From Polytrichum commune (taxonomy: Eukaryota; Streptophyta; Polytrichopsida; Polytrichales; Polytrichaceae), in NCBI GenBank assembly GCA_950295325.1, contig OX485803.1, forward strand, positions 46,329,554-46,393,553: 64,000 bases of DNA, written 5' to 3'. The number at the start of each line of letters is the position of its first letter. Positions within the stretch are counted from its first letter, which is position 1. Below, piece after piece: positions 1 to 64,000 of the stretch. Below the pieces are notes generated by a model. The model ran no database searches. It saw only the letters and a program-made list of their open reading frames with translations, and was not told the DNA's origin. The position numbers and the translations under genes are program-made.

Positions 1-722
1 GCATGGAAATGAAAGAGCGGAGGTAGTTTGGATATGGGTAGGGCTTGTGATTGAATCTTTGAAGATACGTAAAACTTGCACACATAGAATGACAAATCAC
101 TACTTTGCAATATGAATTATGCAAGCATGGTTTTACACTTAATAGAACATTTCCGAAATGAGTCTCACTTGAAATTGGTTTGAGTTTACATGTCTTGAAT
201 GAAAGAGAGTTCCACACAAGTGATTGGAATGTGCACATTATTTTGATTGTGAGAGCATTTAGCAACGTAATCCTAGTATGAAAGGGTTGTTGGGCTCACT
301 CTTAGAGCATCAAAGAGGCAAATGTGCATGTGATCGGAGAAAGACATACTCAACCACACGTGAGGAAGAATTGTGATTGAGTTCTTCTTTCAAGTCGATT
401 TTTAGCTCAGTTTCTTAGAACTAAACAGGCCAAACCCCATGTGTTCCAAGGCACCGAAGCGAAGCACATGGGAGGCCACACTATCGGGCAACATCACATG
501 TGAGTGCATTGCGAGCTTAGATTTGTTGAGTGATAGTACATTAACTGCGCTTATGTGTACAATGAAAGATGATTTCAAAATTTTAACTTCATGTCCTGAA
601 TTGAACAGAACAACTCACATGCGGACGAAGCCTCTTTTCATCCAAATTTTGAGTTCCATTCTCTACAATTTTTTTTGATGGGGAAATAATGTAATGGGAA
701 AAGGGTCAAGTGTCAAGTGTCA
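1..722. other. AT-rich intergenic DNA, no gene seen
   Basis: No open frame here looks like a protein. The longest, at 439-678, is short, low in charge pattern and has no recognisable motif. The stretch ends at the left arm of the inverted repeat that starts at 723. Confidence 0.5.
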
Positions 723-1968
723 GCCAAAAAACCTCCACCCTTATGCGTCGTAGTCCAGGTGAAGGCCTCGGGCTCACATGATCTTAATTGACTCACCCAA
801 CCTTAGACTCCGTTACCCATTGCACCATCAACGTGAATATACCTCATATCCTTTTATTCCAAACACACTATGAGCCCAAAATGGTTGCTCATATTTGTTT
901 TATGTTTAGAATTTACTTAGAATTGCATTTGACGTCATTATTGAAACATCAAAAAGTATAAAAAAGAGTGAGGCTTGGTGTGGAATTACATTTTAGGCTT
1001 TAGGCTCTAGCGGTGTGGTTGATTAAAGGATTGGGGGCATTAGGGGTTAGTTGAACTACGTAAGTGTGTGTGTGTGTTTAAGTAAAGGGAAGGGGCCTCA
1101 GGGTTTAAGTGTTTGAATTGGGACCTATCGTGTTGGTTTAGGGGGTGAGGGTTTAGTGGATAAGATGGGGTTCCATTATGTAGGAGAGGGGTTAAGGGGT
1201 TAAGGTGCCTCGATTTTGGGTGGTCTCTCTCTCTTAGCCGAGCGGAGGAGGCTCAAGAGCGGAGGAGGCTAGAGAGCGGAAAAGGATCAATGGCGACGGG
1301 AGCCTAGGAATTAGAGGTTGAGTCTGGATTCGAGTTACACAAAGGTCTGGATTCAAGGAGTTGGCGAGGCTAAGCTGGTTGAGCCTCGGAATTAGAGGTT
1401 GAGTTTGGATTCAAGGAGCTGGCGAGGCTAAGCTGGCTGAGCTGCGGCATAGAGGTTGAGTCTGGATTCAAGGAGCTGGCGAGGCTAAGCTGGTTGAGCT
1501 GCGGCATAGAGGTTGAGTCTGGATTCAAGTTACATGGGCGAGGCTAAGCTGGTTGAGCTGCGGCATTAGAGGTTGAGCTTGGATTAGAGTTACACAAAAG
1601 GGGAGGGTTTTTGGTAGTGTTCACACTACATTATATTATGGCCTAGCTACCTAGGTTTAAAATGATGGATTAGTCTAGATCATTAGTTATCAGTGGGGGA
1701 GGGAACCACAATATGTTAGGTGGTAGCATTATTGAGTGGATTGGGTGTGAGCTTTGTGTGGGATTTCAATAGAGTGTGTTAAGAGCACAATAATCGAGAA
1801 AAGCGTTTGTCAACGCTTGTACTCATGTTATGGAATAAATTGGTGTGCCAAAATTGATGCGAAATGTAATGGAGATTAATGAAGTTGGAGAGATTGAGCT
1901 AAGCTAGGATGAATGTGATCACCATGCCCCCACCCGGACTATGACGCATAAGGGTGGGTGGTTTGGCC
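723..1968. mobile_element. 1.25-kb unit bounded by ~38-bp inverted repeats
   Basis: Bases 723-760 and 1931-1968 are inverted copies of each other with a few mismatches and a one-base gap. Both contain the core CACCCTTATGCGTC. Such paired ends suggest a non-autonomous DNA transposon or foldback element. No clear target-site duplication is visible at the edges and there is no transposase frame inside. The interior carries a ~58-bp tandem array and G-rich stretches with repeated GGGGTTA-like motifs. Confidence 0.45.
1300..1610. repeat. ~58-bp tandem array, about five copies
   Basis: The phrase GAGGTTGAGTCTGGATTC recurs at about 1314, 1394, 1452, 1509 and 1569. Spacing is 57-60 bp in the last three steps and 80 bp in the first, which holds an insertion. 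Units also share GGCGAGGCTAAGCTGG. The array sits inside the inverted-repeat unit 723-1968. Confidence 0.8.
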
Positions 1969-3263
1969 TCACACACACACTATAGCAAGCATTGAAAAAT
2001 GCTCCCTGTCTTCACAGGTGTATTACAAAACTCATCACTGAATGAACAGTCCCACTACCCCTAAGAAATCCCTATTGAAACCAAGCCAACCCTAAGTGTG
2101 AGCCCTCATATTTCTTCCCCCTCCTTGATTTCCTTCACACCCTTGCCCCTATGCCCCCAACGAAACCCTACCTAATTAATCACCCCTACTAGCCAATCAA
2201 TCTACCCCTAATGTTAATTAAAGTCCCCTTCTACCTTGCAACGGCGGCCTTGGGGGAACAGTAGCAGTCAGCTGGTCCACTCTCCTGTAACGGCCATACA
2301 GAGCTACCCCGATGACAACCGAATTGCTGCTCTTCCTGAACCGAGCTCTTGGCTACACCTGCTCTCACCGATTGACACCTGCTGGCCGATGCTGAAGCTT
2401 GCACCGAGGTTGGACTGCAGCCACAGAAGGGGGCCTTGCCTCGCACATCCCTCCCCTTTCAACACCTTGCTGGATCCAGCAACAAGGGCGAGGATCCACC
2501 TCCTTCCTGTCGTGATTGCAGCATTCCCTCCTCTCACTGAGTTGCATTAGCCTCAGCATCACCTCTGGTCCTTAGAATTTCTTCCCCTCTGTTCGGAGAT
2601 GTGTTGATCAGCAGCTCATCCACAATTCCAGCTCTCCTTTGCTACCCTTGTACTACCCTTCCACCAATTTCAAATTCAACCCAGCGAGTCCTAGGAATGC
2701 AGCAGTTGCCCGCTTGAGAGCCTCCTACCTGAGATTCGGGAAACACAGCCAAGCTCATTAATGCCTTCCCCTATTTCATGCCCACCTCATCTTGTTGTGA
2801 ATTTTGCCCTCAGCCTCCCGCCTTCGTGATGCTTCAATGCCGTGGCCTCTACCGCTTGTAATCCAGCTGCATTACCTTTGTTGTGTTAGCAACACCCTGC
2901 GCCGCGGTCGAGGCCACAACCTCGAAGCTTTGGAGCTTCGGCAGCTCAGGTGAAGCGCCCTTGCTCAGTATCTATCCTTCCTGCAATGCCGCCTCGCCCA
3001 CTTGATCAATCCAGCTACCTAATTAGACCAGTCGCCAACCTCAATCCCACAAATTCGCAAAAATCTCTCTGCCCCTCTTGAGGACAGAAAGTCCCTTCTT
3101 GCCAAGCCCTTCGCCAAGAGAGAGCGCCGAGAGCTGAGAGCCGGGATCTTCAACCGCCCACCAGTTCCAGGTCCCGGAATTTTCTAGGTAACTGTGTTAC
3201 CACCCTTAAACGAACACTCCCCAAGCTGATTCAAACCAATAAAATTCCCATCCTTAAAGCCTA
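1969..3263. other. Intergenic; GC-richer block without a recognised gene
   Basis: From about 2230 to 3180 base composition is richer in G and C than the surroundings. Overlapping short frames exist on both strands (for example 2236-2550 plus and 2231-2446 minus), but none has a recognisable motif or a convincing start. It may be a decayed promoter, a first exon or transposon sequence. Confidence 0.35.
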
Positions 3264-3787
3264 CGGCCCTTCCCAGGGAGTGCACTGTTCAAGTACTATA
3301 AATATACACGTGCGTGCACAAAAGGGGTATTATTTAGAACAAACATGTACAAAATGTACGTACAAGAGACATATTGCTATTAAGTAGGAAGTAGATATAC
3401 ATGAGGCTGGAGATAAGGCTATAGAAAAATATATGTAAAGTACGCGTTTACACGTTTACGCGTTCAAGTCGGACCTGGACCAAGAATCATGCGTTCTTTC
3501 ATCCACTAAGTAACGACTTTATAACTAAAAATCCATAATTTGATATTCTACATATAATAGGGCCATATTTTTGCATTTCCAAACATTTGTACACATGTTA
3601 TATACAATTTCTGTATTTGTTTTTGGACCCTTGTGTATGTATGGAAATGTATTTTGAAGCAATGAGATTTGTAAGTATATTGCTTGATTTTAGCAAAAAT
3701 AAAATGTATACATGGGTATTTTAATAAGGGGCATGCACGCACGTGATGCTTGGTTTTAATGAATAGTGCACTCCCTGAGCGGCCCTT
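3264..3787. mobile_element. hAT-type MITE with 8-bp target duplication
   Basis: The element occupies 3272-3779 (508 bp). Its ends are inverted copies of about 20 bp that include CAGGGAGTGCACT, with CAGGG near the tip as in hAT elements. It is flanked by an exact 8-bp direct repeat, CGGCCCTT, at 3264-3271 and 3780-3787, the length that hAT transposases produce. The interior is AT-rich and has no transposase frame, so it must have been moved in trans. Confidence 0.85.
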
Positions 3788-5940
3788 AAGTGTTAACCTC
3801 CCAAAACTAACTTCTAAATAAATCCTTTACCCTACTTTAATTAATGCCGATCGACTTCCAACAACACAAAAACACTAAATACTACCCTTAAGCTTAATCT
3901 CAATCCAAGCCGTGGCTTGCACTCTTTTTATGTTTTAGAATGATTGGTGTAATTTAAAAGTCTAAATTCTAATAATGTTAAAGGTTAACAACAAATGTGG
4001 GCTCAACTTTGGGCTCACATCAAGTAACCAACATGTACTTGTGCATGAAGTTCATCAAAAGCGAGGCCTACTACGGCCAATCTATTGTGGATGGCAACAA
4101 AATGGATTAGGTACTGCATTGAGGTTATGTGTTTGCTCAGAGTCTTTACTCCAATCTCATCGTCTCTGAACATGTACAACAAGGACCTCCCCAACTCATG
4201 TGACTCAAGCTCAAGTTCATAGTCAAATCGAAGCATAAGGCACTGAAGATCGCTACATTCTTCACCCAACTTCAAGGGGAGATCACAAGCTATATACTTT
4301 TGTAAACCACGTGTGGTTGGGGGTTAATTAAAGGTGGGTTATTTATCTAAATTTCTTGAATAATTGGCATCCTATTAGTAGTTAAAAATGTAACTTTGAG
4401 GTCAGTTTCAAGACCCTATAGATGATTATAATTTATAGCATGAATTTATTTCATAGACTTTTTTTTTGCAAATTGTACCATTTATCAAAATATTGAAATT
4501 TTGACATAAATTGACGTTAATTCATTAAACTTGACAAAAACACATTAATAGTACATGCAAATAAAATTGAATGATACCCGATTACAACATTATCTTGAAA
4601 TATTCCAGGACTATCTTGAAACTCTCAGTGACCACCCCAATCTTGCCAACATCTAATTTCAATGATTTTTAGCCAATTGAGGCAACTTCTCATTTACTCC
4701 CAAAAAATTCATTGAACCTCACATAAATTCTTTGTTCCTCCAAATATAGCATGCCCTACGTTATTGATAAAACTCAAGTACTACCTATATTTTCACCTAC
4801 CATATTTTAGATATAATATTGTATGGGTTATTTCAGCCAAGCTATAGTAATTCCAAAATTTGGGTATTTTTCTTTCTTTTTTCACTTGAATTAAAAGTTC
4901 GCTGTCCTTTTCTCACATGGTTTAATAAAAGTCTGACAGTGACCTCCCCATGCCCAACTTCCACTTGCAATACATGTTCACAGGTGGGAGGAGATGCATG
5001 CAAGTGGAGCGCACCTCATGAGGCAAAGGAGGGGGCTCATGCACATGACGGTGGAAGACAAGTTGTTGTGACAGTTTCCAACCATTGTGAAGATCACAAA
5101 CCCAAAAACACCCAAAACCAACAAAACAAGAAAAACACACATCCATACAAAACTAGAAAGCAATGCCACATCGAAATAACAAATGACTACGTGATAGGAA
5201 CGAACCCAATTTCGATCAACGGAATTCGGCCTCATGTTGCAAAGAGTGCGAATAATAAGCATAGCAAAAAAGCTTGTAACCTTGCCAATAATCCTCAACC
5301 CTACATTTGGGATCCAAATGAAGAGCAACCCAACAACAAGAGAAGGCTAACAAACTGAAATAGAAGATTCACTTCCAAATTGTGCTAGAGCAATGCAATC
5401 AATGTGTCCTTTTTGATAATTTTCATTTGACATTCAAATCCAAAGTGTCACATGATGTTTTCAAATACAAAATTGAATATCAATTGACATCTACATTTTT
5501 TTCTTCTGAAGTGTCACCTCAATATCACATGCTTAGTACTACATGCCATTTCAATTTCTAACGTGTCAATCGATGTGTGATTCTTTCCTTCACAAATCAC
5601 ACTACATGTCAAGTTACAAATTGCGCGTATCAATCGACATACTTTTTTTTTTCTTCAAAAAAATTGAAGTTTTTGCGTGTCAAATGTCAAAAAATAGCAA
5701 TTTTATTTGGGTCAAAGGTACACGCTGCATGCAATCTACATGTTGGAGCCGAGTAAGGAACTAGGCCATTATCAATCACATTTTTGAGTCCACCTGCAAG
5801 CTCATAGCTGAAATCATTCGCATTGGCCATGAAGACCATTAAACCTTGATTGATTCCACACCAAAGAAGCCGAAGTTGGAAAAAATGGGATCCAAACCCC
5901 CATAACCTGACCAGCTACAATGAACGGGGAGAACCGACTG
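3788..5940. other. AT-rich intergenic DNA, no gene seen
   Basis: Several short frames exist, the longest at 4819-5358 on the plus strand (179 codons). That frame is full of Asn, Lys and Gln runs, and overlapping frames of similar length lie on the opposite strand. It has no recognisable domain and is treated as chance. Confidence 0.45.
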
Positions 5941-6165
5941 CTACACTATTTTGTCTAATTAGTGTGGATTACCATTTGGAGTTTCACTTTGCTATAATAT
6001 TTTACCAAGAGTATCATATTTTTACCCAAATAGCATAAGTAGTTAGTATGCATAACAAAGAATACGATATAACTTAGTTGGTAAGAAACAATGCTCTCAG
6101 TAACATGTTGCAGTAATGCGTAGCTCCAAACGGTAAACCCACACTAATTAGACAAAATAGTGTAG
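5941..6165. mobile_element. MITE, 225 bp, ~40-bp inverted ends
   Basis: Both ends begin CTACACTATTTTGTC and continue as inverted copies for about 40 bp, through an ATTAGTGTGG core and a TTTGGAG core. No target duplication is obvious. It shares the subterminal pattern TTAGTG..TTAC.ATTTGGAGTT with the elements at 22731-22940 and 31714-31934, so it belongs to a small family. No coding capacity. Confidence 0.75.
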
Positions 6166-8792
6166 TTACAAACGAACCAGTCAAGTTTGAGAAATAACAT
6201 GTTGAAGTTCAAGACTTCAAGAAAATTACACATCATTTTAGAGGGTTTCATGGCATATGCCTCAAATGAACGAAGAAAGAAAAAACCCATAAGTTCACTG
6301 ACATGGAGCAATCGCAACTCATGGTCCGTCTCGTTGCCAAATTTGGCCGCCACCACCCACTATTTCTCCAGGGTGGGAAAAACCCAACTTTTTCCAGCCG
6401 ATGCATTGGATTTTTGGTTTTAATGCAAAAAACCCGACTTCTGGGAATACAACCATGGTTTTATTCTAGCACTCGGCAATTGGCATCATCATTGGTGGAC
6501 ATTGGGCCCTCTGCTCTATAATCTCAACTTCTCTGCAATAAAACCGAATTAAACTAGATTTTGCTGGACCTTAGATAATTGGGTTTTTTTTTTAAAAAAA
6601 AAAACTATGAAAAACCTAACTGTAAAAAACCGCGTGATGCCAACCTTGCTATTTCTTGCCTACAACCAATAGATCCCGCGCTGGGCTAGATCACATGTGC
6701 CCAAGGTTGGGCCCCGCCCTGGGCACGCCTCCTTCACTGCCCAGATGAAGCCCATGCTCTTTGCCTGCTCTGCCCCACTTCGAAAAATAAGATTGCCCTT
6801 GCATTCTTGAAGGCCGTTTGCTCATATAACCCATATTGAGTGCACTTCATCTTCAAGGTCCAAAATCCAATCTATGTGTTCACTTCCATTGAATAAATAA
6901 GCAATTGATTGGGATTTCATTTTTGAAGTGACACCATCAATAAAGCATGTGATCAACTTGGAAGTCAAAAATACTACAAAACCCTCATTAGTACCGAGGT
7001 TATACTTTTTGTGACTTACCATTGAAAGTGTCTTTGTCATTCTAATTATACTTTTTAGGGTTGATTATTTTAAATTACTTTCCGCCCAACCTGCTATCAG
7101 CGTATGGTAATGACGACAAAAAACACAACTCACACTGGCATAGGACTCAAGGAAGTTGTTCCTAAAACAACAATCTCCGGAAGAGTCGATCAAATGTGAA
7201 TATCAACGAGCTCATAATTTTACATTCTTCAAGCATGAAATAGTGCTAGTACCAACCAACCAACCAACCAACAAACAAACAAGAGGTGACAATGAAGAGC
7301 ACTTGTTGTCGATTGGCTCCGACAACGCAAGTAAAATCTTCATCCTCTCCACGAGATTGACCTACTTGGTTTCCTTTGAATTTCCCAAGGGATTGCTTCG
7401 TCTTCCGACATCTTCAACCTCATGAAAAGCCCCACACTCTCGCATAAGAAAAGAAGAAACCATGAATACTCAATTTGTTGCAAATCTAGGAACCGTCATG
7501 AATTGAAACATGTTACGCCATTGCACGTTCCACATTGGCGGGATTGCATGTTGCCTAATTGGCGAAATATGGTTTTGTGTGTGTTTGGGGAAGAGGAAAG
7601 GGCACACGTCTTTGAGAGTGTGAGCCATGTTTGATATATGAAATTTGTCTAACCAAAAAGAAGACTATACACACAAATCATAGACTAGAGAATAGTTTCT
7701 CATGTGTGTGTTATGACGAAATCCGAGTACTTTGTTGCAAACTTTCATTGAAATCTTCTTGGGGTCGCATTGTGACAAATTCAATCAAAATCGTGACGAT
7801 CGATGAGATCACGAAGCGCTTAACCATTCAAAACGTGCACACCAAGCGTTTCGATCAAGCACACAATGAAATCAAGTCGAAATGTTATACCCAAGACATG
7901 GGAAATATGAAACATGTCCATCCTCTCATTAGAATAAATGGATTTGAAACCCCGGGTACGCAACTCCCGTATTAGATGGCCTTGATTATAATCACTTATG
8001 ATGTATTTTAGTCCAATCTCGAGTGATATAATTTGTTTAAATGTAGGAATTTCTTGTAGCACTTCTAACAAGGAATTTAAAAATGCAATTATATATAGGA
8101 AATGAATATTCCTTGAAGCATATAATTGCATTAAGAACCTAATTATATGAATTTTTAATACATGTACCATAGCCCAACTACCCAACTTTTTGGACTTTTT
8201 AATAAAATTTTAAGATTTCTAATTATTAAAAAATCGTCTATGACTTTTATTTTTATTTGGAGGCAACTAACTGCAATTAAAATAGGTTAAAAAACAGGTG
8301 TTTCAAAATTTTATATATGTTGTGGAGTTTTTAAATTTTTTTTCTCAATTTTTAAATTTTGAGTTTTTAAATTGTATTGTTAAATAATATTTTAAATTAT
8401 AAATTATAAATATATATATATAAATTATTATGCAACCCAACTTCTTCTACATCTCATTTTATTAAATTTTGTCTTCACCCAAATTTTTGGCCCTTTTATT
8501 TTTTAATGAATTGATATAATTTTCACAAAAGTTGTCCTCTAAGCTGTTTTAATGCCAATGCCCCCTGCGTATAATATGGGAGTTGTGTACCTGGGTTTGA
8601 AACTCCTCTTGTCATGACTTGATTAATTTTTAGTTTAAAAAAATCTTCATGCACTCTTAAGGTATAGTTTATAACTTGCAATTTTTTTCCTTTTCTTTGC
8701 AGATGAAGCAGAGAAAACCTCTAGCTTGCACATTCAAACTCACACTTGCCCTATTTGCACGCAGTTGAATGTGCATAGGGTTCAAGACAACT
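6166..8792. other. Intergenic; one inverted-repeat pair, no gene seen
   Basis: No supported gene. Bases 7940-7974 and 8572-8606 are inverted copies at roughly three quarters identity (core CAACTCCC.TATTA) and enclose an AT-rich stretch, probably an eroded transposon. A short AACC microsatellite lies near 7256-7279. Confidence 0.4.
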
Positions 8793-9121
8793 AACTACAC
8801 AAAATATGATATTTAGTGTTTGATACACTAAATACGAACGCATACACTAAATATCAATAACCCTATCAAAGTAAGTAACATTAAATGTAAACTCAAACAA
8901 TAAATATCAACTATGGTAATATGTGGAAGTTACATGTTTGAATTTAGTGTTAGTAAGGATATGAAAAAAAAGGATATAATAAGGGAGGTGGCAGTAGGGA
9001 AGGTAGCGCCACATTTATGTCTAACACTAATTGTCAAAGAATTGAAAATTAGTGTTGAGCATGGTAGGGTGGTAACAACACTAATTATAATCAAACACTA
9101 AGTATCATATTTTGTGTAGTG
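8793..9121. mobile_element. MITE, 329 bp, ~30-bp inverted ends
   Basis: The left end (from 8794, ACTACACAAAATATGAT, then TTTAGTGTTTGA) is repeated in inverted orientation at the right end (closing at 9121) with about one mismatch. The tips read CACTACAC on the right and AACTACAC on the left, suggesting a CACTA-like end with one mutated base. No matching 3-bp flanks are visible and there is no coding sequence inside. Confidence 0.7.
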
Positions 9122-11985
9122 ATCAAAGCAATTCATAGTGCAACACCAAGCTATGCAATTGGATTGTAAAACCTAATGGCCCACCACTTGAAGTGGGTTA
9201 TGAACACATTGGTGCAAGACCCTTCCGAGGTGATGAAGTCGAACTTGAGTGTCAACGCTTGGAGTCCATGGGAATTGATATTGTTGAAGGTCACCCATAG
9301 GTCTTGGTATTCAAAGGCTTTGTAGATTTCGGTAGTCTTGCTCTTTTCATGTTAGCTTCCTAGAATGGATAGGGGACAATGACCAAATGAAAAAGAAGAT
9401 AAAGATGGAGTGAAGTCTTGTATTCCATCCTTGGCACTAGTGTTGGATTGTAGTCCTTTTTAAAATAAAAAAATTTACTATTTGGGTATCTACAATAAGG
9501 ATTTCGCATTTTTTTTTTATACTGGTAACATATGAGTATTTGACAATGTTTTTGTTTTCGATATCATTCAGGTCTATACGCCAAGTATGAACCTCCATAC
9601 CTAGGTAAAATTGCTCTAATATCAATATGGTTTTTTGGGAATGGTATTGACCCAAATAGCAACTTGGGTATACAAAGATTTATTTCACCTAGGCACCTCC
9701 AAAGGCACAATTGAATGAATTGTTTGACTTTGTGGAACCACAACATATATGATTGACACAAGACTAAGGTGTCAACTTGATGTTATCATGTGTACTACAA
9801 CTAGCTAGTGGATGCGAGGAGTCATGTCATGGCTCATCCAACTTAGTTGTGTTAGCAGTGAGGTAGATAATTGTGTCCACTATAGCCGATGTTTGGGCGA
9901 CAATTGTCCATTCCGAGACATAATGGTCATGCCAATATGGAAGGGCACCGGTTATTGATTATGGGTGATCTAATGTGCCTCCTAGTGTTCACTCAAGAAT
10001 GGACATGTCAACAAATTTTCTTGGCTTAACACTACAATGCATAACGTACATAACAAATGCGTGCATTGATTACCAATGTTATGAGGTTAAAGGTGTGAAA
10101 GGCAATTTTGTCCTTTCATGTACAACTATGATTTAGCTAACATTGATGTACACATGGCTTTGCCGAACCTTTATTTAAGTCACATATTATTGCACATGAG
10201 TTTAATCACATATTGTTAGCTTAAGGTAGAAGCGCCCAACTCCGTGACTTATTTTGGGTCCTTTCAGAAGTGGCTAGCATCCCTTAATTGGTTAGCACCC
10301 TATATAATTATTTTAGTCTTCTTAGAATTTGTGAAGTTCAAAGGAGAGTTCATTACTACAATCTAAATCTAGGCAAGTTTCTACGGAGTTCAATTATTTT
10401 CATAATATGTTTCTCTATTGTTCAATTTAAGTGGTTGTGCCTCACTTTCTAATCTATTATGCCATGTGGGTGAGTGCAAGTTGGATGGTTGAATTGATCA
10501 ATTTGACTTAAATTGTAGTTCCCTCGACCACCCAACTTGTGCTCATCCAGTATACACACACACACACACATATAACTTTTTTGCATAATGAATATTAGCG
10601 ACATATATCAAATTCCATACATCATAGATCTCAAGCAACTTATTGCATGCATATGTAAACTCTACATGACGACATTAAGTGCAAGTTAAGTGTGGTGAGG
10701 AGAATCGCTTTGTGCACAACTTGGGTCCATATGACTATTTTTAAAAGGCGTATATTTGGATCATTACAGTTAACATGTGCACCCCACTACAAAACCCCAT
10801 TCTACCTTGCACCTAGACCATATCAAATTAACAAGGGTCAAATGAGATATATAACTCTAAACATTTTAACAAAAATTAGATAAGCTCTGATTCATGTGAT
10901 CTCACTATCATTGCACGCAAAATGTAATTACTACTCTACATAATAATATTAATTGAATATCCCGGTTAAATAAGGGGCAATAGTCCTCAAACTGATTCAT
11001 GTTCCAATGCATGGCACTTCTTTGTTACAATAGAAGGTCTAGAGAAGTAAATATCACCAAATCAGTGTAATTCTAAGATGAATTATTCATAAGTGTGGTG
11101 TGCAAAAGCTATCTTTGTTTGCATGTCTTTGTGATTCTCATTAGTTGGAATTTACACTCTTGTGGTTGGTTGAGTTTTATCACTTGTGAGTTCTCACTTT
11201 TAAATATCACGAACATCTAAGTATCTACTTATGAAAAGACATGAATGTGCATAGCCTTAAGGAACAAAAGGCATCTCTACTCTAATCACAATCAAATATC
11301 AAGTTGTGTTGGCCTTAATGTGACTTTAAAACAATTCTAGATAATAGACAATAGACTAGGCATTTTGCGAAGAATATTTGAAGTTTGAAGTCCTCAGCAA
11401 AAAGTAGTACCAAGGTGAGTTAATAGACACATTTGTCTATAAACTTAGCTTCCTTCTTCTAAAGCACATCTCTTGTCCACAAGAACAATGCTGCACATAA
11501 AAATTTGATGCCATGACATACCCGACTTTATAACGTTGAAAAGAAAGTCATTTTTTCTACTCTTCAGCCAGCAGATGATGTGCTTCCCAACTCGTAAGAA
11601 CACCACAGATTCCCAGAAATGAGCTAAATCATAAAACTCGATGTCATCCCACTGTCTCAACATTAAGACTGGGAACAACTTCAAAGCAATATGGACAAGT
11701 CCATGGCAAAAGACAAACCTCAACCATCACTTATGCATGCCATATTGAAGTTTGCTATGCTTTTATAACAGATACAAATACATTTCCTGTCGAGAAACAG
11801 GCAGTTTAGGGTTAAACCCTAACCCTAAATCCTAAACCCCCTACTTGGGTAAGATTCAGACTGCAGTCTTGTCGGATGTTTCGACGAATTTAGAGAGATA
11901 CATTCTCAGTAATCTACAATATTCATGGTCATTTGATCGATTGTTTTAAACTTTGCTTCCAATAGAACCAAAACTGAGCTGGAAA
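9122..11985. other. Intergenic DNA downstream of the NdhU-like gene
   Basis: No convincing gene. The region contains an (AC)n microsatellite at about 10553-10570 and a telomere-like motif cluster at about 11808-11838. A 92-codon minus-strand frame at 11445-11723 has no recognised motif. Confidence 0.4.
11806..11840. repeat. Short interstitial telomere-like motif cluster
   Basis: Within about 35 bp there are TTTAGGG, AAACCCTAA, CCCTAA and CCTAAACCCC in close succession, the plant telomere heptamer in both orientations. It lies about 150 bp past the stop codon of the NdhU-like gene. It could be a healed break, a telo-box regulatory motif or 3' flanking DNA. Confidence 0.6.
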
Positions 11986-14900
11986 CTAAGGATTGAATCC
12001 TATGAAAAGGTTGAGAACTATTGATAACACGAACATTCCGACAAAGAAGAGGGTCCAGTTGCGAGTTCCCTCGGGGTCAGCAGGTGGCCCCTGCACAGCA
12101 ACCAGAATCTCATCAACCTCACAAGATAATCCAACATACTTTCCTTACAAACTTCACTGTGAACAATCCCTCTTGTTAGTAATCAGAGAGAGGTTTCACT
12201 ATCTTGTACTTCTCAGATATTGTTCTACTAAGGTAAGTGGGCCTAATACGAACACGTTTTGCTATGCGCCCACTTCTCTTACAATATAAACACACAATTA
12301 GTACAAGATGATTAGCAAATCCACTTCAAGGCTTGGAAAACAATGAGGAAAACGGCTATGGCCTCAATTTGATTGCTAATCTTCTACTCGTTCTATGTTT
12401 AATATCATAAGAGAACTGGGTGGAGAGCTTAAAATGTCCATTTTTGGCCTACTTACCTTAATTTGGTTGATGAGTGGCTCAAAGAGCATCAGTGTGCTGG
12501 AGTTCTGGTGCATTTCAATGTTAAGTGTTCAGAGTAATCAGATTCAGAGCTTCAAGAATAAAAAGTGCAAAAGGGGGCATTCAAATACCGGCAAGGGTGT
12601 TTTGTCAGCCAGGCGTTGTGTGACATCAGCTTCATATGGCCATGCATATTCAACCGTATGTGTGGCCTTGCGCAACAAACTCCAATCATACATCCGTCGT
12701 TCTTCCTCTGACAACAGAAGGTCAACAGAATCCTGCACAAATGAGTTCACATACCACATCAGTGTCAATCAATACACTTATATATACCGCAGAGCATGAT
12801 TAAGTGCCAACCACAAATATTTATTTTGTTCAATTCCCTCAAGACAAGGCCCAGGAATTTGACAAGACTGGGCGAGAAAGAATTAATAACTCCAAGTAGA
12901 TGCGCCTCATCCGAATAGAAGAGTGAGCTTTCTCTGGGCGCATGGCCCCATTGTGGGCAACTCTGTAGACAATTTTGGCTGTTGGATCGGATCAAGAATC
13001 ATCTCATCTAGTTAGCAATTGCAAAACACAAAGTTTGTCATTTCAAGTGTCAGAATCCAAGTTCAGATGCAAAAGTTGGAAGATGTCAATGTAAAGGTTC
13101 TCTTTCTCTTTAAACGATCACATAGACCCTCCCAATTATGATGTTAGCTTTTGAACCTTGAATAACGTCTATGTTTTGAGCAAGTAGTCCAATCTCATGG
13201 TTACAAGTGTCTTTTTTCATGTCCGATCTTAGCTGCAGCATCACCATATGCTACTCCAATATAGGTGTCCAATTAAGAAGAGTGACCACATAAGGTCCAC
13301 ATACCTTATTACAAACATCTAGTTATTTTTAAAAGCAGCTTGAACCGAGCAGTGCTGATCTTAAATTTACAAAAGGAGCTCAAAGCAAACAACTCAGACA
13401 TGTAGTTTGAGAGTAAGATCTAAAGTTTTACTAGAACAACGTCATCGATGCAAAGCTGCAGGATGGAAGGCCAATTTATGTTCTAATGAAATCAACACCG
13501 AACACCTTTAGTTTGTTGAGTTGATCCTGAGCTTCAGCCTCCCCCAAGGATTGTTGTTGCACATCAGCACGCCGCTCTTGATATGCCTTCATAATCTTCA
13601 CAATGAGAGCATGCATACACACGAATATGATGAATATGGTTTCAAAAGACTTGAATGCAGGTACTAGCACATGATATAGCCGACAAAGAATGAGTCTACA
13701 GTATGTAGACACTCGTCAACTTTGTACAAATGCACCCAACCCAAATTTGCACAAACAGATTAGAGTCACTGCTATTATTCAGGAATGACCAAGAATAAAT
13801 GGCATAAATTCTTACTGCAGTTGCAAATAGCACCTTGTCATCAAATGTCAGGTTCAACTTCGTCAGATTATTTCAGCACTTACCAAATATTCAAACTTAA
13901 CACATTTTCACAAAGAATGGCATGATGAATAGTGGGTTCCAAAGAAGGGACGTGAATTTGTATGACCAGACGTTGCACAAATAGGTTAGAGTCAATAATC
14001 ATTTTTAGAAACTGCCAAGAATCAACAACCTAAATGCTCACTGCAGTTGCAAATAGTGCCTTTCATTGGATGTCAGGTTCAACTTCATCAAGATTATTCC
14101 AACAGTTACCAAATACTTAACCTTCAAACATTTTCAAAATTAATGGCATGATGAATAAAGAGTTCCAAAGAAGAGAGGTGAATTTGCACGACTAAACATT
14201 ACACAAATAGGGAATCTTTGATATTTTTAGAAACTACCGAGAATCAATAACCTAAATGCTCACTGCAGTGGCAAATAGTGCCTTACAATGAAACCTTGCA
14301 TTTGGTTACCTCTTCAGAAGAAGATTCAGGACTGGCACCTAGCCTTCCGTAATGGTCCTCCAGTATAATACCTGCAAAAGTGGACACACAACATGCCACA
14401 TTCATGCACCATGGGTGTCAGTTTCAACTTTGTCCAATTATTCCAGCACTTTACCGAAAATAGAAGCTTCACGCCAGTGACCGGGAGATTTTTGGGCATT
14501 ATCGGTTGAGATCCTAGTGTTTGCGAGTGCAACCGGTTACATGTTGACATCCTCCGGTTTTCCTTTATTAAATTGGGGTATATTCTATTAATTCCTCTAA
14601 ACTGATCGGTAATTTTCTTGAAGTCTCGAACTTCAACCGGTTTTATCTCAAACTCAACCGGTTCATCTGTAACTAACTGCCGGTTCTCCCCGATCATTGC
14701 TTCACGCATTTACAAATAATGGCACCACTCTCTGATAACCACCTTGTCATCCCAGCTCTTCTGAGTCCCTACTTGACTGTTAAGGTGGAATTTTTCTCAT
14801 CTGAGACCAAAATTGAGGTGCAGTTCAACTGAAGAGAATATCTGTCACATTTACGGTTCACCAAAAATGGCATGCCTTGCCACCACATTGCGGTCATCAC

Positions 14901-15717
14901 CTGGTCATCCTTCGTCACCGTAAGATGGAAATCCTCTCATGCAAGGGCGAAATTAATGTGCAATTCGATTGAAGATATTTTTGTCCCATTTGAGGCTCAC
15001 GAAGAATGGCATGCTTTGCCACCACGCTAGAATGAGGACCTGATCATCTCAGGTTTTCTGAGCTCCTAGCTCACCGTAAGGTGGATATCGTCTCATCTGA
15101 GACCCAAATTAAGGTGCAGTTCAATTGAAGAGAATATGTGTCACATTTAGGTTTGACAAAGAATGGCATGCCTTGCCACCACTCTATTATCAATACCTAG
15201 TCATCCTACCTCACCGTAAGGTGGACATGTTGTCATGTGAGGTAAAATTGAGGTGCAGTTCAATTGAAGAGAATGTGTGTCACATTTTGGTTTGACAAAG
15301 AATGGCATGCCTTGCCACCACTCTATTATCAACACCTAGTCATCCGAACTCACCGTAAGGTAGAAGTCTTCTCATGCGAGGCCAAAATTGAGCTGCAGTT
15401 CAATTGAAGAGAATGTGTGCCACATGTTAAGGTTGCAGGATAGCATGATTACCTTCGCCAGAGAGGGCGGCAAGGATGTTCTCCGGGGTGATGATGGACT
15501 TGGGGTTAACCGGGGGGGAAGACAATGCGAAATCATCAGCTACGGACGGCGCAGCAGGTGTGGCTTCGGATGTGGATGTGGATTCCGCCCTCACCACCAC
15601 CGCCATTCCCCTCCTCCTCGTCATCATGCTTTGAGAACTTTGAGAGCTTCTTGTAGCCCATGGTCGTTGCGTCAAATGCGTGGAAACAGGGCAGGGGGCA
15701 GGCAGACACCGCATCAT
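11986..15717 (-). CDS. ndhU: NdhU-like subunit of chloroplast NDH complex (J-like protein), five exons
   Basis: Exons on the minus strand: 15717-15453, 14371-14310, 13595-13506, 12732-12589 and 12090-11986; coding phase is kept across every junction, giving about 221 residues. All junctions are GT-AG, though the exon 3 acceptor has a weak pyrimidine tract. Residues 1 to about 41 look like a plastid transit peptide ending near VVVRA. Then comes a J-like domain: HYGRLGASPESSSEE, IMKAYQERR, LLLSEEERRMYDWSLLRKA and the family-like YAWPYEADVTQ. It has no HPD tripeptide, as expected of NdhU (CRRL) rather than an active DnaJ. The last exon encodes one membrane segment, WTLFFVGMFVLSIVLNLFIG, close to the C-terminus. 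NdhU belongs to the stromal, ferredoxin-binding side of the thylakoid NDH complex in cyclic electron flow. The start is the first of two adjacent ATGs, with an in-frame stop in the frame just upstream. Subunit identity is inferred from motifs; other J-like plastid proteins are less likely. Confidence 0.85.
12230..12340 (+). repeat. Copy 1 of a dispersed repeat with splice-donor-like left edge
   Basis: This lies in intron 4 of the NdhU-like gene, in the opposite orientation. It shares with 21825-21980 and 40369-40515 the order AAGGTAAGTGGG, GCCCACTTCTC, ATATAAA, then GAGATGATTAGC(A/G)AATCC. The first two blocks can pair as a short foldback. No coding content. Confidence 0.7.
13810..14475. repeat. 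~220-bp imperfect repeats around exon 2 of the NdhU-like gene
   Basis: The phrase CTGCAGTTGCAAATAG recurs at about 13813, 14037 and 14258 (the third copy reads GTGG). Between copies, segments resembling GTCAGGTTCAACTTC and TTACCAAATA recur. The third unit is interrupted by about 130 bp that includes coding exon 2 (14310-14371). These are either unequal duplications of intron sequence or of an exon-bearing segment whose other copies lost the exon. Confidence 0.65.
14481..14700. repeat. CCGGTT-rich dispersed repeat, copy 1
   Basis: A ~220-bp element inside intron 1 of the NdhU-like gene. It starts CCGGGAGATTTTTGGGCAT and ends GCCGGTTCTCCCCG, with AACCGG / CCGGTT repeated through it. Related copies lie at 31292-31392 (partial), 39281-39478 and 39871-40116. 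The two ends are weakly inverted (CGGGAGA / TCTCCCCG), suggesting a MITE-like or SINE-like unit. Confidence 0.75.
14720..15430. repeat. ~140-bp tandem array in intron 1 of the NdhU-like gene
   Basis: The phrase GTGCAGTTCAATTGAAGAGAAT (here split by a few mismatches between copies) recurs at about 14819, 14960, 15116, 15255 and 15395. Each copy is followed by AATGGCATGCCTTGCCACCA and preceded by CTCACCGTAAGGT. Step lengths are 139-141 bp with one of 156 bp, giving about five copies. No frame stays open across units. Confidence 0.8.
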
Positions 15718-17880
15718 GGCTACAAATTCCCCCCTCCTCCCTCACAAGATTCCCTAACAACTCCCACCTCCAAATTTACGCAAGACCTCGCAGCAGACCC
15801 AACAGGAAATTCTACACAGGCTCCGAGAGAGAAGCTGAGAAAACTCAACCCCCGAAATCGGAAATTGAGATACAGGAAGCTATGCAATTCGAGTGGAAGT
15901 GTGGAGACGAACACACGAACTGCGTGACTCTGTGCGCGCGCGTGTGTACCGTCTAATACGCATTGAACGGGAGGAATGGGAATGGGATCAAAGCGCGAGA
16001 TGTGAGCTTGGAATTGTTGGGAAGCAGATCGCGGGAGGATAATGTGGGCCACTCAAGGCAAATACATCATCACAAATGTGTAGGCGGAAAATGTACATCC
16101 CAGGTACATTTGGAGGCTTCCTGTCTTCAACTGAGGCTCACCTCAACAGACCACATACCAGGTTGTGGGTGGCATCTTGGATGTCTTCATGTGGATGAGA
16201 AAAGGTTACACGGCCATAATGTATGTTTCATTCATCTATGACAAGCTTAGGTGATGAAGTGTAAGTCTAAGCTTCTACTTAAGTACACCCTAACCTCCAT
16301 AATATATCCCTCCTTAATGTCACTCCTTCTCTTATATCCCAAAACCCTAGGAAACAAATGTTCTCGGTTTGAATGTCCCTCCTTGTTGTCACATTTCCCT
16401 CCCATATATCATAGGTTTTGACATAAAGTAATTCACCAAAGATATCAAACCACACGCTTGCACACATCACGTTGTCAACATTATGATTATTGTCATGATT
16501 GCAATGTCGACTTTGTGTTTTTCCATAATGTCACACTCTACACTAATTCTCCATTATCATGCATTCATGTTAACACTATGTACCTCCTTAATATCACATA
16601 CACTTTGGTTAGCACAAGCGTAATATCAAGGAGGTTAGAGTGTATCCTAAAACTCTAGGGAACATATGTTCTAAGTTCTAAAACTCCCTCCTTGTTGTCA
16701 CATTTCCCTCCCATATATCATGGGTATTGCCCTAGGGTGGACTCTTCATTGGAAACTAAATGACGTGCATGGGTCACTATAACACTAAACCCCTTATTAT
16801 ATATAATTTTTTTATAAAGGAAAACATATTTATACGTACTAACGGCATGCTAAAAAATGTACTCATATATTTATACTAAGCTTTTCAATCTAATGTGATA
16901 AATACCTCCACTACATGTACAAACTATACATCATGAATTAAATAATCAATTCTTATATATAAAATCCACTTTCACTTTCCAATGAGAGGGTCATTGAATG
17001 TTTTTTCGTCCATAGCATGTAACCCAATGATTGTATCAAACAAACAAAGATAAGAGCATAATAAATTAGCCACAATTTAGAGAGCAAAACAGAAGGAAAC
17101 CCATGAGAGCATCATCAAGAGCCTCTAGTTTGTAAAAACCTAGGACCCTTAAATATCACATTAACTTTGGTTGCTACTAGTGTGACAAGTGTATGCAATT
17201 GATTCCCTCTTGCCAAAAATTAAAGGTGTGCACATGTTGACCATCTTTGGCCCAAACCATGATCTCAAAGTTCTGAACAAGTGTTTTGTTCCTTTGTACT
17301 TCCTCAAGAAGCTTATGCAATTTATACTCATTGTATTGTCACCTTATTGTCATTAACAATATCACATGCATCACAATATTACAGAGCTCCTTGGTTGCGT
17401 TCCATGGGACAATGTATCACATGAGCATAATTCTATTTTAATTTTGGGATTCTCCATTTATGGGGAGCACTCAGGCTATGCACTATGAACTTTTCGATAG
17501 GCAATTATAATTTATCAAAGTTTTTAAATAGCAACCTCTATTTTGAAAGAGACCATCATGCAGCCACTTAGTAATGTTATGCAGTTCGTTTCAATATGCC
17601 AACCTATTTATAAGCATCTTCCATTATGTTGTTTGTTAGCATTTCTAATGTGAGTTAGCATTCAAAGGCAACCGGAGTGGCCAAGTGATAACATGCCTTT
17701 GGTCAAAACCATTACCCAACATAACCAGTGACGCAATGCATCGAGTTGGTTGACTATAGGTTGAGAACTGGTTGTTTTCTTTCAATAGTTTGATGAGTTG
17801 GTAACCTTATTTAGATTTTTTAATTGAAAAGGCGGACGTCAATCTTCCCCCCTACGAACTTTCAAGCTTTAAGAAACCAA
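15718..17880. other. 5' side of the NdhU-like gene, then AT-rich intergenic DNA
   Basis: The first ~350 bp are GC-richer and probably hold the 5' UTR and core promoter of the NdhU-like gene (minus strand); overlapping frames there on both strands are considered shadows. From about 16060 the sequence is AT-rich. Several near-copies of CACATTTCCCTCCCATATATCAT at 16388, 16702 and nearby indicate an old duplication. No other gene is seen. Confidence 0.4.
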
Positions 17881-18585
17881 AACCCACAAAAAAAACATAG
17901 CACTTGGGCTTCAAAATGTGCATCAACATTCAACATCAACAAAATTTGACCTCTTACATCATCAAAAAATCAAAACCCATAAACCATAGCATTTGGGCTT
18001 CGAAATATACATAAAGCATTCAACACCAACATACAATGGAACTCCTACACCTTCAAAAAACCAAATCTCACAAAAATATTGCTCTTTAGCTTCAAAATTT
18101 GCATCAAAGTTTGAACATCAACATACATTTCATCTCTTATATCTGCAAAAAATCAAAGTGTACAAAAACATAGCATTTGGCCTTCAAATTATGCATACAA
18201 GATTACACATCAGCACACATTTGACCTCCTATACCTCCAAAAAATGAAGACCCACATAAACATATCACTTAGGCTTCAAAATATGCACCAAACATTCAAC
18301 ATCAACATACATTCGGCCTCCTATACCTCCAAAAAACCAAGACCCATAAAAACATGGCACTTGGGCTTCAAAATATGCACCAAACATTCAACATCAACAT
18401 ACATTCAGCCTCCTATACCTCCAAAAAACCAAGACCCATAATAAAATATGGCACTTGGGCTTCAAAATATGCACCAAACATTCATCATCAACATACATTC
18501 GGCCTCCTATACCTCCAAAAAACCAAGACCCATAATAAAACATGGCACTTGGGCTTCAAAATATGCACCAAACATTCCCTGTGAA
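17880..18585. repeat. ~92-bp tandem array, about eight copies
   Basis: The core CACTTGGGCTTCAAAATATG recurs at 89-94-bp steps, with matching bases at about 17908, 17997, 18089, 18181, 18273, 18365, 18459 and 18553. Each unit also contains CAACATCAACATACATT and CTCCTATACCTCC. The first copies are the most diverged and the last three or four nearly identical, the pattern of recent growth at one end. Units of 92 or 94 bp shift frame, so the short frames across it are not genes. Confidence 0.9.
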
Positions 18586-18974
18586 TCAGCCTTATGAATT
18601 TGTCACATCCACGAGATGTGGTGCAAAACCAACTATGTATAAGAGAAGGCTTCCATCTATTATTGAGATTAGGTTTGGAATTGAAGACAAACACCAAAAG
18701 GCCATGTGTTTAAAAGTGACGATGCTTTTATACAATGTGTATATTGAAGAATTTCAATGCAAACTGTACATGTGATTGTGAGCTTCAAGCGGCCGAAGAT
18801 TGCTTCAAGAATCGTACACAATATAGAGCTCAATATATATAGTACAAGCAGGTTGTGCTACTAGATGCGAAACCTGAGGTTGCCGTCTAAGAAGTGTCAA
18901 AAAAAAACTTTCGAATCCGTGCAAGGAGCAAGCCTAGGTCGGAGGCGATGCCCCTCCGGTCTCAGGGATCAATG
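18586..18974. other. 3' flank of the ERF gene
   Basis: Lies between the 92-bp array and the ERF stop codon. It probably includes the ERF 3' UTR (minus strand). No other feature is recognised. Confidence 0.4.
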
Positions 18975-20387
18975 TCACGCGCCTTCGAAGCTTGGGAAGG
19001 GCGACAACAGCCTATCCACCTCCGATTGGAGCGAGCTCGAAAATAATTCCTCCAGGAAGTCCTGTCCCAGATCTTGTAACACCACCGGCGCAGTAGCTTC
19101 ACGTGTCGCCTCCATCTTTGTGGAGGAGCTCTGTTTGATGCTCGGTTGTGACGGAGGAGGAGCAGAGAGATTTGGGGCTTCGCATTCTGCGCTTCTTGTT
19201 TTGGTGTTTGTAGATTGTGGCAACGTGGTTGTCGATGAGAGGGAGGGGATGGAGGCTTTAAGCGGGAAGTTAAGGAGTGCGCGGCAGCCTCGCATTGTAA
19301 GAGCCGCTTTATCATATGCCAACGCAGCTTCTTCAGCGGTGTCAAATGTTCCCAGCCAACAACGAGCGCCCTGCCTAGCCGAATCTCTTATTTCCGCCGC
19401 AAATTTCCCCCACGGCCGTTGCCGAACACCTCGGTAATGAGGCGTGCTCTTCACCACTTTGGTAGCTGGCTGAGACAAACCGTCCTTCCAGCAACCAGTC
19501 TTTGTTGTTGATGCTGCTGGTGCTGCTGCTTGACGACACATTGCCGCATCACCTTCGCCCACCTCTTGGCTTGGAGACGTGGATGAGGCCAAACGTACCC
19601 TAGGCTGTTGATGACCATGCTTTCCAATTCCTGGCACTCCCATAGCTTCAGCCTCGGGGAACCTCCTGCGAATTGGCCGTGCAACCACGGCTGGTCTCGC
19701 CGATGGCTCCTCAATGGGATGAACCTTCTGCTGAAAATATTGGAGTGATTCTTTCTCCAAGGGATCGTTCTCGTCGAATCTCGTACTAGGCTTGGGCTGT
19801 TGGTCTTGCGTTTGAGGGTCGATAGACCGCTTAGGTGAAGGCAGAGTTGGAGTGGAGATGGTTGGAGTTTGTTGTTGCTCACTTTCACTAGTTCGATGAT
19901 GATGGTTGGCGCGGCACGCGTACTGGTCACATTTCACTGGCCACTTGATGCCTGGATGATTATTTTCAGCCTCCTTTTTAAACACCTGGCATATTCGTTC
20001 TGCAACATTAGGGCCGAGAGCATGGCGCAGTTGATGTGCAAGGGACCAAGGTCGCTGACAATACTTCTTCTCTGCAGGAGGTCCGTGATCCGTTCGAACA
20101 GCACTAGAGTCCTCTGATCGGGGCCGCTTCAAATTTGCATCAAAACCGTCATTTAATGCTGTTGGCACGGAGTTATAATGCTCGGAAGAGAAGCAGGAGA
20201 CAGGTTCCGATGATGGAAGTGGTGACAATGGCATCTCCCTCTTTTTAGCTAGAGCTGCTAGGGGATCGCCATATGGCGAGTTAAACGCCTCCAAAGAAGG
20301 TTGCTGGTACAGTGAGGAGAACTCACCGAACGTGTCCTTTCCATCGTCACAACCTCTCCCTCGATTTGCGAAGGAGAATAAATTCAT
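18975..20387 (-). CDS. AP2/ERF-family transcription factor
   Basis: Single open frame of 470 residues with an ATG start and no intron. One AP2 domain lies at about residues 317-374: [38 protein letters not shown] and [10 protein letters not shown]. The Ala and Asp of the [12 protein letters not shown] block are those of the ERF rather than the DREB subgroup, which predicts GCC-box binding. The ~315 residues before it are Ser/Pro/Gln-rich and look disordered, with KRPRSED and RRRFPE as possible nuclear signals. The C-terminus is acidic and hydrophobic (FLEELF, VDRLLS), a likely activation region. The protein is longer than typical ERFs (about 200-350). A CT-repeat (20436-20466) lies just before the start and G-boxes lie about 0.9 kb upstream. 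Function beyond DNA-binding regulator is not resolved. Confidence 0.93.
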
Positions 20388-20434
20388 TGTCTATCTGGTC
20401 TCCCCTCCCTCACTCTGTTTTCTCACTCCCTCAC

Positions 20435-20435
<1 letters not shown>

Positions 20436-20466
<31 letters not shown>
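20436..20466. repeat. (CT)n microsatellite in ERF leader
   Basis: About 31 bp of alternating CT on the plus strand, read as GA on the ERF sense strand, 49-79 bp upstream of the ERF ATG. GA-rich leaders are common in plant genes and may bind GAGA-type BBR/BPC factors. Confidence 0.85.
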
Positions 20467-20468
<2 letters not shown>

Positions 20469-21239
20469 ATACAACCACAACCCTTCGTCCCAAACTCGTT
20501 TATCCAAATACTAGCTGAGACTGCAGTAACGGTGTTACAATCCTCTTAGCTGCCATCTTGCACTCACGTCCACAAAAACCTACACACTCATTTCTTCGCC
20601 ATAGCCTTGGAAACCCAGATATTTTCAAAGTAAAAGAATACAGGACACACTGACCGAGTTCCAACTTTTTACAACTCTTGCAGCCTGCCAAACTTTGGTG
20701 CGTGCTCAAGAAGGCCTTGCACAAATGGGGAAACAAAACCCAAAAAGAAAAAAACCTTTACTTCTTTCTTTCACAGTTGTTTTTCCCACACTTTGCTCAC
20801 AACCAGCTCTAATTGCGATACAATTCACTACATGCGTCTAATGCTAAATACTACCTCTTGCAGGTCCACAAAAAAACGCGCCTGCCGCTACTCCTACTAT
20901 TGCTTAGTCTGCTCGAAGGAACCAGCTGTCTGTCTTCGACAGAATGATCCTCCACCACCACCACCACCACCACCACCACGCGCAACCGCGACCTCTAGTA
21001 AGTTCCAATTTTACGAATGCTTAAAGAATGCGATAACTGAGTCCACCACTCCACTCTCCCGACTCCTCCTCCGCCGTCTTGACCAACATCCCGCGTCTCC
21101 TTCATTATATGTTGTGTTGGCGTGCAGTGTCGATCAACTTTCACCGTGTGTTCCTTCAATCCTTCCTTCTGCCACGAAGACCCACAGGAAGGTCCTTTCC
21201 GTTCCCTTGCGGAAATATCACCGCGGACCCCACTGCTGC

Positions 21240-21380
21240 GCCACGTGGCAGCTCCTTCATTCTCCCCAGTTCCACAGAACCACTCTTGTTCACCTCGCAG
21301 GCGTCACCCCTCGCTTCACGATGGCGTCACGTCCGCGTCACGCGTGACGTAAGCCGGGACCCTGCCAATTAGTCACGTGA
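21240..21380 (-). promoter_or_regulatory. G-box / TGACG cluster upstream of the ERF gene
   Basis: Two palindromic CACGTG G-boxes lie at 21242-21247 and 21374-21379. Between them several CGTCA/TGACG motifs cluster around 21325-21350, ending in CGCGTGACGTAA. The cluster is about 0.85-1.0 kb upstream of the ERF start and GC-richer than its surroundings. Such motifs are bound by bZIP and bHLH factors in stress, ABA or light responses. Assignment to the ERF gene is by proximity; no plus-strand gene was identified that it could serve instead. Confidence 0.5.
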
Positions 21381-21590
21381 TCCAGAGCCTGGAGGTGGAT
21401 GGTCGGCTTCATCCCATTCATCCAGTTTCATCCCCTAATTCCATCCATGGAGACCTCGCATTTTGACTGCTTCGCCAAGATTCTTGCGAGATGGGACCAT
21501 TGAAGGGGCGTGTCTGAAACGTGCTGTTGAGTTCTCGAGTCCCTCAAAATTGTTTGGACTTTCTAAGCCACAATTTTCATCAAGCACATT

Positions 21591-21592
<2 letters not shown>

Positions 21593-21621
<29 letters not shown>
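21593..21621. repeat. (TATG)n microsatellite
   Basis: About seven uninterrupted ATGT/TATG units. Confidence 0.9.
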
Positions 21622-21824
21622 GGGCACTTGTATGCTAACAAGAGAGTCGCAAAACAAAATGAAGATTTCCTTGAGAGTTAAGGGAGGATTACACATAAAG
21701 TTTTATTGCCGACCACCTCGGCTAATCAACCCTCACAACAAAACCACTCATTCATAACCCAAGCAATGTATATCTGAAGTTAGAAAAGAGAGCGCCATGG
21801 AAAGAAAAGGAAAGAATGAAGAAG

Positions 21825-21980
21825 AAGGTAAGTGGGTCTTCATAGGACCATTTCTCTCTTTGCACCCACTTCTCATAGGATATGAAAAAATAACATTTGG
21901 TGCGAGATGATTAGCGAATCCGGATCGTGCTTGTAGCCACTCACTCCATAATTTTTGGAGCTCATATGAATATTCTATTC
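21825..21980 (+). repeat. Copy 2 of the splice-donor-edged dispersed repeat
   Basis: Starts GAAGGTAAGTGGG and continues with CACCCACTTCTC, GGATATGAAA and GTGCGAGATGATTAGCG, then TTTTTGGAGCTCATATGAAT, which also follows the copy at 40369-40515. It is preceded by a short ATG frame (21797 onward) but no gene is recognised. Confidence 0.7.
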
Positions 21981-22730
21981 ATTTTGAAGATAAGGATTCA
22001 TTTAATTTGTAAATGGTTGTATAGTCCCCCCCCCCCCTTCTCCCCAATGAAGTGAACTGCTGCGTTTAGAATAGTTAACAAATTTTGGAAAGAAAAAGAC
22101 AAAGGTAAAGAAAACTAACATTGGTGTCATTATGATGTGAATGTGATCCCGTTGACCTTGCCTTGTTCAAGAGTCCCCATGATACATGATAGGGTTTACT
22201 GCCTACCTCTCAGTGGGTATGGTTAACAAAATTTGAACACGTAGTCCAATCCCCTTTCAACATATGTCTTTTTGGTGACAGTTCTTGGATTCCCAACCAA
22301 GCATACACCACTCAAATTACGGTATCCGTTTGAGGATCGAGCACCAAGTTAAGCACATCTAAGGTAGATAGACCCATTTCCGATAACTTGAGCATGTTTT
22401 TGCATAAGTGTGGTACAAGTGTGACAATGGAGTGAATTTTCATAAGCTTGGAAAATGATATCATGACATTTCACAAAAAAATTTAGGAAAAATCGCAATT
22501 GTGCAATTTCAAGTATTGAAATTACGGTAAATTTCCAAAGGCAAGATTCTTAACATTGGTTAACCTATTTATGATAACTCATAGGCAAAACCTCGAGTAG
22601 ATTGTGGTTGAAAACCGTAAACAATCAATATCCTTTTCAAGGAACCCAAATTTGTGCCCTTTTAACTTACTTCTCCATCACATCGAACTTCTCAATGGCT
22701 ATGACTACTCTCTCACTTGGTCACTACACA
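21981..22730. other. Intergenic DNA, no gene seen
   Basis: AT-rich sequence with a poly-C run at about 22026. No frame or repeat could be supported. Confidence 0.4.
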
Positions 22731-22940
22731 AATTATCCCGATTAGTGCGTGTTACTATTTGAAGTTATGCGGTGCAATAACCTCTTACTAAGGAGTTCAA
22801 TTTACTAACAAACGTTTAATAGGTGGTCTGGACATTATAGAACACTATATTTGACTTTGTTTGGTAGAGTGTTGCATTCTCATTAAATAGTTATAACACC
22901 GCGTAACTCCAAATAGTAACATGCACTAAATGGGATAACC
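22731..22940. mobile_element. MITE, 210 bp, ~45-bp inverted ends
   Basis: The two ends are inverted copies for about 45 bp with a handful of mismatches, passing through TTATCCC, TTAGTGC.TGTTACTATTTG and AGTTA.GCGGTG. It is a member of the family that includes 5941-6165 and 31714-31934. No target duplication is clear and it is non-coding. Confidence 0.8.
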
Positions 22941-24609
22941 AACATACTTGTTTTCAACATTCCAAAATTACAAAATGTCAGCTACGTGTGTGGATTTTCT
23001 TTATTTTTTGATTTTTTGTTTTGTTTTTTGGAACATAAAATGTACATGGTCACCTGGCTAATTTTTTCCCGTCAAGTAGAGAGAAAATTTCACAGCCAGG
23101 AAACGAACTGCCAACGACTCCATTTGGTTATGGGTACTTCTCCACTATCATCCAGTAGTTTCAAGTCACCTTAGACCTTCATTTATGGATCATCACAACT
23201 TTAGGGGACTCTATGTATTATGATTGAAGCGGTCGGTTATTAGCAATGGATGTCTCATCCATACCTTAAGGGTTGGACATGATGAATGTACCTCCAAGGC
23301 TTGTGACGCACTCACAAGGTGCATGCATGTTGAGTGCACTCCATGGCAACATGCTTCCATGTAGGCTAACAACTATCCTCGTCACTCATAATTTTCCATT
23401 CAATTCAATACTAGTACGTACTCTACTACTACCTGCCTCCACCCCCTTTTATTTATGATAGGCTCCATCGTGTTCTTTCACCTTTCTTCCATTCCCTTTC
23501 TAGAAGGGCCCACCTCCCCCTGTGAATGCCCATGAATTACCGACACCGGGGCCATGTGCATGGGCCTTTCCACTTTGCAAATGACTAGGTCATAAGGTGG
23601 ATGATTGCGGTACTACGTTTTTGTGTTTTGTTATCGTTCATTCTATTCTAACAAATGGTTGTTCTAGTTCGGTATTGGTCATGACGTCACTCTTTTCGAA
23701 GGTGGTTGTGACGTATGTGTGTTTTGCCTTGTGGGTTTCTTGGTCACCACCCTTCCTTCATCCAAGACATCGTGCGCGGGGGGGGGGGGGATGGATGAAG
23801 TCTTGAAATATTGACAAGTTTGGATGGATGGATGATTTTGTGTTGAGTACCGTAGTTCTCAAGTAGCTTGGGCAGAAAATAATTGATTCTGAAGGTGCCT
23901 AAGTTTCTGGGAAATTAATTTCATGGAGTGTCCCAAAAAAGAAAATAAATAACATTCAAAGAGTGCCTAAAAGCATGACAATGCAAGTTACATTCACTAG
24001 AATCCAACAGAGTAACATCAAATTTTTTGCCAAGCAGAACCCTGTCATACAAGTAAAAGGCACTAGGGGTGAGGAATGTTGGTTAAGGGAAGTGTTTAGG
24101 TTAATCGTAACCATCATAGATGAAATCAGGAGAACCATCCATGAATCGTAGAAATGACTTGGATGAATGTCTAACTTATTTTAAATTACTTTTGAATTTG
24201 CCCCATCTGAAAACATTCTTTTTTAGATTGCCTAACTTACTTTTACACTTTAATCATTTAGTAGGTGGAAAGGTGCTCAAGTTGCTAGAGAGCTATGGCA
24301 TCATTGGATCGGGTCACCACATTGAGTCACCTCAATTAATTGTGGTTCGCATTCCGCCTTTGGCCTTTGGTAGTTGTTCACGGTCATTTAGGTTTCATGT
24401 AGTACGCTTTGAAGCTCCTTAGTAGTGCGGTATTTGGCTGCCACATGTCGCTTGCTCAGGAGACGGGGTCCGTGAATAAGATGGGATGTGTCCTCACATA
24501 ACCAAATTGAGATCCTCTTGCACCCAAATTCAATGTTGGAATAGGAGGGTACCCGACATGGCTTAATATGGTCAATGGCATTCATCGAAAGGAACAAATG
24601 AGTTAGCTA
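22941..24609. other. Intergenic DNA, no gene seen
   Basis: AT-rich DNA with a 12-base G run at about 23779. The short frames have no recognisable motif. Confidence 0.4.
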
Positions 24610-25012
24610 CACTAAACATACCAATTAGTGAGGGTGGTTTTAATTCAAGTGACACGTAGAATCTAGCCAAATCTCAAAGTTAATGAGCACTAATCAAAGT
24701 TGCTACTGAGTGACACTGTATTCATGGTGATGGTAAATTTTATGCTCATTTACCATAGATTTCATGGAAATTAATGCGTGCCACATGCTTGTCAGTGACT
24801 AATGCCAAGTGCCGATACTTTTAAGTGATTAGTGCCTAGTGCCGGTACTCTAGTGAATAGTGCCAAGTGCCGGCACTTCAAGTGGATGCTGCCAAGTGTC
24901 GAGATGAACGATGCTTCCTAGATCTTTTGGTGGCACTATTTCGTAACGTAAAGGAATTTAATTAGTATCACCTTCATTCATTTCCCACCCTCACTAATTG
25001 GTATATTTAGTG
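24610..25012. mobile_element. CACTA-type MITE, 403 bp
   Basis: It begins CACTAAACATACCAATTAG and ends with the inverted copy, so the 28-bp ends differ at one base. The CACTA...TAGTG tips are those of the CACTA (En/Spm) superfamily. The flanking triplets (CTA and CAG) do not match, so the target duplication is not confirmed. Internally, AGTGCCGGCACTT-like short repeats recur. A diverged inverted relative lies at 36100-36448. There is no transposase frame. Confidence 0.85.
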
Positions 25013-28000
25013 CAGTAGTCCAGTGGCGGAAAAGGCAAACTTGGTCACAATGAAAATAGTGGAATCCATATCTCCACCAGATGGGTTCACATGTCTAACC
25101 TGGGCGAGTTTCCATGTAGGTTGCTCGCCCACTAGATTCTAGTGTGAATGAGGTACAGACCTATATTTTGTAATTTGCTAAGTGGAACAATACCCATCTT
25201 GTATTTATTCTTTATAAACCAAAATTTTGCACCCATGTGCTACCGTAGCACCATACTAGGTGGTTCGTGCAAAAATAATTCCCAAATAAAAAACCAATTT
25301 TTTTTGGAAATTATGAACCCAATCAAATGAATAAGTAAAAATTTATATTAGGGAAAAAAATAATTAATGGAAATTTTGGATTCTTGTAAGCTCCAACCAC
25401 GTACAGAGGTTGCATGCTAAAGCGTTACTAGCTCGGCGCCCTGCTCACTCAAAGTGGCAAACTCTCTTTCTATATCCATCTCCCTCTCCTCCTTGCTAAT
25501 AGGGATAAAAAAAAATCAACCCGTCATTGTTTTGGTGCCATTTCTAACACTCTTCTCACACATCTCAAAGTGCAAATACATACAAAAGACCTAACACATA
25601 CACTGTATAAAGACAAACAAGACCCACACTCAATAAGGTTAAGGTGGATACTTAGGTTTAAGGCCAAGGTTTAAGCCGCCATGATTAAGTGAAAAAAACA
25701 ATAACCTACTTCCGGTACTACTAGACCTTACCCAAAAAAAAATTGATTTAAATAATTTTAAATCATAGGACTAACGAAATTATATTTTTAGTTGATGAAC
25801 CTCATTTTTCAAAAAATAAATAAATATTCGTTTTGAGGTGCACGACCCAGCTATGGTGCTTACAGTACGTTATGTTGAGTTCATGCCCCCAAGTTCAAGG
25901 CACCCACACTTTACTATTAAAGGCTGCATAGAAAAGTGGGGGACTGTCAATATGTTTTTGGAGAACATTACTATAAATACACTTCCATAAAATGCTTCTT
26001 ATGTGACATTTTAATGTGCACTTTGAGGTGCAAGGAAAAAAACTTCATGCAATATTCTTTGATGAAAACCAACCAATTTCTTAATTACAACCACCCTCAA
26101 TGGTAGGTGGTCACAAGCTTGGTCCACCCAATGGCAATGATCTAACTTGACTCTCATTGAGGGTCCTTCCGGAGAAAGTTATGTGCACATCATTAAAGAG
26201 CTGTGTAAATACTTGTTGGAGGTAGAGCATTAATCCTTAAAGGACATATGCTTTCCCGATACCACACCCAAAATATCTTTTAAAATTCATTTTAAGCATG
26301 ATTAACCAATTAATTTACATAGGCTCTATTCTAAAGAAGTATAGATCTTGCTAAGGTGCTCGATTTGGCATTCTAAAAACCCCATTTGGTGCAATGGAGT
26401 AGAAGTTTTGAACAAGATTCTCCCAAAATAATACCAAGCCCGTGGGGCAGCATTGTCCTTTAAGGGTTGAGTTGCTCATAGTCATGGAGCAGTAAAGGTT
26501 AGAGTTATACGAATGAATCAGGTTCTAATAAACTCATAAGGTTTGTGGGAAAGTGAGAGTTGATGTGTCCCACATGCATTTGTATGAGCTAGGGAGGAAA
26601 AGTCCAATAAAGAGCAAGGCAAGGGTGAGGTTGACCATCTCACTCCAAGCATTGTTCATATGCCTTTGTATATGTGTATTTGCTTGTGCAATCTGATCTC
26701 TAAATCTATTGTGCTTCAATAATAATTTCTTGAAGCATATGCATTATTTTGATGGGATGTGAATGTTTTAGGTGAACTTGGATCATAAGCGATTTGTGTG
26801 ATTCAGAAGCTCATGTACGAATCAAAAATATTGTGGCCTAATTTCCATGTTAAACCCACTAGCTTGGACCCGTGCCATCTCGACCTGTTGCACCCATGGA
26901 TGTGAATTAATACATTGGATGAATTCAACCCCATACACCCATGCCACCATATGCCCATATGCTTGCCATGCCCATGCGTCCTTGCCATATGCATGTATGC
27001 CCAAGCCCATGCTCATAAGCCCCCATGACCCACCTCTCATGGAGCGATTTAAGAAAAAAAAAATGAACATTGGTTTCTTTGGAATTAAATTGTACTATTG
27101 TGTCTTGTTGCCCATGCCATGTCACCACCTTGACTGCATGCATGCTACCTTCTTAGCTTTCCCCGCCATACCCACGATTTGACCTTCAAGTCCCCCCCAC
27201 CTTTTCACATTGTTTCCTCTTTCTTTTGTCATACCTTTGTTTTGGGTTGGAGTCTTTGGCATGTGGCTCATTTTCTTTGAAAATGCTTTTGTTCTTTAGG
27301 CAAGAACGGTGAAGAAAGGTGGGGTGACAATTTCACCACCAGCACCACGAGCACTACCATCACCACCATGTATTCCATTGTAAATAAATATTAAATTTGC
27401 ACCCACAATACAACCGTATTAGTGTACCATTCAAGGATTCTAGGGGTGTGTAAATAGGTGTTTCAAGGGTATCTATACTCAACCTGAGTATTAGGAGGGG
27501 TGCAGTACCCAACCACGCGGGTATCACATCCTTCAATGCTAATATTGATACCCACTTGATATTTGTACATATAGTATTGTACAATTCAATGGCATCACCC
27601 ATATGACCTCAAACACTTTATAGGTAAATATGATACCATCATCCATGACCCATTGCCAACCAGAAGCCAAATTCCAAGTTTCTTTCAAAACACATAATGT
27701 AGACAATACTAATTCCATTCCCTATACCCACCTTCTACAAGTGTACCCTTATAAAGCCTAATGTTGTCCTATGCTAACTACTTTGCTCAAGGCTGGGCAT
27801 TGAGTATGGTGAGTGCTAGGGAGGGTTCAATGTGTCATGCTCTAGGTAGAGTCGGTGAAAAGTAATAAAGGTAAGGACTCCAAGAGACATGGGTCAAATG
27901 CATTGTAGTTAGTAAATGTTATGAACCCTTGCAAATGGATTAAGGCTCATGACAACCTTGATTTATGAGGTTTGTAGGACAAATGAAACAAGGCTACAAG

Positions 28001-28369
28001 AGGTTGGCTATGGGGTAGAATGGGATGGGAAAATGCTAGAAAGGGAAGAACATATATTATAGAAGACTTGCTTTTGCAGCTACATAGTGACCTAATCAAG
28101 CACCCTTTGTAAAATGGCATTGAGAAGCAAGTACATGTTATGACAAAACATTGCCCACTATATTCATGTTGTGGTGGAAGAGTTATTAGATTTTTTTTTA
28201 TGGCAATGCCCTTCCATTTGCTATGTTATTTTCTCCCTCACTTATACAATTAGGATGTTATATATTAGTTAAATAAGCCAAAGCATTGGTCTTAAGCACC
28301 CTCTACCTTACTACCCTAGAAAAAATAATAATGAAAGCCACACAACATTGGTGTGAATGCTTCTTTAGT
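25013..28369. other. Long intergenic stretch, no gene seen
   Basis: AT-rich DNA. Bases 26900-27030 are rich in repeated CCCATG / GCCATATG words, which creates overlapping short frames on both strands. No protein, RNA gene or clear transposon end could be supported. Confidence 0.4.
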
Positions 28370-30575
28370 CTACTTCTTGTTCTTGAGGACGAGGACCTTC
28401 TGAAATGAGGGGCGAGACGAAATGTCCGTCCACCAAGTGTTCACATTCTTATGGGAAGTGATGAGCTCTTGTATATCTTTGCCACAATAGTTAACGAGGT
28501 ACTCCATGTATGGGATGTGGAAGAGGTCTGCCATGCTAAAGAAAGCACCTGCCAAATATGCGTCCCTCCCAGCTAGTTGGCTCTCGTACACGTTGAGCAC
28601 AATTGCTAGTTTGGTAGCTTGCTTGGCCACAAGTGCCTTGTCTGTTGGCAATCCATACAAAGGGTTGATGGCAACTTGGCTGACAATGAGGGACGCAGGC
28701 ACGTTGAAGTGTTGCGACTCAACCTCACACCACTGGTTGACTAGTGCCCTCTCTCGGAATGTTGCCCCAAACAATGGCGTGCCTTGGTCCTCGTACTTGT
28801 TGCTAATGTATCTAGCTATGGCGCGCGACTCTACACACCGTAGGAAAAACATACATGCCTCATTGTTAAGGGGGTGATTGATCATGTCTTTGTCATGCAC
28901 ACAATTTGAGCTCAAATTGAATCTAGCAAGTTTGGTGGGTAGAGGTAAAAGAATACAAACCATTACATTTGCTCAACAAGATGGTGGATCATTGTCTCAT
29001 GGTTTTCAAGTTCAAGGTCGACCTTGAAATTGTTTCCAACATAATATTCTTTAGCTACACAAGCCTTTCCATGCTTTTCGATTTTGACATAGACCTCACC
29101 TCTCATTTTTCTACCTTCCCATCCCAACTCTCCAATGTGTCCTCCACAAAAGGAAGTAGGTTGCCCCATTCGAAGCTTGATTTAAATTCTTGGATACCAA
29201 CCTGGTTATACTTGGATCTCCACAAGGAGTATTCCTTACAAAGGTGAGTGCTCCAGTGGTTGAAGAATGGTAGAAGTTCAAGTTCAAGCTTGAACTTGAA
29301 AAAACCATGAAAGAAAAAGCACGAACCAACCTCCATCATTGGCAGGGTTTGAATTCGCTTAGCTTTATCTACCAACTCTACAATGTTATGGCAAGCAATA
29401 AGCTGTTGTCTACTTTCTTTTCTTAAAGTCTCTTGACCACCTGCACAATTTTTTGGCAAGTGGTGTTTCAACCTCAAGCACCACTTGTCCAAAATTGTGC
29501 AGGTGATCAAGACACTTTAGAAAAAGAAAAGAAAAGAAAAGTAAACATCAATGTTTTGGTCAAGAGTCTTTACCATAGACAGCGACATCCCCATCTTGGA
29601 GCACGGGTATTTGTGCAAATGGCTGCACAAAATAGATACAAATTGGTCATTAACTATCAAAACATCCAATCTCCTCTGCAAACCCACATTTGTACTTTGG
29701 TCCTCCAGTAACTGGTGCAATCTTTTAAAAAAGAAAAGAAAAGAAAAGAAAAGCTGCTTCACATAAATCTCACTATGGGATTGCATGGTCCCATCACTAG
29801 TCTGGAGAGGTCTTATAGTGCCACACACTTTAGAGGCACGGGAATATACATTAGTTGACATTATTCAACCGCGGCTGAGGTTCGCTTTCCAAATAAAACT
29901 AACATACCTTGGATTCCAAATGCAACTACAATCTTGGACATGTGGCATTGATGCAAAGGTTAGAGGCGCTGCATTTTGACACTGAATCTAACGTTGGGCA
30001 AATCCTTGAGACATTGTGTTACCATAACCTTCGTGTGATTCTGAGGCCAACAACACATGTAATGCGAGCTAAGGAATGTCATGAACACGTGGAGACTTCC
30101 ATGACATTCTTCAGCTCACCCAAAGTATTCAGTGGACCTACAGAATAACCAAGTCCTATCCACAAATCAAACATCCGAGATGCTTACGTGAGGTTGGTTT
30201 TCAAGCTGAATCAAAATGGATAAGGGGCTGATAAGCCCATGATTAAGTTAGTAACCAAACAGGGAGAAAGTTGCTGAAGAATATTTGTCAACTCAAAATA
30301 ACAACTACATTGTGCATCACTAGTGTGCATCACCGATCGGCTGCAATAGAAACACAACAACATCGTCGCACACTAGATGCACAAACATGTACATTTCTGC
30401 TTATACAAACTTGGTGATCTCGTACTTGCAATTTCAGGAACTCGGGGCTTTTCTGTGCGCTGTGGAACAGGTCCACAGACTCTAGGCAATAATCCTCCAC
30501 ACCCTTCTCAAACAAAGTGATGAGCACCCGGTGGGTGCTGGTGGTGTAGGTAGTCCCATGAATCGTCAGCGTCAT
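28370..30575 (-). CDS. Phi-class glutathione S-transferase, three exons
   Basis: Exons on the minus strand: 30575-30426, 29622-29574 and 28830-28370; GT-AG introns of 803 and 743 bp; about 219 residues. Exon 2 is 49 bp, and the three-exon layout is the one conserved in plant GSTF genes. Exon 1 gives the thioredoxin-like start, with TTSTHRVLITLFEKGVE (candidate catalytic Ser in the TTSTHRVL stretch) and SPEFLKLQ. Exon 2 gives PFAQIPVLQDGDVAVY, the glutathione-contacting loop with its cis-Pro. Exon 3 opens ESRAIARYISNKY and runs through the helical domain, FFSMADLFHIPYMEYLV, to RPSFQKVL near the end. The enzyme joins glutathione to electrophiles or reduces peroxides in the cytosol. The start is the first ATG; a TTG lies four codons earlier in frame. 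An 87-bp tandem array lies about 20 bp upstream. Confidence 0.93.
29277..29300. repeat. Perfect 24-bp palindrome in GST intron 2
   Basis: Twelve bases (TTCAAGTTCAAG) are followed directly by their exact reverse complement. Nearby 29003-29030 has a weaker palindrome of the same motif, AAGTTCAAGGTCGACCTTGAA-like. Function unknown. Confidence 0.8.
29425..29518. ncRNA. Candidate miRNA-like foldback in GST intron 2
   Basis: Arms 29425-29465 and 29479-29518 are reverse complements except for about three mismatches and one bulged base, with a 13-nt loop. Arm length near 40 nt and the compact loop fit a plant pre-miRNA. The duplex core includes CACCTGCACAATTTT and AAGTGGTG. It lies about 55 nt inside the intron from the exon 2 donor, and either strand could fold. 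It could equally be a tiny MITE. No mature sequence is proposed. Confidence 0.4.
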
Positions 30576-30589
30576 AATTTGAAGCAAAA

Positions 30590-31000
30590 AGGTTAGCTAA
30601 GGTTCTCAAAAGGAGCAGATGGATGAAACTATAAGCTTTGTGCACGCAGAGAAACCCCACAGATATCAGTACTGTTTGGAGAGAGTGCTAAGCCTCTTAA
30701 TATTTTTAAACAATGTGAAAGTGGGTGTGCACAAAAACCCAATAGATTCAGTATTGCTTGAAGAGTTTGCTAAGGCTCTCAAAGTGTGCAGACACAATGA
30801 AACTAGGTATGCGCAGAAACCCAGCAGCTTTCAGTACTGTTGGGTTAGAACTATATATGCTAAGGCTCTCAGAATGTGCAGACAGACTGAAATTAGGTGT
30901 GTATAGAAAGCCAACAGATTGCAGTACTGTTCAGACTAGAGTATGCTAAGGCTCTTCAAATGCGCAGACGAGTGAGATGATAAGCTAAGTTAGCTGCTAT
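30590..31000. repeat. ~87-bp tandem array directly upstream of the GST gene
   Basis: GCTAAGGCTCTC recurs at 30596, 30687, 30769, 30859 and 30945, steps of 82-91 bp. Each unit also holds GTGTGCAGACA, GAAACCCA and CAGTACTGTT. The array begins about 20 bp before the GST ATG, so it must overlap the leader and core promoter. Units are diverged, so this is an old array. Confidence 0.85.
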
Positions 31001-31713
31001 GCACTGAAACCGTAACACATCTCAAAACTCATCGATCAATCGATACCAATAGGCCGTTTGTAAAAATCAGGTATGGCAGAACTCAATTGCTGAGGATGAT
31101 GGTTCAAGCGTCATGGGGAATCCTTGTGGGTCTTGGGAATGGAAAAAGTATTGCACATGTGTTGCACGTTGGGGGCTTTAGTGGCAGTAGTACTTGTGGC
31201 CTGTCTGCGGTTGACTGTTGCCAGGCTTGCATTGACTGCATGATAGCTTGCTTACCCCCAAATGTTCTTTTGCAACTTTGCAACTTACTATGGTCCGAGA
31301 AGGTTTTCCTGAAGTCTTGAACTTTAACTGCTCATTTCTCAAACTCAACCGGCTCATCTGTAACAAGCAGTCGGTTCTCCCTGTTCATTGCAAATTACAT
31401 TACATGTGAGTAGGTTATAGTTTGAAGGGAGTAACGGTAGCCATGCCCCTAGCCTGTTATGTTAGAACTCAGGCATTGAAGACCATAACATTACATAGCA
31501 AGTTGAGCTTATTCTGTGGGTCCGGGAATTAAACCCTAAGATCTGGGGAAAGAATGTTCCAATCCCTAACATGCCAGAGCTTTCAGTTTGAACTTTGGAC
31601 TTGAGTTCAGCAGATAAGACACACCAACGACGCTTACACCTTAAACATTGTAGAGCATGGGAGTTGAACCTGGTATTAGAAAAAAGAACAAGACCCCACC
31701 TACTATATTAGTA
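31001..31713. repeat. GST far-upstream DNA with a partial CCGGTT repeat
   Basis: Bases 31292-31392 are a partial (3' half) copy of the CCGGTT-rich dispersed repeat: GAAGTCTTGAACTTTAACTG, CTCAACCGGCTCATCTGTAAC and GTCGGTTCTCCCTG. Nothing else is recognised here. Confidence 0.6.
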
Positions 31714-31934
31714 CACTAAATATTTTATTTAGTGTCACTTACTATCTGGAGTTACACAATGCAAGATCTTTTTAGCATTAGTAGAAAATTTAACTAAGTA
31801 AAGATTCTAATGTTCTGTAATGTCCAAACAACCAATTTGGCCTTTGTTGGCAAAAAAATGAGATCTATAGTTAACAATTATTATAGCAATGAGTAATTCC
31901 AAATAGTCAGTGATACTAAATACAATATTTAGTG
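31714..31934. mobile_element. CACTA-tipped MITE, 221 bp
   Basis: It starts CACTAAATATT and ends AATATTTAGTG. The ends are inverted copies for about 45 bp, through TATTTAGTGTCACT and ACTAT.TGGA.TTAC. The middle contains GTTCTGTAATGTCCAAACAA, whose reverse complement occurs in the 22731-22940 element, tying the two into one family. The flanking triplets do not match. Confidence 0.8.
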
Positions 31935-32940
31935 GAGTGTTATGATTGAACAAGCAAGATGAAGGAAAGTAGATGGATCTTGCATATGGCTAGTTATTAT
32001 GACTAGTCCACCTAGTGGTTTATTTAATGGGAAGAAAGAAAGAAAGAAAGAAAGAAATGTGTGCTTTCATTGGCTCTTGGCCCATCCATTGGCTAGCTTT
32101 TGAGGCACTTTGAGTGGGCTTGAAGGAGCCCTAGTTGGCAATGTGGGATGTCTTAGTATATGGCAACTGTGACAAGTGGTCCTACAAGGTTTTAGTATGC
32201 GGCTATATATAATTTTTTTGTAGTTGTTGTGAGTGTATGTGGCTATGTTTTGTCAATATGAGGCTAACATGTGGCCCCCACTTCCTAAATTGTTGATGTA
32301 ATGTGGCTAACACAATGCAAAAAACCTAACATGCAAGAATTATTGTTTGAAAAAATTCTTCCACATAGGAATTGAACCATGGTCATTTGACCCTACCCTT
32401 GATACATGAAACAACTTGCAAAATGACACATTAGCACAACCCATCCACCCAAACCAAATTAGTAAATTAAGCACTGACCATGCGCTAAAGGTCATGGCCC
32501 ACCAACATCTTCCTCCGACTACTCCATCCAAATATAGCATGTAAAACCATACAAGAACAGTCACGAAGGATTGCACCCTCAAGCATACCACACATGGTTC
32601 AAATTTTGACACCAAAGTCTTGAGGTATAATTCAATGCCATCTCTCATCATGTTCCAAAAATTGATTGTAGGTTTAGTACATTGGGTGCCTCTCATAGAA
32701 CTAGAATTGCACTAATCCTTCATTTTTTAAGCCACTACTATGTTTCTACTAGCTTGCCTTGACTTGTGCATACATCCACTACCATTGTATTTAAAAACTA
32801 CTTGCAATAACATACATTAGAATTCATGTACTCTTCCCCTCCATAATGAACTCTTTAAGCTTTCCAATCTAATATGTCTAGTTGGTATGGAAACGTGCTC
32901 AAGGTATAGAAGTCTTATGCAAATATGGGGACCACCAATT
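31935..32940. other. Intergenic DNA, no gene seen
   Basis: Contains a (GAAA)n microsatellite at about 32031-32057. A 118-codon minus-strand frame (32340-32696) has no recognised motif. Confidence 0.4.
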
Positions 32941-32949
32941 CTAGGTGGG

Positions 32950-34490
32950 TTGTGACCCAGTTCCTCAACTTGCTCTCCAAGAATGACAAGAAGCTGAATG
33001 TTCTTTCATCTTCCACACTACCCAACACTATAAGGCGAGCAATATCAACGACTTTCATTAACTTGAAGAGCTCTATTGAAATGAGGGCATTGCTAGAGAG
33101 CTTGCCCCAAAGCTAGGGCATCGGGTTTTTGGTCATAGGTAAAGACATGGCGGGTTGCAAATTGAGCATTTGACATCATGATGATTTTGAAGAAGGAGCT
33201 TTGAAGCTCAAAGTTTTGGATGCCAAGGGATGGAGGCACCCACTCCTTGGTCTCAGCATCCACATGTACCCACAACTTCTTCACCGGCCCATAGAATATT
33301 TTTAGTATTGCAATATGCCTAAGAAAAGGTAGCCTCAAATGCATCAGTCCACCAATATTAAGGGTAGCTTATGCCCAAGGTAGACATTACCTCTAGATGG
33401 GCCAATCACTTCTCTAACTCCTCTAAAAGATGTTTCATTGTACTAGTTAGTTACTACTGCACGTTGCGAAGGATGACCTCATGATCAATCAATTCCCACT
33501 ACCTTGGGAAGGCCATTGATCTCATCACAACCAAATGAAACAACCCTACAACCTTGAAGACTAGATGGTCCTCCTTATGATTGTAGCAGAACAACTAGTA
33601 TTACTCCATTACCATGAATGTGTCATCTGCCAATGATCTAAAGTTGTTGAAATCCTCTATGTGAAGAAAAAAATCCGGATCTACATATAATTGATATAGA
33701 TCACCTTGGCAAACTTTATTGCAATAAGGAAATCCACAATGTAACATGTTCGACCCTATACAAACTCGATGAAGAGAATTCACAAAGTGTAGTATGGGCA
33801 TGAAATAAGGTAGTGTGAGGATGTTATGCAAGTCTAAGAGCATGACAAGGTTTCTTCTTTGTTGTTGTCTCCTTGGGTGAATCCACTACCATCTTTGTTA
33901 CCAAGGGTTTGTACTCTTCAAGCACCTTCTTTGTAGGTCCAAACATAGATATTCAACGAGTTGACATTCCTAAGTATTACTTTTGGATTCCAAACAAGCT
34001 ACAAGCTTTTGGAACTCAAGGGTGGGTTTGGAAGTGGAGCTGAGGTGAAATTACAACATTGCCATGAGATCCTCCATAAGTCTCGCCACCTCGAACTTGG
34101 AGAGGGTTTAGCCAACAAGATTGGGGCAATGTGTTTTGCAATGGACATCCACCATAAAGAATGCATGTTTGTTGATAAATTGCACAATAACACTCAATTT
34201 TGCATCTTCAATTGTAGAAACTCCATATTATGCCCCAAACGTGATTAACATTTCCCTAATTTGTTCTCGGATAGGCCTTCATAAGCACAATCAACATTCA
34301 TAGTATGAGCAGTAATGTAATCTAGTGTGCCACCCTCAACAACTTTGACTAAGGCAAGGAATAGAGAAATGCATTTTCAATCTCTTACTATTTACCATGG
34401 ACATTGATCTATATTGACAATCTAGCGATGTCACCTCATCACAAGACAAACTAAAAAATTTGGCATTTTGCATCACCTCCTTTTCTATTT
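32950..34490 (-). pseudogene. Decayed hAT-like transposase-related gene
   Basis: Read on the minus strand, pieces of one protein follow in order despite stops and frame changes: FFSLSCDEVTSLDCQY near 34440, HAFFMVDVHCKTHCPNLVG near 34160, LPYFMPILHFVNSLHRV and NKVCQGDLYQLYVDPDFF near 33700-33810, then TFLRHIAILKIFYG near 33310. This order (DEVT, HC.AH..NL, a hydrophobic helix, CQGDL) matches large plant proteins related to hAT transposases, as I recall them. At least six in-frame stops are present, so it is a relic. The cut ends suggest truncation at both sides. Confidence 0.55.
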
Positions 34491-35648
34491 TCAACACCAC
34501 ATGCTCTATAGCCTAAGCCATCTCCCACCTAATATTGTCACCTTAATAATGGTGTGGATTGTTCCTTAACTTCAAGGTTCTAAATAACACACACATTTTC
34601 TCATAGTCTATGATAGGTCCTTTAAATAAGCAAGTGAAGAAGGGTGGTAAATTCTGTCCACTTCTTCTTCCTAGTTCAAATCATGGACTTAGCCATTTGA
34701 GCTCAAATACTAATTTTTGGGAATGGCAACAAAGAGTCTCTCATTTTAGTTCTAGGGAGAGTTGTATATCATATTATTTTTCACAATTGCTACTCCGTCA
34801 CCAAGTTTCAAGGTAGTTTTCTTCCATTAATGGTTTCTACAAATATGCACTAGCATTATGGACTTTCCACAAATTTTGGAAAACACTTTGCATATCACTT
34901 TGATACTTCTTCATCCTTGTAAATGGGGGTTTTCCAAGGAAAAATCATGCAATTGAAGGAGCTAGAATTGATTGATGATGTTTACCATAATATTTTTTTG
35001 GGCACCACTCTCACCAATAGGCGTTGGTGGTTGTACACTACTCTCAAGACAAGATGAAATAACAATATAAGAGGGAGGGACTTTGGTTTGTACTAGCAAC
35101 ATTTGGATCTAGTCACGGATCTAGTCTAGAGAAAAATCTATAAAATTTAAAACCCTTGGGAGGAGCTAGAGGTGGAGCTGTGGCAATGGCTATGGCTATG
35201 GCCATGAGAAAATAATACACCAAAAAAAACACTTTTGATGTGCATACAATAATAACCTAGGGTTGTGTAAAAAAAATAATATAAGAAGAGACAAGCAAGG
35301 GTTTGGAGCTCACAAGTAATTGAACAACTAGGTCCACAACTAACTTGGATCACACAAGCAAGGATGTCCACAACCCAAACATCACGACAACAAAGGTTTG
35401 GTCGACCAACAAAGGTTTGGTCGACAAACAAATCACACTAGCAAAGGTTAAGGGCATTGAGGTGTTGAAAAAGAGCTTAGAAATACACAACAATTGAGAA
35501 AAATGCAAAAACGCCCCAAAATATCACGGACAATATCTGCCAAGTGCAAAAATGCATCCAAGTGTAGCTACTAACTATACACATCTGGTATTCCACCTCA
35601 AATACAAGTTTGAGGCTCCAAAAACATGGCCAACAACATTTACAAGGC
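34491..35648. other. Intergenic DNA, no gene seen
   Basis: AT-rich DNA. A duplicated GGTTTGGTCGAC word occurs near 35395-35425. No gene could be supported. Confidence 0.4.
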
Positions 35649-36081
35649 TAAGGGCATCCCCAAGAGAGATAGAAAGCAACCCGCCAAAAATAATATATTA
35701 TATGATGTTTAGGGTGTTTGGGGAGCCCTCCATCTTGGGCGGGGCAGCTCATCTTGAGTCAGAGCCCACCAAAGCCTAGGCATACCCCCGGTATAATTAG
35801 GAAGCAATCAATAAGACAATGACACCTATTATCTGACATGGGATAAAGTAGGATATCGGAGTATCTGATATTAAAGTAATCTCTTGGCGGGCCGGAGGAG
35901 GGTCGCCATATGAACCATTTATGGCGTTGGAAGGCCTTTACTATACCCGGGCCGGTTCTAAATTATGCCGGACCGGACATTGGTGGGGCTCAATTTATGC
36001 CGGTACCGCCACCTAAGAACCCGGGATGCCCCATTTTTGGCGTTGGCATGCCCCATGGCGAGGCTGCTGGGGACGCCCTAA
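35649..36081. mobile_element. PIF/Harbinger (Tourist-like) MITE with TAA duplication
   Basis: The element occupies 35652-36078 (427 bp). It begins GGGCATCCCCA and ends TGGGGACGCCC, inverted ends with one mismatch. It is flanked by TAA at 35649-35651 and 36079-36081, the 3-bp target typical of PIF/Harbinger. The interior is GC-rich with repeated CCGG words and a 14-bp MITE-like core, CCATTTTTGGCGTT. Non-coding. Confidence 0.85.
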
Positions 36082-36099
36082 CAGTACGTGTGGGAATTA

Positions 36100-36448
36100 G
36101 CGAGGGTGATACTAAATTTCTTCAGGCCATAAAATTAGTACCACCAAAAGATCTAAGAAGCGTTGTTCACCTTGCCATTATTCACTCACAATTTTATTCA
36201 TATCAACATTATTCATTGAAAGCACTAGCACTTGGCACTATTCACTGAAAGTATCGGCACTTGACACTATTCATTGACAAGCATGTGTTCTCCATTTATC
36301 ACTCTTTAGATCATGCATTGATTTTCTTGAAATTTATGATAAATGAGTATGTACTCATGATTTAGTGTCACTCATAAAACATTCAGCCATAAGTAACTTT
36401 GTGATTTGGCTAAATAGTGCGTGCTTTGGGAATTAGTACCACCCTCGC
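36100..36448. mobile_element. Diverged inverted relative of the 24610-25012 MITE
   Basis: The ends GCGAGGGTGATACTAAAT and ATTAGTACCACCCTCGC are inverted copies. Read in reverse, the interior follows the order of 24610-25012: GCCAAATCACAAAGTTA, GAGTGACACT, CATGCTTGTCA, AGTGCCAAGTGC and AGATCTTTTGGTGG. It lies 19 bp from the TAA-flanked MITE, so two elements inserted side by side. Confidence 0.75.
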
Positions 36449-39280
36449 AAATTTGAATGACCTAGAGAAATTCTAGGGGCCCGAGATTTGATTGGATTGA
36501 AAAACCGTTTTTGCAGAGGGTGCTTCAATTCAACAGCTAATTTTGGTGAAACACTTGGCAGAAAATGACCAAATTACAACCTCCAAACAAATGTTCCTGT
36601 GGAATTTGGGGTCATATATGGGCCCCATGCATTTTAGGGTTTCAAAACTATCCTTGGGTATCCGTTCTTGGAGACATACCTGCCACATACCATTCAAATG
36701 GAGTATATTTGATTTATTTTGTAAAATCAAGAAATACATGCACAATTTCAATGATAAAAATACAAGTGACAATATGTGAGCGTAAAAAATTTTACATTCA
36801 TATATCGTCATTGACATAAGTATACAAATATACGTTTGAATAATAATGAATCCACGTTATGTGTATAATGTAAAACCTTTGCATTCATTAATTAAGTCGT
36901 TAAAGATTTTTTCATTCCTCGGATGTAGCTCGAAAGCATCTGAGTCTACACTACATGTCATAAAAACTCATGCGATTATTGTTTTTAAATCTACCATCAA
37001 ATGATCCGTAATATTGAAAGTCCACTTATTGTTGGTTTCTTTTTCTTATGCCAACATAACCCAATCTTCATGTTTGATTGACAATCCATCAAGTCAAATG
37101 GATCCCTATACTCCATCCATTGATTTCCAAATTTTCTACGCATCCTATAAACCCTCCCAGCAAACCAAACCTTAAATGGAGTTACCCTTTCCACAAACCG
37201 CTCCTACCAAAACCCTAATACTACCTCTTCCATAAATACATGGTTGAGATAAGGAAATGATAAAATTATTCATCCTAGTTTCATCCAATGTTAAATATTT
37301 ATTCCATAAAGTTGAGTGACCCTACCGTACAAGTACAAATGTTATATATTTTCTAGAGGTCCTCCATACGTATACATAATTATGAGTTATAATTTGTGTA
37401 GCATATGAATACGTAGTACGAGAAAGTGCATATTAATACCCCTTTTGTGCACTCATGTACAATCATACATGTGTATGGAAGGTGCACCCCCTAGGCCAGT
37501 TGCAATTGACTTGGAATCTACCAATACTTGATGACTTTGCATTGTTTTACACACATTACCCAACACCGTGAGAAAGAACAATTTAGGATATCTCACGGTC
37601 GTAGTCGTGGGTCTGAAGACCATGACCAAGAGGAATCCATATCACTTTTTAAAAGCTTGGTCACGACACATAGTGTACAGCGGACTCAGACCACGACGTG
37701 GTGTTATTAAAGAAAATGAAAATGAAATACAACTTCACTAAAATAAATTATGCTAAAATATATTACTAAAATTTAAGAAAATCTCTTAGATGGCATGGTC
37801 ACCTTCATTTTTAGCTAAATCAACCTATTTGAGTTCTCTTGCCACAAAATCCAGGTGACCACTAAACATTATTCATTTATGAAATGTATATAGGACTTCA
37901 CGTCACTTTCTCATCCATTCATTCGCATGGTCACCTTTTGTTTTGGTTGACCTTGCACAAAATGAAATGAGACTGCCACTCATTTCTCAAGAGATTCTAG
38001 AAAGCGGTGATCATGGCCACTACTAATCCTTGTCGTAAACATGCCCTTCATACAACACTTATGAGTGATGTACATTGATGTATTATTATTAGGTCATTGA
38101 CTTCCATAATCAAAGTACATCCATCTAGAACTTCCACCGCAAACAAAGATATATGGGGCTTATCTCTCCATTGAATATGTTATGTTGTAACCGAATAACA
38201 TTTTTTGTCATTTCTATCATCATAACATCATATATATGATGACATCAAATCCAATGATAACTGTTATTATACTCTCGATACTTGTTGGCCCGGGCCCTCA
38301 CCTATAGGGATATTTTGGTAGACCATGACTCATTAGGCAATATATAGTTGATATGCGATTCAAGTAGTTCTACAGGATGAAGGTGGGGAATTCAGCTTCG
38401 CTACTTGCAACTTTAAGTGGCTTTCATGTTAAAGTTGTTTGCTCTCTTCCATGTAAGGTAGAGGGTGCTTAAACCGACGCTTTAAGCTATTGCACACACA
38501 TATGGCTATGTGGTTGATATATAAAATATATATTCATATTAGCCTTTGGGCCAAACATAGGTAACAAGAAAGAAAAAATATTTTTAGTTTCAATTGAATA
38601 TTTTATGAATATTCAAAGTCAAAACTACTAGCTTCCTTAAACCAATCCATAGGTCCCGTGTATGGCAACCTTGCATATGATGAGGACCCCCACCTTCATT
38701 GCCTGGAACCAACACAACATAGTTGGGTACTGGACCCAAACTACATCAAAGCCCAAGTAGTAACGGTGCGCAAAGCCGTACGGCTACCTCCATGATCCCT
38801 CCCGGTTCGCTTGCAAAACCATCACCTTGCACCCCGGGAACCGACCCCCTTGCATCCCAGGAAATGACCCTTTTGTGCTTTGTGGGCCTACCTCCTTGGC
38901 GTTGTGAATAGAATGGCTAGAATGGGCATTGACAAGCCACCCTAATCCCACCTTATACCAACCCGAGATAGAGTGGAGCCCGTTACCTACCCTACATGGA
39001 GGTCCTGGAGGCCGCTATGAGGTGGCACCACTAATGACACCTAAAGCCATCACTCCGTGGGCCCAGACACTCCTACACCGCTGGGTACAGTTCAAGGTTG
39101 TGGAGTGTTGGCAATTGGGAGGCGTTTATAGGTGTTGATTTTGGGTGGGGTGTTGGTTTAAGCACTCTCTACCTTAGGTGCACATGCATCCTGAACTCGT
39201 AGAGCCACTGAATGGTTTCTACCATGAGCCCTTGTTGTCACTTAGGCTAAGGTTGGAAGACGTTGGCGCAAAAGTCAGTG
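36449..39280. other. Intergenic DNA, no gene seen
   Basis: The region is mostly AT-rich, with a GC-richer patch at 38650-39150. Short frames in that patch (38723-38911, 38929-39138) have no recognisable domain. No feature is supported. Confidence 0.4.
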
Positions 39281-39478
39281 TTCCGGAAGATTTTTGGGCA
39301 TAATCGGTCAAGATCCTAGTGTTTCCAAATCCAACCACTTACATGTTAACATCGCTCAGATTTCCCATGTTAATTCGAGGCATATGCTCTAGATTCCTTG
39401 CACTTCAACCAGTCGTTTCTCAAAGTCGACCAGTTCATCTGTAACTAGCGGCCGGGCCAGTTGTCCCTATTCGTAACA
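39281..39478. repeat. CCGGTT-rich dispersed repeat, copy 3
   Basis: Starts TTCCGGAAGATTTTTGGGCA and carries ATCCTAGTGTTTCC, TTACATGTTAACATC, CAGTTCATCTGTAACTAG and a degenerate CCAGTTGTCCC end. It is more eroded than 14481-14700. Confidence 0.7.
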
Positions 39479-39870
39479 ATGAACAGGCTGAAATTCAAGA
39501 CTTCAGAAAAATTACCCATCATTTTAGAGAAATATGTCTCAAATTAATGAAGAAAAACTGGACGTAGATGTCAGGATGTCGCTTCTGGTTGGACTTGGAA
39601 AACACTAGGATCAATGTTGACTCATGATGATGCCTAAAAAGTCTCCCCCCAATGCCCCCATCAACAATACTGAATCATTAAGTAGCTAGCTATATAGGTT
39701 CCCCTTTGAATTGTTCTTATGATTTATTGTTGAGCTGTTGACTTTTGAAACAGGGAAGCTCCCCCACTAGGTACAAGCTTTGCAAAATAGCAATGTGGTA
39801 TAGATAGATATATATATATATATACAAATATATATATGGCGGTATTGTTCATGCCAGACTGCCAGTGCCT

Positions 39871-40116
39871 GCGAAGTTTGTGGGCATAGATAACTTAGTC
39901 GGTCAAGATGCTAGTGATTCTAAATCCAACCGGTTACATGCATGTACGTTGACATCATCTTCCGGTTTTGCATTCATTCATGTGAGGCATATTCTTCTAT
40001 AAATTCCTCAAACATGATCGGTGATTCTTCTCAAGTCTCGAACTTCCACTGGTTAATTCTCAAGCTCAACGTACGGGTTCCTCTGTAACTAACCGCCGGT
40101 TCTCCCCGAGCATATG
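39871..40116. repeat. CCGGTT-rich dispersed repeat, copy 4
   Basis: Contains GTGGGCATAG, ATCCAACCGGTTACATG, TTCCGGTTTTGC, AATTCCTCAAAC and CTAACCGCCGGTTCTCCCCG, in the same order as 14481-14700. A TA-dinucleotide run (about 39806-39825) lies just before it. Confidence 0.75.
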
Positions 40117-40368
40117 CATATATATATAGATAGATTCAAGCTTCTGTGATCTCAAAGTCAACAGCGTCTGGTGGTTTTGGATATATACCGCCATCGATCC
40201 TATATATCCAGCTTGAAGTGTGACTCGATCTGGAGTCGTCATGCATCGAGGCCTATCTTTTATAATGTGCTCAGAATAATGTGCCTCAACAAGGAAGTTG
40301 TTGGGAAATCGGTACCAAGGAAATGCAAAAAGATTGTATCAGGTGTCATCACCACGTGGGGTTATATT

Positions 40369-40515
40369 AAGGTAAACGGGCCTTAAATGGACACCACCAC
40401 GTCTGCGCCCACTCCTCGTTGGATATAAAACACCCAATTAGTGCGAGATGATTAGCAAATCCAAATCATGCCCGTAGCCCATTTTCTCGTAATTTTCAGA
40501 GCTCGTATGAATAAT
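40369..40515 (+). repeat. Copy 3 of the splice-donor-edged dispersed repeat
   Basis: Begins AAGGTAAACGGGCC, followed by GCGCCCACTCCTC, GGATATAAAACA, GTGCGAGATGATTAGC and TTTTCAGAGCTCGTATGAAT. It lies about 250 bp after a CCGGTT-rich repeat. It is preceded by a 60-codon open frame from 40171 that could be an exon ending at the AAG|GTAAAC donor, but no protein is recognised. Confidence 0.7.
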
Positions 40516-42503
40516 GGTATCCATGGTAAGATACAAGATACGTGTCACCCCAATTCATGTCGATTGTTGAGCCTGTCGTGGTTGACAAGATTAGTACGAT
40601 TTCCTCCAAGCACGGTTTCTTGGTGTCCATTCTTAGATCTACACCCAACCACACACGGCTCAAATGTAGGTGTTTGATTAAGACAAGTAACCAAATTCCG
40701 TTTGTTTATCTTAGCCCTTCGACATTAACCCTAGGTGGGCTATGGAGACAAGAAAATGACTTTCGTTGTGGATAGTAAATTCATTGTTAGTCAATTTTTA
40801 ATAAAAGTAGCCCGTGTTGAAATTGTTTTGCATACAAGTTCTAATGACCATATTAGGGATCCAGATATGGTTGAGTACATGGATTAATGCAACGTACAAT
40901 TATTGGAAATATTGAGTGGCTTGGTTTGTTATTTCTCCAATATTGTTTAACCAAGTTTGGGTTTCTCGGGGTTGTTACATTGGGTGTTGGAGATCTGACT
41001 ATTTTGTTGTGTATACTAGTTTGGATGGGTATGGATTTTAGTGGTTCTTATAACTTGTTTAATGAGATGGTATGTGTTCCTGGGTGGGGCACTCATAGTA
41101 GTTTTTTGGAGACACCTGCGACAACCACTTATTTTCAAGGGGGGTATTATCTTTAAGAATTAGAATATTAGAAGTCCTTAAAGTAGAAAAAAACTACTAA
41201 TCTTAAAATTTTAATTCCCTATTGGTAATTAGAAATCTAGAATGCATCTAATATTAAGTACCCCAATTTCCTTACATATTTTTGATAGCCTTTAATTTTT
41301 AGTTGGGGGAGGGGGTGCATTATGAATTGGCATTTTAACAACGGGATTGCATTATTGTGGTATGGTAAAAAGAAAACACAACAGAAATTAATTAAACCAA
41401 CAAGATTGTGATGGAGAATGCAAATAAAGTGCAACCTTAAAATGTAGTGTGTCAAGAAACACAACTATCCAACCTTTGCAGGATAGCAAGAGTTCATACA
41501 ACATTTGCAAAGGAGTTTCAAACATTAAATATTGTCTCAAATATACCCCTTCATGTCAGCGTTTAAACATAATGGAGTTCAAAGTATCCTTAATGAAGAG
41601 AAACCTTCATGGAATAAAATTGAACCCTCCATCTTCTTTGATGAAGCAAAATGTGGTCCCTTACACATGTTATATTGCATGGCATTCTTTTAATAATTGG
41701 TTTCTAGCATTAATTCGCCCAGTATATTTTATATAGAATTCTTCAAATTTTTATTTCAAATGAACATTAAATACCCTATATTTTAATGCACTTCATTTCC
41801 AAAATACCGCTAGTGCCCCCCATCTCCCCCCCCCCCCACCCCGTGGGTATGTGTTAAGATGTTTTCCACAATTATTGTTGTCTGCATGGTAGGAAACCAC
41901 CTTGTTTTCTAGTTTGTGTAATAAGAGTGAGGGTTAGAGGTGCCACACAAGTTTGGATGGCAAATGTGCTAATGGATTGGATGATGTTGTTAATTTGCAT
42001 TTGGGCCTCCATCCATTTGTCTTGAGAAAGGAGTGTGTTTTCTTATGTACAAGAGGGTTGTGAGTTGAAGGATGGTGTTGAAGTTAAGCTCATTGAATTT
42101 GATGAGGAAAGCATTCATGTTTGTATGTGGTATGGGGTATATATTGAGCTTCGGGGGGGGGGGGGGGGATTGTAGTGTGACATGGAAGTGGTTTGAGTTC
42201 CTTTAGAGGTAGGTGCGTATTCGTGTGTGGGTGAAGGGAATGATATTTGCTTGAGATATGTAGAATCCCTCTGTGAGGCTTGTGTGCATGTAGGTGGGGC
42301 AACCTTGTCTAGTGAAGGTAAAAGAGTCGGGTATGGTAGTTAGGTGGATATTTTTGGTGAATGTGTTATGGTCTTTATCGTCTTGTGATAGGCAGGTGGT
42401 CAAATGTTGGGTATTTTTTCCCTTCAGAGGATGTCTGTGTCTCCATACGGTGATTGATTATCTGCCATAGAGAGAGCCAAATAATTTGCATAATAGATTG
42501 CAT
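40516..42503. other. Intergenic DNA, no gene seen
   Basis: Contains homopolymer runs of C (about 41827-41839) and G (about 42153-42167). No gene is supported. Confidence 0.4.
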
Positions 42504-45500
42504 CACTACTACAGAACATGTCTTTTACAACTGGGTTTTTCAACTTCCACAAGTGAGAAAACTCGGACTTTACTAACGTGGAAAACGACCAGTCGCTTCA
42601 GACAAGCAGTAAAGTGTCGTCATAGTCATGTCGGACAGGGCGTTCCCAATGGAATCGTTCCCAATGGCAGTGAAGTTTGAGGTGCTCCAAGGCTTTACTA
42701 CTTAAAGTAAATGTCCTCCTTTACTCCCCCTCGTCAATAATAGTACAATAAGACACAAGTTTATATTACTAGGTCCAGTGGACTAGTGGTACTAGCACCA
42801 GTCATGTATGGTGATTGCACTTCACTACACAAAGTGAGAATATGTAAAATGCCAATACATACATTCCATTTTGGCCCTTAGCGTTAAGAACGTGCTTGCA
42901 ACAAATATCTTTTCACGTGGCGATAATTAGGTCAATTAATTCTCACACATTACTGTCTCCCGTTATCACGGACAACTAACCGGGGATTCACTAACGTTGC
43001 GTAGTAAGCGTCTGTAACTGCTAATAGTAAATATATACAATGAATGCTCATTTTTCTTACTACATATCGTAATATCCATTTCACTGAATTGAGTAATGTT
43101 TACATTAACCAAGTAATTTGTGGTCTACGTTGTGAGGTCCTGTAGTTGTCGTTTGTAATTATTATGTATTACTAGTAATGAAGTGCATATAACTTTGCCA
43201 AGTGACATGTTTTGTAATGATAATTAATATCTTTACTGTATCAAGTAACAAGTGGTTCACTTCACACAGTGATACGCTTATGGAATGCACATTATATTGC
43301 CAATGGTCATACTAGGCAATTACTCTACGTGGTAAGCGTCTGTGACTATCCAGAGTGGACGAATATGGAAATGGCGTATATATCTTACTTGGCGTAGTCA
43401 TAAATACTTTACTATGAAAGTATTGTGGACAACTAACCTTGGTGTTTTCCCTACTTTGTGAGGTCATGTGGTTTACTTATGTATTTAAGGTTTATTACTA
43501 GTAGTGAAGTTCAAGTCCACTTAGCATAGTGCCATGTTTATGATGCAAATGATTTCGTTTACTGCATCTACTAACCAAGGATGACTCAACATAGTCATAT
43601 GTTGAGAACATGCACAAATGTTATGCACAAACTGAGTTATGATGTTCAAAAACCCAACTCATGTTCATATAATAGTGTATCATGAATGTTTCACAACTTG
43701 CTACTAACAATGGTAATCATTGAACTCCATAGGAGTAAATGTCTAAAAATCAGCATAGGTCTACATATCCACTTCACGCTCACGTAGCCGCACACAACCT
43801 TACACACTCACTTGACCAAAGAATGAAATGGCCCTTCGCTTGGCCAATTGTAGTGACAAGAGGATCGTCTCCATTGAGAGGTTCAAGTAGGGGATAGTCG
43901 TCTTGATATGACTCCGTAATTGTCAACGAAACATACATCTTGCCAATCACCTTTCCGTGCAACATACCACCCGCTACATTCTGAATAACACCCTTGGCAA
44001 TATGCTTGGCCTTCGAATCCTCCTCTTCATAGCCACACAAGTATACCACATCCCCCATTGTCTGCACAATTGCGACAACCACAAGTTAGTGTTAAGAATA
44101 TAATATTTTTTGGGTTGCGAGTGGTCCAATCATTGAATACTGCAATGTCCATAACATGTGCTCACCAATTCATGAGTGGGCTGACTTTTCTTTGGAGCCT
44201 TCGTGGCAAGGGGGGGTTTATCACCCCGACGCTTATCCACCACTTCTTTGTCTCCTTCTTTCTCAATTTTCTTCGAGCCCCTTTTTAATGGGCTACACCT
44301 CAACTTGTCTGCAATGTTACTCAACCATTTTAGCCTTACACTGACCCATTATTGCATTGGCAAACTGAATCAAATTCAAACACAAACCTATTTTTAGCAA
44401 ATGTAGCTGAGTCTTGGTTTAGGACATTTCTACAGCTCCATCTTGGTTTGCACAACTTCCTACATAGATGTAGATATCTTGAAATCCACCTCTATTATCT
44501 AAACACTCCACGGCTTAGCTGATATCACATTACTGCATCTAGTAATGTAGGACGACTATGTGGTAGGCCAATAACTGTACGTAGTAAGCTTCAATGACTA
44601 CGGGTAGTAATAAAATAAAACTTTAAGGACATTATTGCATACTTGTTACAACGATACTTCACTGTGTATAGTTATGTTTACTATATAAGTTAGCATAAAG
44701 ACTCAACATAATTAAGTAAAGTTTTGATAAAGTGACCTTTCTGAATCATTGGACCGGCCTCCAAAGTTAACTTCTCCACTTCGCTCAGTCGTATGCGCTT
44801 TGGTTTAGGTCCCCTCTCAGTTTTCACATCCCCTTCATGTGTCTTCACACCATCGTGAGATGTTGGCCTTCCAATTGATTGAACTGCCCCACTAGATACC
44901 TCTTGTGCCTGTGCATAACTCAACCACACACATGCCTAAGAGACAACTCAATTATTGGACACCAAACAAGGCTCTGAAATTATATTACAATGCACTTTGC
45001 GAATTGAACACATAGGTTGTGGAATGCCATGGTTCTCAAATTGCTCGCAAACTGAATTCATACCTGGTCTTGCTCCTCGTGCCCTGAGGATGCTTTTTGA
45101 GATCCGCAAGGGATCTTTGTACTCAACACAATAGGCTTCTCACCAGCATTGCCAAAGTCAAGAACCTTGCTTACAGGGTCTCTGGACATAGAACGTGCAG
45201 TAGGAGACACACTCCTACGGGAGTTCTCCTTTCCTTTGTCATCATGAGGGGAAGGGGCTCCACGTGAGGGTCCACTCGCCATTCCTTCCACCGTGATGCC
45301 AAGCTTGGCCATCACGGCATCAAGCAAGGATTGCATTCTCATTTGCATTATGTTTAATCGCTCATCTAATGCCCTCACCTCTGCCCTCACCTCTGCCCTC
45401 ACTTCCTCTATTCCAGAGTTGCTTGTGCGGCTTATATGCGGGGAAATACCAAATCCGCCTTCGTACTGGGCATCACTAACCCCCTCCCCCTTGACAAATT

Positions 45501-45696
45501 CGAAGACATCGGCCGGCCACCTCTCGATCGCGAGGTGTTCTTGTCCTTGACAAGCTCCACCTCCACCTCGTCCTGGCGGGGGTCCCTGTTCAGCTCCAAG
45601 GCCTGCACAATTGAATCACAAAGTCAAAAACCCGGGAACAATCAACAAAATTCAAATATTACAGTGAGTTGCAAAACTAACTCAAGACTACTCACC
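42504..45696 (-). mobile_element. CACTA-type element: left terminus and coding half
   Basis: The plus strand at 42504 reads CACTACTACAGAACATG, a typical plant CACTA tip, followed by short subterminal words. Between 42900 and 44600 motifs such as GTAGTAAGCGTCTGT recur. Coding exons on the minus strand fill 43780-45696. The matching right terminus was not found; the element is probably cut by the LTR-like block that starts at 45785. No TNPD-type transposase is present in the surviving part, so it is non-autonomous or truncated. Confidence 0.6.
43780..45696 (-). CDS. CACTA-associated protein, multi-exon, 5' end lost
   Basis: Five minus-strand exons can be linked by GT-AG sites: up to about 45790-45696, 45602-45064, about 44908-44735, about 44310-44166 and 44061 to about 43780. 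Checked junctions keep phase. Exon 2 encodes HLAIERWPADVFEFVK, VSDAQYEGGFGISPHISR and then a coiled coil of repeated EVRA units. Exon 5 encodes AKGVIQNVAGGMLHGK, YVSLTI, PLLEPLNGDDPLVTTIGQAK and FILWSSE. This order resembles the DUF8039-type domain found in plant CACTA-linked proteins, as I remember it. The middle exons are Lys/Glu-rich. The first exon runs directly into a retrotransposon-like primer-binding site, so the real start is missing. The family call is by eye. Confidence 0.5.
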
Positions 45697-45784
45697 AGCC
45701 GGGCTCGGACCTCCCCTTCGCTTGCTCAATTTTGCGACAGTATGCACCAGCAGGTCCAGAGCGTCTCCTCCCCCTACAGCTTTA

Positions 45785-45805
45785 GAATCCCCGGCAGCGG
45801 CGCCA
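45785..45805 (-). promoter_or_regulatory. Retrotransposon primer-binding site (tRNA-Asp type)
   Basis: On the minus strand TGGCGCCGCTGCCGGGGAT fits the complement of the 3' end of plant tRNA-Asp (GTC) with one mismatch in the first 18 bases. Such sites follow the 5' LTR of many plant Ty3-type elements. It lies 6 bp beyond the CA that ends the LTR-like block 45812-47100. Confidence 0.65.
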
Positions 45806-45811
45806 AAAACG

Positions 45812-47100
45812 TGTGGGAACACGCGAACACCAAAATATCCGGATTGGCGGTTTTAAGTGCCTAATCCGGGTTTTCCGGATGACCCTAGTATCGTCCAGGG
45901 ATTCTGTGAAGTGTAGGAGGTCTAAAACTCTCCGTACCTGCTTATTTCCTCTTCCTTAGCCAAATTTCCGAAAACCCTAGTTTCTGGATTTTTGGTTTTT
46001 GGGGACACTCTTAGCTTTTTTCCGGAGTGTGCCTTTCCGGATGATATTTCTAGGTCCTAATTATAATGCTTACCCACCCTTCTACGTCTACCCTCTAGAA
46101 TAGGTGGTTTCTTCCGGTGAAGACGTCTCTGATAAGGTTGCAATCCGGAACCTCCCTCACAATCAATCCGGATTGATCAGATCCGTCTTGGCAGGTCACA
46201 CAGAGAGATCCGGGTTGTTTCTTGGGACTATAGTGACCAGAGGAGTCCGGATTCCGGCCGGAGATCTGACTCGACGGGATGAGTGGGTGACCCGTACCAC
46301 TTTCCGGATTGCCCCGTCCACCAGTGATGATACCTCTTCGGAATATCAGTTAAGTCCGGATCCCTTCCGGACCTTGGCCTAATCTCCCCCACGGCTGTCT
46401 CACCGGGATGTTACCCAGACACCCGGAACAATGAGGATCTCTTCCTACTGCACCCCGGAGGTGGCCTCCAATCCGGAATCCTTACTGATCTGGACCTCTC
46501 CTTCTCCGTCCAACGGATCTGTCCGGCTACCTCTACCTTGGATTCTACTCAATCTGAGCTAACTGGGCGATCCGTACCACCAATCCAGATAGGTCCGTCT
46601 AAGGACGGTGGGACCTCTTCAGAAGATCAGATTGGCGTAAGTCCGGATCCCTTCCGGATCTCACCCAATCTTCCCAGCGGCTATCCCACCTAGACGTTAC
46701 CCAACCCACCGGATTAGTGAGGTTTCCCTCCCACTACACTCAGAGAGGATCTACAAGGCGATAACCGGATCTGATCCGGGTCTCCTCTCTCATGTCCTAT
46801 CCGGAACTCCTATCCCTCATGCTCTCTTTCTTTCTTCCACTAACAATCTCCGGATCATTCACGCAAACATCAATAAAGAGAGGTCAAGGAGTGAGAAGCA
46901 AAGGCATTTATTCAGAATAGGAGTAATCGCAATACAACAATTGAGAAGGAACCCTTCTCAAGCTCCTTATTCAGCCTTAAGTAGAGGCTCAAAAATCCCT
47001 AAACTGAGGGCGGCGGCCCAAGCGGCCGCCGCTTAAGAAAACCCTAACTACACCCGGTCTCCCGGATTTCCCAGATCCAGATCCGGGTTTTCCGCTGACA
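45812..47100 (-). mobile_element. LTR-like block, 1.29 kb, TG...CA
   Basis: Read on the minus strand it starts TGTCAGCGG and ends TTCCCACA, and a primer-binding site follows. It carries an AATAAA-type signal near 46907-46912, a GC-rich palindrome near 47007-47035, and an internal duplication (about 46270-46460 against 46570-46745, both with GTCCGGATCCCTTCCGGA). TCCGGA and near variants occur more than twenty times. No second copy is present in the window, so it may be a solo LTR or the 5' LTR of a deleted element. Confidence 0.5.
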
Positions 47101-47169
47101 CTACCAAGAGAAAATTTTATTACTCGTCTTCAAAAACTCCTAAGTCCTACCTGCCTACCTCTATTCTGC

Positions 47170-49191
47170 CTACCCGCTGACGGCGGATGAGCCCCCTGCC
47201 GGCGATGCCTTCTGCAGCCGCGTGAGCATCCTCCTCATGTTCGGAGACGGAGCAACCTCGTCCTCCGAATCCGTTGCCCTCTCGGTCCGTGGGGTAGCGG
47301 TCCTTGGTGTTCCGGAGACTGTCCCTGGGGTTCCGGAAGCTGTCCCCATCCGGATGCTTCGGACTGGAGAAGGATCGCTTCCGGTGCCCTGCTCCGGATT
47401 CCGTCCGCCCGAGATCGAAGCCGTCCGCGGATCCCTGTTGGAGGCCGCCCTTGAGGGTGGCGGAGGAAAGGGACTCACCATTTGGCAGTCCCGTGGAGAC
47501 GATGGCGAGGCGTGGGTCATAGGGGCCTTGCCCCTACTCGGATTTGCCTCCCGATCGGAAGTCTGGTGCCGGATCGGCGTCCTAGCCCTATCCGGAGTCC
47601 GGGACCTATCCGAGTTCCGCGGAACAGGGGACTGGCCCCTTCCGGATCGGACCGACCCGGTGCTCTTCCGCCTCACTTGGGGAGAACGGACCCTTTCCGG
47701 AGCCCCTTCGGAACTACTAGGCCGAGAGCCGCCTCCCTGCTGGCTGGGTCCTGCAGAGGACGGCGGATTCTGAACCAGGGCTACTTCACCAACCACCTCG
47801 TAGAGGGTTCCAGTTGGTGACCATGGCGGACCCGGATAGAGCACCCTCCGCGGTGTTCCGCTTGGCGGGACCACCCTCTGGATTTCCGCCAGGAGATCCT
47901 TCATCGTCCGTGAATACTTCACGAGGATGGGGAGGGTCTGCCTGGCGGAAGCGGGATCTCCGGACTCCATCATCCGGTCGTAGAGATGTGCCTTGTTAAC
48001 GATCTCCGCCGGATGACCCACCAGTTCCCGGATCCGGCTGAAGAACACTGCCTGCTCCGCATGGTATTTCCGGATCTCCTCGCTCTTCTGACTCAACTCC
48101 TGAGTCATGGCCGCTACCTGTGCGATGAGGTGGGCGTTCTCTGTCTTGGCCTGCTCCAGCTCCTTCTGGTCCGCCCTCTTTGCCAATTCCCGGAGAATGT
48201 TTCTGGGTCCGCAGTCGTCCAGAGCATGGTTCGCCCCCCTGACGATGTGCTCCAGTCGGTAATACTGGGTCTTGAGGTCCTCCATCCCCTCCTGGAACCG
48301 TTTGAACGGATTCTCCGGAAAGTCCCAAGCGGATAGATCCACATTCTGCCATGGGGTCTCCTGGCTGGGTCCGGCTTTCGGATGTTGGTGAGGGGGAGGA
48401 GGAGAGAGTGGCCTCGAGACGGTTGGTGGCGGGCTTCCGGGTGACGAGGGAGGCGCTTCCGGAAGAATAGGGTCGCTGGAGGTCTCCGTCTCGACGTCTC
48501 CGGCTTTCGGAAGCAGCTTGTAGGTGACCTCGTCCGCCGCTATTGTGAGCAGGTCCTCCTCCTCGGCCGTGATGCAGTCGAAATGCTGGTAGAGATGCAA
48601 AATGAAGGGGGAGAGGAAGGAGGGTTTCCGGCCAATATGGGGGAGGGCCCGCCCCACTATCTCCTGGATAATCAACCCCCAGTTCACAGGCCGGACTCCG
48701 GACATGGCACCGAACATCGTGTTAGCCATGGTAAGGCTAATCCGCTTCGGCTTGTCCGGGTTAAGGATAGGCAGGAGGAATTCCAACACCCTCCTCTCTC
48801 TCAGGTTCCGGCAGTTCCCGGGGTGGAAGCCGTCCTTCGGATCCGCGTCCCCTCTAAATTTTCCGGCGAACAAGCCGTCGCGGCGGCCGGCCCATCCTTC
48901 TGTAATCCCCCGAGGAAACCCGTAGACCCTGTTCCAAATATCCGGAGTCCAGTGTTCCGGATCTCTCCTCTTTGTCCCTAGCCACTGATTTCCTCTCTCA
49001 AACTTAAACTCTCGGAGAGTATCTTCGGCTCGGAGGTTCCAGGGTTTGGCTAGCAACCCCGCGCAGCCCATAACCCGGAGATCCTCCGCGAGCTCATGTA
49101 GCTCCCTATCCTCCCTCGGAATTGCAGGGATGAGGGCTTTGAGCGGAACCGGGATAGGTTCCCTCTGATCCTCTTCCCGTGCTTCCGGCAT
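47170..49191 (-). CDS. Gag-like retroelement protein, 673 residues
   Basis: Intact ATG-started frame. Residues 1 to about 240 form a folded-looking domain with W and R/K-rich motifs (WNRVYGFPRGITEGWAGRR, TMANTMFGAMSGVRPVNWG, FLSPFILHLYQHF), resembling the N-terminal gag-like region of plant Athila-type elements. A Pro-rich linker (about 240-285) and a coiled coil (about 300-420) follow. The last ~200 residues are Ser/Arg/Pro-rich and disordered. There is no zinc knuckle and no protease or polymerase downstream; the stop is 70 bp from the LTR-like block. High GC and repeated TCCGGA words set it apart from its neighbours and match the LTR-like block. A TATA-like TATTTAAG lies about 235 bp upstream. 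It may be a gag-only element. The family call is tentative. Confidence 0.5.
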   Translation of the reverse strand: MPEAREEDQREPIPVPLKALIPAIPREDRELHELAEDLRVMGCAGLLAKPWNLRAEDTLREFKFERGNQWLGTKRRDPEHWTPDIWNRVYGFPRGITEGWAGRRDGLFAGKFRGDADPKDGFHPGNCRNLRERRVLEFLLPILNPDKPKRISLTMANTMFGAMSGVRPVNWGLIIQEIVGRALPHIGRKPSFLSPFILHLYQHFDCITAEEEDLLTIAADEVTYKLLPKAGDVETETSSDPILPEAPPSSPGSPPPTVSRPLSPPPPHQHPKAGPSQETPWQNVDLSAWDFPENPFKRFQEGMEDLKTQYYRLEHIVRGANHALDDCGPRNILRELAKRADQKELEQAKTENAHLIAQVAAMTQELSQKSEEIRKYHAEQAVFFSRIRELVGHPAEIVNKAHLYDRMMESGDPASARQTLPILVKYSRTMKDLLAEIQRVVPPSGTPRRVLYPGPPWSPTGTLYEVVGEVALVQNPPSSAGPSQQGGGSRPSSSEGAPERVRSPQVRRKSTGSVRSGRGQSPVPRNSDRSRTPDRARTPIRHQTSDREANPSRGKAPMTHASPSSPRDCQMVSPFPPPPSRAASNRDPRTASISGGRNPEQGTGSDPSPVRSIRMGTASGTPGTVSGTPRTATPRTERATDSEDEVAPSPNMRRMLTRLQKASPAGGSSAVSG

Positions 49192-49720
49192 TTTCCTCTT
49201 CCCTCAGTTTCCGGCTCGACCACGGAAACTCCCTCTCTCCCGGATCCCTTCCCTTCCGTCTAATTGCCACAGAGTCCCGGCAAGCCCACTGCCGGTGACT
49301 GAAAAGCGCAGAGTCCCAGCAATCCCACTGCTGGCGGCTCGAAAGAATTAACACCTCACCACTCGTTCTCTCAACAGGTTGCCTTTTTCAGAAAAAAGTG
49401 GGAGGGAGAAGGAAGGGACCCTTAAATATCCTTCCTCCCTCTTCCTTCCCCTGTTACCATTTGGTTTAACGGAAAACGGTTACCAACCGTTTTCCGGCGG
49501 TTCTCACCAACGGTTTTACTAACATTTTTACCAACGGCTTTCTTTTCCCCCAACCGTCATAAGGCCCGTTATAACCGCCACTTCCGGGCCGTTGGGTAAT
49601 CTTGGCGCGTCCGTTACTTGGTCCGGACCAATGGTTTGGACCATGATTACATGGTTCGCCCATCCTATTTGACGGACCGGTCATAGTACTTATTTAGAGT
49701 CGTTTTATCGCACGAGGCGG
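49192..49720 (-). promoter_or_regulatory. Leader/promoter region of the gag-like gene
   Basis: On the minus strand, GGATATTTAAGGG (about 49426-49438) is a plausible TATA box. The leader holds two ~35-bp direct repeats (GCAGTGGG.TTGC.GGGACTCTG, near 49275-49340). Upstream, AACGGTT / AACCGTTTTCCG words recur. It does not resemble the block 45812-47100, so it is not an obvious partner LTR. Confidence 0.45.
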
Positions 49721-49779
49721 GGTTAGAATACTCTATTTCCTGGTACAATTAATTTTGTCCTAAGAGACCCTATTATCTT

Positions 49780-52700
49780 CAGATAAGCAAGGTAAAATAT
49801 GGAAATGGAATCCGTATTTCCGTATTTCCGTCTTTTCGTCGAATTTGGACTCCCACAACCATTTGTTGGTTGTCTTGCCGGAGCGCTACCCTGTAGCCTC
49901 TCTTGGTTGTGTAGTTTAGGATTGTGGTTTCTGGTAGGGCTCCCAATCTTCTCCACGTCCACTCTTTTGGGTCCCATTCAAGGTTGCATGTCCATTTGTT
50001 GCCCCATAACCACAACTCTTGTTTTGGTTTGGGTTCCTCTTGCGGATTATAATCAATCATTGTTCTCCGTGGGCCCCCGCTTCAGACCACGCGGACCTCT
50101 CTAGCACCTTCCGGTAAAGGCTGTGAGTGGCCAAGGCATCGGAGCTATTCCGTGAGCTCCTTGTGGTACACTGTAGCTTCTAATGGGTTTGGGTGTTGTG
50201 TGTGGAAGATTGTCTGAATGGACCCGTCTTCTTCTGGGAGAGCTAGCCATTGGCCTGAGAATGGTGGAGGCATGGGTCGAGATTCCTAAAGGATACTGTG
50301 AACTACTCTGGCATAGAGAGGCTCGGCTATTCTGGTGCGTTTCAACCGCGCCAGTTCTGTGAACGTCTTCCATCCATATCCCCCGGCCTGGCTATGTCTT
50401 GGAGTGAGGTGACACCCTTTTCCACCCACCATAGCGTGTTGGATCTTTTTTCTTCAGTCCCCCATTGAATTCCCACTTCGTTGGTCAACAGTCGATTCCC
50501 ATATATTGGTTGTCTTACTATCTTTGACCAACTTGTGGGATCTTGTTGTTCCAGGCCGGATTGTATAGTACTCCAGGCTTTCATGACCCCCTGCCACATC
50601 GAGGAGCCTTGCCAAACCAGTCTGTTAGAGTTCATAATCCAGTTTGCGTGCATCGGCCACCTTCCTCTGCACGATTGTCGAGTTTGCTCCACTTTGTGTC
50701 TGACTAAAGATTTCCAAGGTTCGTAGCCTACTATTAATTAAGCCTCTCATAAGCAATGTAACTAGCAGGGCGGATGCCTGCCATTGCGGGTCTAAAATTT
50801 TAATTCCCCCTTTCACTATGGGGAGGACAGAAGTGGCCCACTTCACCTTTGCTCTAGCAAATGCCTTTTTTTTCCCCGACCACATATAATTTTGGACCAT
50901 TGCCCTGGCTATTTTTAGGGCTTGACTTGAAAAGTCTGTACATAAAGCTAAATACCAGATTGAAGATAGAACAACCTAGTTGGAGACCATGATCCTGCCC
51001 GCTAGCGAAAGCTTGTGCCTTGACCATTTAGCTAAGTGCTTTCTGATTTGGCCTAACATTTTGTTATCCTTCTCTTTCTATGGTATGTGTAGGCCAAACG
51101 GAAATCCCAAAAAGCGAGTAACTTCTCCTGGTAGTAGCCATTTAAGACCGGCTGCCTCTCCCCACTGCCATGGTCTTTCCATGTGTGCTACCCTACTGAT
51201 TTATGAAGGTTAAGCTTGGCCCCTAAGGCTGCTCCAAATTTGTTGATAATTTCTAGTGCTCTGTTCATGTTTTCTGGAGTTCCGTCTAGAAGCAAGAGAG
51301 TATCATCAGCAAACATTTGGTTGGTGATTGTGGACTTATCTAGAAGGCGAAGGCCTTGAACCCGGCATTCTGGGTGTTGCAACATTTGGCCTAGGACATC
51401 CACGGTGAGAAGGAACAAGTATGGTGCTAATGGACATCCCTGGCACACCGATCGTTGTAGTTTGAATGTTGTGGATTGTTCGCCATTCACCAGGAGAGAA
51501 GCCGAGGCGTTCACGTTTAGCGACATTACTTGAGTTATCCAGGTGCTGCTGAAACCCATTCGCTTCATAACTTGTCTCAGAAAGGTCCAATTAACCCTGT
51601 CATAGGCTTTCTCGAAATCTAAGAGGAGCATGCTAAGATTTTGTTTATTTTCAAGTGCCCACTCTATTGATTCAAAGGCAAGAAAGATGTTATCAAGGAT
51701 ACACCTATTTGGAACAAAATTGGTTTGCGAAGGGAGAATCCAATGTTGAAGTAACGGTTTCATTCTGTTTGCGTATACTTTGGCGACTACTTTGTAAAGA
51801 GTGTTGAGTAGGGAGATAGGTCTAAAGTTCTGAATCCTAAGTCTATCTTCTGTTTTGGGAAGTAGGGCGATTTTACTGATGTTGAGCTCTTCTGCTATGG
51901 TAGCTTGGTTAACTGTTTTTGATACAAAGTTGAACACATCGAATTCGATGTCTTCCCATAGCTCTTGGTAAAACTCGGCAGGGATTGAGTCAACCCCTGG
52001 AGCCTTGCCCGATGGGAGTTGTCACATAGCTGTTGTAACTTCTTAAACTGTTAGTGGCCGCATGAGCTCCTGATTATGTTCCTCTATGACAGTAGGGTGC
52101 AGGTATTGAAAGCAATCCTCCCTTGCTCTTTCGTTTTGTTCCACTTGATCATCTCTAGAGTAACGTTCTTTGTAGAAGGAAAGGATGTGTGTCTCTAATT
52201 TTGATTGTGTTGTTAGAGTTCTTTCTCCATCCAGCATTTTGGTGATGATGGTAGGTTTCCTTGATCCTGCGTGATGCTCAAAGAATGCCTTCGTGCACCT
52301 GTCTCCAACTCGTGCCCATTTGGAGAGTATTGCACTCTCTTGGTATTGGAATTTTTGTTGTCGGACTTCATGTAGCGCAGCTTGAGCGTCACTCAAGTGA
52401 TCTCTTGCTGCCGTCGACCCCTAGTTCTGCTGTAATTTTGCTTCGGCTGCAATGATTTCCTCAAATTGAGCGAGGTATGTGTCTTTGCACTTTTTTCTTT
52501 GGTTTTTGGCGAATTTAGCTGCTTTCAAGCGAATGGTTTCGTTAGCTTTGACCATTTTAATGTTCCGGCTTTCCAAGGTGTCGTCTGCCATCACCCTTTT
52601 CCAAGTTGCCAAAAGTGTGCTTCAGCTATCCGCGTTGGTCAGCAAGCCTTTATTGAAAAAAAGGGTTTGTGCTTTCTGTTTTGCTTCATCGTTGAAGTGC

Positions 52701-53482
52701 ATCACTACTCCGGCATGATCCGATATGTCCAGGAGGGTGGGTAGAATATGAGTTGTGCCCCCAATGTGTTCTCTGCTATTTGGGACATAGATTCTGTCTA
52801 TTCGGGACTGAATCATGGTATCATCGTTATGGGCGTTGGGCCAAGTGAAGGCCTTGTCAGATTGACGGAAAAAAACCCCTAAGTTGTGTGCATCTCAGAC
52901 CCCCAGACGCGTGAGTAGTCTATTCCATGCCTCCAACTCCCTATGGCTGATGCTTGTTTTTGCTGATCCTCCTTGTTTGTCTCGCAGCTGCTTGATGTTA
53001 TTAAAGTCCCTGGCTAGTATCTATGCGGCTTCCGGGAGTTTGGTCTGCGCGAAGTGATTCCAAAGCATTGCTCGCGGACCTGTATGATTGAACCCATATA
53101 CATTGATGATTCCTAATTGTAGGTGTGGGCTAAGATTTAGAATGACATATTGTGCTCTACCTGGATACAGGACTCCGTGATGTGTGATAGAGTTGGCCAT
53201 TCTATCTACAAGTACTATCTATGTGCCTCCCTTGAACTTGCTTGATTGTGTTGAAAAAGAGCCCTCATTCCACAAGCTAGAACCCCCTTTGAATTCCACG
53301 AAGCGAGTTTGCTTAAGGCAAGTTGTTTAAGGTATTTTGGTTTCTTGGAGTAGTAGTACATCTATTGTAGGAGATGTGTGTTTGAAGAGATCCTTGATCT
53401 CTTTGCGTTTTCTTTTGCTTGCAAATCCTTGGCCCAGACATCTAGTATTCTGGGTTGCTATGGTGATCCTATCACCCTTCAT
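49780..53482 (-). pseudogene. LINE ORF2 (endonuclease / reverse transcriptase), broken
   Basis: Starts at ATG 53482 and stays in one frame to about 51190. Endonuclease motifs: LLLQETK near 53350, GIINVYGFN near 53110, ARDFN near 53010 (usually GDFN) and SRIDRIYV near 52800. Reverse transcriptase motifs: RPISLLNTLYKVVAK, LLLDFEKAYDRVNW, CQGCPLAPYLF and FADD (usually YADD) in 51188-51937. Stops interrupt the endonuclease (for example after QETKIP) and the spacer near 52622 and 52421. Near 51190 the reading moves to another frame, where MWSGKKKAFARAKVKW continues, then returns for a WWVEKGVTSLQDI block. The last recognisable part is WRRLGALPETTILNYTTKRG near 49950. LINE reverse transcriptases copy their RNA at a nicked target; this copy is dead. 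Confidence 0.88.
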
Positions 53483-53529
53483 ACCTTATGGTGAGGCAGT
53501 TAGGAGGAGTATGTCTCCTCCTCACTAAG

Positions 53530-53930
53530 CACTGAGAATGGGTTATGAGAGACCTCTGAGGAGGTCTGGGAGGTCGAGCTATGGGAGGTTGGTCGAGTTC
53601 TTGCCATGTTCTGCTAGTGTGTATTTCCGGCCGCTATTTCGTGAATGACTTCAGTTGGAGGTGAGCTGAGTTGTTCCCTTAGTTTTGACTGAATGTGTCT
53701 CCATCCGAAGTTTCTGCCTTTACGAAATTTTAGTTGTTGCTCCTGTACCACAAGAGTAACATATAGCATGCACAAGTGTTCTCCTTCTGGAGTGGTCGTC
53801 CATTGTGCAGACCAAGTGCCTAGCGCCCATTTTTGGAGAGGGTTGGGGAGTTTGTTGCTGAAGATGAACACCTTGTGGAGGGTTTGGGCAACTTTGTTCA
53901 TCACGTGTTGGCGTGCCCTGTTTGACGTCC
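53530..53930 (-). pseudogene. LINE ORF1 C-terminal fragment
   Basis: An open minus-strand frame (53614-53904 and into the frame before and after) encodes FIFSNKLPNPLQKWALGTW, TLVVQEQQLKFRKGRNFGW and, after one stop, NPFSVLSEEE just before the ORF2 ATG. A tail of this kind directly before ORF2 is usual for plant L1 ORF1. The N-terminal RNA-binding part is missing. Confidence 0.55.
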
Positions 53931-54179
53931 ATGGGATGCCTGCGAGCAGGGTTGTCTATTGTGTCGTGACGGAGGGTAATCCCGACATAATGCCGTGCCG
54001 TCACGACACGTATCCGTCACGACATTATGCCGGATGATGTCTTTATCCTGCCGGACTTGAATTTTACCGAATTTTTTTGTGTATTTACATTACCCCATTG
54101 TGGACACGTAGGAGTTACGATGTCCACGTGTGATGACATGTCAGCAAAGTAGAGGTAAAGTGGGGAATAAAATTACTAG
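53931..54179. repeat. Short inverted-repeat cluster between LINE and C-rich array
   Basis: TGTCGTGACGG (near 53962) is followed by two copies of its complement, CCGTCACGACA (near 53998 and 54014). CATAATGCCG and CATTATGCCGG lie nearby, giving a strong local foldback. It marks the left side of the kinase unit and may be the eroded end of a mobile element. Confidence 0.5.
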
Positions 54180-54478
54180 CGCCCGTCCGCCCTCCCGTCC
54201 GCCCCCGTTCCCCGTCCCATAACCCCGCTCCCTTAGCCCATTAACATGTTCCCTAACCCGTTCCCTACGTTCCCTCCCGTCCTCCCCCCCCCCCCCCCGT
54301 CCGACCTTTTCCCGTCCTCCCTTTTCCCGTCCGACCCTCCCGTCCAACCCTTCCCCCCCGTCCGACCCTCCCTCACACCCGACCCTACCCCCCTACCCGA
54401 CCCTCCCTCCCCGTCCTCCCCCCCCCCCGTCCGACCCTCGTCCAACCCTTCCCCCCCCCCCCCCCCCGTCCGTACCTC
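54180..54478. repeat. C-rich array 1 (CCCGTCCGACC type), upstream of the kinase gene
   Basis: About 300 bp of almost pure C/T on the plus strand with G mostly in CCGTCC, built of degenerate CCCGTCCGACC and CCCGTTCCCTA words and C runs. The same words form the arrays at 57424-57541 and 61081-61347. It ends 22 bp before a TATA box. Confidence 0.9.
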
Positions 54479-54499
54479 ATGATTGGGCTCCCCTCTCCC

Positions 54500-54507
54500 T
54501 ATATAAA
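54500..54507 (+). promoter_or_regulatory. TATA box of the kinase gene
   Basis: TATATAAA, 22 bp after C-rich array 1 and 211 bp before the ATG at 54718. The leader between is open and has no splice sites of note. Confidence 0.65.
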
Positions 54508-54717
54508 GCCGGGGGTGCTTTACTTATAATCACTTTCCTCTCTTCCCACCACTTAGGGACCCGAGACCTTGTTGCGTCCCAAGGGACAGCGGCACCGTGC
54601 GGGTCTTAGTGGTTTTGGGAGGTTAGGGCAAATTGTGGGGTAACCCTCGCAATTTTTTTTCCATATTCACGCACTCGTTTTTACACTCACTCACTCATTC
54701 ACGTGATTTTTTTCTTG

Positions 54718-56634
54718 ATGGAGGGGGAGGCCATTGCTCCTTACCAAGACGAGGATTCAAGGCTGCACCGTGATTGGCTCCAAAGCAAGGCATCCGCGAA
54801 TACTGGCGAGGGTACAGGAAGCGATCCCGGAAGTGGAAGTACTGCAGCACGTAATCCACGTCCAGATCCTTTTCAGTTTGATGAGGAGTTCTTTGCTGTT
54901 GGTCATTCAGGAGGCAACCAAACACGGGGAAGCCGTGGAACACGTGGGAGTCGGGGAAATAGTGGACATAGAGGGAGAACAGGAAGGGGACCAAGCTCAG
55001 GCAGTTCCACAGGTATAAATGCACCCACTCGTTCGGAGAACGTGCCACCACAATCTCCGACACCGTGGACATCAACACCGCTTAGCCCTGCTCGAGATGT
55101 ACCTCAGGGTTCGGAGCATGATGAAAGACGGGGATTGAAACGCGCAGCAGAATCGGGAGGGATGGAGGAGGGGTCTATGGCATCAGGTTCTCAATCAAAG
55201 AAAAAGAGACATAGAGGCAAACGCCATAAACATATCGATGAGGCTCGAAACCATTGTAGGATATTGGTGTTGGAATGGTTTAACAAGCACAGCATGGTTT
55301 TTTTGGAAAAAAAATACCTCAATGATGGTACAAAGGGTTTAGAGTTGGTGAAGAACGAGTTGATTCTTCTTCTCACGGAAGGCATGGCTAGAGCTGAGTT
55401 TGAAGAAGCTAGGGGCATGAGCGATTGGGACACATGGATTGAATCTCAAGCCAGGGAAGCAATCTACAATCCAACAATGACATATGATGTTGTGCATCCC
55501 GGTGAGGGAAGTAGTGGTGGCAGGAAGTCTGAGCTGTACGAGAAGCTAGAGAATTGGAGAAGAGGCGTAATAAGCGCAAAAGGAACATCCGCCCGCACCC
55601 TTCCCGTTTTCATTGACAGACAAATGGCAGACAACATTGCCACTCAGGGCCGACATGGTGTCATATGGTTGCCTAGAGATGTGGAGATCAAAGCCTTGGA
55701 TAAGGAAATCTTCCAAGGGTCCTACGGAGTGGTGCGGAGGGTCACAATTCATGGAGCATCATTCATTCCTAGCTGGATAAAGTGGGCTGGGAAGACCATG
55801 AAGGCCACGAATAGTTTGGAGAATCGAAAGGAGCGTTCACTTGAAGCATTGGCATGTCCTGTAGATCATCCTGGGGTAATCAAGATACAGTACATCCATG
55901 TGAAAACATACGAATCCTATTCATTGTGGTGGAATGGAGGGTCTTTGAAGACCATGAGGGTCTATGACTACCAAGTTCCGGATGTCCACGAGAGCACAAT
56001 CCTTGAAGCGCCAGGGCTCGACTTTGATTCACGAAAACGCTTGGTTGTATATCGAAAGCATCGACCTTATTTGGCATGGGCTCTAATGTGCATTGTGGAT
56101 GTAGTGCACAAGCAGGACGTGTTGCACAATGACCTTAATCCCAACAATGTCATGTTGCATTTTCCACAAGACCGTGAGAACACGGTTTTCATTGGTGTGT
56201 GTGATTGGGGCATGGCATCATGGGGAGATGAGGACGCCCCCTCTAACTATGGAAAAGATTCAGTGGATGAGATGAACAAGCACAAAGCACAATACAATTG
56301 TGTTGGTCCTGAATTATTCCATGTACGAGGGCAGCGTGGAACATCGACCTCTCAAATGAGGATGGCTCGGAAACATAGGCACACATATCTCTCGGAGTCC
56401 TTCTCAGTGGGTGCTTTGGCAAAGAAGATTTATCATAAGGATTCGACTTCCCCCTTGTTTCAGCTAAATCGTGATCCAAATGCCTTGAAGATGCGGTTGG
56501 AGGTAGCATTGGATGCATTAACGAAGACCAATCCAGCGGAAAGGTCAACCGTCACACACGAAGTGAACATTTTGAAGTCGCCTCCATACAACATGGTTAA
56601 CCCGACAATGTGCTTCCGAGACAAGGCAAAATAG
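54718..56634 (+). CDS. Atypical protein-kinase-like protein, intronless
   Basis: 638 residues from the ATG at 54718; a GTG five codons earlier is in frame but is not a plant start. Residues 1-160 are disordered, Gly/Ser/Arg-rich (GSRGTRGSRG). A basic cluster KKKRHRGKRHKH (161-172) suggests nuclear entry. Residues 173-290 form a helical region of unknown type. The kinase-like domain runs from about 325: glycine loop IFQGSYGVV, candidate ATP lysine in WAGKTMKA, catalytic loop HNDLNPNNVML (HRD changed to HND, Asp and Asn kept), CDWG in place of DFG, GPE in place of APE, and ESFSVGALA in the F-helix position. The key Lys, Asp, Asn and Asp are present, so it may be active. It is not clearly of any standard plant kinase group. 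The lack of introns, the C-rich promoter and the transposons around it suggest a mobile or retro-copied gene. Confidence 0.8.
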   Translation: MEGEAIAPYQDEDSRLHRDWLQSKASANTGEGTGSDPGSGSTAARNPRPDPFQFDEEFFAVGHSGGNQTRGSRGTRGSRGNSGHRGRTGRGPSSGSSTGINAPTRSENVPPQSPTPWTSTPLSPARDVPQGSEHDERRGLKRAAESGGMEEGSMASGSQSKKKRHRGKRHKHIDEARNHCRILVLEWFNKHSMVFLEKKYLNDGTKGLELVKNELILLLTEGMARAEFEEARGMSDWDTWIESQAREAIYNPTMTYDVVHPGEGSSGGRKSELYEKLENWRRGVISAKGTSARTLPVFIDRQMADNIATQGRHGVIWLPRDVEIKALDKEIFQGSYGVVRRVTIHGASFIPSWIKWAGKTMKATNSLENRKERSLEALACPVDHPGVIKIQYIHVKTYESYSLWWNGGSLKTMRVYDYQVPDVHESTILEAPGLDFDSRKRLVVYRKHRPYLAWALMCIVDVVHKQDVLHNDLNPNNVMLHFPQDRENTVFIGVCDWGMASWGDEDAPSNYGKDSVDEMNKHKAQYNCVGPELFHVRGQRGTSTSQMRMARKHRHTYLSESFSVGALAKKIYHKDSTSPLFQLNRDPNALKMRLEVALDALTKTNPAERSTVTHEVNILKSPPYNMVNPTMCFRDKAK

Positions 56635-57084
56635 ATTTTTTTTGTTTTTTTTGCATCAATTTTGAATCATACCAATTTTGTAACCGTTGGAGATGTAAAT
56701 AAAGCCATCAATTTTGCATACAAAACTTGTATATTATATGAGGTTTATGGAATGTTTGTACTCCATGAAGCTTTTGCTTCATAATCGAGAAGAAGTCTAT
56801 GGGAGGCTAAGCAAGGTTCTCGCCTCTCGTGAGGCCATGTGTTAACTGTCAACAAAATGGTACTCCCTTCTTTGTAAATCTGACTCTATAAACGTTAACG
56901 GATGAAATTCAACCATAATATGGATGATAAAAACTACACATCCAGTTACATTGATTCATATTCACTCGTGATTTGTAAACTTGATATTGAATAAAGTTTT
57001 GATTGGGTGTACAATTTTATGAATGGTATTCTCTCACAAGGACTATTCACAATTGCTTATATTTATAATTATATAATTCACAAT
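56635..57084. other. 3' flank of the kinase gene
   Basis: AT-rich, with T runs right after the stop and an AATAAA signal at about 56698 suited to the kinase transcript. Otherwise empty. Confidence 0.45.
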
Positions 57085-57404
57085 CACTATTTTCTGGAAG
57101 TTTGGACATAGTCTCGGTTTTTTGGCTCTCAAAAATTCATATGAAGTCCAAAAAATGAGTTCTTGGTATCCATGGATAGGTAATGAAGTCCTCTACATGA
57201 ATATGCAATAATATTTCTACTGCAAAAAAATATATGGTCGCAATTCTACGCTGTTCCCTTTGAATCTGCACTTTGTCACTATTTTTTGGAAGTTTGGACA
57301 TAGTCTCGGTTTTTTGGCTCTCAAAAATTCATATGAAGTCCAAAAAATGAGTTCTTGGTATTCATGAATAGGTAATGAAGTCCTCTACATGAATATGCAA
57401 TAAC
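57085..57404. repeat. 192-bp-spaced direct duplication
   Basis: About 128 bp starting CACTATTTT.TGGAAGTTTG at 57085 is repeated from 57277 with only a few differences, ending in TCCTCTACATGAATATGCAA. The 64 bp between is unique. It lies just before C-rich array 2. Confidence 0.9.
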
Positions 57405-57423
57405 AGTCCTCTAAATAATAGTC

Positions 57424-57541
57424 CCCCATCCACTCACCCCCCCCCGCTCCCTACCCCCCGTCCGGCCCCCCCGTCCGACCCCCCCGTCTGCCCCCGTTCC
57501 CTCCCCGCTCCCACCCGTTCCCTAGCGTTCCCCCCCCCCCA
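57424..57541. repeat. C-rich array 2, upstream of the foldback locus
   Basis: About 118 bp of CCCGTCCGGCC, CCCGTCCGACC, CCCGTTCCCTAGCG and C runs, the same vocabulary as arrays 1 and 3. Confidence 0.9.
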
Positions 57542-57616
57542 TAGCGTTCTATGAGATACTTTTAGAAGTCTCAAGTCTTTTTATATATAGACACTTTAAG
57601 AAGTCTCAAGTATTTC

Positions 57617-57626
57617 TATATATAAA
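57617..57626 (+). promoter_or_regulatory. TATA box before the foldback locus
   Basis: TATATATAAA, 76 bp after C-rich array 2. A second TATATATA lies at about 57581, inside a near-repeat of AGAAGTCTCAAGT. The foldback begins about 320 bp downstream on the same strand. Confidence 0.45.
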
Positions 57627-57944
57627 CTTAATTCTCCTTTCTATATGCTTGAATTACTTCTTTATTTCTTCACATGGATAAGAATCATCCAATCCTCGTC
57701 CTTCGACATCGCATTCATCTCATCATAGCACATATATGATTATGAATTGTCAAAATAACTTGATTTAACTAGATGTTTTGCAATCACATTTTATGGAAAA
57801 AAAACTATACTTTAACTATATACATATAACTATAGTTAACATCCACATAATAAAGTATACTAGAATAGCAATAATAAACTAAGGGTGAACGTAAAGTCGT
57901 TAAAAAAAGTTCTCTTGGAACTGAAAAGTTAATGCATAGTTTCA

Positions 57945-58193
57945 TTTTGCTTTGTGCTTGTTCATCTCAACAGAAACTGTTCATCTCAACAAGAGAAAAT
58001 GTGGAGATCTAATATCACACCCATAATCTCTTTCAAATATACAACACAATTGTAATTTGCTTTATGTTTGTTCATCTCAACATTTTCTCTTGTTGAGATA
58101 AACAGTTTCTGTTGAGATGAACAAACACAAAGCAAAATACAACTCTGTTGTATATTTGAAAGAGATTTTGGATGTGGTATTAGATCTCCACAT
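57945..58193 (+). ncRNA. Long foldback with kinase-derived arms (candidate small-RNA locus)
   Basis: Arms 57999-58082 and 58110-58193 are 84 bp each and pair at all but about seven positions, with a 27-nt loop. An extra copy of the inner part lies at 57945-58001 and matches 58081-58137 (reverse complement) at 55 of 57 positions. Each copy contains a stretch resembling the kinase coding region 56268-56305, which encodes EMNKHKAQYNCVG in the activation segment. Bases 57948-57969 are an exact 22-nt reverse complement of 56268-56289; the two long arms match it with about four differences in 38. On a plus-strand transcript, the 5' arm would be antisense to the kinase mRNA. Beyond this stretch the arms differ from the kinase, so they probably came from a paralogue. 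This is the structure expected of a young MIRNA or hairpin-siRNA gene formed by inverted duplication of its target. Expression is not shown by sequence. Confidence 0.6.
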
Positions 58194-58519
58194 TTGCCTT
58201 TAAGGGTTAAATAGGTGAGGACTAGACCATGTTCGCTAAGGTCCCCCTCAATACTTTCGATGGAATTTGGGGCCAAGGGAGAACTTTAAGGGTTGTTGTT
58301 GATAGGTGTTATGATGTACTAAAGTCATAGAAGTATGTAGTAATAATGAGTTGGTGAATTAAAAAAAATAAAAATAAAAATCATAGAAGTGGTACAACAT
58401 ATTATACAAGTCATAACTTTATTATTGCGACAACGGTACAAATGCCTTTTATTAATCATATACATGAATAAACCATGCAAACTCTAATATTCCACTTCAT
58501 TCCGTTAACTTGACTTCCG
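58194..58519. other. Intergenic DNA after the foldback
   Basis: AT-rich, no feature. An A/T run near 58360-58380 could belong to a 3' end. Confidence 0.4.
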
Positions 58520-59080
58520 TCATGCCAACCTCGTAGATGCTCCTAGCTTCCGGCGAGTATCCATTTTTGGAAGAGGATTCGGCCGAAGTAAATCAACATA
58601 GCTAATCGTTTGGTCTTTCATCCGTTCCTTCAACGGTAGCCGATGAGGCGATAATCCTTTCATCTTCTTACGAATAGGCAAAGTCTTTGAAGATTCACCC
58701 GCTACCTTGACTATTTCAATGTCGATTGAAGTTTCCTCCACATCCATATCCCCGGGCTTCTCCAAAATATCCGCACACAAATCAATCAGATCATTTAGAT
58801 CTCCACCCATGCATTGTGTGTTGTCCTTCTCCACCGCATCGATCTCAAAGTTGTCCGCATATCGTCATTGTTCCTTCTCCGCCCTCATCCTTCAAGCTTG
58901 TGTAGATTGTGAGAAGGGAGTCATGACATATTCATCACGAAATCGATCCCTAGCACTTCTATCATCTCTCTCACGCTCGGGTGTTGGATTGAATGGAATA
59001 TGTAGATCGTCTAAATTGTGTATCTTCTCATCGCATTCTAGACCCTCAAACATGACTCTCTCCTTTCCCATCCTATCCAT
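58520..59080 (-). pseudogene. Unknown protein gene with two in-frame TGA stops
   Basis: One minus-strand frame runs from ATG 59080 to the stop at 58520 and is broken only by TGA at 58892-58894 and 58865-58867. The protein is charged: PERERDDRSARDRFRDEY before the stops, then DLIDLCADILEKPGDMDVEE and RKKMKGLSPHRLPLKERMK after. No domain is recognised. A TATATAAG motif lies about 50 bp upstream (59125-59132). Both stops could be CGA to TGA changes, as expected from methylated-C decay. It may be a coding part of one of the nearby transposons. Confidence 0.4.
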
Positions 59081-59353
59081 GATATTCTACCTTCGTTATA
59101 TGTATGAGTCTCAATGATCTACTTATATATTGAGCTCTAAGGACTTGATGACGATGACCAATAATTGATGTAATCCAATATGTAGAGGATCCAATTCTCG
59201 TTGGTAAGATAAAGTCAACGCAATCGGAATAAAAATAAAGTTGGTTAGGTAAAAATAGTACACTTTTGAAAAAGTCTTCCGACATCTGCATTGGAAACCT
59301 TCAAACCTCTTTGATACATCTTTGAACTTTCCATATTTGATTAGTTATCCACT

Positions 59354-60250
59354 CATTCAACAAATCACTAATTTGTGCTTCAATCTTAGTGGTTCATATG
59401 GTTTCACACCCAATGTCGCGCATCCGAATGTATTTTCATTCAACAAGTCACTAATTTGTGCTTCAACCTTAGTGGTTCATATGGTTTCACAACCCATGTC
59501 GCGCACCCGAATGCATTTTCATTCAACAAATCACTAATTTGTGCTTCAACCTTAGTGGTTCATATGGTTTCACAACCCATATCGCGCGCCCGAATGCATT
59601 TTCATTCAACAAGTCACTAATTTGTGCTTCAACCTTAGTGGTTCATATGGTTTCACAACCCATGTCGCGCACCCGAATGCATTTTCATTCAACAAGTCCC
59701 TAATTTGTGCTTCAACCTTAGTGGTTCATATGGTTTCACAACCCATGTCGCGCACCCGAATGCATTTTCATTCAACAAATCACTAATTTGTGCTTCAACC
59801 TTAGTGGTTCATATGGTTTCACAACCCATATCGCGCGCCCGAATGCATTTTCATTCAACAAGTCACTAATTTGTGCTTCAACCTTAGTGGTTCATATGGT
59901 TTCACAACCCATGTCGCGCACCCGAATGCATTTTCATTCAACAAGTCCCTAATTTGTGCTTCAACCTTAGTGGTTCATATGGTTTCACAACCCATGTCGC
60001 GCACCCGAATGCATTTTCATTCAACAAATCACTAATTTGTGCTTCAACCTTAGTGGTTCATATGGTTTCACAACCCATATCGCGCGCCCGAATGCATTTT
60101 CATTCAACAAGTCACTAATTTGTGCTTCAACCTTAGTGGTTCATATGGTTTCACAACCCATGTCGCGCACCCGAATGCATTTTCATTCAACAAGTCACTA
60201 ATTTGTGCTTTAACCTTAGTGGTTCATATGGTTTCACAACCAATGTATTT
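59354..60250. repeat. 83-bp tandem array with 249-bp higher-order unit
   Basis: Eleven units begin (at CATTCAACAA) at 59354, 59437, 59520, 59603, 59686, 59769, 59852, 59935, 60018, 60101 and 60184, exactly 83 bp apart; the last is partial. Three unit types alternate: A (CAAATCAC with ATATCGCGCGCCC), B (CAAGTCAC with ATGTCGCGCACCC) and C (CAAGTCCC with ATGTCGCGCACCC). From 59520 the order is A-B-C, A-B-C, A-B, so the repeat that amplified last is the 249-bp trimer. The first and last units are the most diverged. Frames across it are not genes. Confidence 0.97.
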
Positions 60251-61080
60251 TCAGATACAACAACTCAATAGATACATGTTACTTATCTTCTTGGTAGTGG
60301 TACAATGCTTTTGCTTGAGTATCTCAGATCGAAGCTAGGATATGCATGCATGGTGTAAAAATAAGATAAAATTGGAGCTTTTGGATATGGTATGTCTAAT
60401 GTCTTGTGTAGTGTTGCCGCATCATCTTCATGTTTACCCTCTAATTCTAAAATGTTCATATGTTTCTTCAAATGATGAAGATGGTAGCCCAATCCATTGC
60501 ATCCACTTCAAGCCCACAAATAAAGACCCGCATAAGAGCATCAAGGGGCTTCAAGTTCACCCTATTGCGCAAGTGCCATCAAGTAGCAATGCTAGGAGGG
60601 TACCCTTTGACTATTCGGAAAAGTGCAACTACCTTTTAGACATCACCAACTATTCCGGGGCTTTATAGCTATTGAGATTTGTTTAGACCCTAATTTAGCC
60701 TTGGACGGGTTCAAATCCACTTTGGACGGGTTCTAAATACAACATTAAGAAAATCCCCCCAAGAAATGTACAAATATCAATTACATTATGTCATATAGAG
60801 CATGTGAATATAAGCATAATGCAATCAATCCACTAATATCCAATCAAAATATCAATCTTGAAGTGCTAGTGAATAAGAATTAGTATATTTAAACATGTTG
60901 AACATTTAAAAAACAAACGAGATACTTATCCTTAATAATATGACTTAACACCAACATAGATCCTATGTTTATTTTTTAGAATCTATGTTTATATTCTAAT
61001 CATATCTGACATATATTATATTTAATTAAACTTCTATTTAATTAAATAATCATCCATTAAATTAATTAATCAATTTAACG
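60251..61080. other. Spacer between the satellite and C-rich array 3
   Basis: A 108-codon plus frame at 60342-60668 includes YSEKCNYLLDITNYSG, but no family is recognised and it opens at a weak position. The rest is AT-rich and empty. Confidence 0.35.
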
Positions 61081-61347
61081 AACCTCCCCTCCCCTCCCCT
61101 CCCTCTCCCTCGCCTCTCCCTCCCCCTCCCCCCCTCCCCTCCCCTCCCTCTCCCTCGCCTCTCCCTCCCCCTCCCCCCCTCCCCCCCCCCCCCTCGCCCC
61201 CCTTCCCCCCCCCCCCGTCCGACCACCCTACCCTACCCGTTCCCGCACCCGTTCCCACCACGTCCGACCCGTTCCCTACCCGTTCCCCCCCCGTCCGACC
61301 CGTTCCCGCCCCGTCCCCTGCCCGTTCCCCCCCCCCCCGTCCGCCCC
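61081..61347. repeat. C-rich array 3, upstream of the hAT transposase
   Basis: It starts with CCCCTCCCCTCCCTCTCCC duplicated at about 54-bp spacing, then turns into CCCGTCCGACCC, CCCGTTCCCTACCC and long C runs, the same words as arrays 1 and 2. It ends 40 bp before a TATA box. Confidence 0.9.
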
Positions 61348-61386
61348 CGTTCCCACTATAGATTCGTTAACCTCCTCCATGAGTAC

Positions 61387-61392
61387 TATAAA
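61387..61392 (+). promoter_or_regulatory. TATA box of the hAT transposase gene
   Basis: TATAAA, 40 bp after C-rich array 3 and 237 bp before the likely start at 61624. The leader may contain an intron ending at the TTTGTATTTGCAG acceptor (about 61609). Confidence 0.6.
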
Positions 61393-61623
61393 GTAAGGGT
61401 TCAAGGTGCCATTTTTGCCTCCACTGTCATAGTGTGTCTCAAGACTTTTGATTCTCCTCTAAGGAGTGAGGATTGAATGTGTGAGACCCGATTGCAGAGG
61501 ATACTTTGTCCATTCTGGTCACTGTGAATTAGGGATGCCTTTGTGGCACTCTTGAACAGGACCTAGTATGCGATCAAAGCTACTTGCTCTACATTGTTTG
61601 TATTTGCAGGTTTTGTTGAAGTC

Positions 61624-64000
61624 ATGCCACACCGAAATGATGCATGGGATCATTGGTACGAGGATAAGGGGCTGGTTCCCGGTAAATCACAAAGGCAGGT
61701 TAAATGTAGGTTTTGCTCGTTCGTCATATCTTACCGAGGAAATAGAATGTTGGCCCAACTTGGTTATAGACCTCCTTTAGGGGGTGCTTCTGATGTTTCC
61801 TCATGTAGGATGGTACCCCCGCATATTAGGGTCTTGTTTGAAAATTGTGGAGGCAATGTGCCCTTACATGTAGGCATTGTAAATGAGGACTCTCCGATGC
61901 GAGATGATGTACCTCTAGAGCCTATTATAGCGGACTCCGTAGTTAGTGAAACAGAGCCTTTGCTTATGTCCCAATCCACTCAGCATTCTGATCTTGTGAT
62001 ATATAGCACACCTCCTCGTGAACTACGTCAACTCAACATACCGGAGGGGTTCAATGTGTCAACAAAACAACTCCTCGATAGAGCATGGGCAACGGCTTTT
62101 TATGAAGCTAACATTCCTTTCAACATTGTGAGACATCCAGCATTTGTTCATGCTGTGCGTGAAACTGCCCGTCATCGAATGCCAACCTACACACCACCAT
62201 CGTACAATGCCATCCGTACGAAGTTGTTAACTGATAAAAAGGTTGACCTAGACAGGGAAGTGAAGGAGAAGCTGGGGAATTCCGTTGACAAATACGGCGT
62301 TACAATATGTTGTGATGGATGGGACAACGTGCAAAACAGACCTCTCCTAAACGTTCTTCAATGTGGCACAAAGGGAGACGTCTTCTTGGGTACCATTGAT
62401 ACCACGGGGAATCACAAGGATCATGTCTACGTTGCTGCTTAAATTCAACCATTTGTGGAAAAGGTTGGTCGACATAATGTGGTCCAAGTTTGCACCGACA
62501 ATGCCCCGGTTATGGCCTCCGCTTGCCGTGACTTGATTCAAGCAAATCCCGATCTATATGTTCAAGGATGTGTTGCGCATTGCCTAGATCTCCTCTTAGA
62601 AGATTGGGGGAAGGAGGAATGGGTGAAAAAGTTGGTAAAAAAAGGGCGCCATATTTGTGTTTTTATAAAAAACCATCATGCTCCTCAAGCTATATTCCGG
62701 AGGTTGTCACCAAATCTCTCACTCCGCCTACCTGTAGAAACCCGTTTTGCAACAAGCTTCATCATGATAGAACGTCTTCTTCAAGTACGCAATGCTTTGG
62801 AAAGAATGGTGGTTGATGATGATTGGTCTACTCTAATGCGTGATTTGAGGAGGAGATCAGGCACCGCTTGGACGAAGGGCTTTGCAGTGCGACGCTTTAT
62901 ACGTTCCGATGGATTCTGGAACACGTGCGAAAATTTCTTGTATATGGTGATCCCGGTTGTTAAAGCTCTTCGTGTATTTGATGGCAAGGCGCCTGCAATG
63001 GGATTGGCTTGGAAGGTCATGCATGATTTACAAACCCATATTCGTGGATTCAGTAAACTTCCATTTCGCTTAAGCCCTGAGCTTGCTGCAAATGCTATGG
63101 TAATGTTTGAAAATAGATGGAGGTTGATGTTGAATGATCTTCATTGGGCTGGAGCGATGTTAAATCCGCTTCTACGTGGTTGGGCCCCACTCCATGAGCA
63201 TGAGAATTCGAGGCCAATCCTAAATCGAGTTCTTCGCAGACTTACTCCAGATCAAGACACTTATGTCCAAATCCTCCACCAGTACCAAGATTTCCTTGAA
63301 AATCGAGGGCCTTTTGCTGATTCTACAGACCTGAACGTGCATGCCGCACCTCTCCATGAATGGTGGGATGCAATGGGAGGTGGAGCTAAGGCCCTCCAAA
63401 CAATAGCGAGACGTATCCTTGCACAAGTATGTTCCGCGTCCGCATGTGAGCGCAATTGGAGCATGTATTCATATGTTCACAACAAGAGTCGCAATCGCTT
63501 GAAGCATAGTCGTGCTGAGGACCTCGTTTACATATATACCAATAGTAGGCTCATTCGACATCGGAGGGGCCCGAGACCTGTACAATGGTACGAAGTGAAT
63601 GAGGTCCATTCTGACGATGACCTTGACGAAGAAGATGACAACGAAGTTGACGTGGATCCAAATGATAGGGCCGGAAATGATGACGACAACAATGTTGATG
63701 ACATTGACGATGATTTGGATGATCTCGATTCAGAGAAATCTGATTCTGATGATGAAGATGAGGGTTATAATAGTAATGATAGAAACCTTGGGGTGTTTGA
63801 TTTTGATGAAGCGGATGTCCCCCATAATAACGACGGAATGCATGACGATCATGAGGGGTCTATTGGAGGTCCACCCCTTGAAACCCTCCATACTGGACAA
63901 GGTTGTCGCCTTGACCATGATGTTGCTATGGGGGCAACAGAGAATGTAGGAATTGAAGTAGATTCCTTGCAACCTCACAGCGATTCCCTTTCTTTTCGTG
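61624..64000 (+). pseudogene. hAT-superfamily transposase with one premature stop, runs off window
   Basis: From ATG 61624 one frame stays open to the window edge except for a single TAA at 62440-62442. The N-terminus has a BED-like segment (WDHWYEDKGLVPGKSQRQVK, then CRFC) but lacks clear zinc-binding His. Next come PPSYNAIRTKLL, GVTICCDGWDNVQNRPLLNV (first catalytic region), the stop, then VCTDNAPVMASACRDL and GCVAHCLDLLLEDWG. The C-terminal dimerisation region reads LQTIARRILAQVCSASACERNWS and SRNRLKHSRAEDLVYIY. A very acidic tail (DDDLDEEDDNEVD and more) follows. hAT transposases cut and paste DNA and leave 8-bp duplications. The stop falls between catalytic blocks, so the copy is probably dead unless read through or recently mutated; otherwise it is nearly intact. 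Start choice: it follows a good splice acceptor, and an upstream in-frame TTG is not a plant start. Confidence 0.88.

Follow-up and report, generated by a model that had tools for sequence, protein, structure and literature searches.

A kinase-matching foldback carried within a multi-copy hAT transposon of Polytrichum commune

Introduction

The rice microRNA miR820 comes from a foldback inside a CACTA DNA transposon that is present in few copies (five in rice Nipponbare), and the arms of the foldback come from protein-coding sequence (PMC3459959). In maize Mu killer, an element's own gene has been inversely duplicated, giving potential dsRNA against the family (PMC3440606). Pack-TYPE transposons are DNA transposons that bear non-transposase coding DNA (PMC8903248), and miRNA-like folds are common in maize genes and in most transposon superfamilies, where a higher diversity of small RNAs maps (PMC10760457). 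These statements follow excerpts of the four papers. In the inverted-duplication model of MIRNA birth, the arms of a foldback share sequence with the presumed target.

Here we describe a foldback from Polytrichum commune, a species for whose genome we found no paper in the open-access literature. It lies in a window of 64,000 nucleotides, the whole stretch of DNA that was analysed (contig OX485803.1, positions 46,329,554 to 46,393,553). The foldback resembles miR820 in its location inside a DNA transposon, its low copy number and the protein-coding origin of its arms, Mu killer in the inverse duplication of sequence from an element's own gene, Pack-TYPE transposons in the non-transposase coding DNA of its element, and the MIRNA-birth model in the sequence that its arms share with a presumed target. 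A sequence-only reading of the window had proposed a candidate new MIRNA or siRNA locus lying close to a kinase gene of its presumed target family. We found instead that the kinase and the foldback both lie inside one hAT transposon and that the kinase is multi-copy cargo.

Results

An inverted-repeat search located a foldback with arms of 86 nt each (left, 57997-58082; right, 58110-58195) that are 92% complementary. The 27-nt loop (58083-58109) was obtained from this search and from RNA folding. The in silico fold of 57930-58210 had a predicted energy of -128 kcal/mol compared with a shuffle mean of -52.9 (z = -15.8), and none of 200 shuffles was as good. The foldback is the longest of four inverted repeats in the window (at least 40 nt, arms at most 600 bases apart), and a second inverted repeat overlaps it, pairing 57935-58008 with 58074-58147. 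In a search of Rfam 15, 16 matches were obtained up to E 1 and none reached the gathering score; the best was MIR7723, with 75.6 bits against 200. TATATATA strings occur at 57582 and 57617; any promoter role for them is putative.

Repeat comparison identified the codons that the foldback arms have in common with the kinase as part of the activation segment (56268-56305, plus strand). This kinase-like stretch occurs three times in the foldback region, antisense at 57935-57972 (minus strand) and at 58042-58079 in the left arm, and sense at 58113-58150 in the right arm. The sequence-only reading was borne out in reporting a foldback downstream of the kinase and an exact 22-nt antisense match, between 57948-57969 in the outermost copy and kinase bases 56268-56289. 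This is the longest exact match between the foldback and the window's kinase, and 100 mononucleotide shuffles reached 13 nt at most. That extra copy had been called an inner one, whereas it lies outside the main arms, on their 5′ side. The further proposal that the arms are kinase-derived stands for the activation-segment codons, which are present in antisense and sense, but the resemblance is limited to about 38 of the 86 nt in each arm.

The transposon that houses the kinase and the foldback, which we assign to subfamily A, was delimited by terminal repeats, target duplication and comparison of copies. It occupies 53947-64000 on the plus strand and continues to 68539 in window numbering (L014), so that its length is 14.6 kb and its right end lies 4.5 kb beyond the window's end. 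Its ends, CAGGGTTGTCTAT (53947-53959, plus strand, with the inverse at 68539) and ATAGACAACCCTG, are short terminal inverted repeats of the hAT kind. The left end is preceded by the target-site duplication CCTGCGAG (53939-53946), and its partner beyond the window, CCTGTGAG, is identical at 7 of 8 positions. Both ends were found in four copies, those of the window, L009, L010 and L011; the last three have perfect and mutually different 8-bp duplications (TGCCTCAT, ATTCCCAT and CTTCCTCC, respectively). No terminal repeat was found in the right-end stretches fetched for L005 (L028) and L007 (L027).

Similarity among copies begins at 53946/53947 in L009-L013 and L017, and it spans the kinase, the spacer, an 83-bp tandem repeat (59353-60246 within the element) and the transposase, running past the window's end. 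The N-terminal part of the hAT transposase (61624-62442, plus strand) contains the first half of DUF659 and ends in an in-frame TAA at 62440-62442; the same frame continues beyond this codon (62443-63700, plus strand) with the second half of DUF659 and the hAT dimerisation domain. When the frame was searched in two pieces, PF05699 (Dimer_Tnp_hAT) scored 44.3 bits and DUF659 scored 37.7 and 65.4 bits, all above cut-off. From this similarity, the terminal repeats, the duplications and the transposase domains, we conclude that the foldback belongs to the interior of a hAT transposon. A 24-nt extended left end occurred at 587 sites with up to three mismatches in the 407.8-Mb assembly, the extent of all our genome searches, and its reversed control at none. 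The element was not classed as a MITE, which would be short, non-coding and end at the foldback, as it is 14.6 kb long with a kinase ORF and transposase domains; the presence of those domains likewise set aside membership among Pack-TYPE transposons, which have no transposase.

Several other features were observed in the element and the window. C-rich low-complexity tracts of the CCCGTCCGACCC type occur three times in the element (54180-54480, 57420-57540 and 61080-61360). A 135-bp direct repeat (96% identity; 57084-57218 and 57276-57410), also found in other copies, lies just downstream of the kinase. A 96-codon ORF on the minus strand (58520-58810) has no Pfam match and is convergent with the kinase, and the foldback lies between the 3′ ends of the two. 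A domain search also showed that the window encodes an AP2-domain protein, as suits a plant. The plastid PsaB on contig C8 of the assembly scored highest against PDB chains 8htu, 6l35 and 7ksq (1701-1705 bits, the next at 1667), which are moss (Physcomitrium) photosystem I structures, in line with a moss.

A genome search with 57900-58240, in which the best 40 of 96 candidates were scored, returned seven full-length places with 90-100% identity as well as partial ones; the other matches were pieces in L013 and L017 and short ones, 36-38 nt long, to the kinase-like stretch. The foldback is complete in 7 of the 10 subfamily A copies examined (the window and L005-L010), although the kinase is absent from the stretches fetched for L006 and L008. 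It has decayed in the others, as L011 has the right arm only, L013 has the left outer copy only and L017 has none. The foldback has moved with the element, since copies with their own target-site duplications carry it; L009 and L010 combine a complete foldback with perfect 8-bp duplications. In the kinase tree L011 and L017 are nested with the window and L005 (support 98), placing them among foldback-bearing copies, which shows that on this phylogeny their losses are secondary. L013 has the most diverged subfamily A kinase (branch support 69) and retains the left foldback junction; hence the arrangement probably predates the spread of subfamily A.

We also considered the possibility that an independent foldback or MITE had inserted into the hAT element, with L017, which lacks 57729-58204, representing the empty site. 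The sequence at 57732-57943 (plus strand) is indeed a diverged piece (about 75% identity) of a high-copy repeat of about 400 bp, for which a search gave 803 first-look candidates, of which 40 were scored. Copies of this repeat were examined in L029-L034, and two neighbouring ones occur in L033. However, the end of this repeat and the start of the foldback lie within about 30 nt of each other, the foldback being joined near the repeat's 3′ end. A search with the outer right arm (58138-58210), which skips very common words, gave 16 matches in nine loci, all of which hold the foldback or its segment, and among the best candidates no copy of the foldback was found outside this hAT family. Moreover, the L017 junction has an extra GTGAGG and no target duplication, and L017 is nested among foldback-bearing copies. 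Given the arm search, this junction and the kinase tree, we rejected a MITE insertion as the main explanation, and we regard insertion of any independent foldback as quite improbable.

L012, with a kinase about 89-90% identical to that of the window, contains the segment once, in sense orientation and directly abutting the end of the flanking repeat, in a locus that is rearranged. A 32-nt pattern across this joint occurred once in the genome at up to three mismatches. Compared with the consensus of subfamily A, L012 has 2 differences over 73 right-arm positions, and the two consensus arms also differ from one another at 2 of 73. Its single copy could be what existed before inversion, or it could have arisen later by deletion between two AGTTTC repeats. 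As the locus is rearranged, these two counts are equal and the 6-bp repeat allows an origin by deletion, we did not take L012 as proof that a single copy came first. An alignment of L012 over 57905-57945, with 19 of 29 positions differing, was discarded as a misalignment.

The cargo kinase-like ORF (54718-56634, plus strand) encodes 638 amino acids. Typical kinases have HRD, DFG and APE motifs; by eye, these are replaced by HND, DWG and GPE. Profile scores were weak, with Pkinase at 25.3 bits (cut-off 31.7) and APH at 23.5 bits (just over 23.2), and a PDB sequence search gave weak kinase matches, the best with an E value of 0.0025. An AlphaFold model with a mean pLDDT of 31.6 was set aside. 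Of 256 candidates from a genome search, 69 were scored, and by hand count 42 of these, some of them partial, had no in-frame stop over the match. The four scored matches closest to the window's kinase had 92-97% protein identity (subfamily A), while the other 64, including L012, had 80-83%. The six subfamily B kinases that were fetched (L018-L023) formed a clade with 100% support in a tree of 15 copies. Thus, a largely intact kinase-like ORF is carried by dozens of hAT copies of at least two subfamilies. Among the matches listed in our search of the open-access literature, we found no case of hAT elements carrying a kinase, in mosses or via gene capture.

In the four subfamily B kinases compared by hand, terminal-repeat sites (C1:14055393, C1:72700694, C1:56897561 and C2:2243556) lie 13.6-14.2 kb downstream of the kinase start, and subfamily B kinases are therefore very likely carried by elements of this kind. 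The segment at 58405-59400, downstream of the kinase, has the opposite orientation relative to the kinase in the subfamily B loci L018 and L022. Values of dN/dS were 0.75 within subfamily A (28 pairs, 8 copies), 0.63 within subfamily B (15 pairs, 6 copies) and 0.51 between the subfamilies (48 pairs), which suggests mild purifying selection on the spreading kinase lineages and little on individual copies. The kinase in L013 is interrupted by a 1.1-kb element (L013:3925-5037) that shares the hAT ends of the larger element and is flanked by a perfect duplication of 8 bp, GATCACGA; judging by its size, this insert is non-autonomous.

Comparison of the foldbacks with the two kinase groups showed where the closest matches lie. 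Against seven subfamily A kinases no exact match exceeded 22 nt. Against the six subfamily B kinases, exact matches reached 38 nt for L007, L008 and L009 (to L021 and L022) and for L005 (to L020), 32 nt for the window, 26 nt for L006 and 19 nt for L010. The suspicion in the sequence-only reading that the true source might be a paralogue elsewhere is in keeping with these results. A 35-nt pattern was found at 124 places in the genome with up to three mismatches, the foldbacks themselves included, and its reversed control at none. By hand count, 73 of the 100 places listed share a single string, in which one of 35 bases departs from the foldback consensus of subfamily A. In the six stretches of subfamily B (4.5-9 kb, partial elements), no alignment to the foldback was longer than 70 nt; in an inverted-repeat search of L018, L020 and L022, L018 and L022 each contained one unrelated 42-nt pair (79-81%) and L020 none.

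The longer matches to subfamily B, the 73 places one base away from the foldback consensus and the shortage of foldback-like sequence in the fetched subfamily B loci would fit a conflict between transposons, in which the subfamily A hairpin RNA silences the cargo kinase and elements of the rival, commoner subfamily B while the diverged subfamily A kinase escapes through its mismatches. If true, this would be RNA interference operating between transposons. We think it highly improbable. L012 has the same 38-nt match in its single segment copy, the matches of L006 and L010 are short, subfamily B has multiplied widely, and an exact match of 22 nt is still sufficient to hit the subfamily A kinase. 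The simplest explanation of the match lengths is that the fragment keeps an older, ancestral kinase sequence and that the subfamily A kinase has changed since.

Divergence among the seven complete copies was used to look for selection on the hairpin. Mean pairwise divergence was 0.058 for the whole foldback and 0.041, 0.050 and 0.048 for three flanking stretches. Within the foldback it was 0.053 for the left arm, 0.032 for the loop, and for the right arm 0.046 without its converted end and 0.077 with it. Over 73 pairs, 25 arm cells had changed; 18 of these changes were one-sided and left the pair broken, four were one-sided with pairing kept, and of the three two-sided ones, two were paired and one unpaired. 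Conservation of the hairpin above background was thus not seen in these copies. Because the foldback evolves no more slowly than its flanks and most changed arm pairs are broken, these copies give no indication that a hairpin RNA has been selected for, and nothing in the alignments requires it. Seven full copies are few and young, however, such that weak selection could be missed, and conservation above background is not demanded of young MIRNAs.

In four copies, those of the window, L005, L006 and L011, the end of the right arm (AGATCTCCACATTT) is similar to the left arm, while another sequence is present in L007-L010 and L012. The last two bases of this end are TT in three of the copies, and it is T-rich in L011. 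Judging from these alignments, arm-to-arm conversion accounts for the right-arm end of the four copies. The two paired two-sided changes are probably also conversion, although they could instead reflect selection for pairing.

Discussion

We consider it likely that the foldback is a structural part of subfamily A, a by-product of transposon rearrangement that may cause incidental silencing of the family, and not a selected MIRNA. In the course of events that we favour, about 38 bp of a kinase carried by such an element would have been pasted, through repair or template switching, into the 3′ spacer of the element, bordering an old high-copy repeat. The pasted segment would then have been inverted and duplicated to form overlapping palindromes before subfamily A spread, and later drift would have brought arm-to-arm conversion in some copies and arm loss in others. 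Were the foldback transcribed, either through read-through from the kinase or from a start of its own, it would give dsRNA, and those Dicer products that come from the 38-nt part would have their matches in transposon kinases, for the most part best in those of subfamily B. The most likely effect would be incidental self- or family-silencing of the transposon. Incidental production of siRNA is plausible by analogy with maize, since miRNA-like folds there draw diverse small RNAs (PMC10760457, in the excerpt used).

That the foldback is a newly arisen MIRNA or siRNA locus whose function has been selected, with small RNAs from the transposon regulating a kinase as in the rice pair miR820/OsDRM2, is possible but unlikely. 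The strong predicted hairpin, the exact matches (up to 22 nt for subfamily A kinase sites and 38 nt for those of subfamily B), the 124 near-identical sites, foldbacks included, and the miR820 precedent (PMC3459959, as excerpted) all speak for it. Its positive evidence consists of the hairpin and the match, and the transposon context explains both. The foldback has no extra conservation, its arm changes are mostly one-sided and unpaired, three of ten copies have lost all or part of it, those target sites that were examined belong to transposon kinases, and no Rfam family was matched at the gathering score. The proposed birth of a MIRNA by inverted duplication of its target would, for its part, concern only about 38 nt of a foldback that shows no such conservation. 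We therefore retain the explanation by transposon rearrangement.

The locus is a multi-copy example of a hairpin with gene-derived arms arising in a DNA transposon, and complete copies can be seen in it together with stages of decay. It also carries a warning that a foldback next to a look-alike gene need not be a new host MIRNA. The foldback is ordinary in kind and the cargo is unusual; a hAT family with a largely intact, multi-copy kinase ORF is of more interest than the foldback.

Comparison with the known systems shows where the likeness ends. The inverted-duplication model of MIRNA birth differs from this case, in which about 38 of 86 nt per arm are shared, inside a transposon, and the evidence is sequence. 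Pack-TYPE transposons are defined as non-autonomous (PMC8903248, in the excerpt used), whereas the element described here has transposase domains, whose frame is interrupted by a stop codon in the window copy, as well as a complete cargo ORF of 638 codons. Mu killer, as the excerpt of PMC3440606 describes it, is a single rearranged locus that contains about 1.3 kb of mudrA, whereas here 38 nt of a cargo gene are involved in a multi-copy subfamily. For miR820, the excerpt of PMC3459959 reports Northern, cleavage and co-evolution evidence and a host methyltransferase as the target; the gene matched here is transposon cargo, and the foldback is described from its DNA sequence. By analogy, and as far as these excerpts describe the two systems, we regard miR820 as the nearest functional precedent and Mu killer as the nearest silencing precedent.
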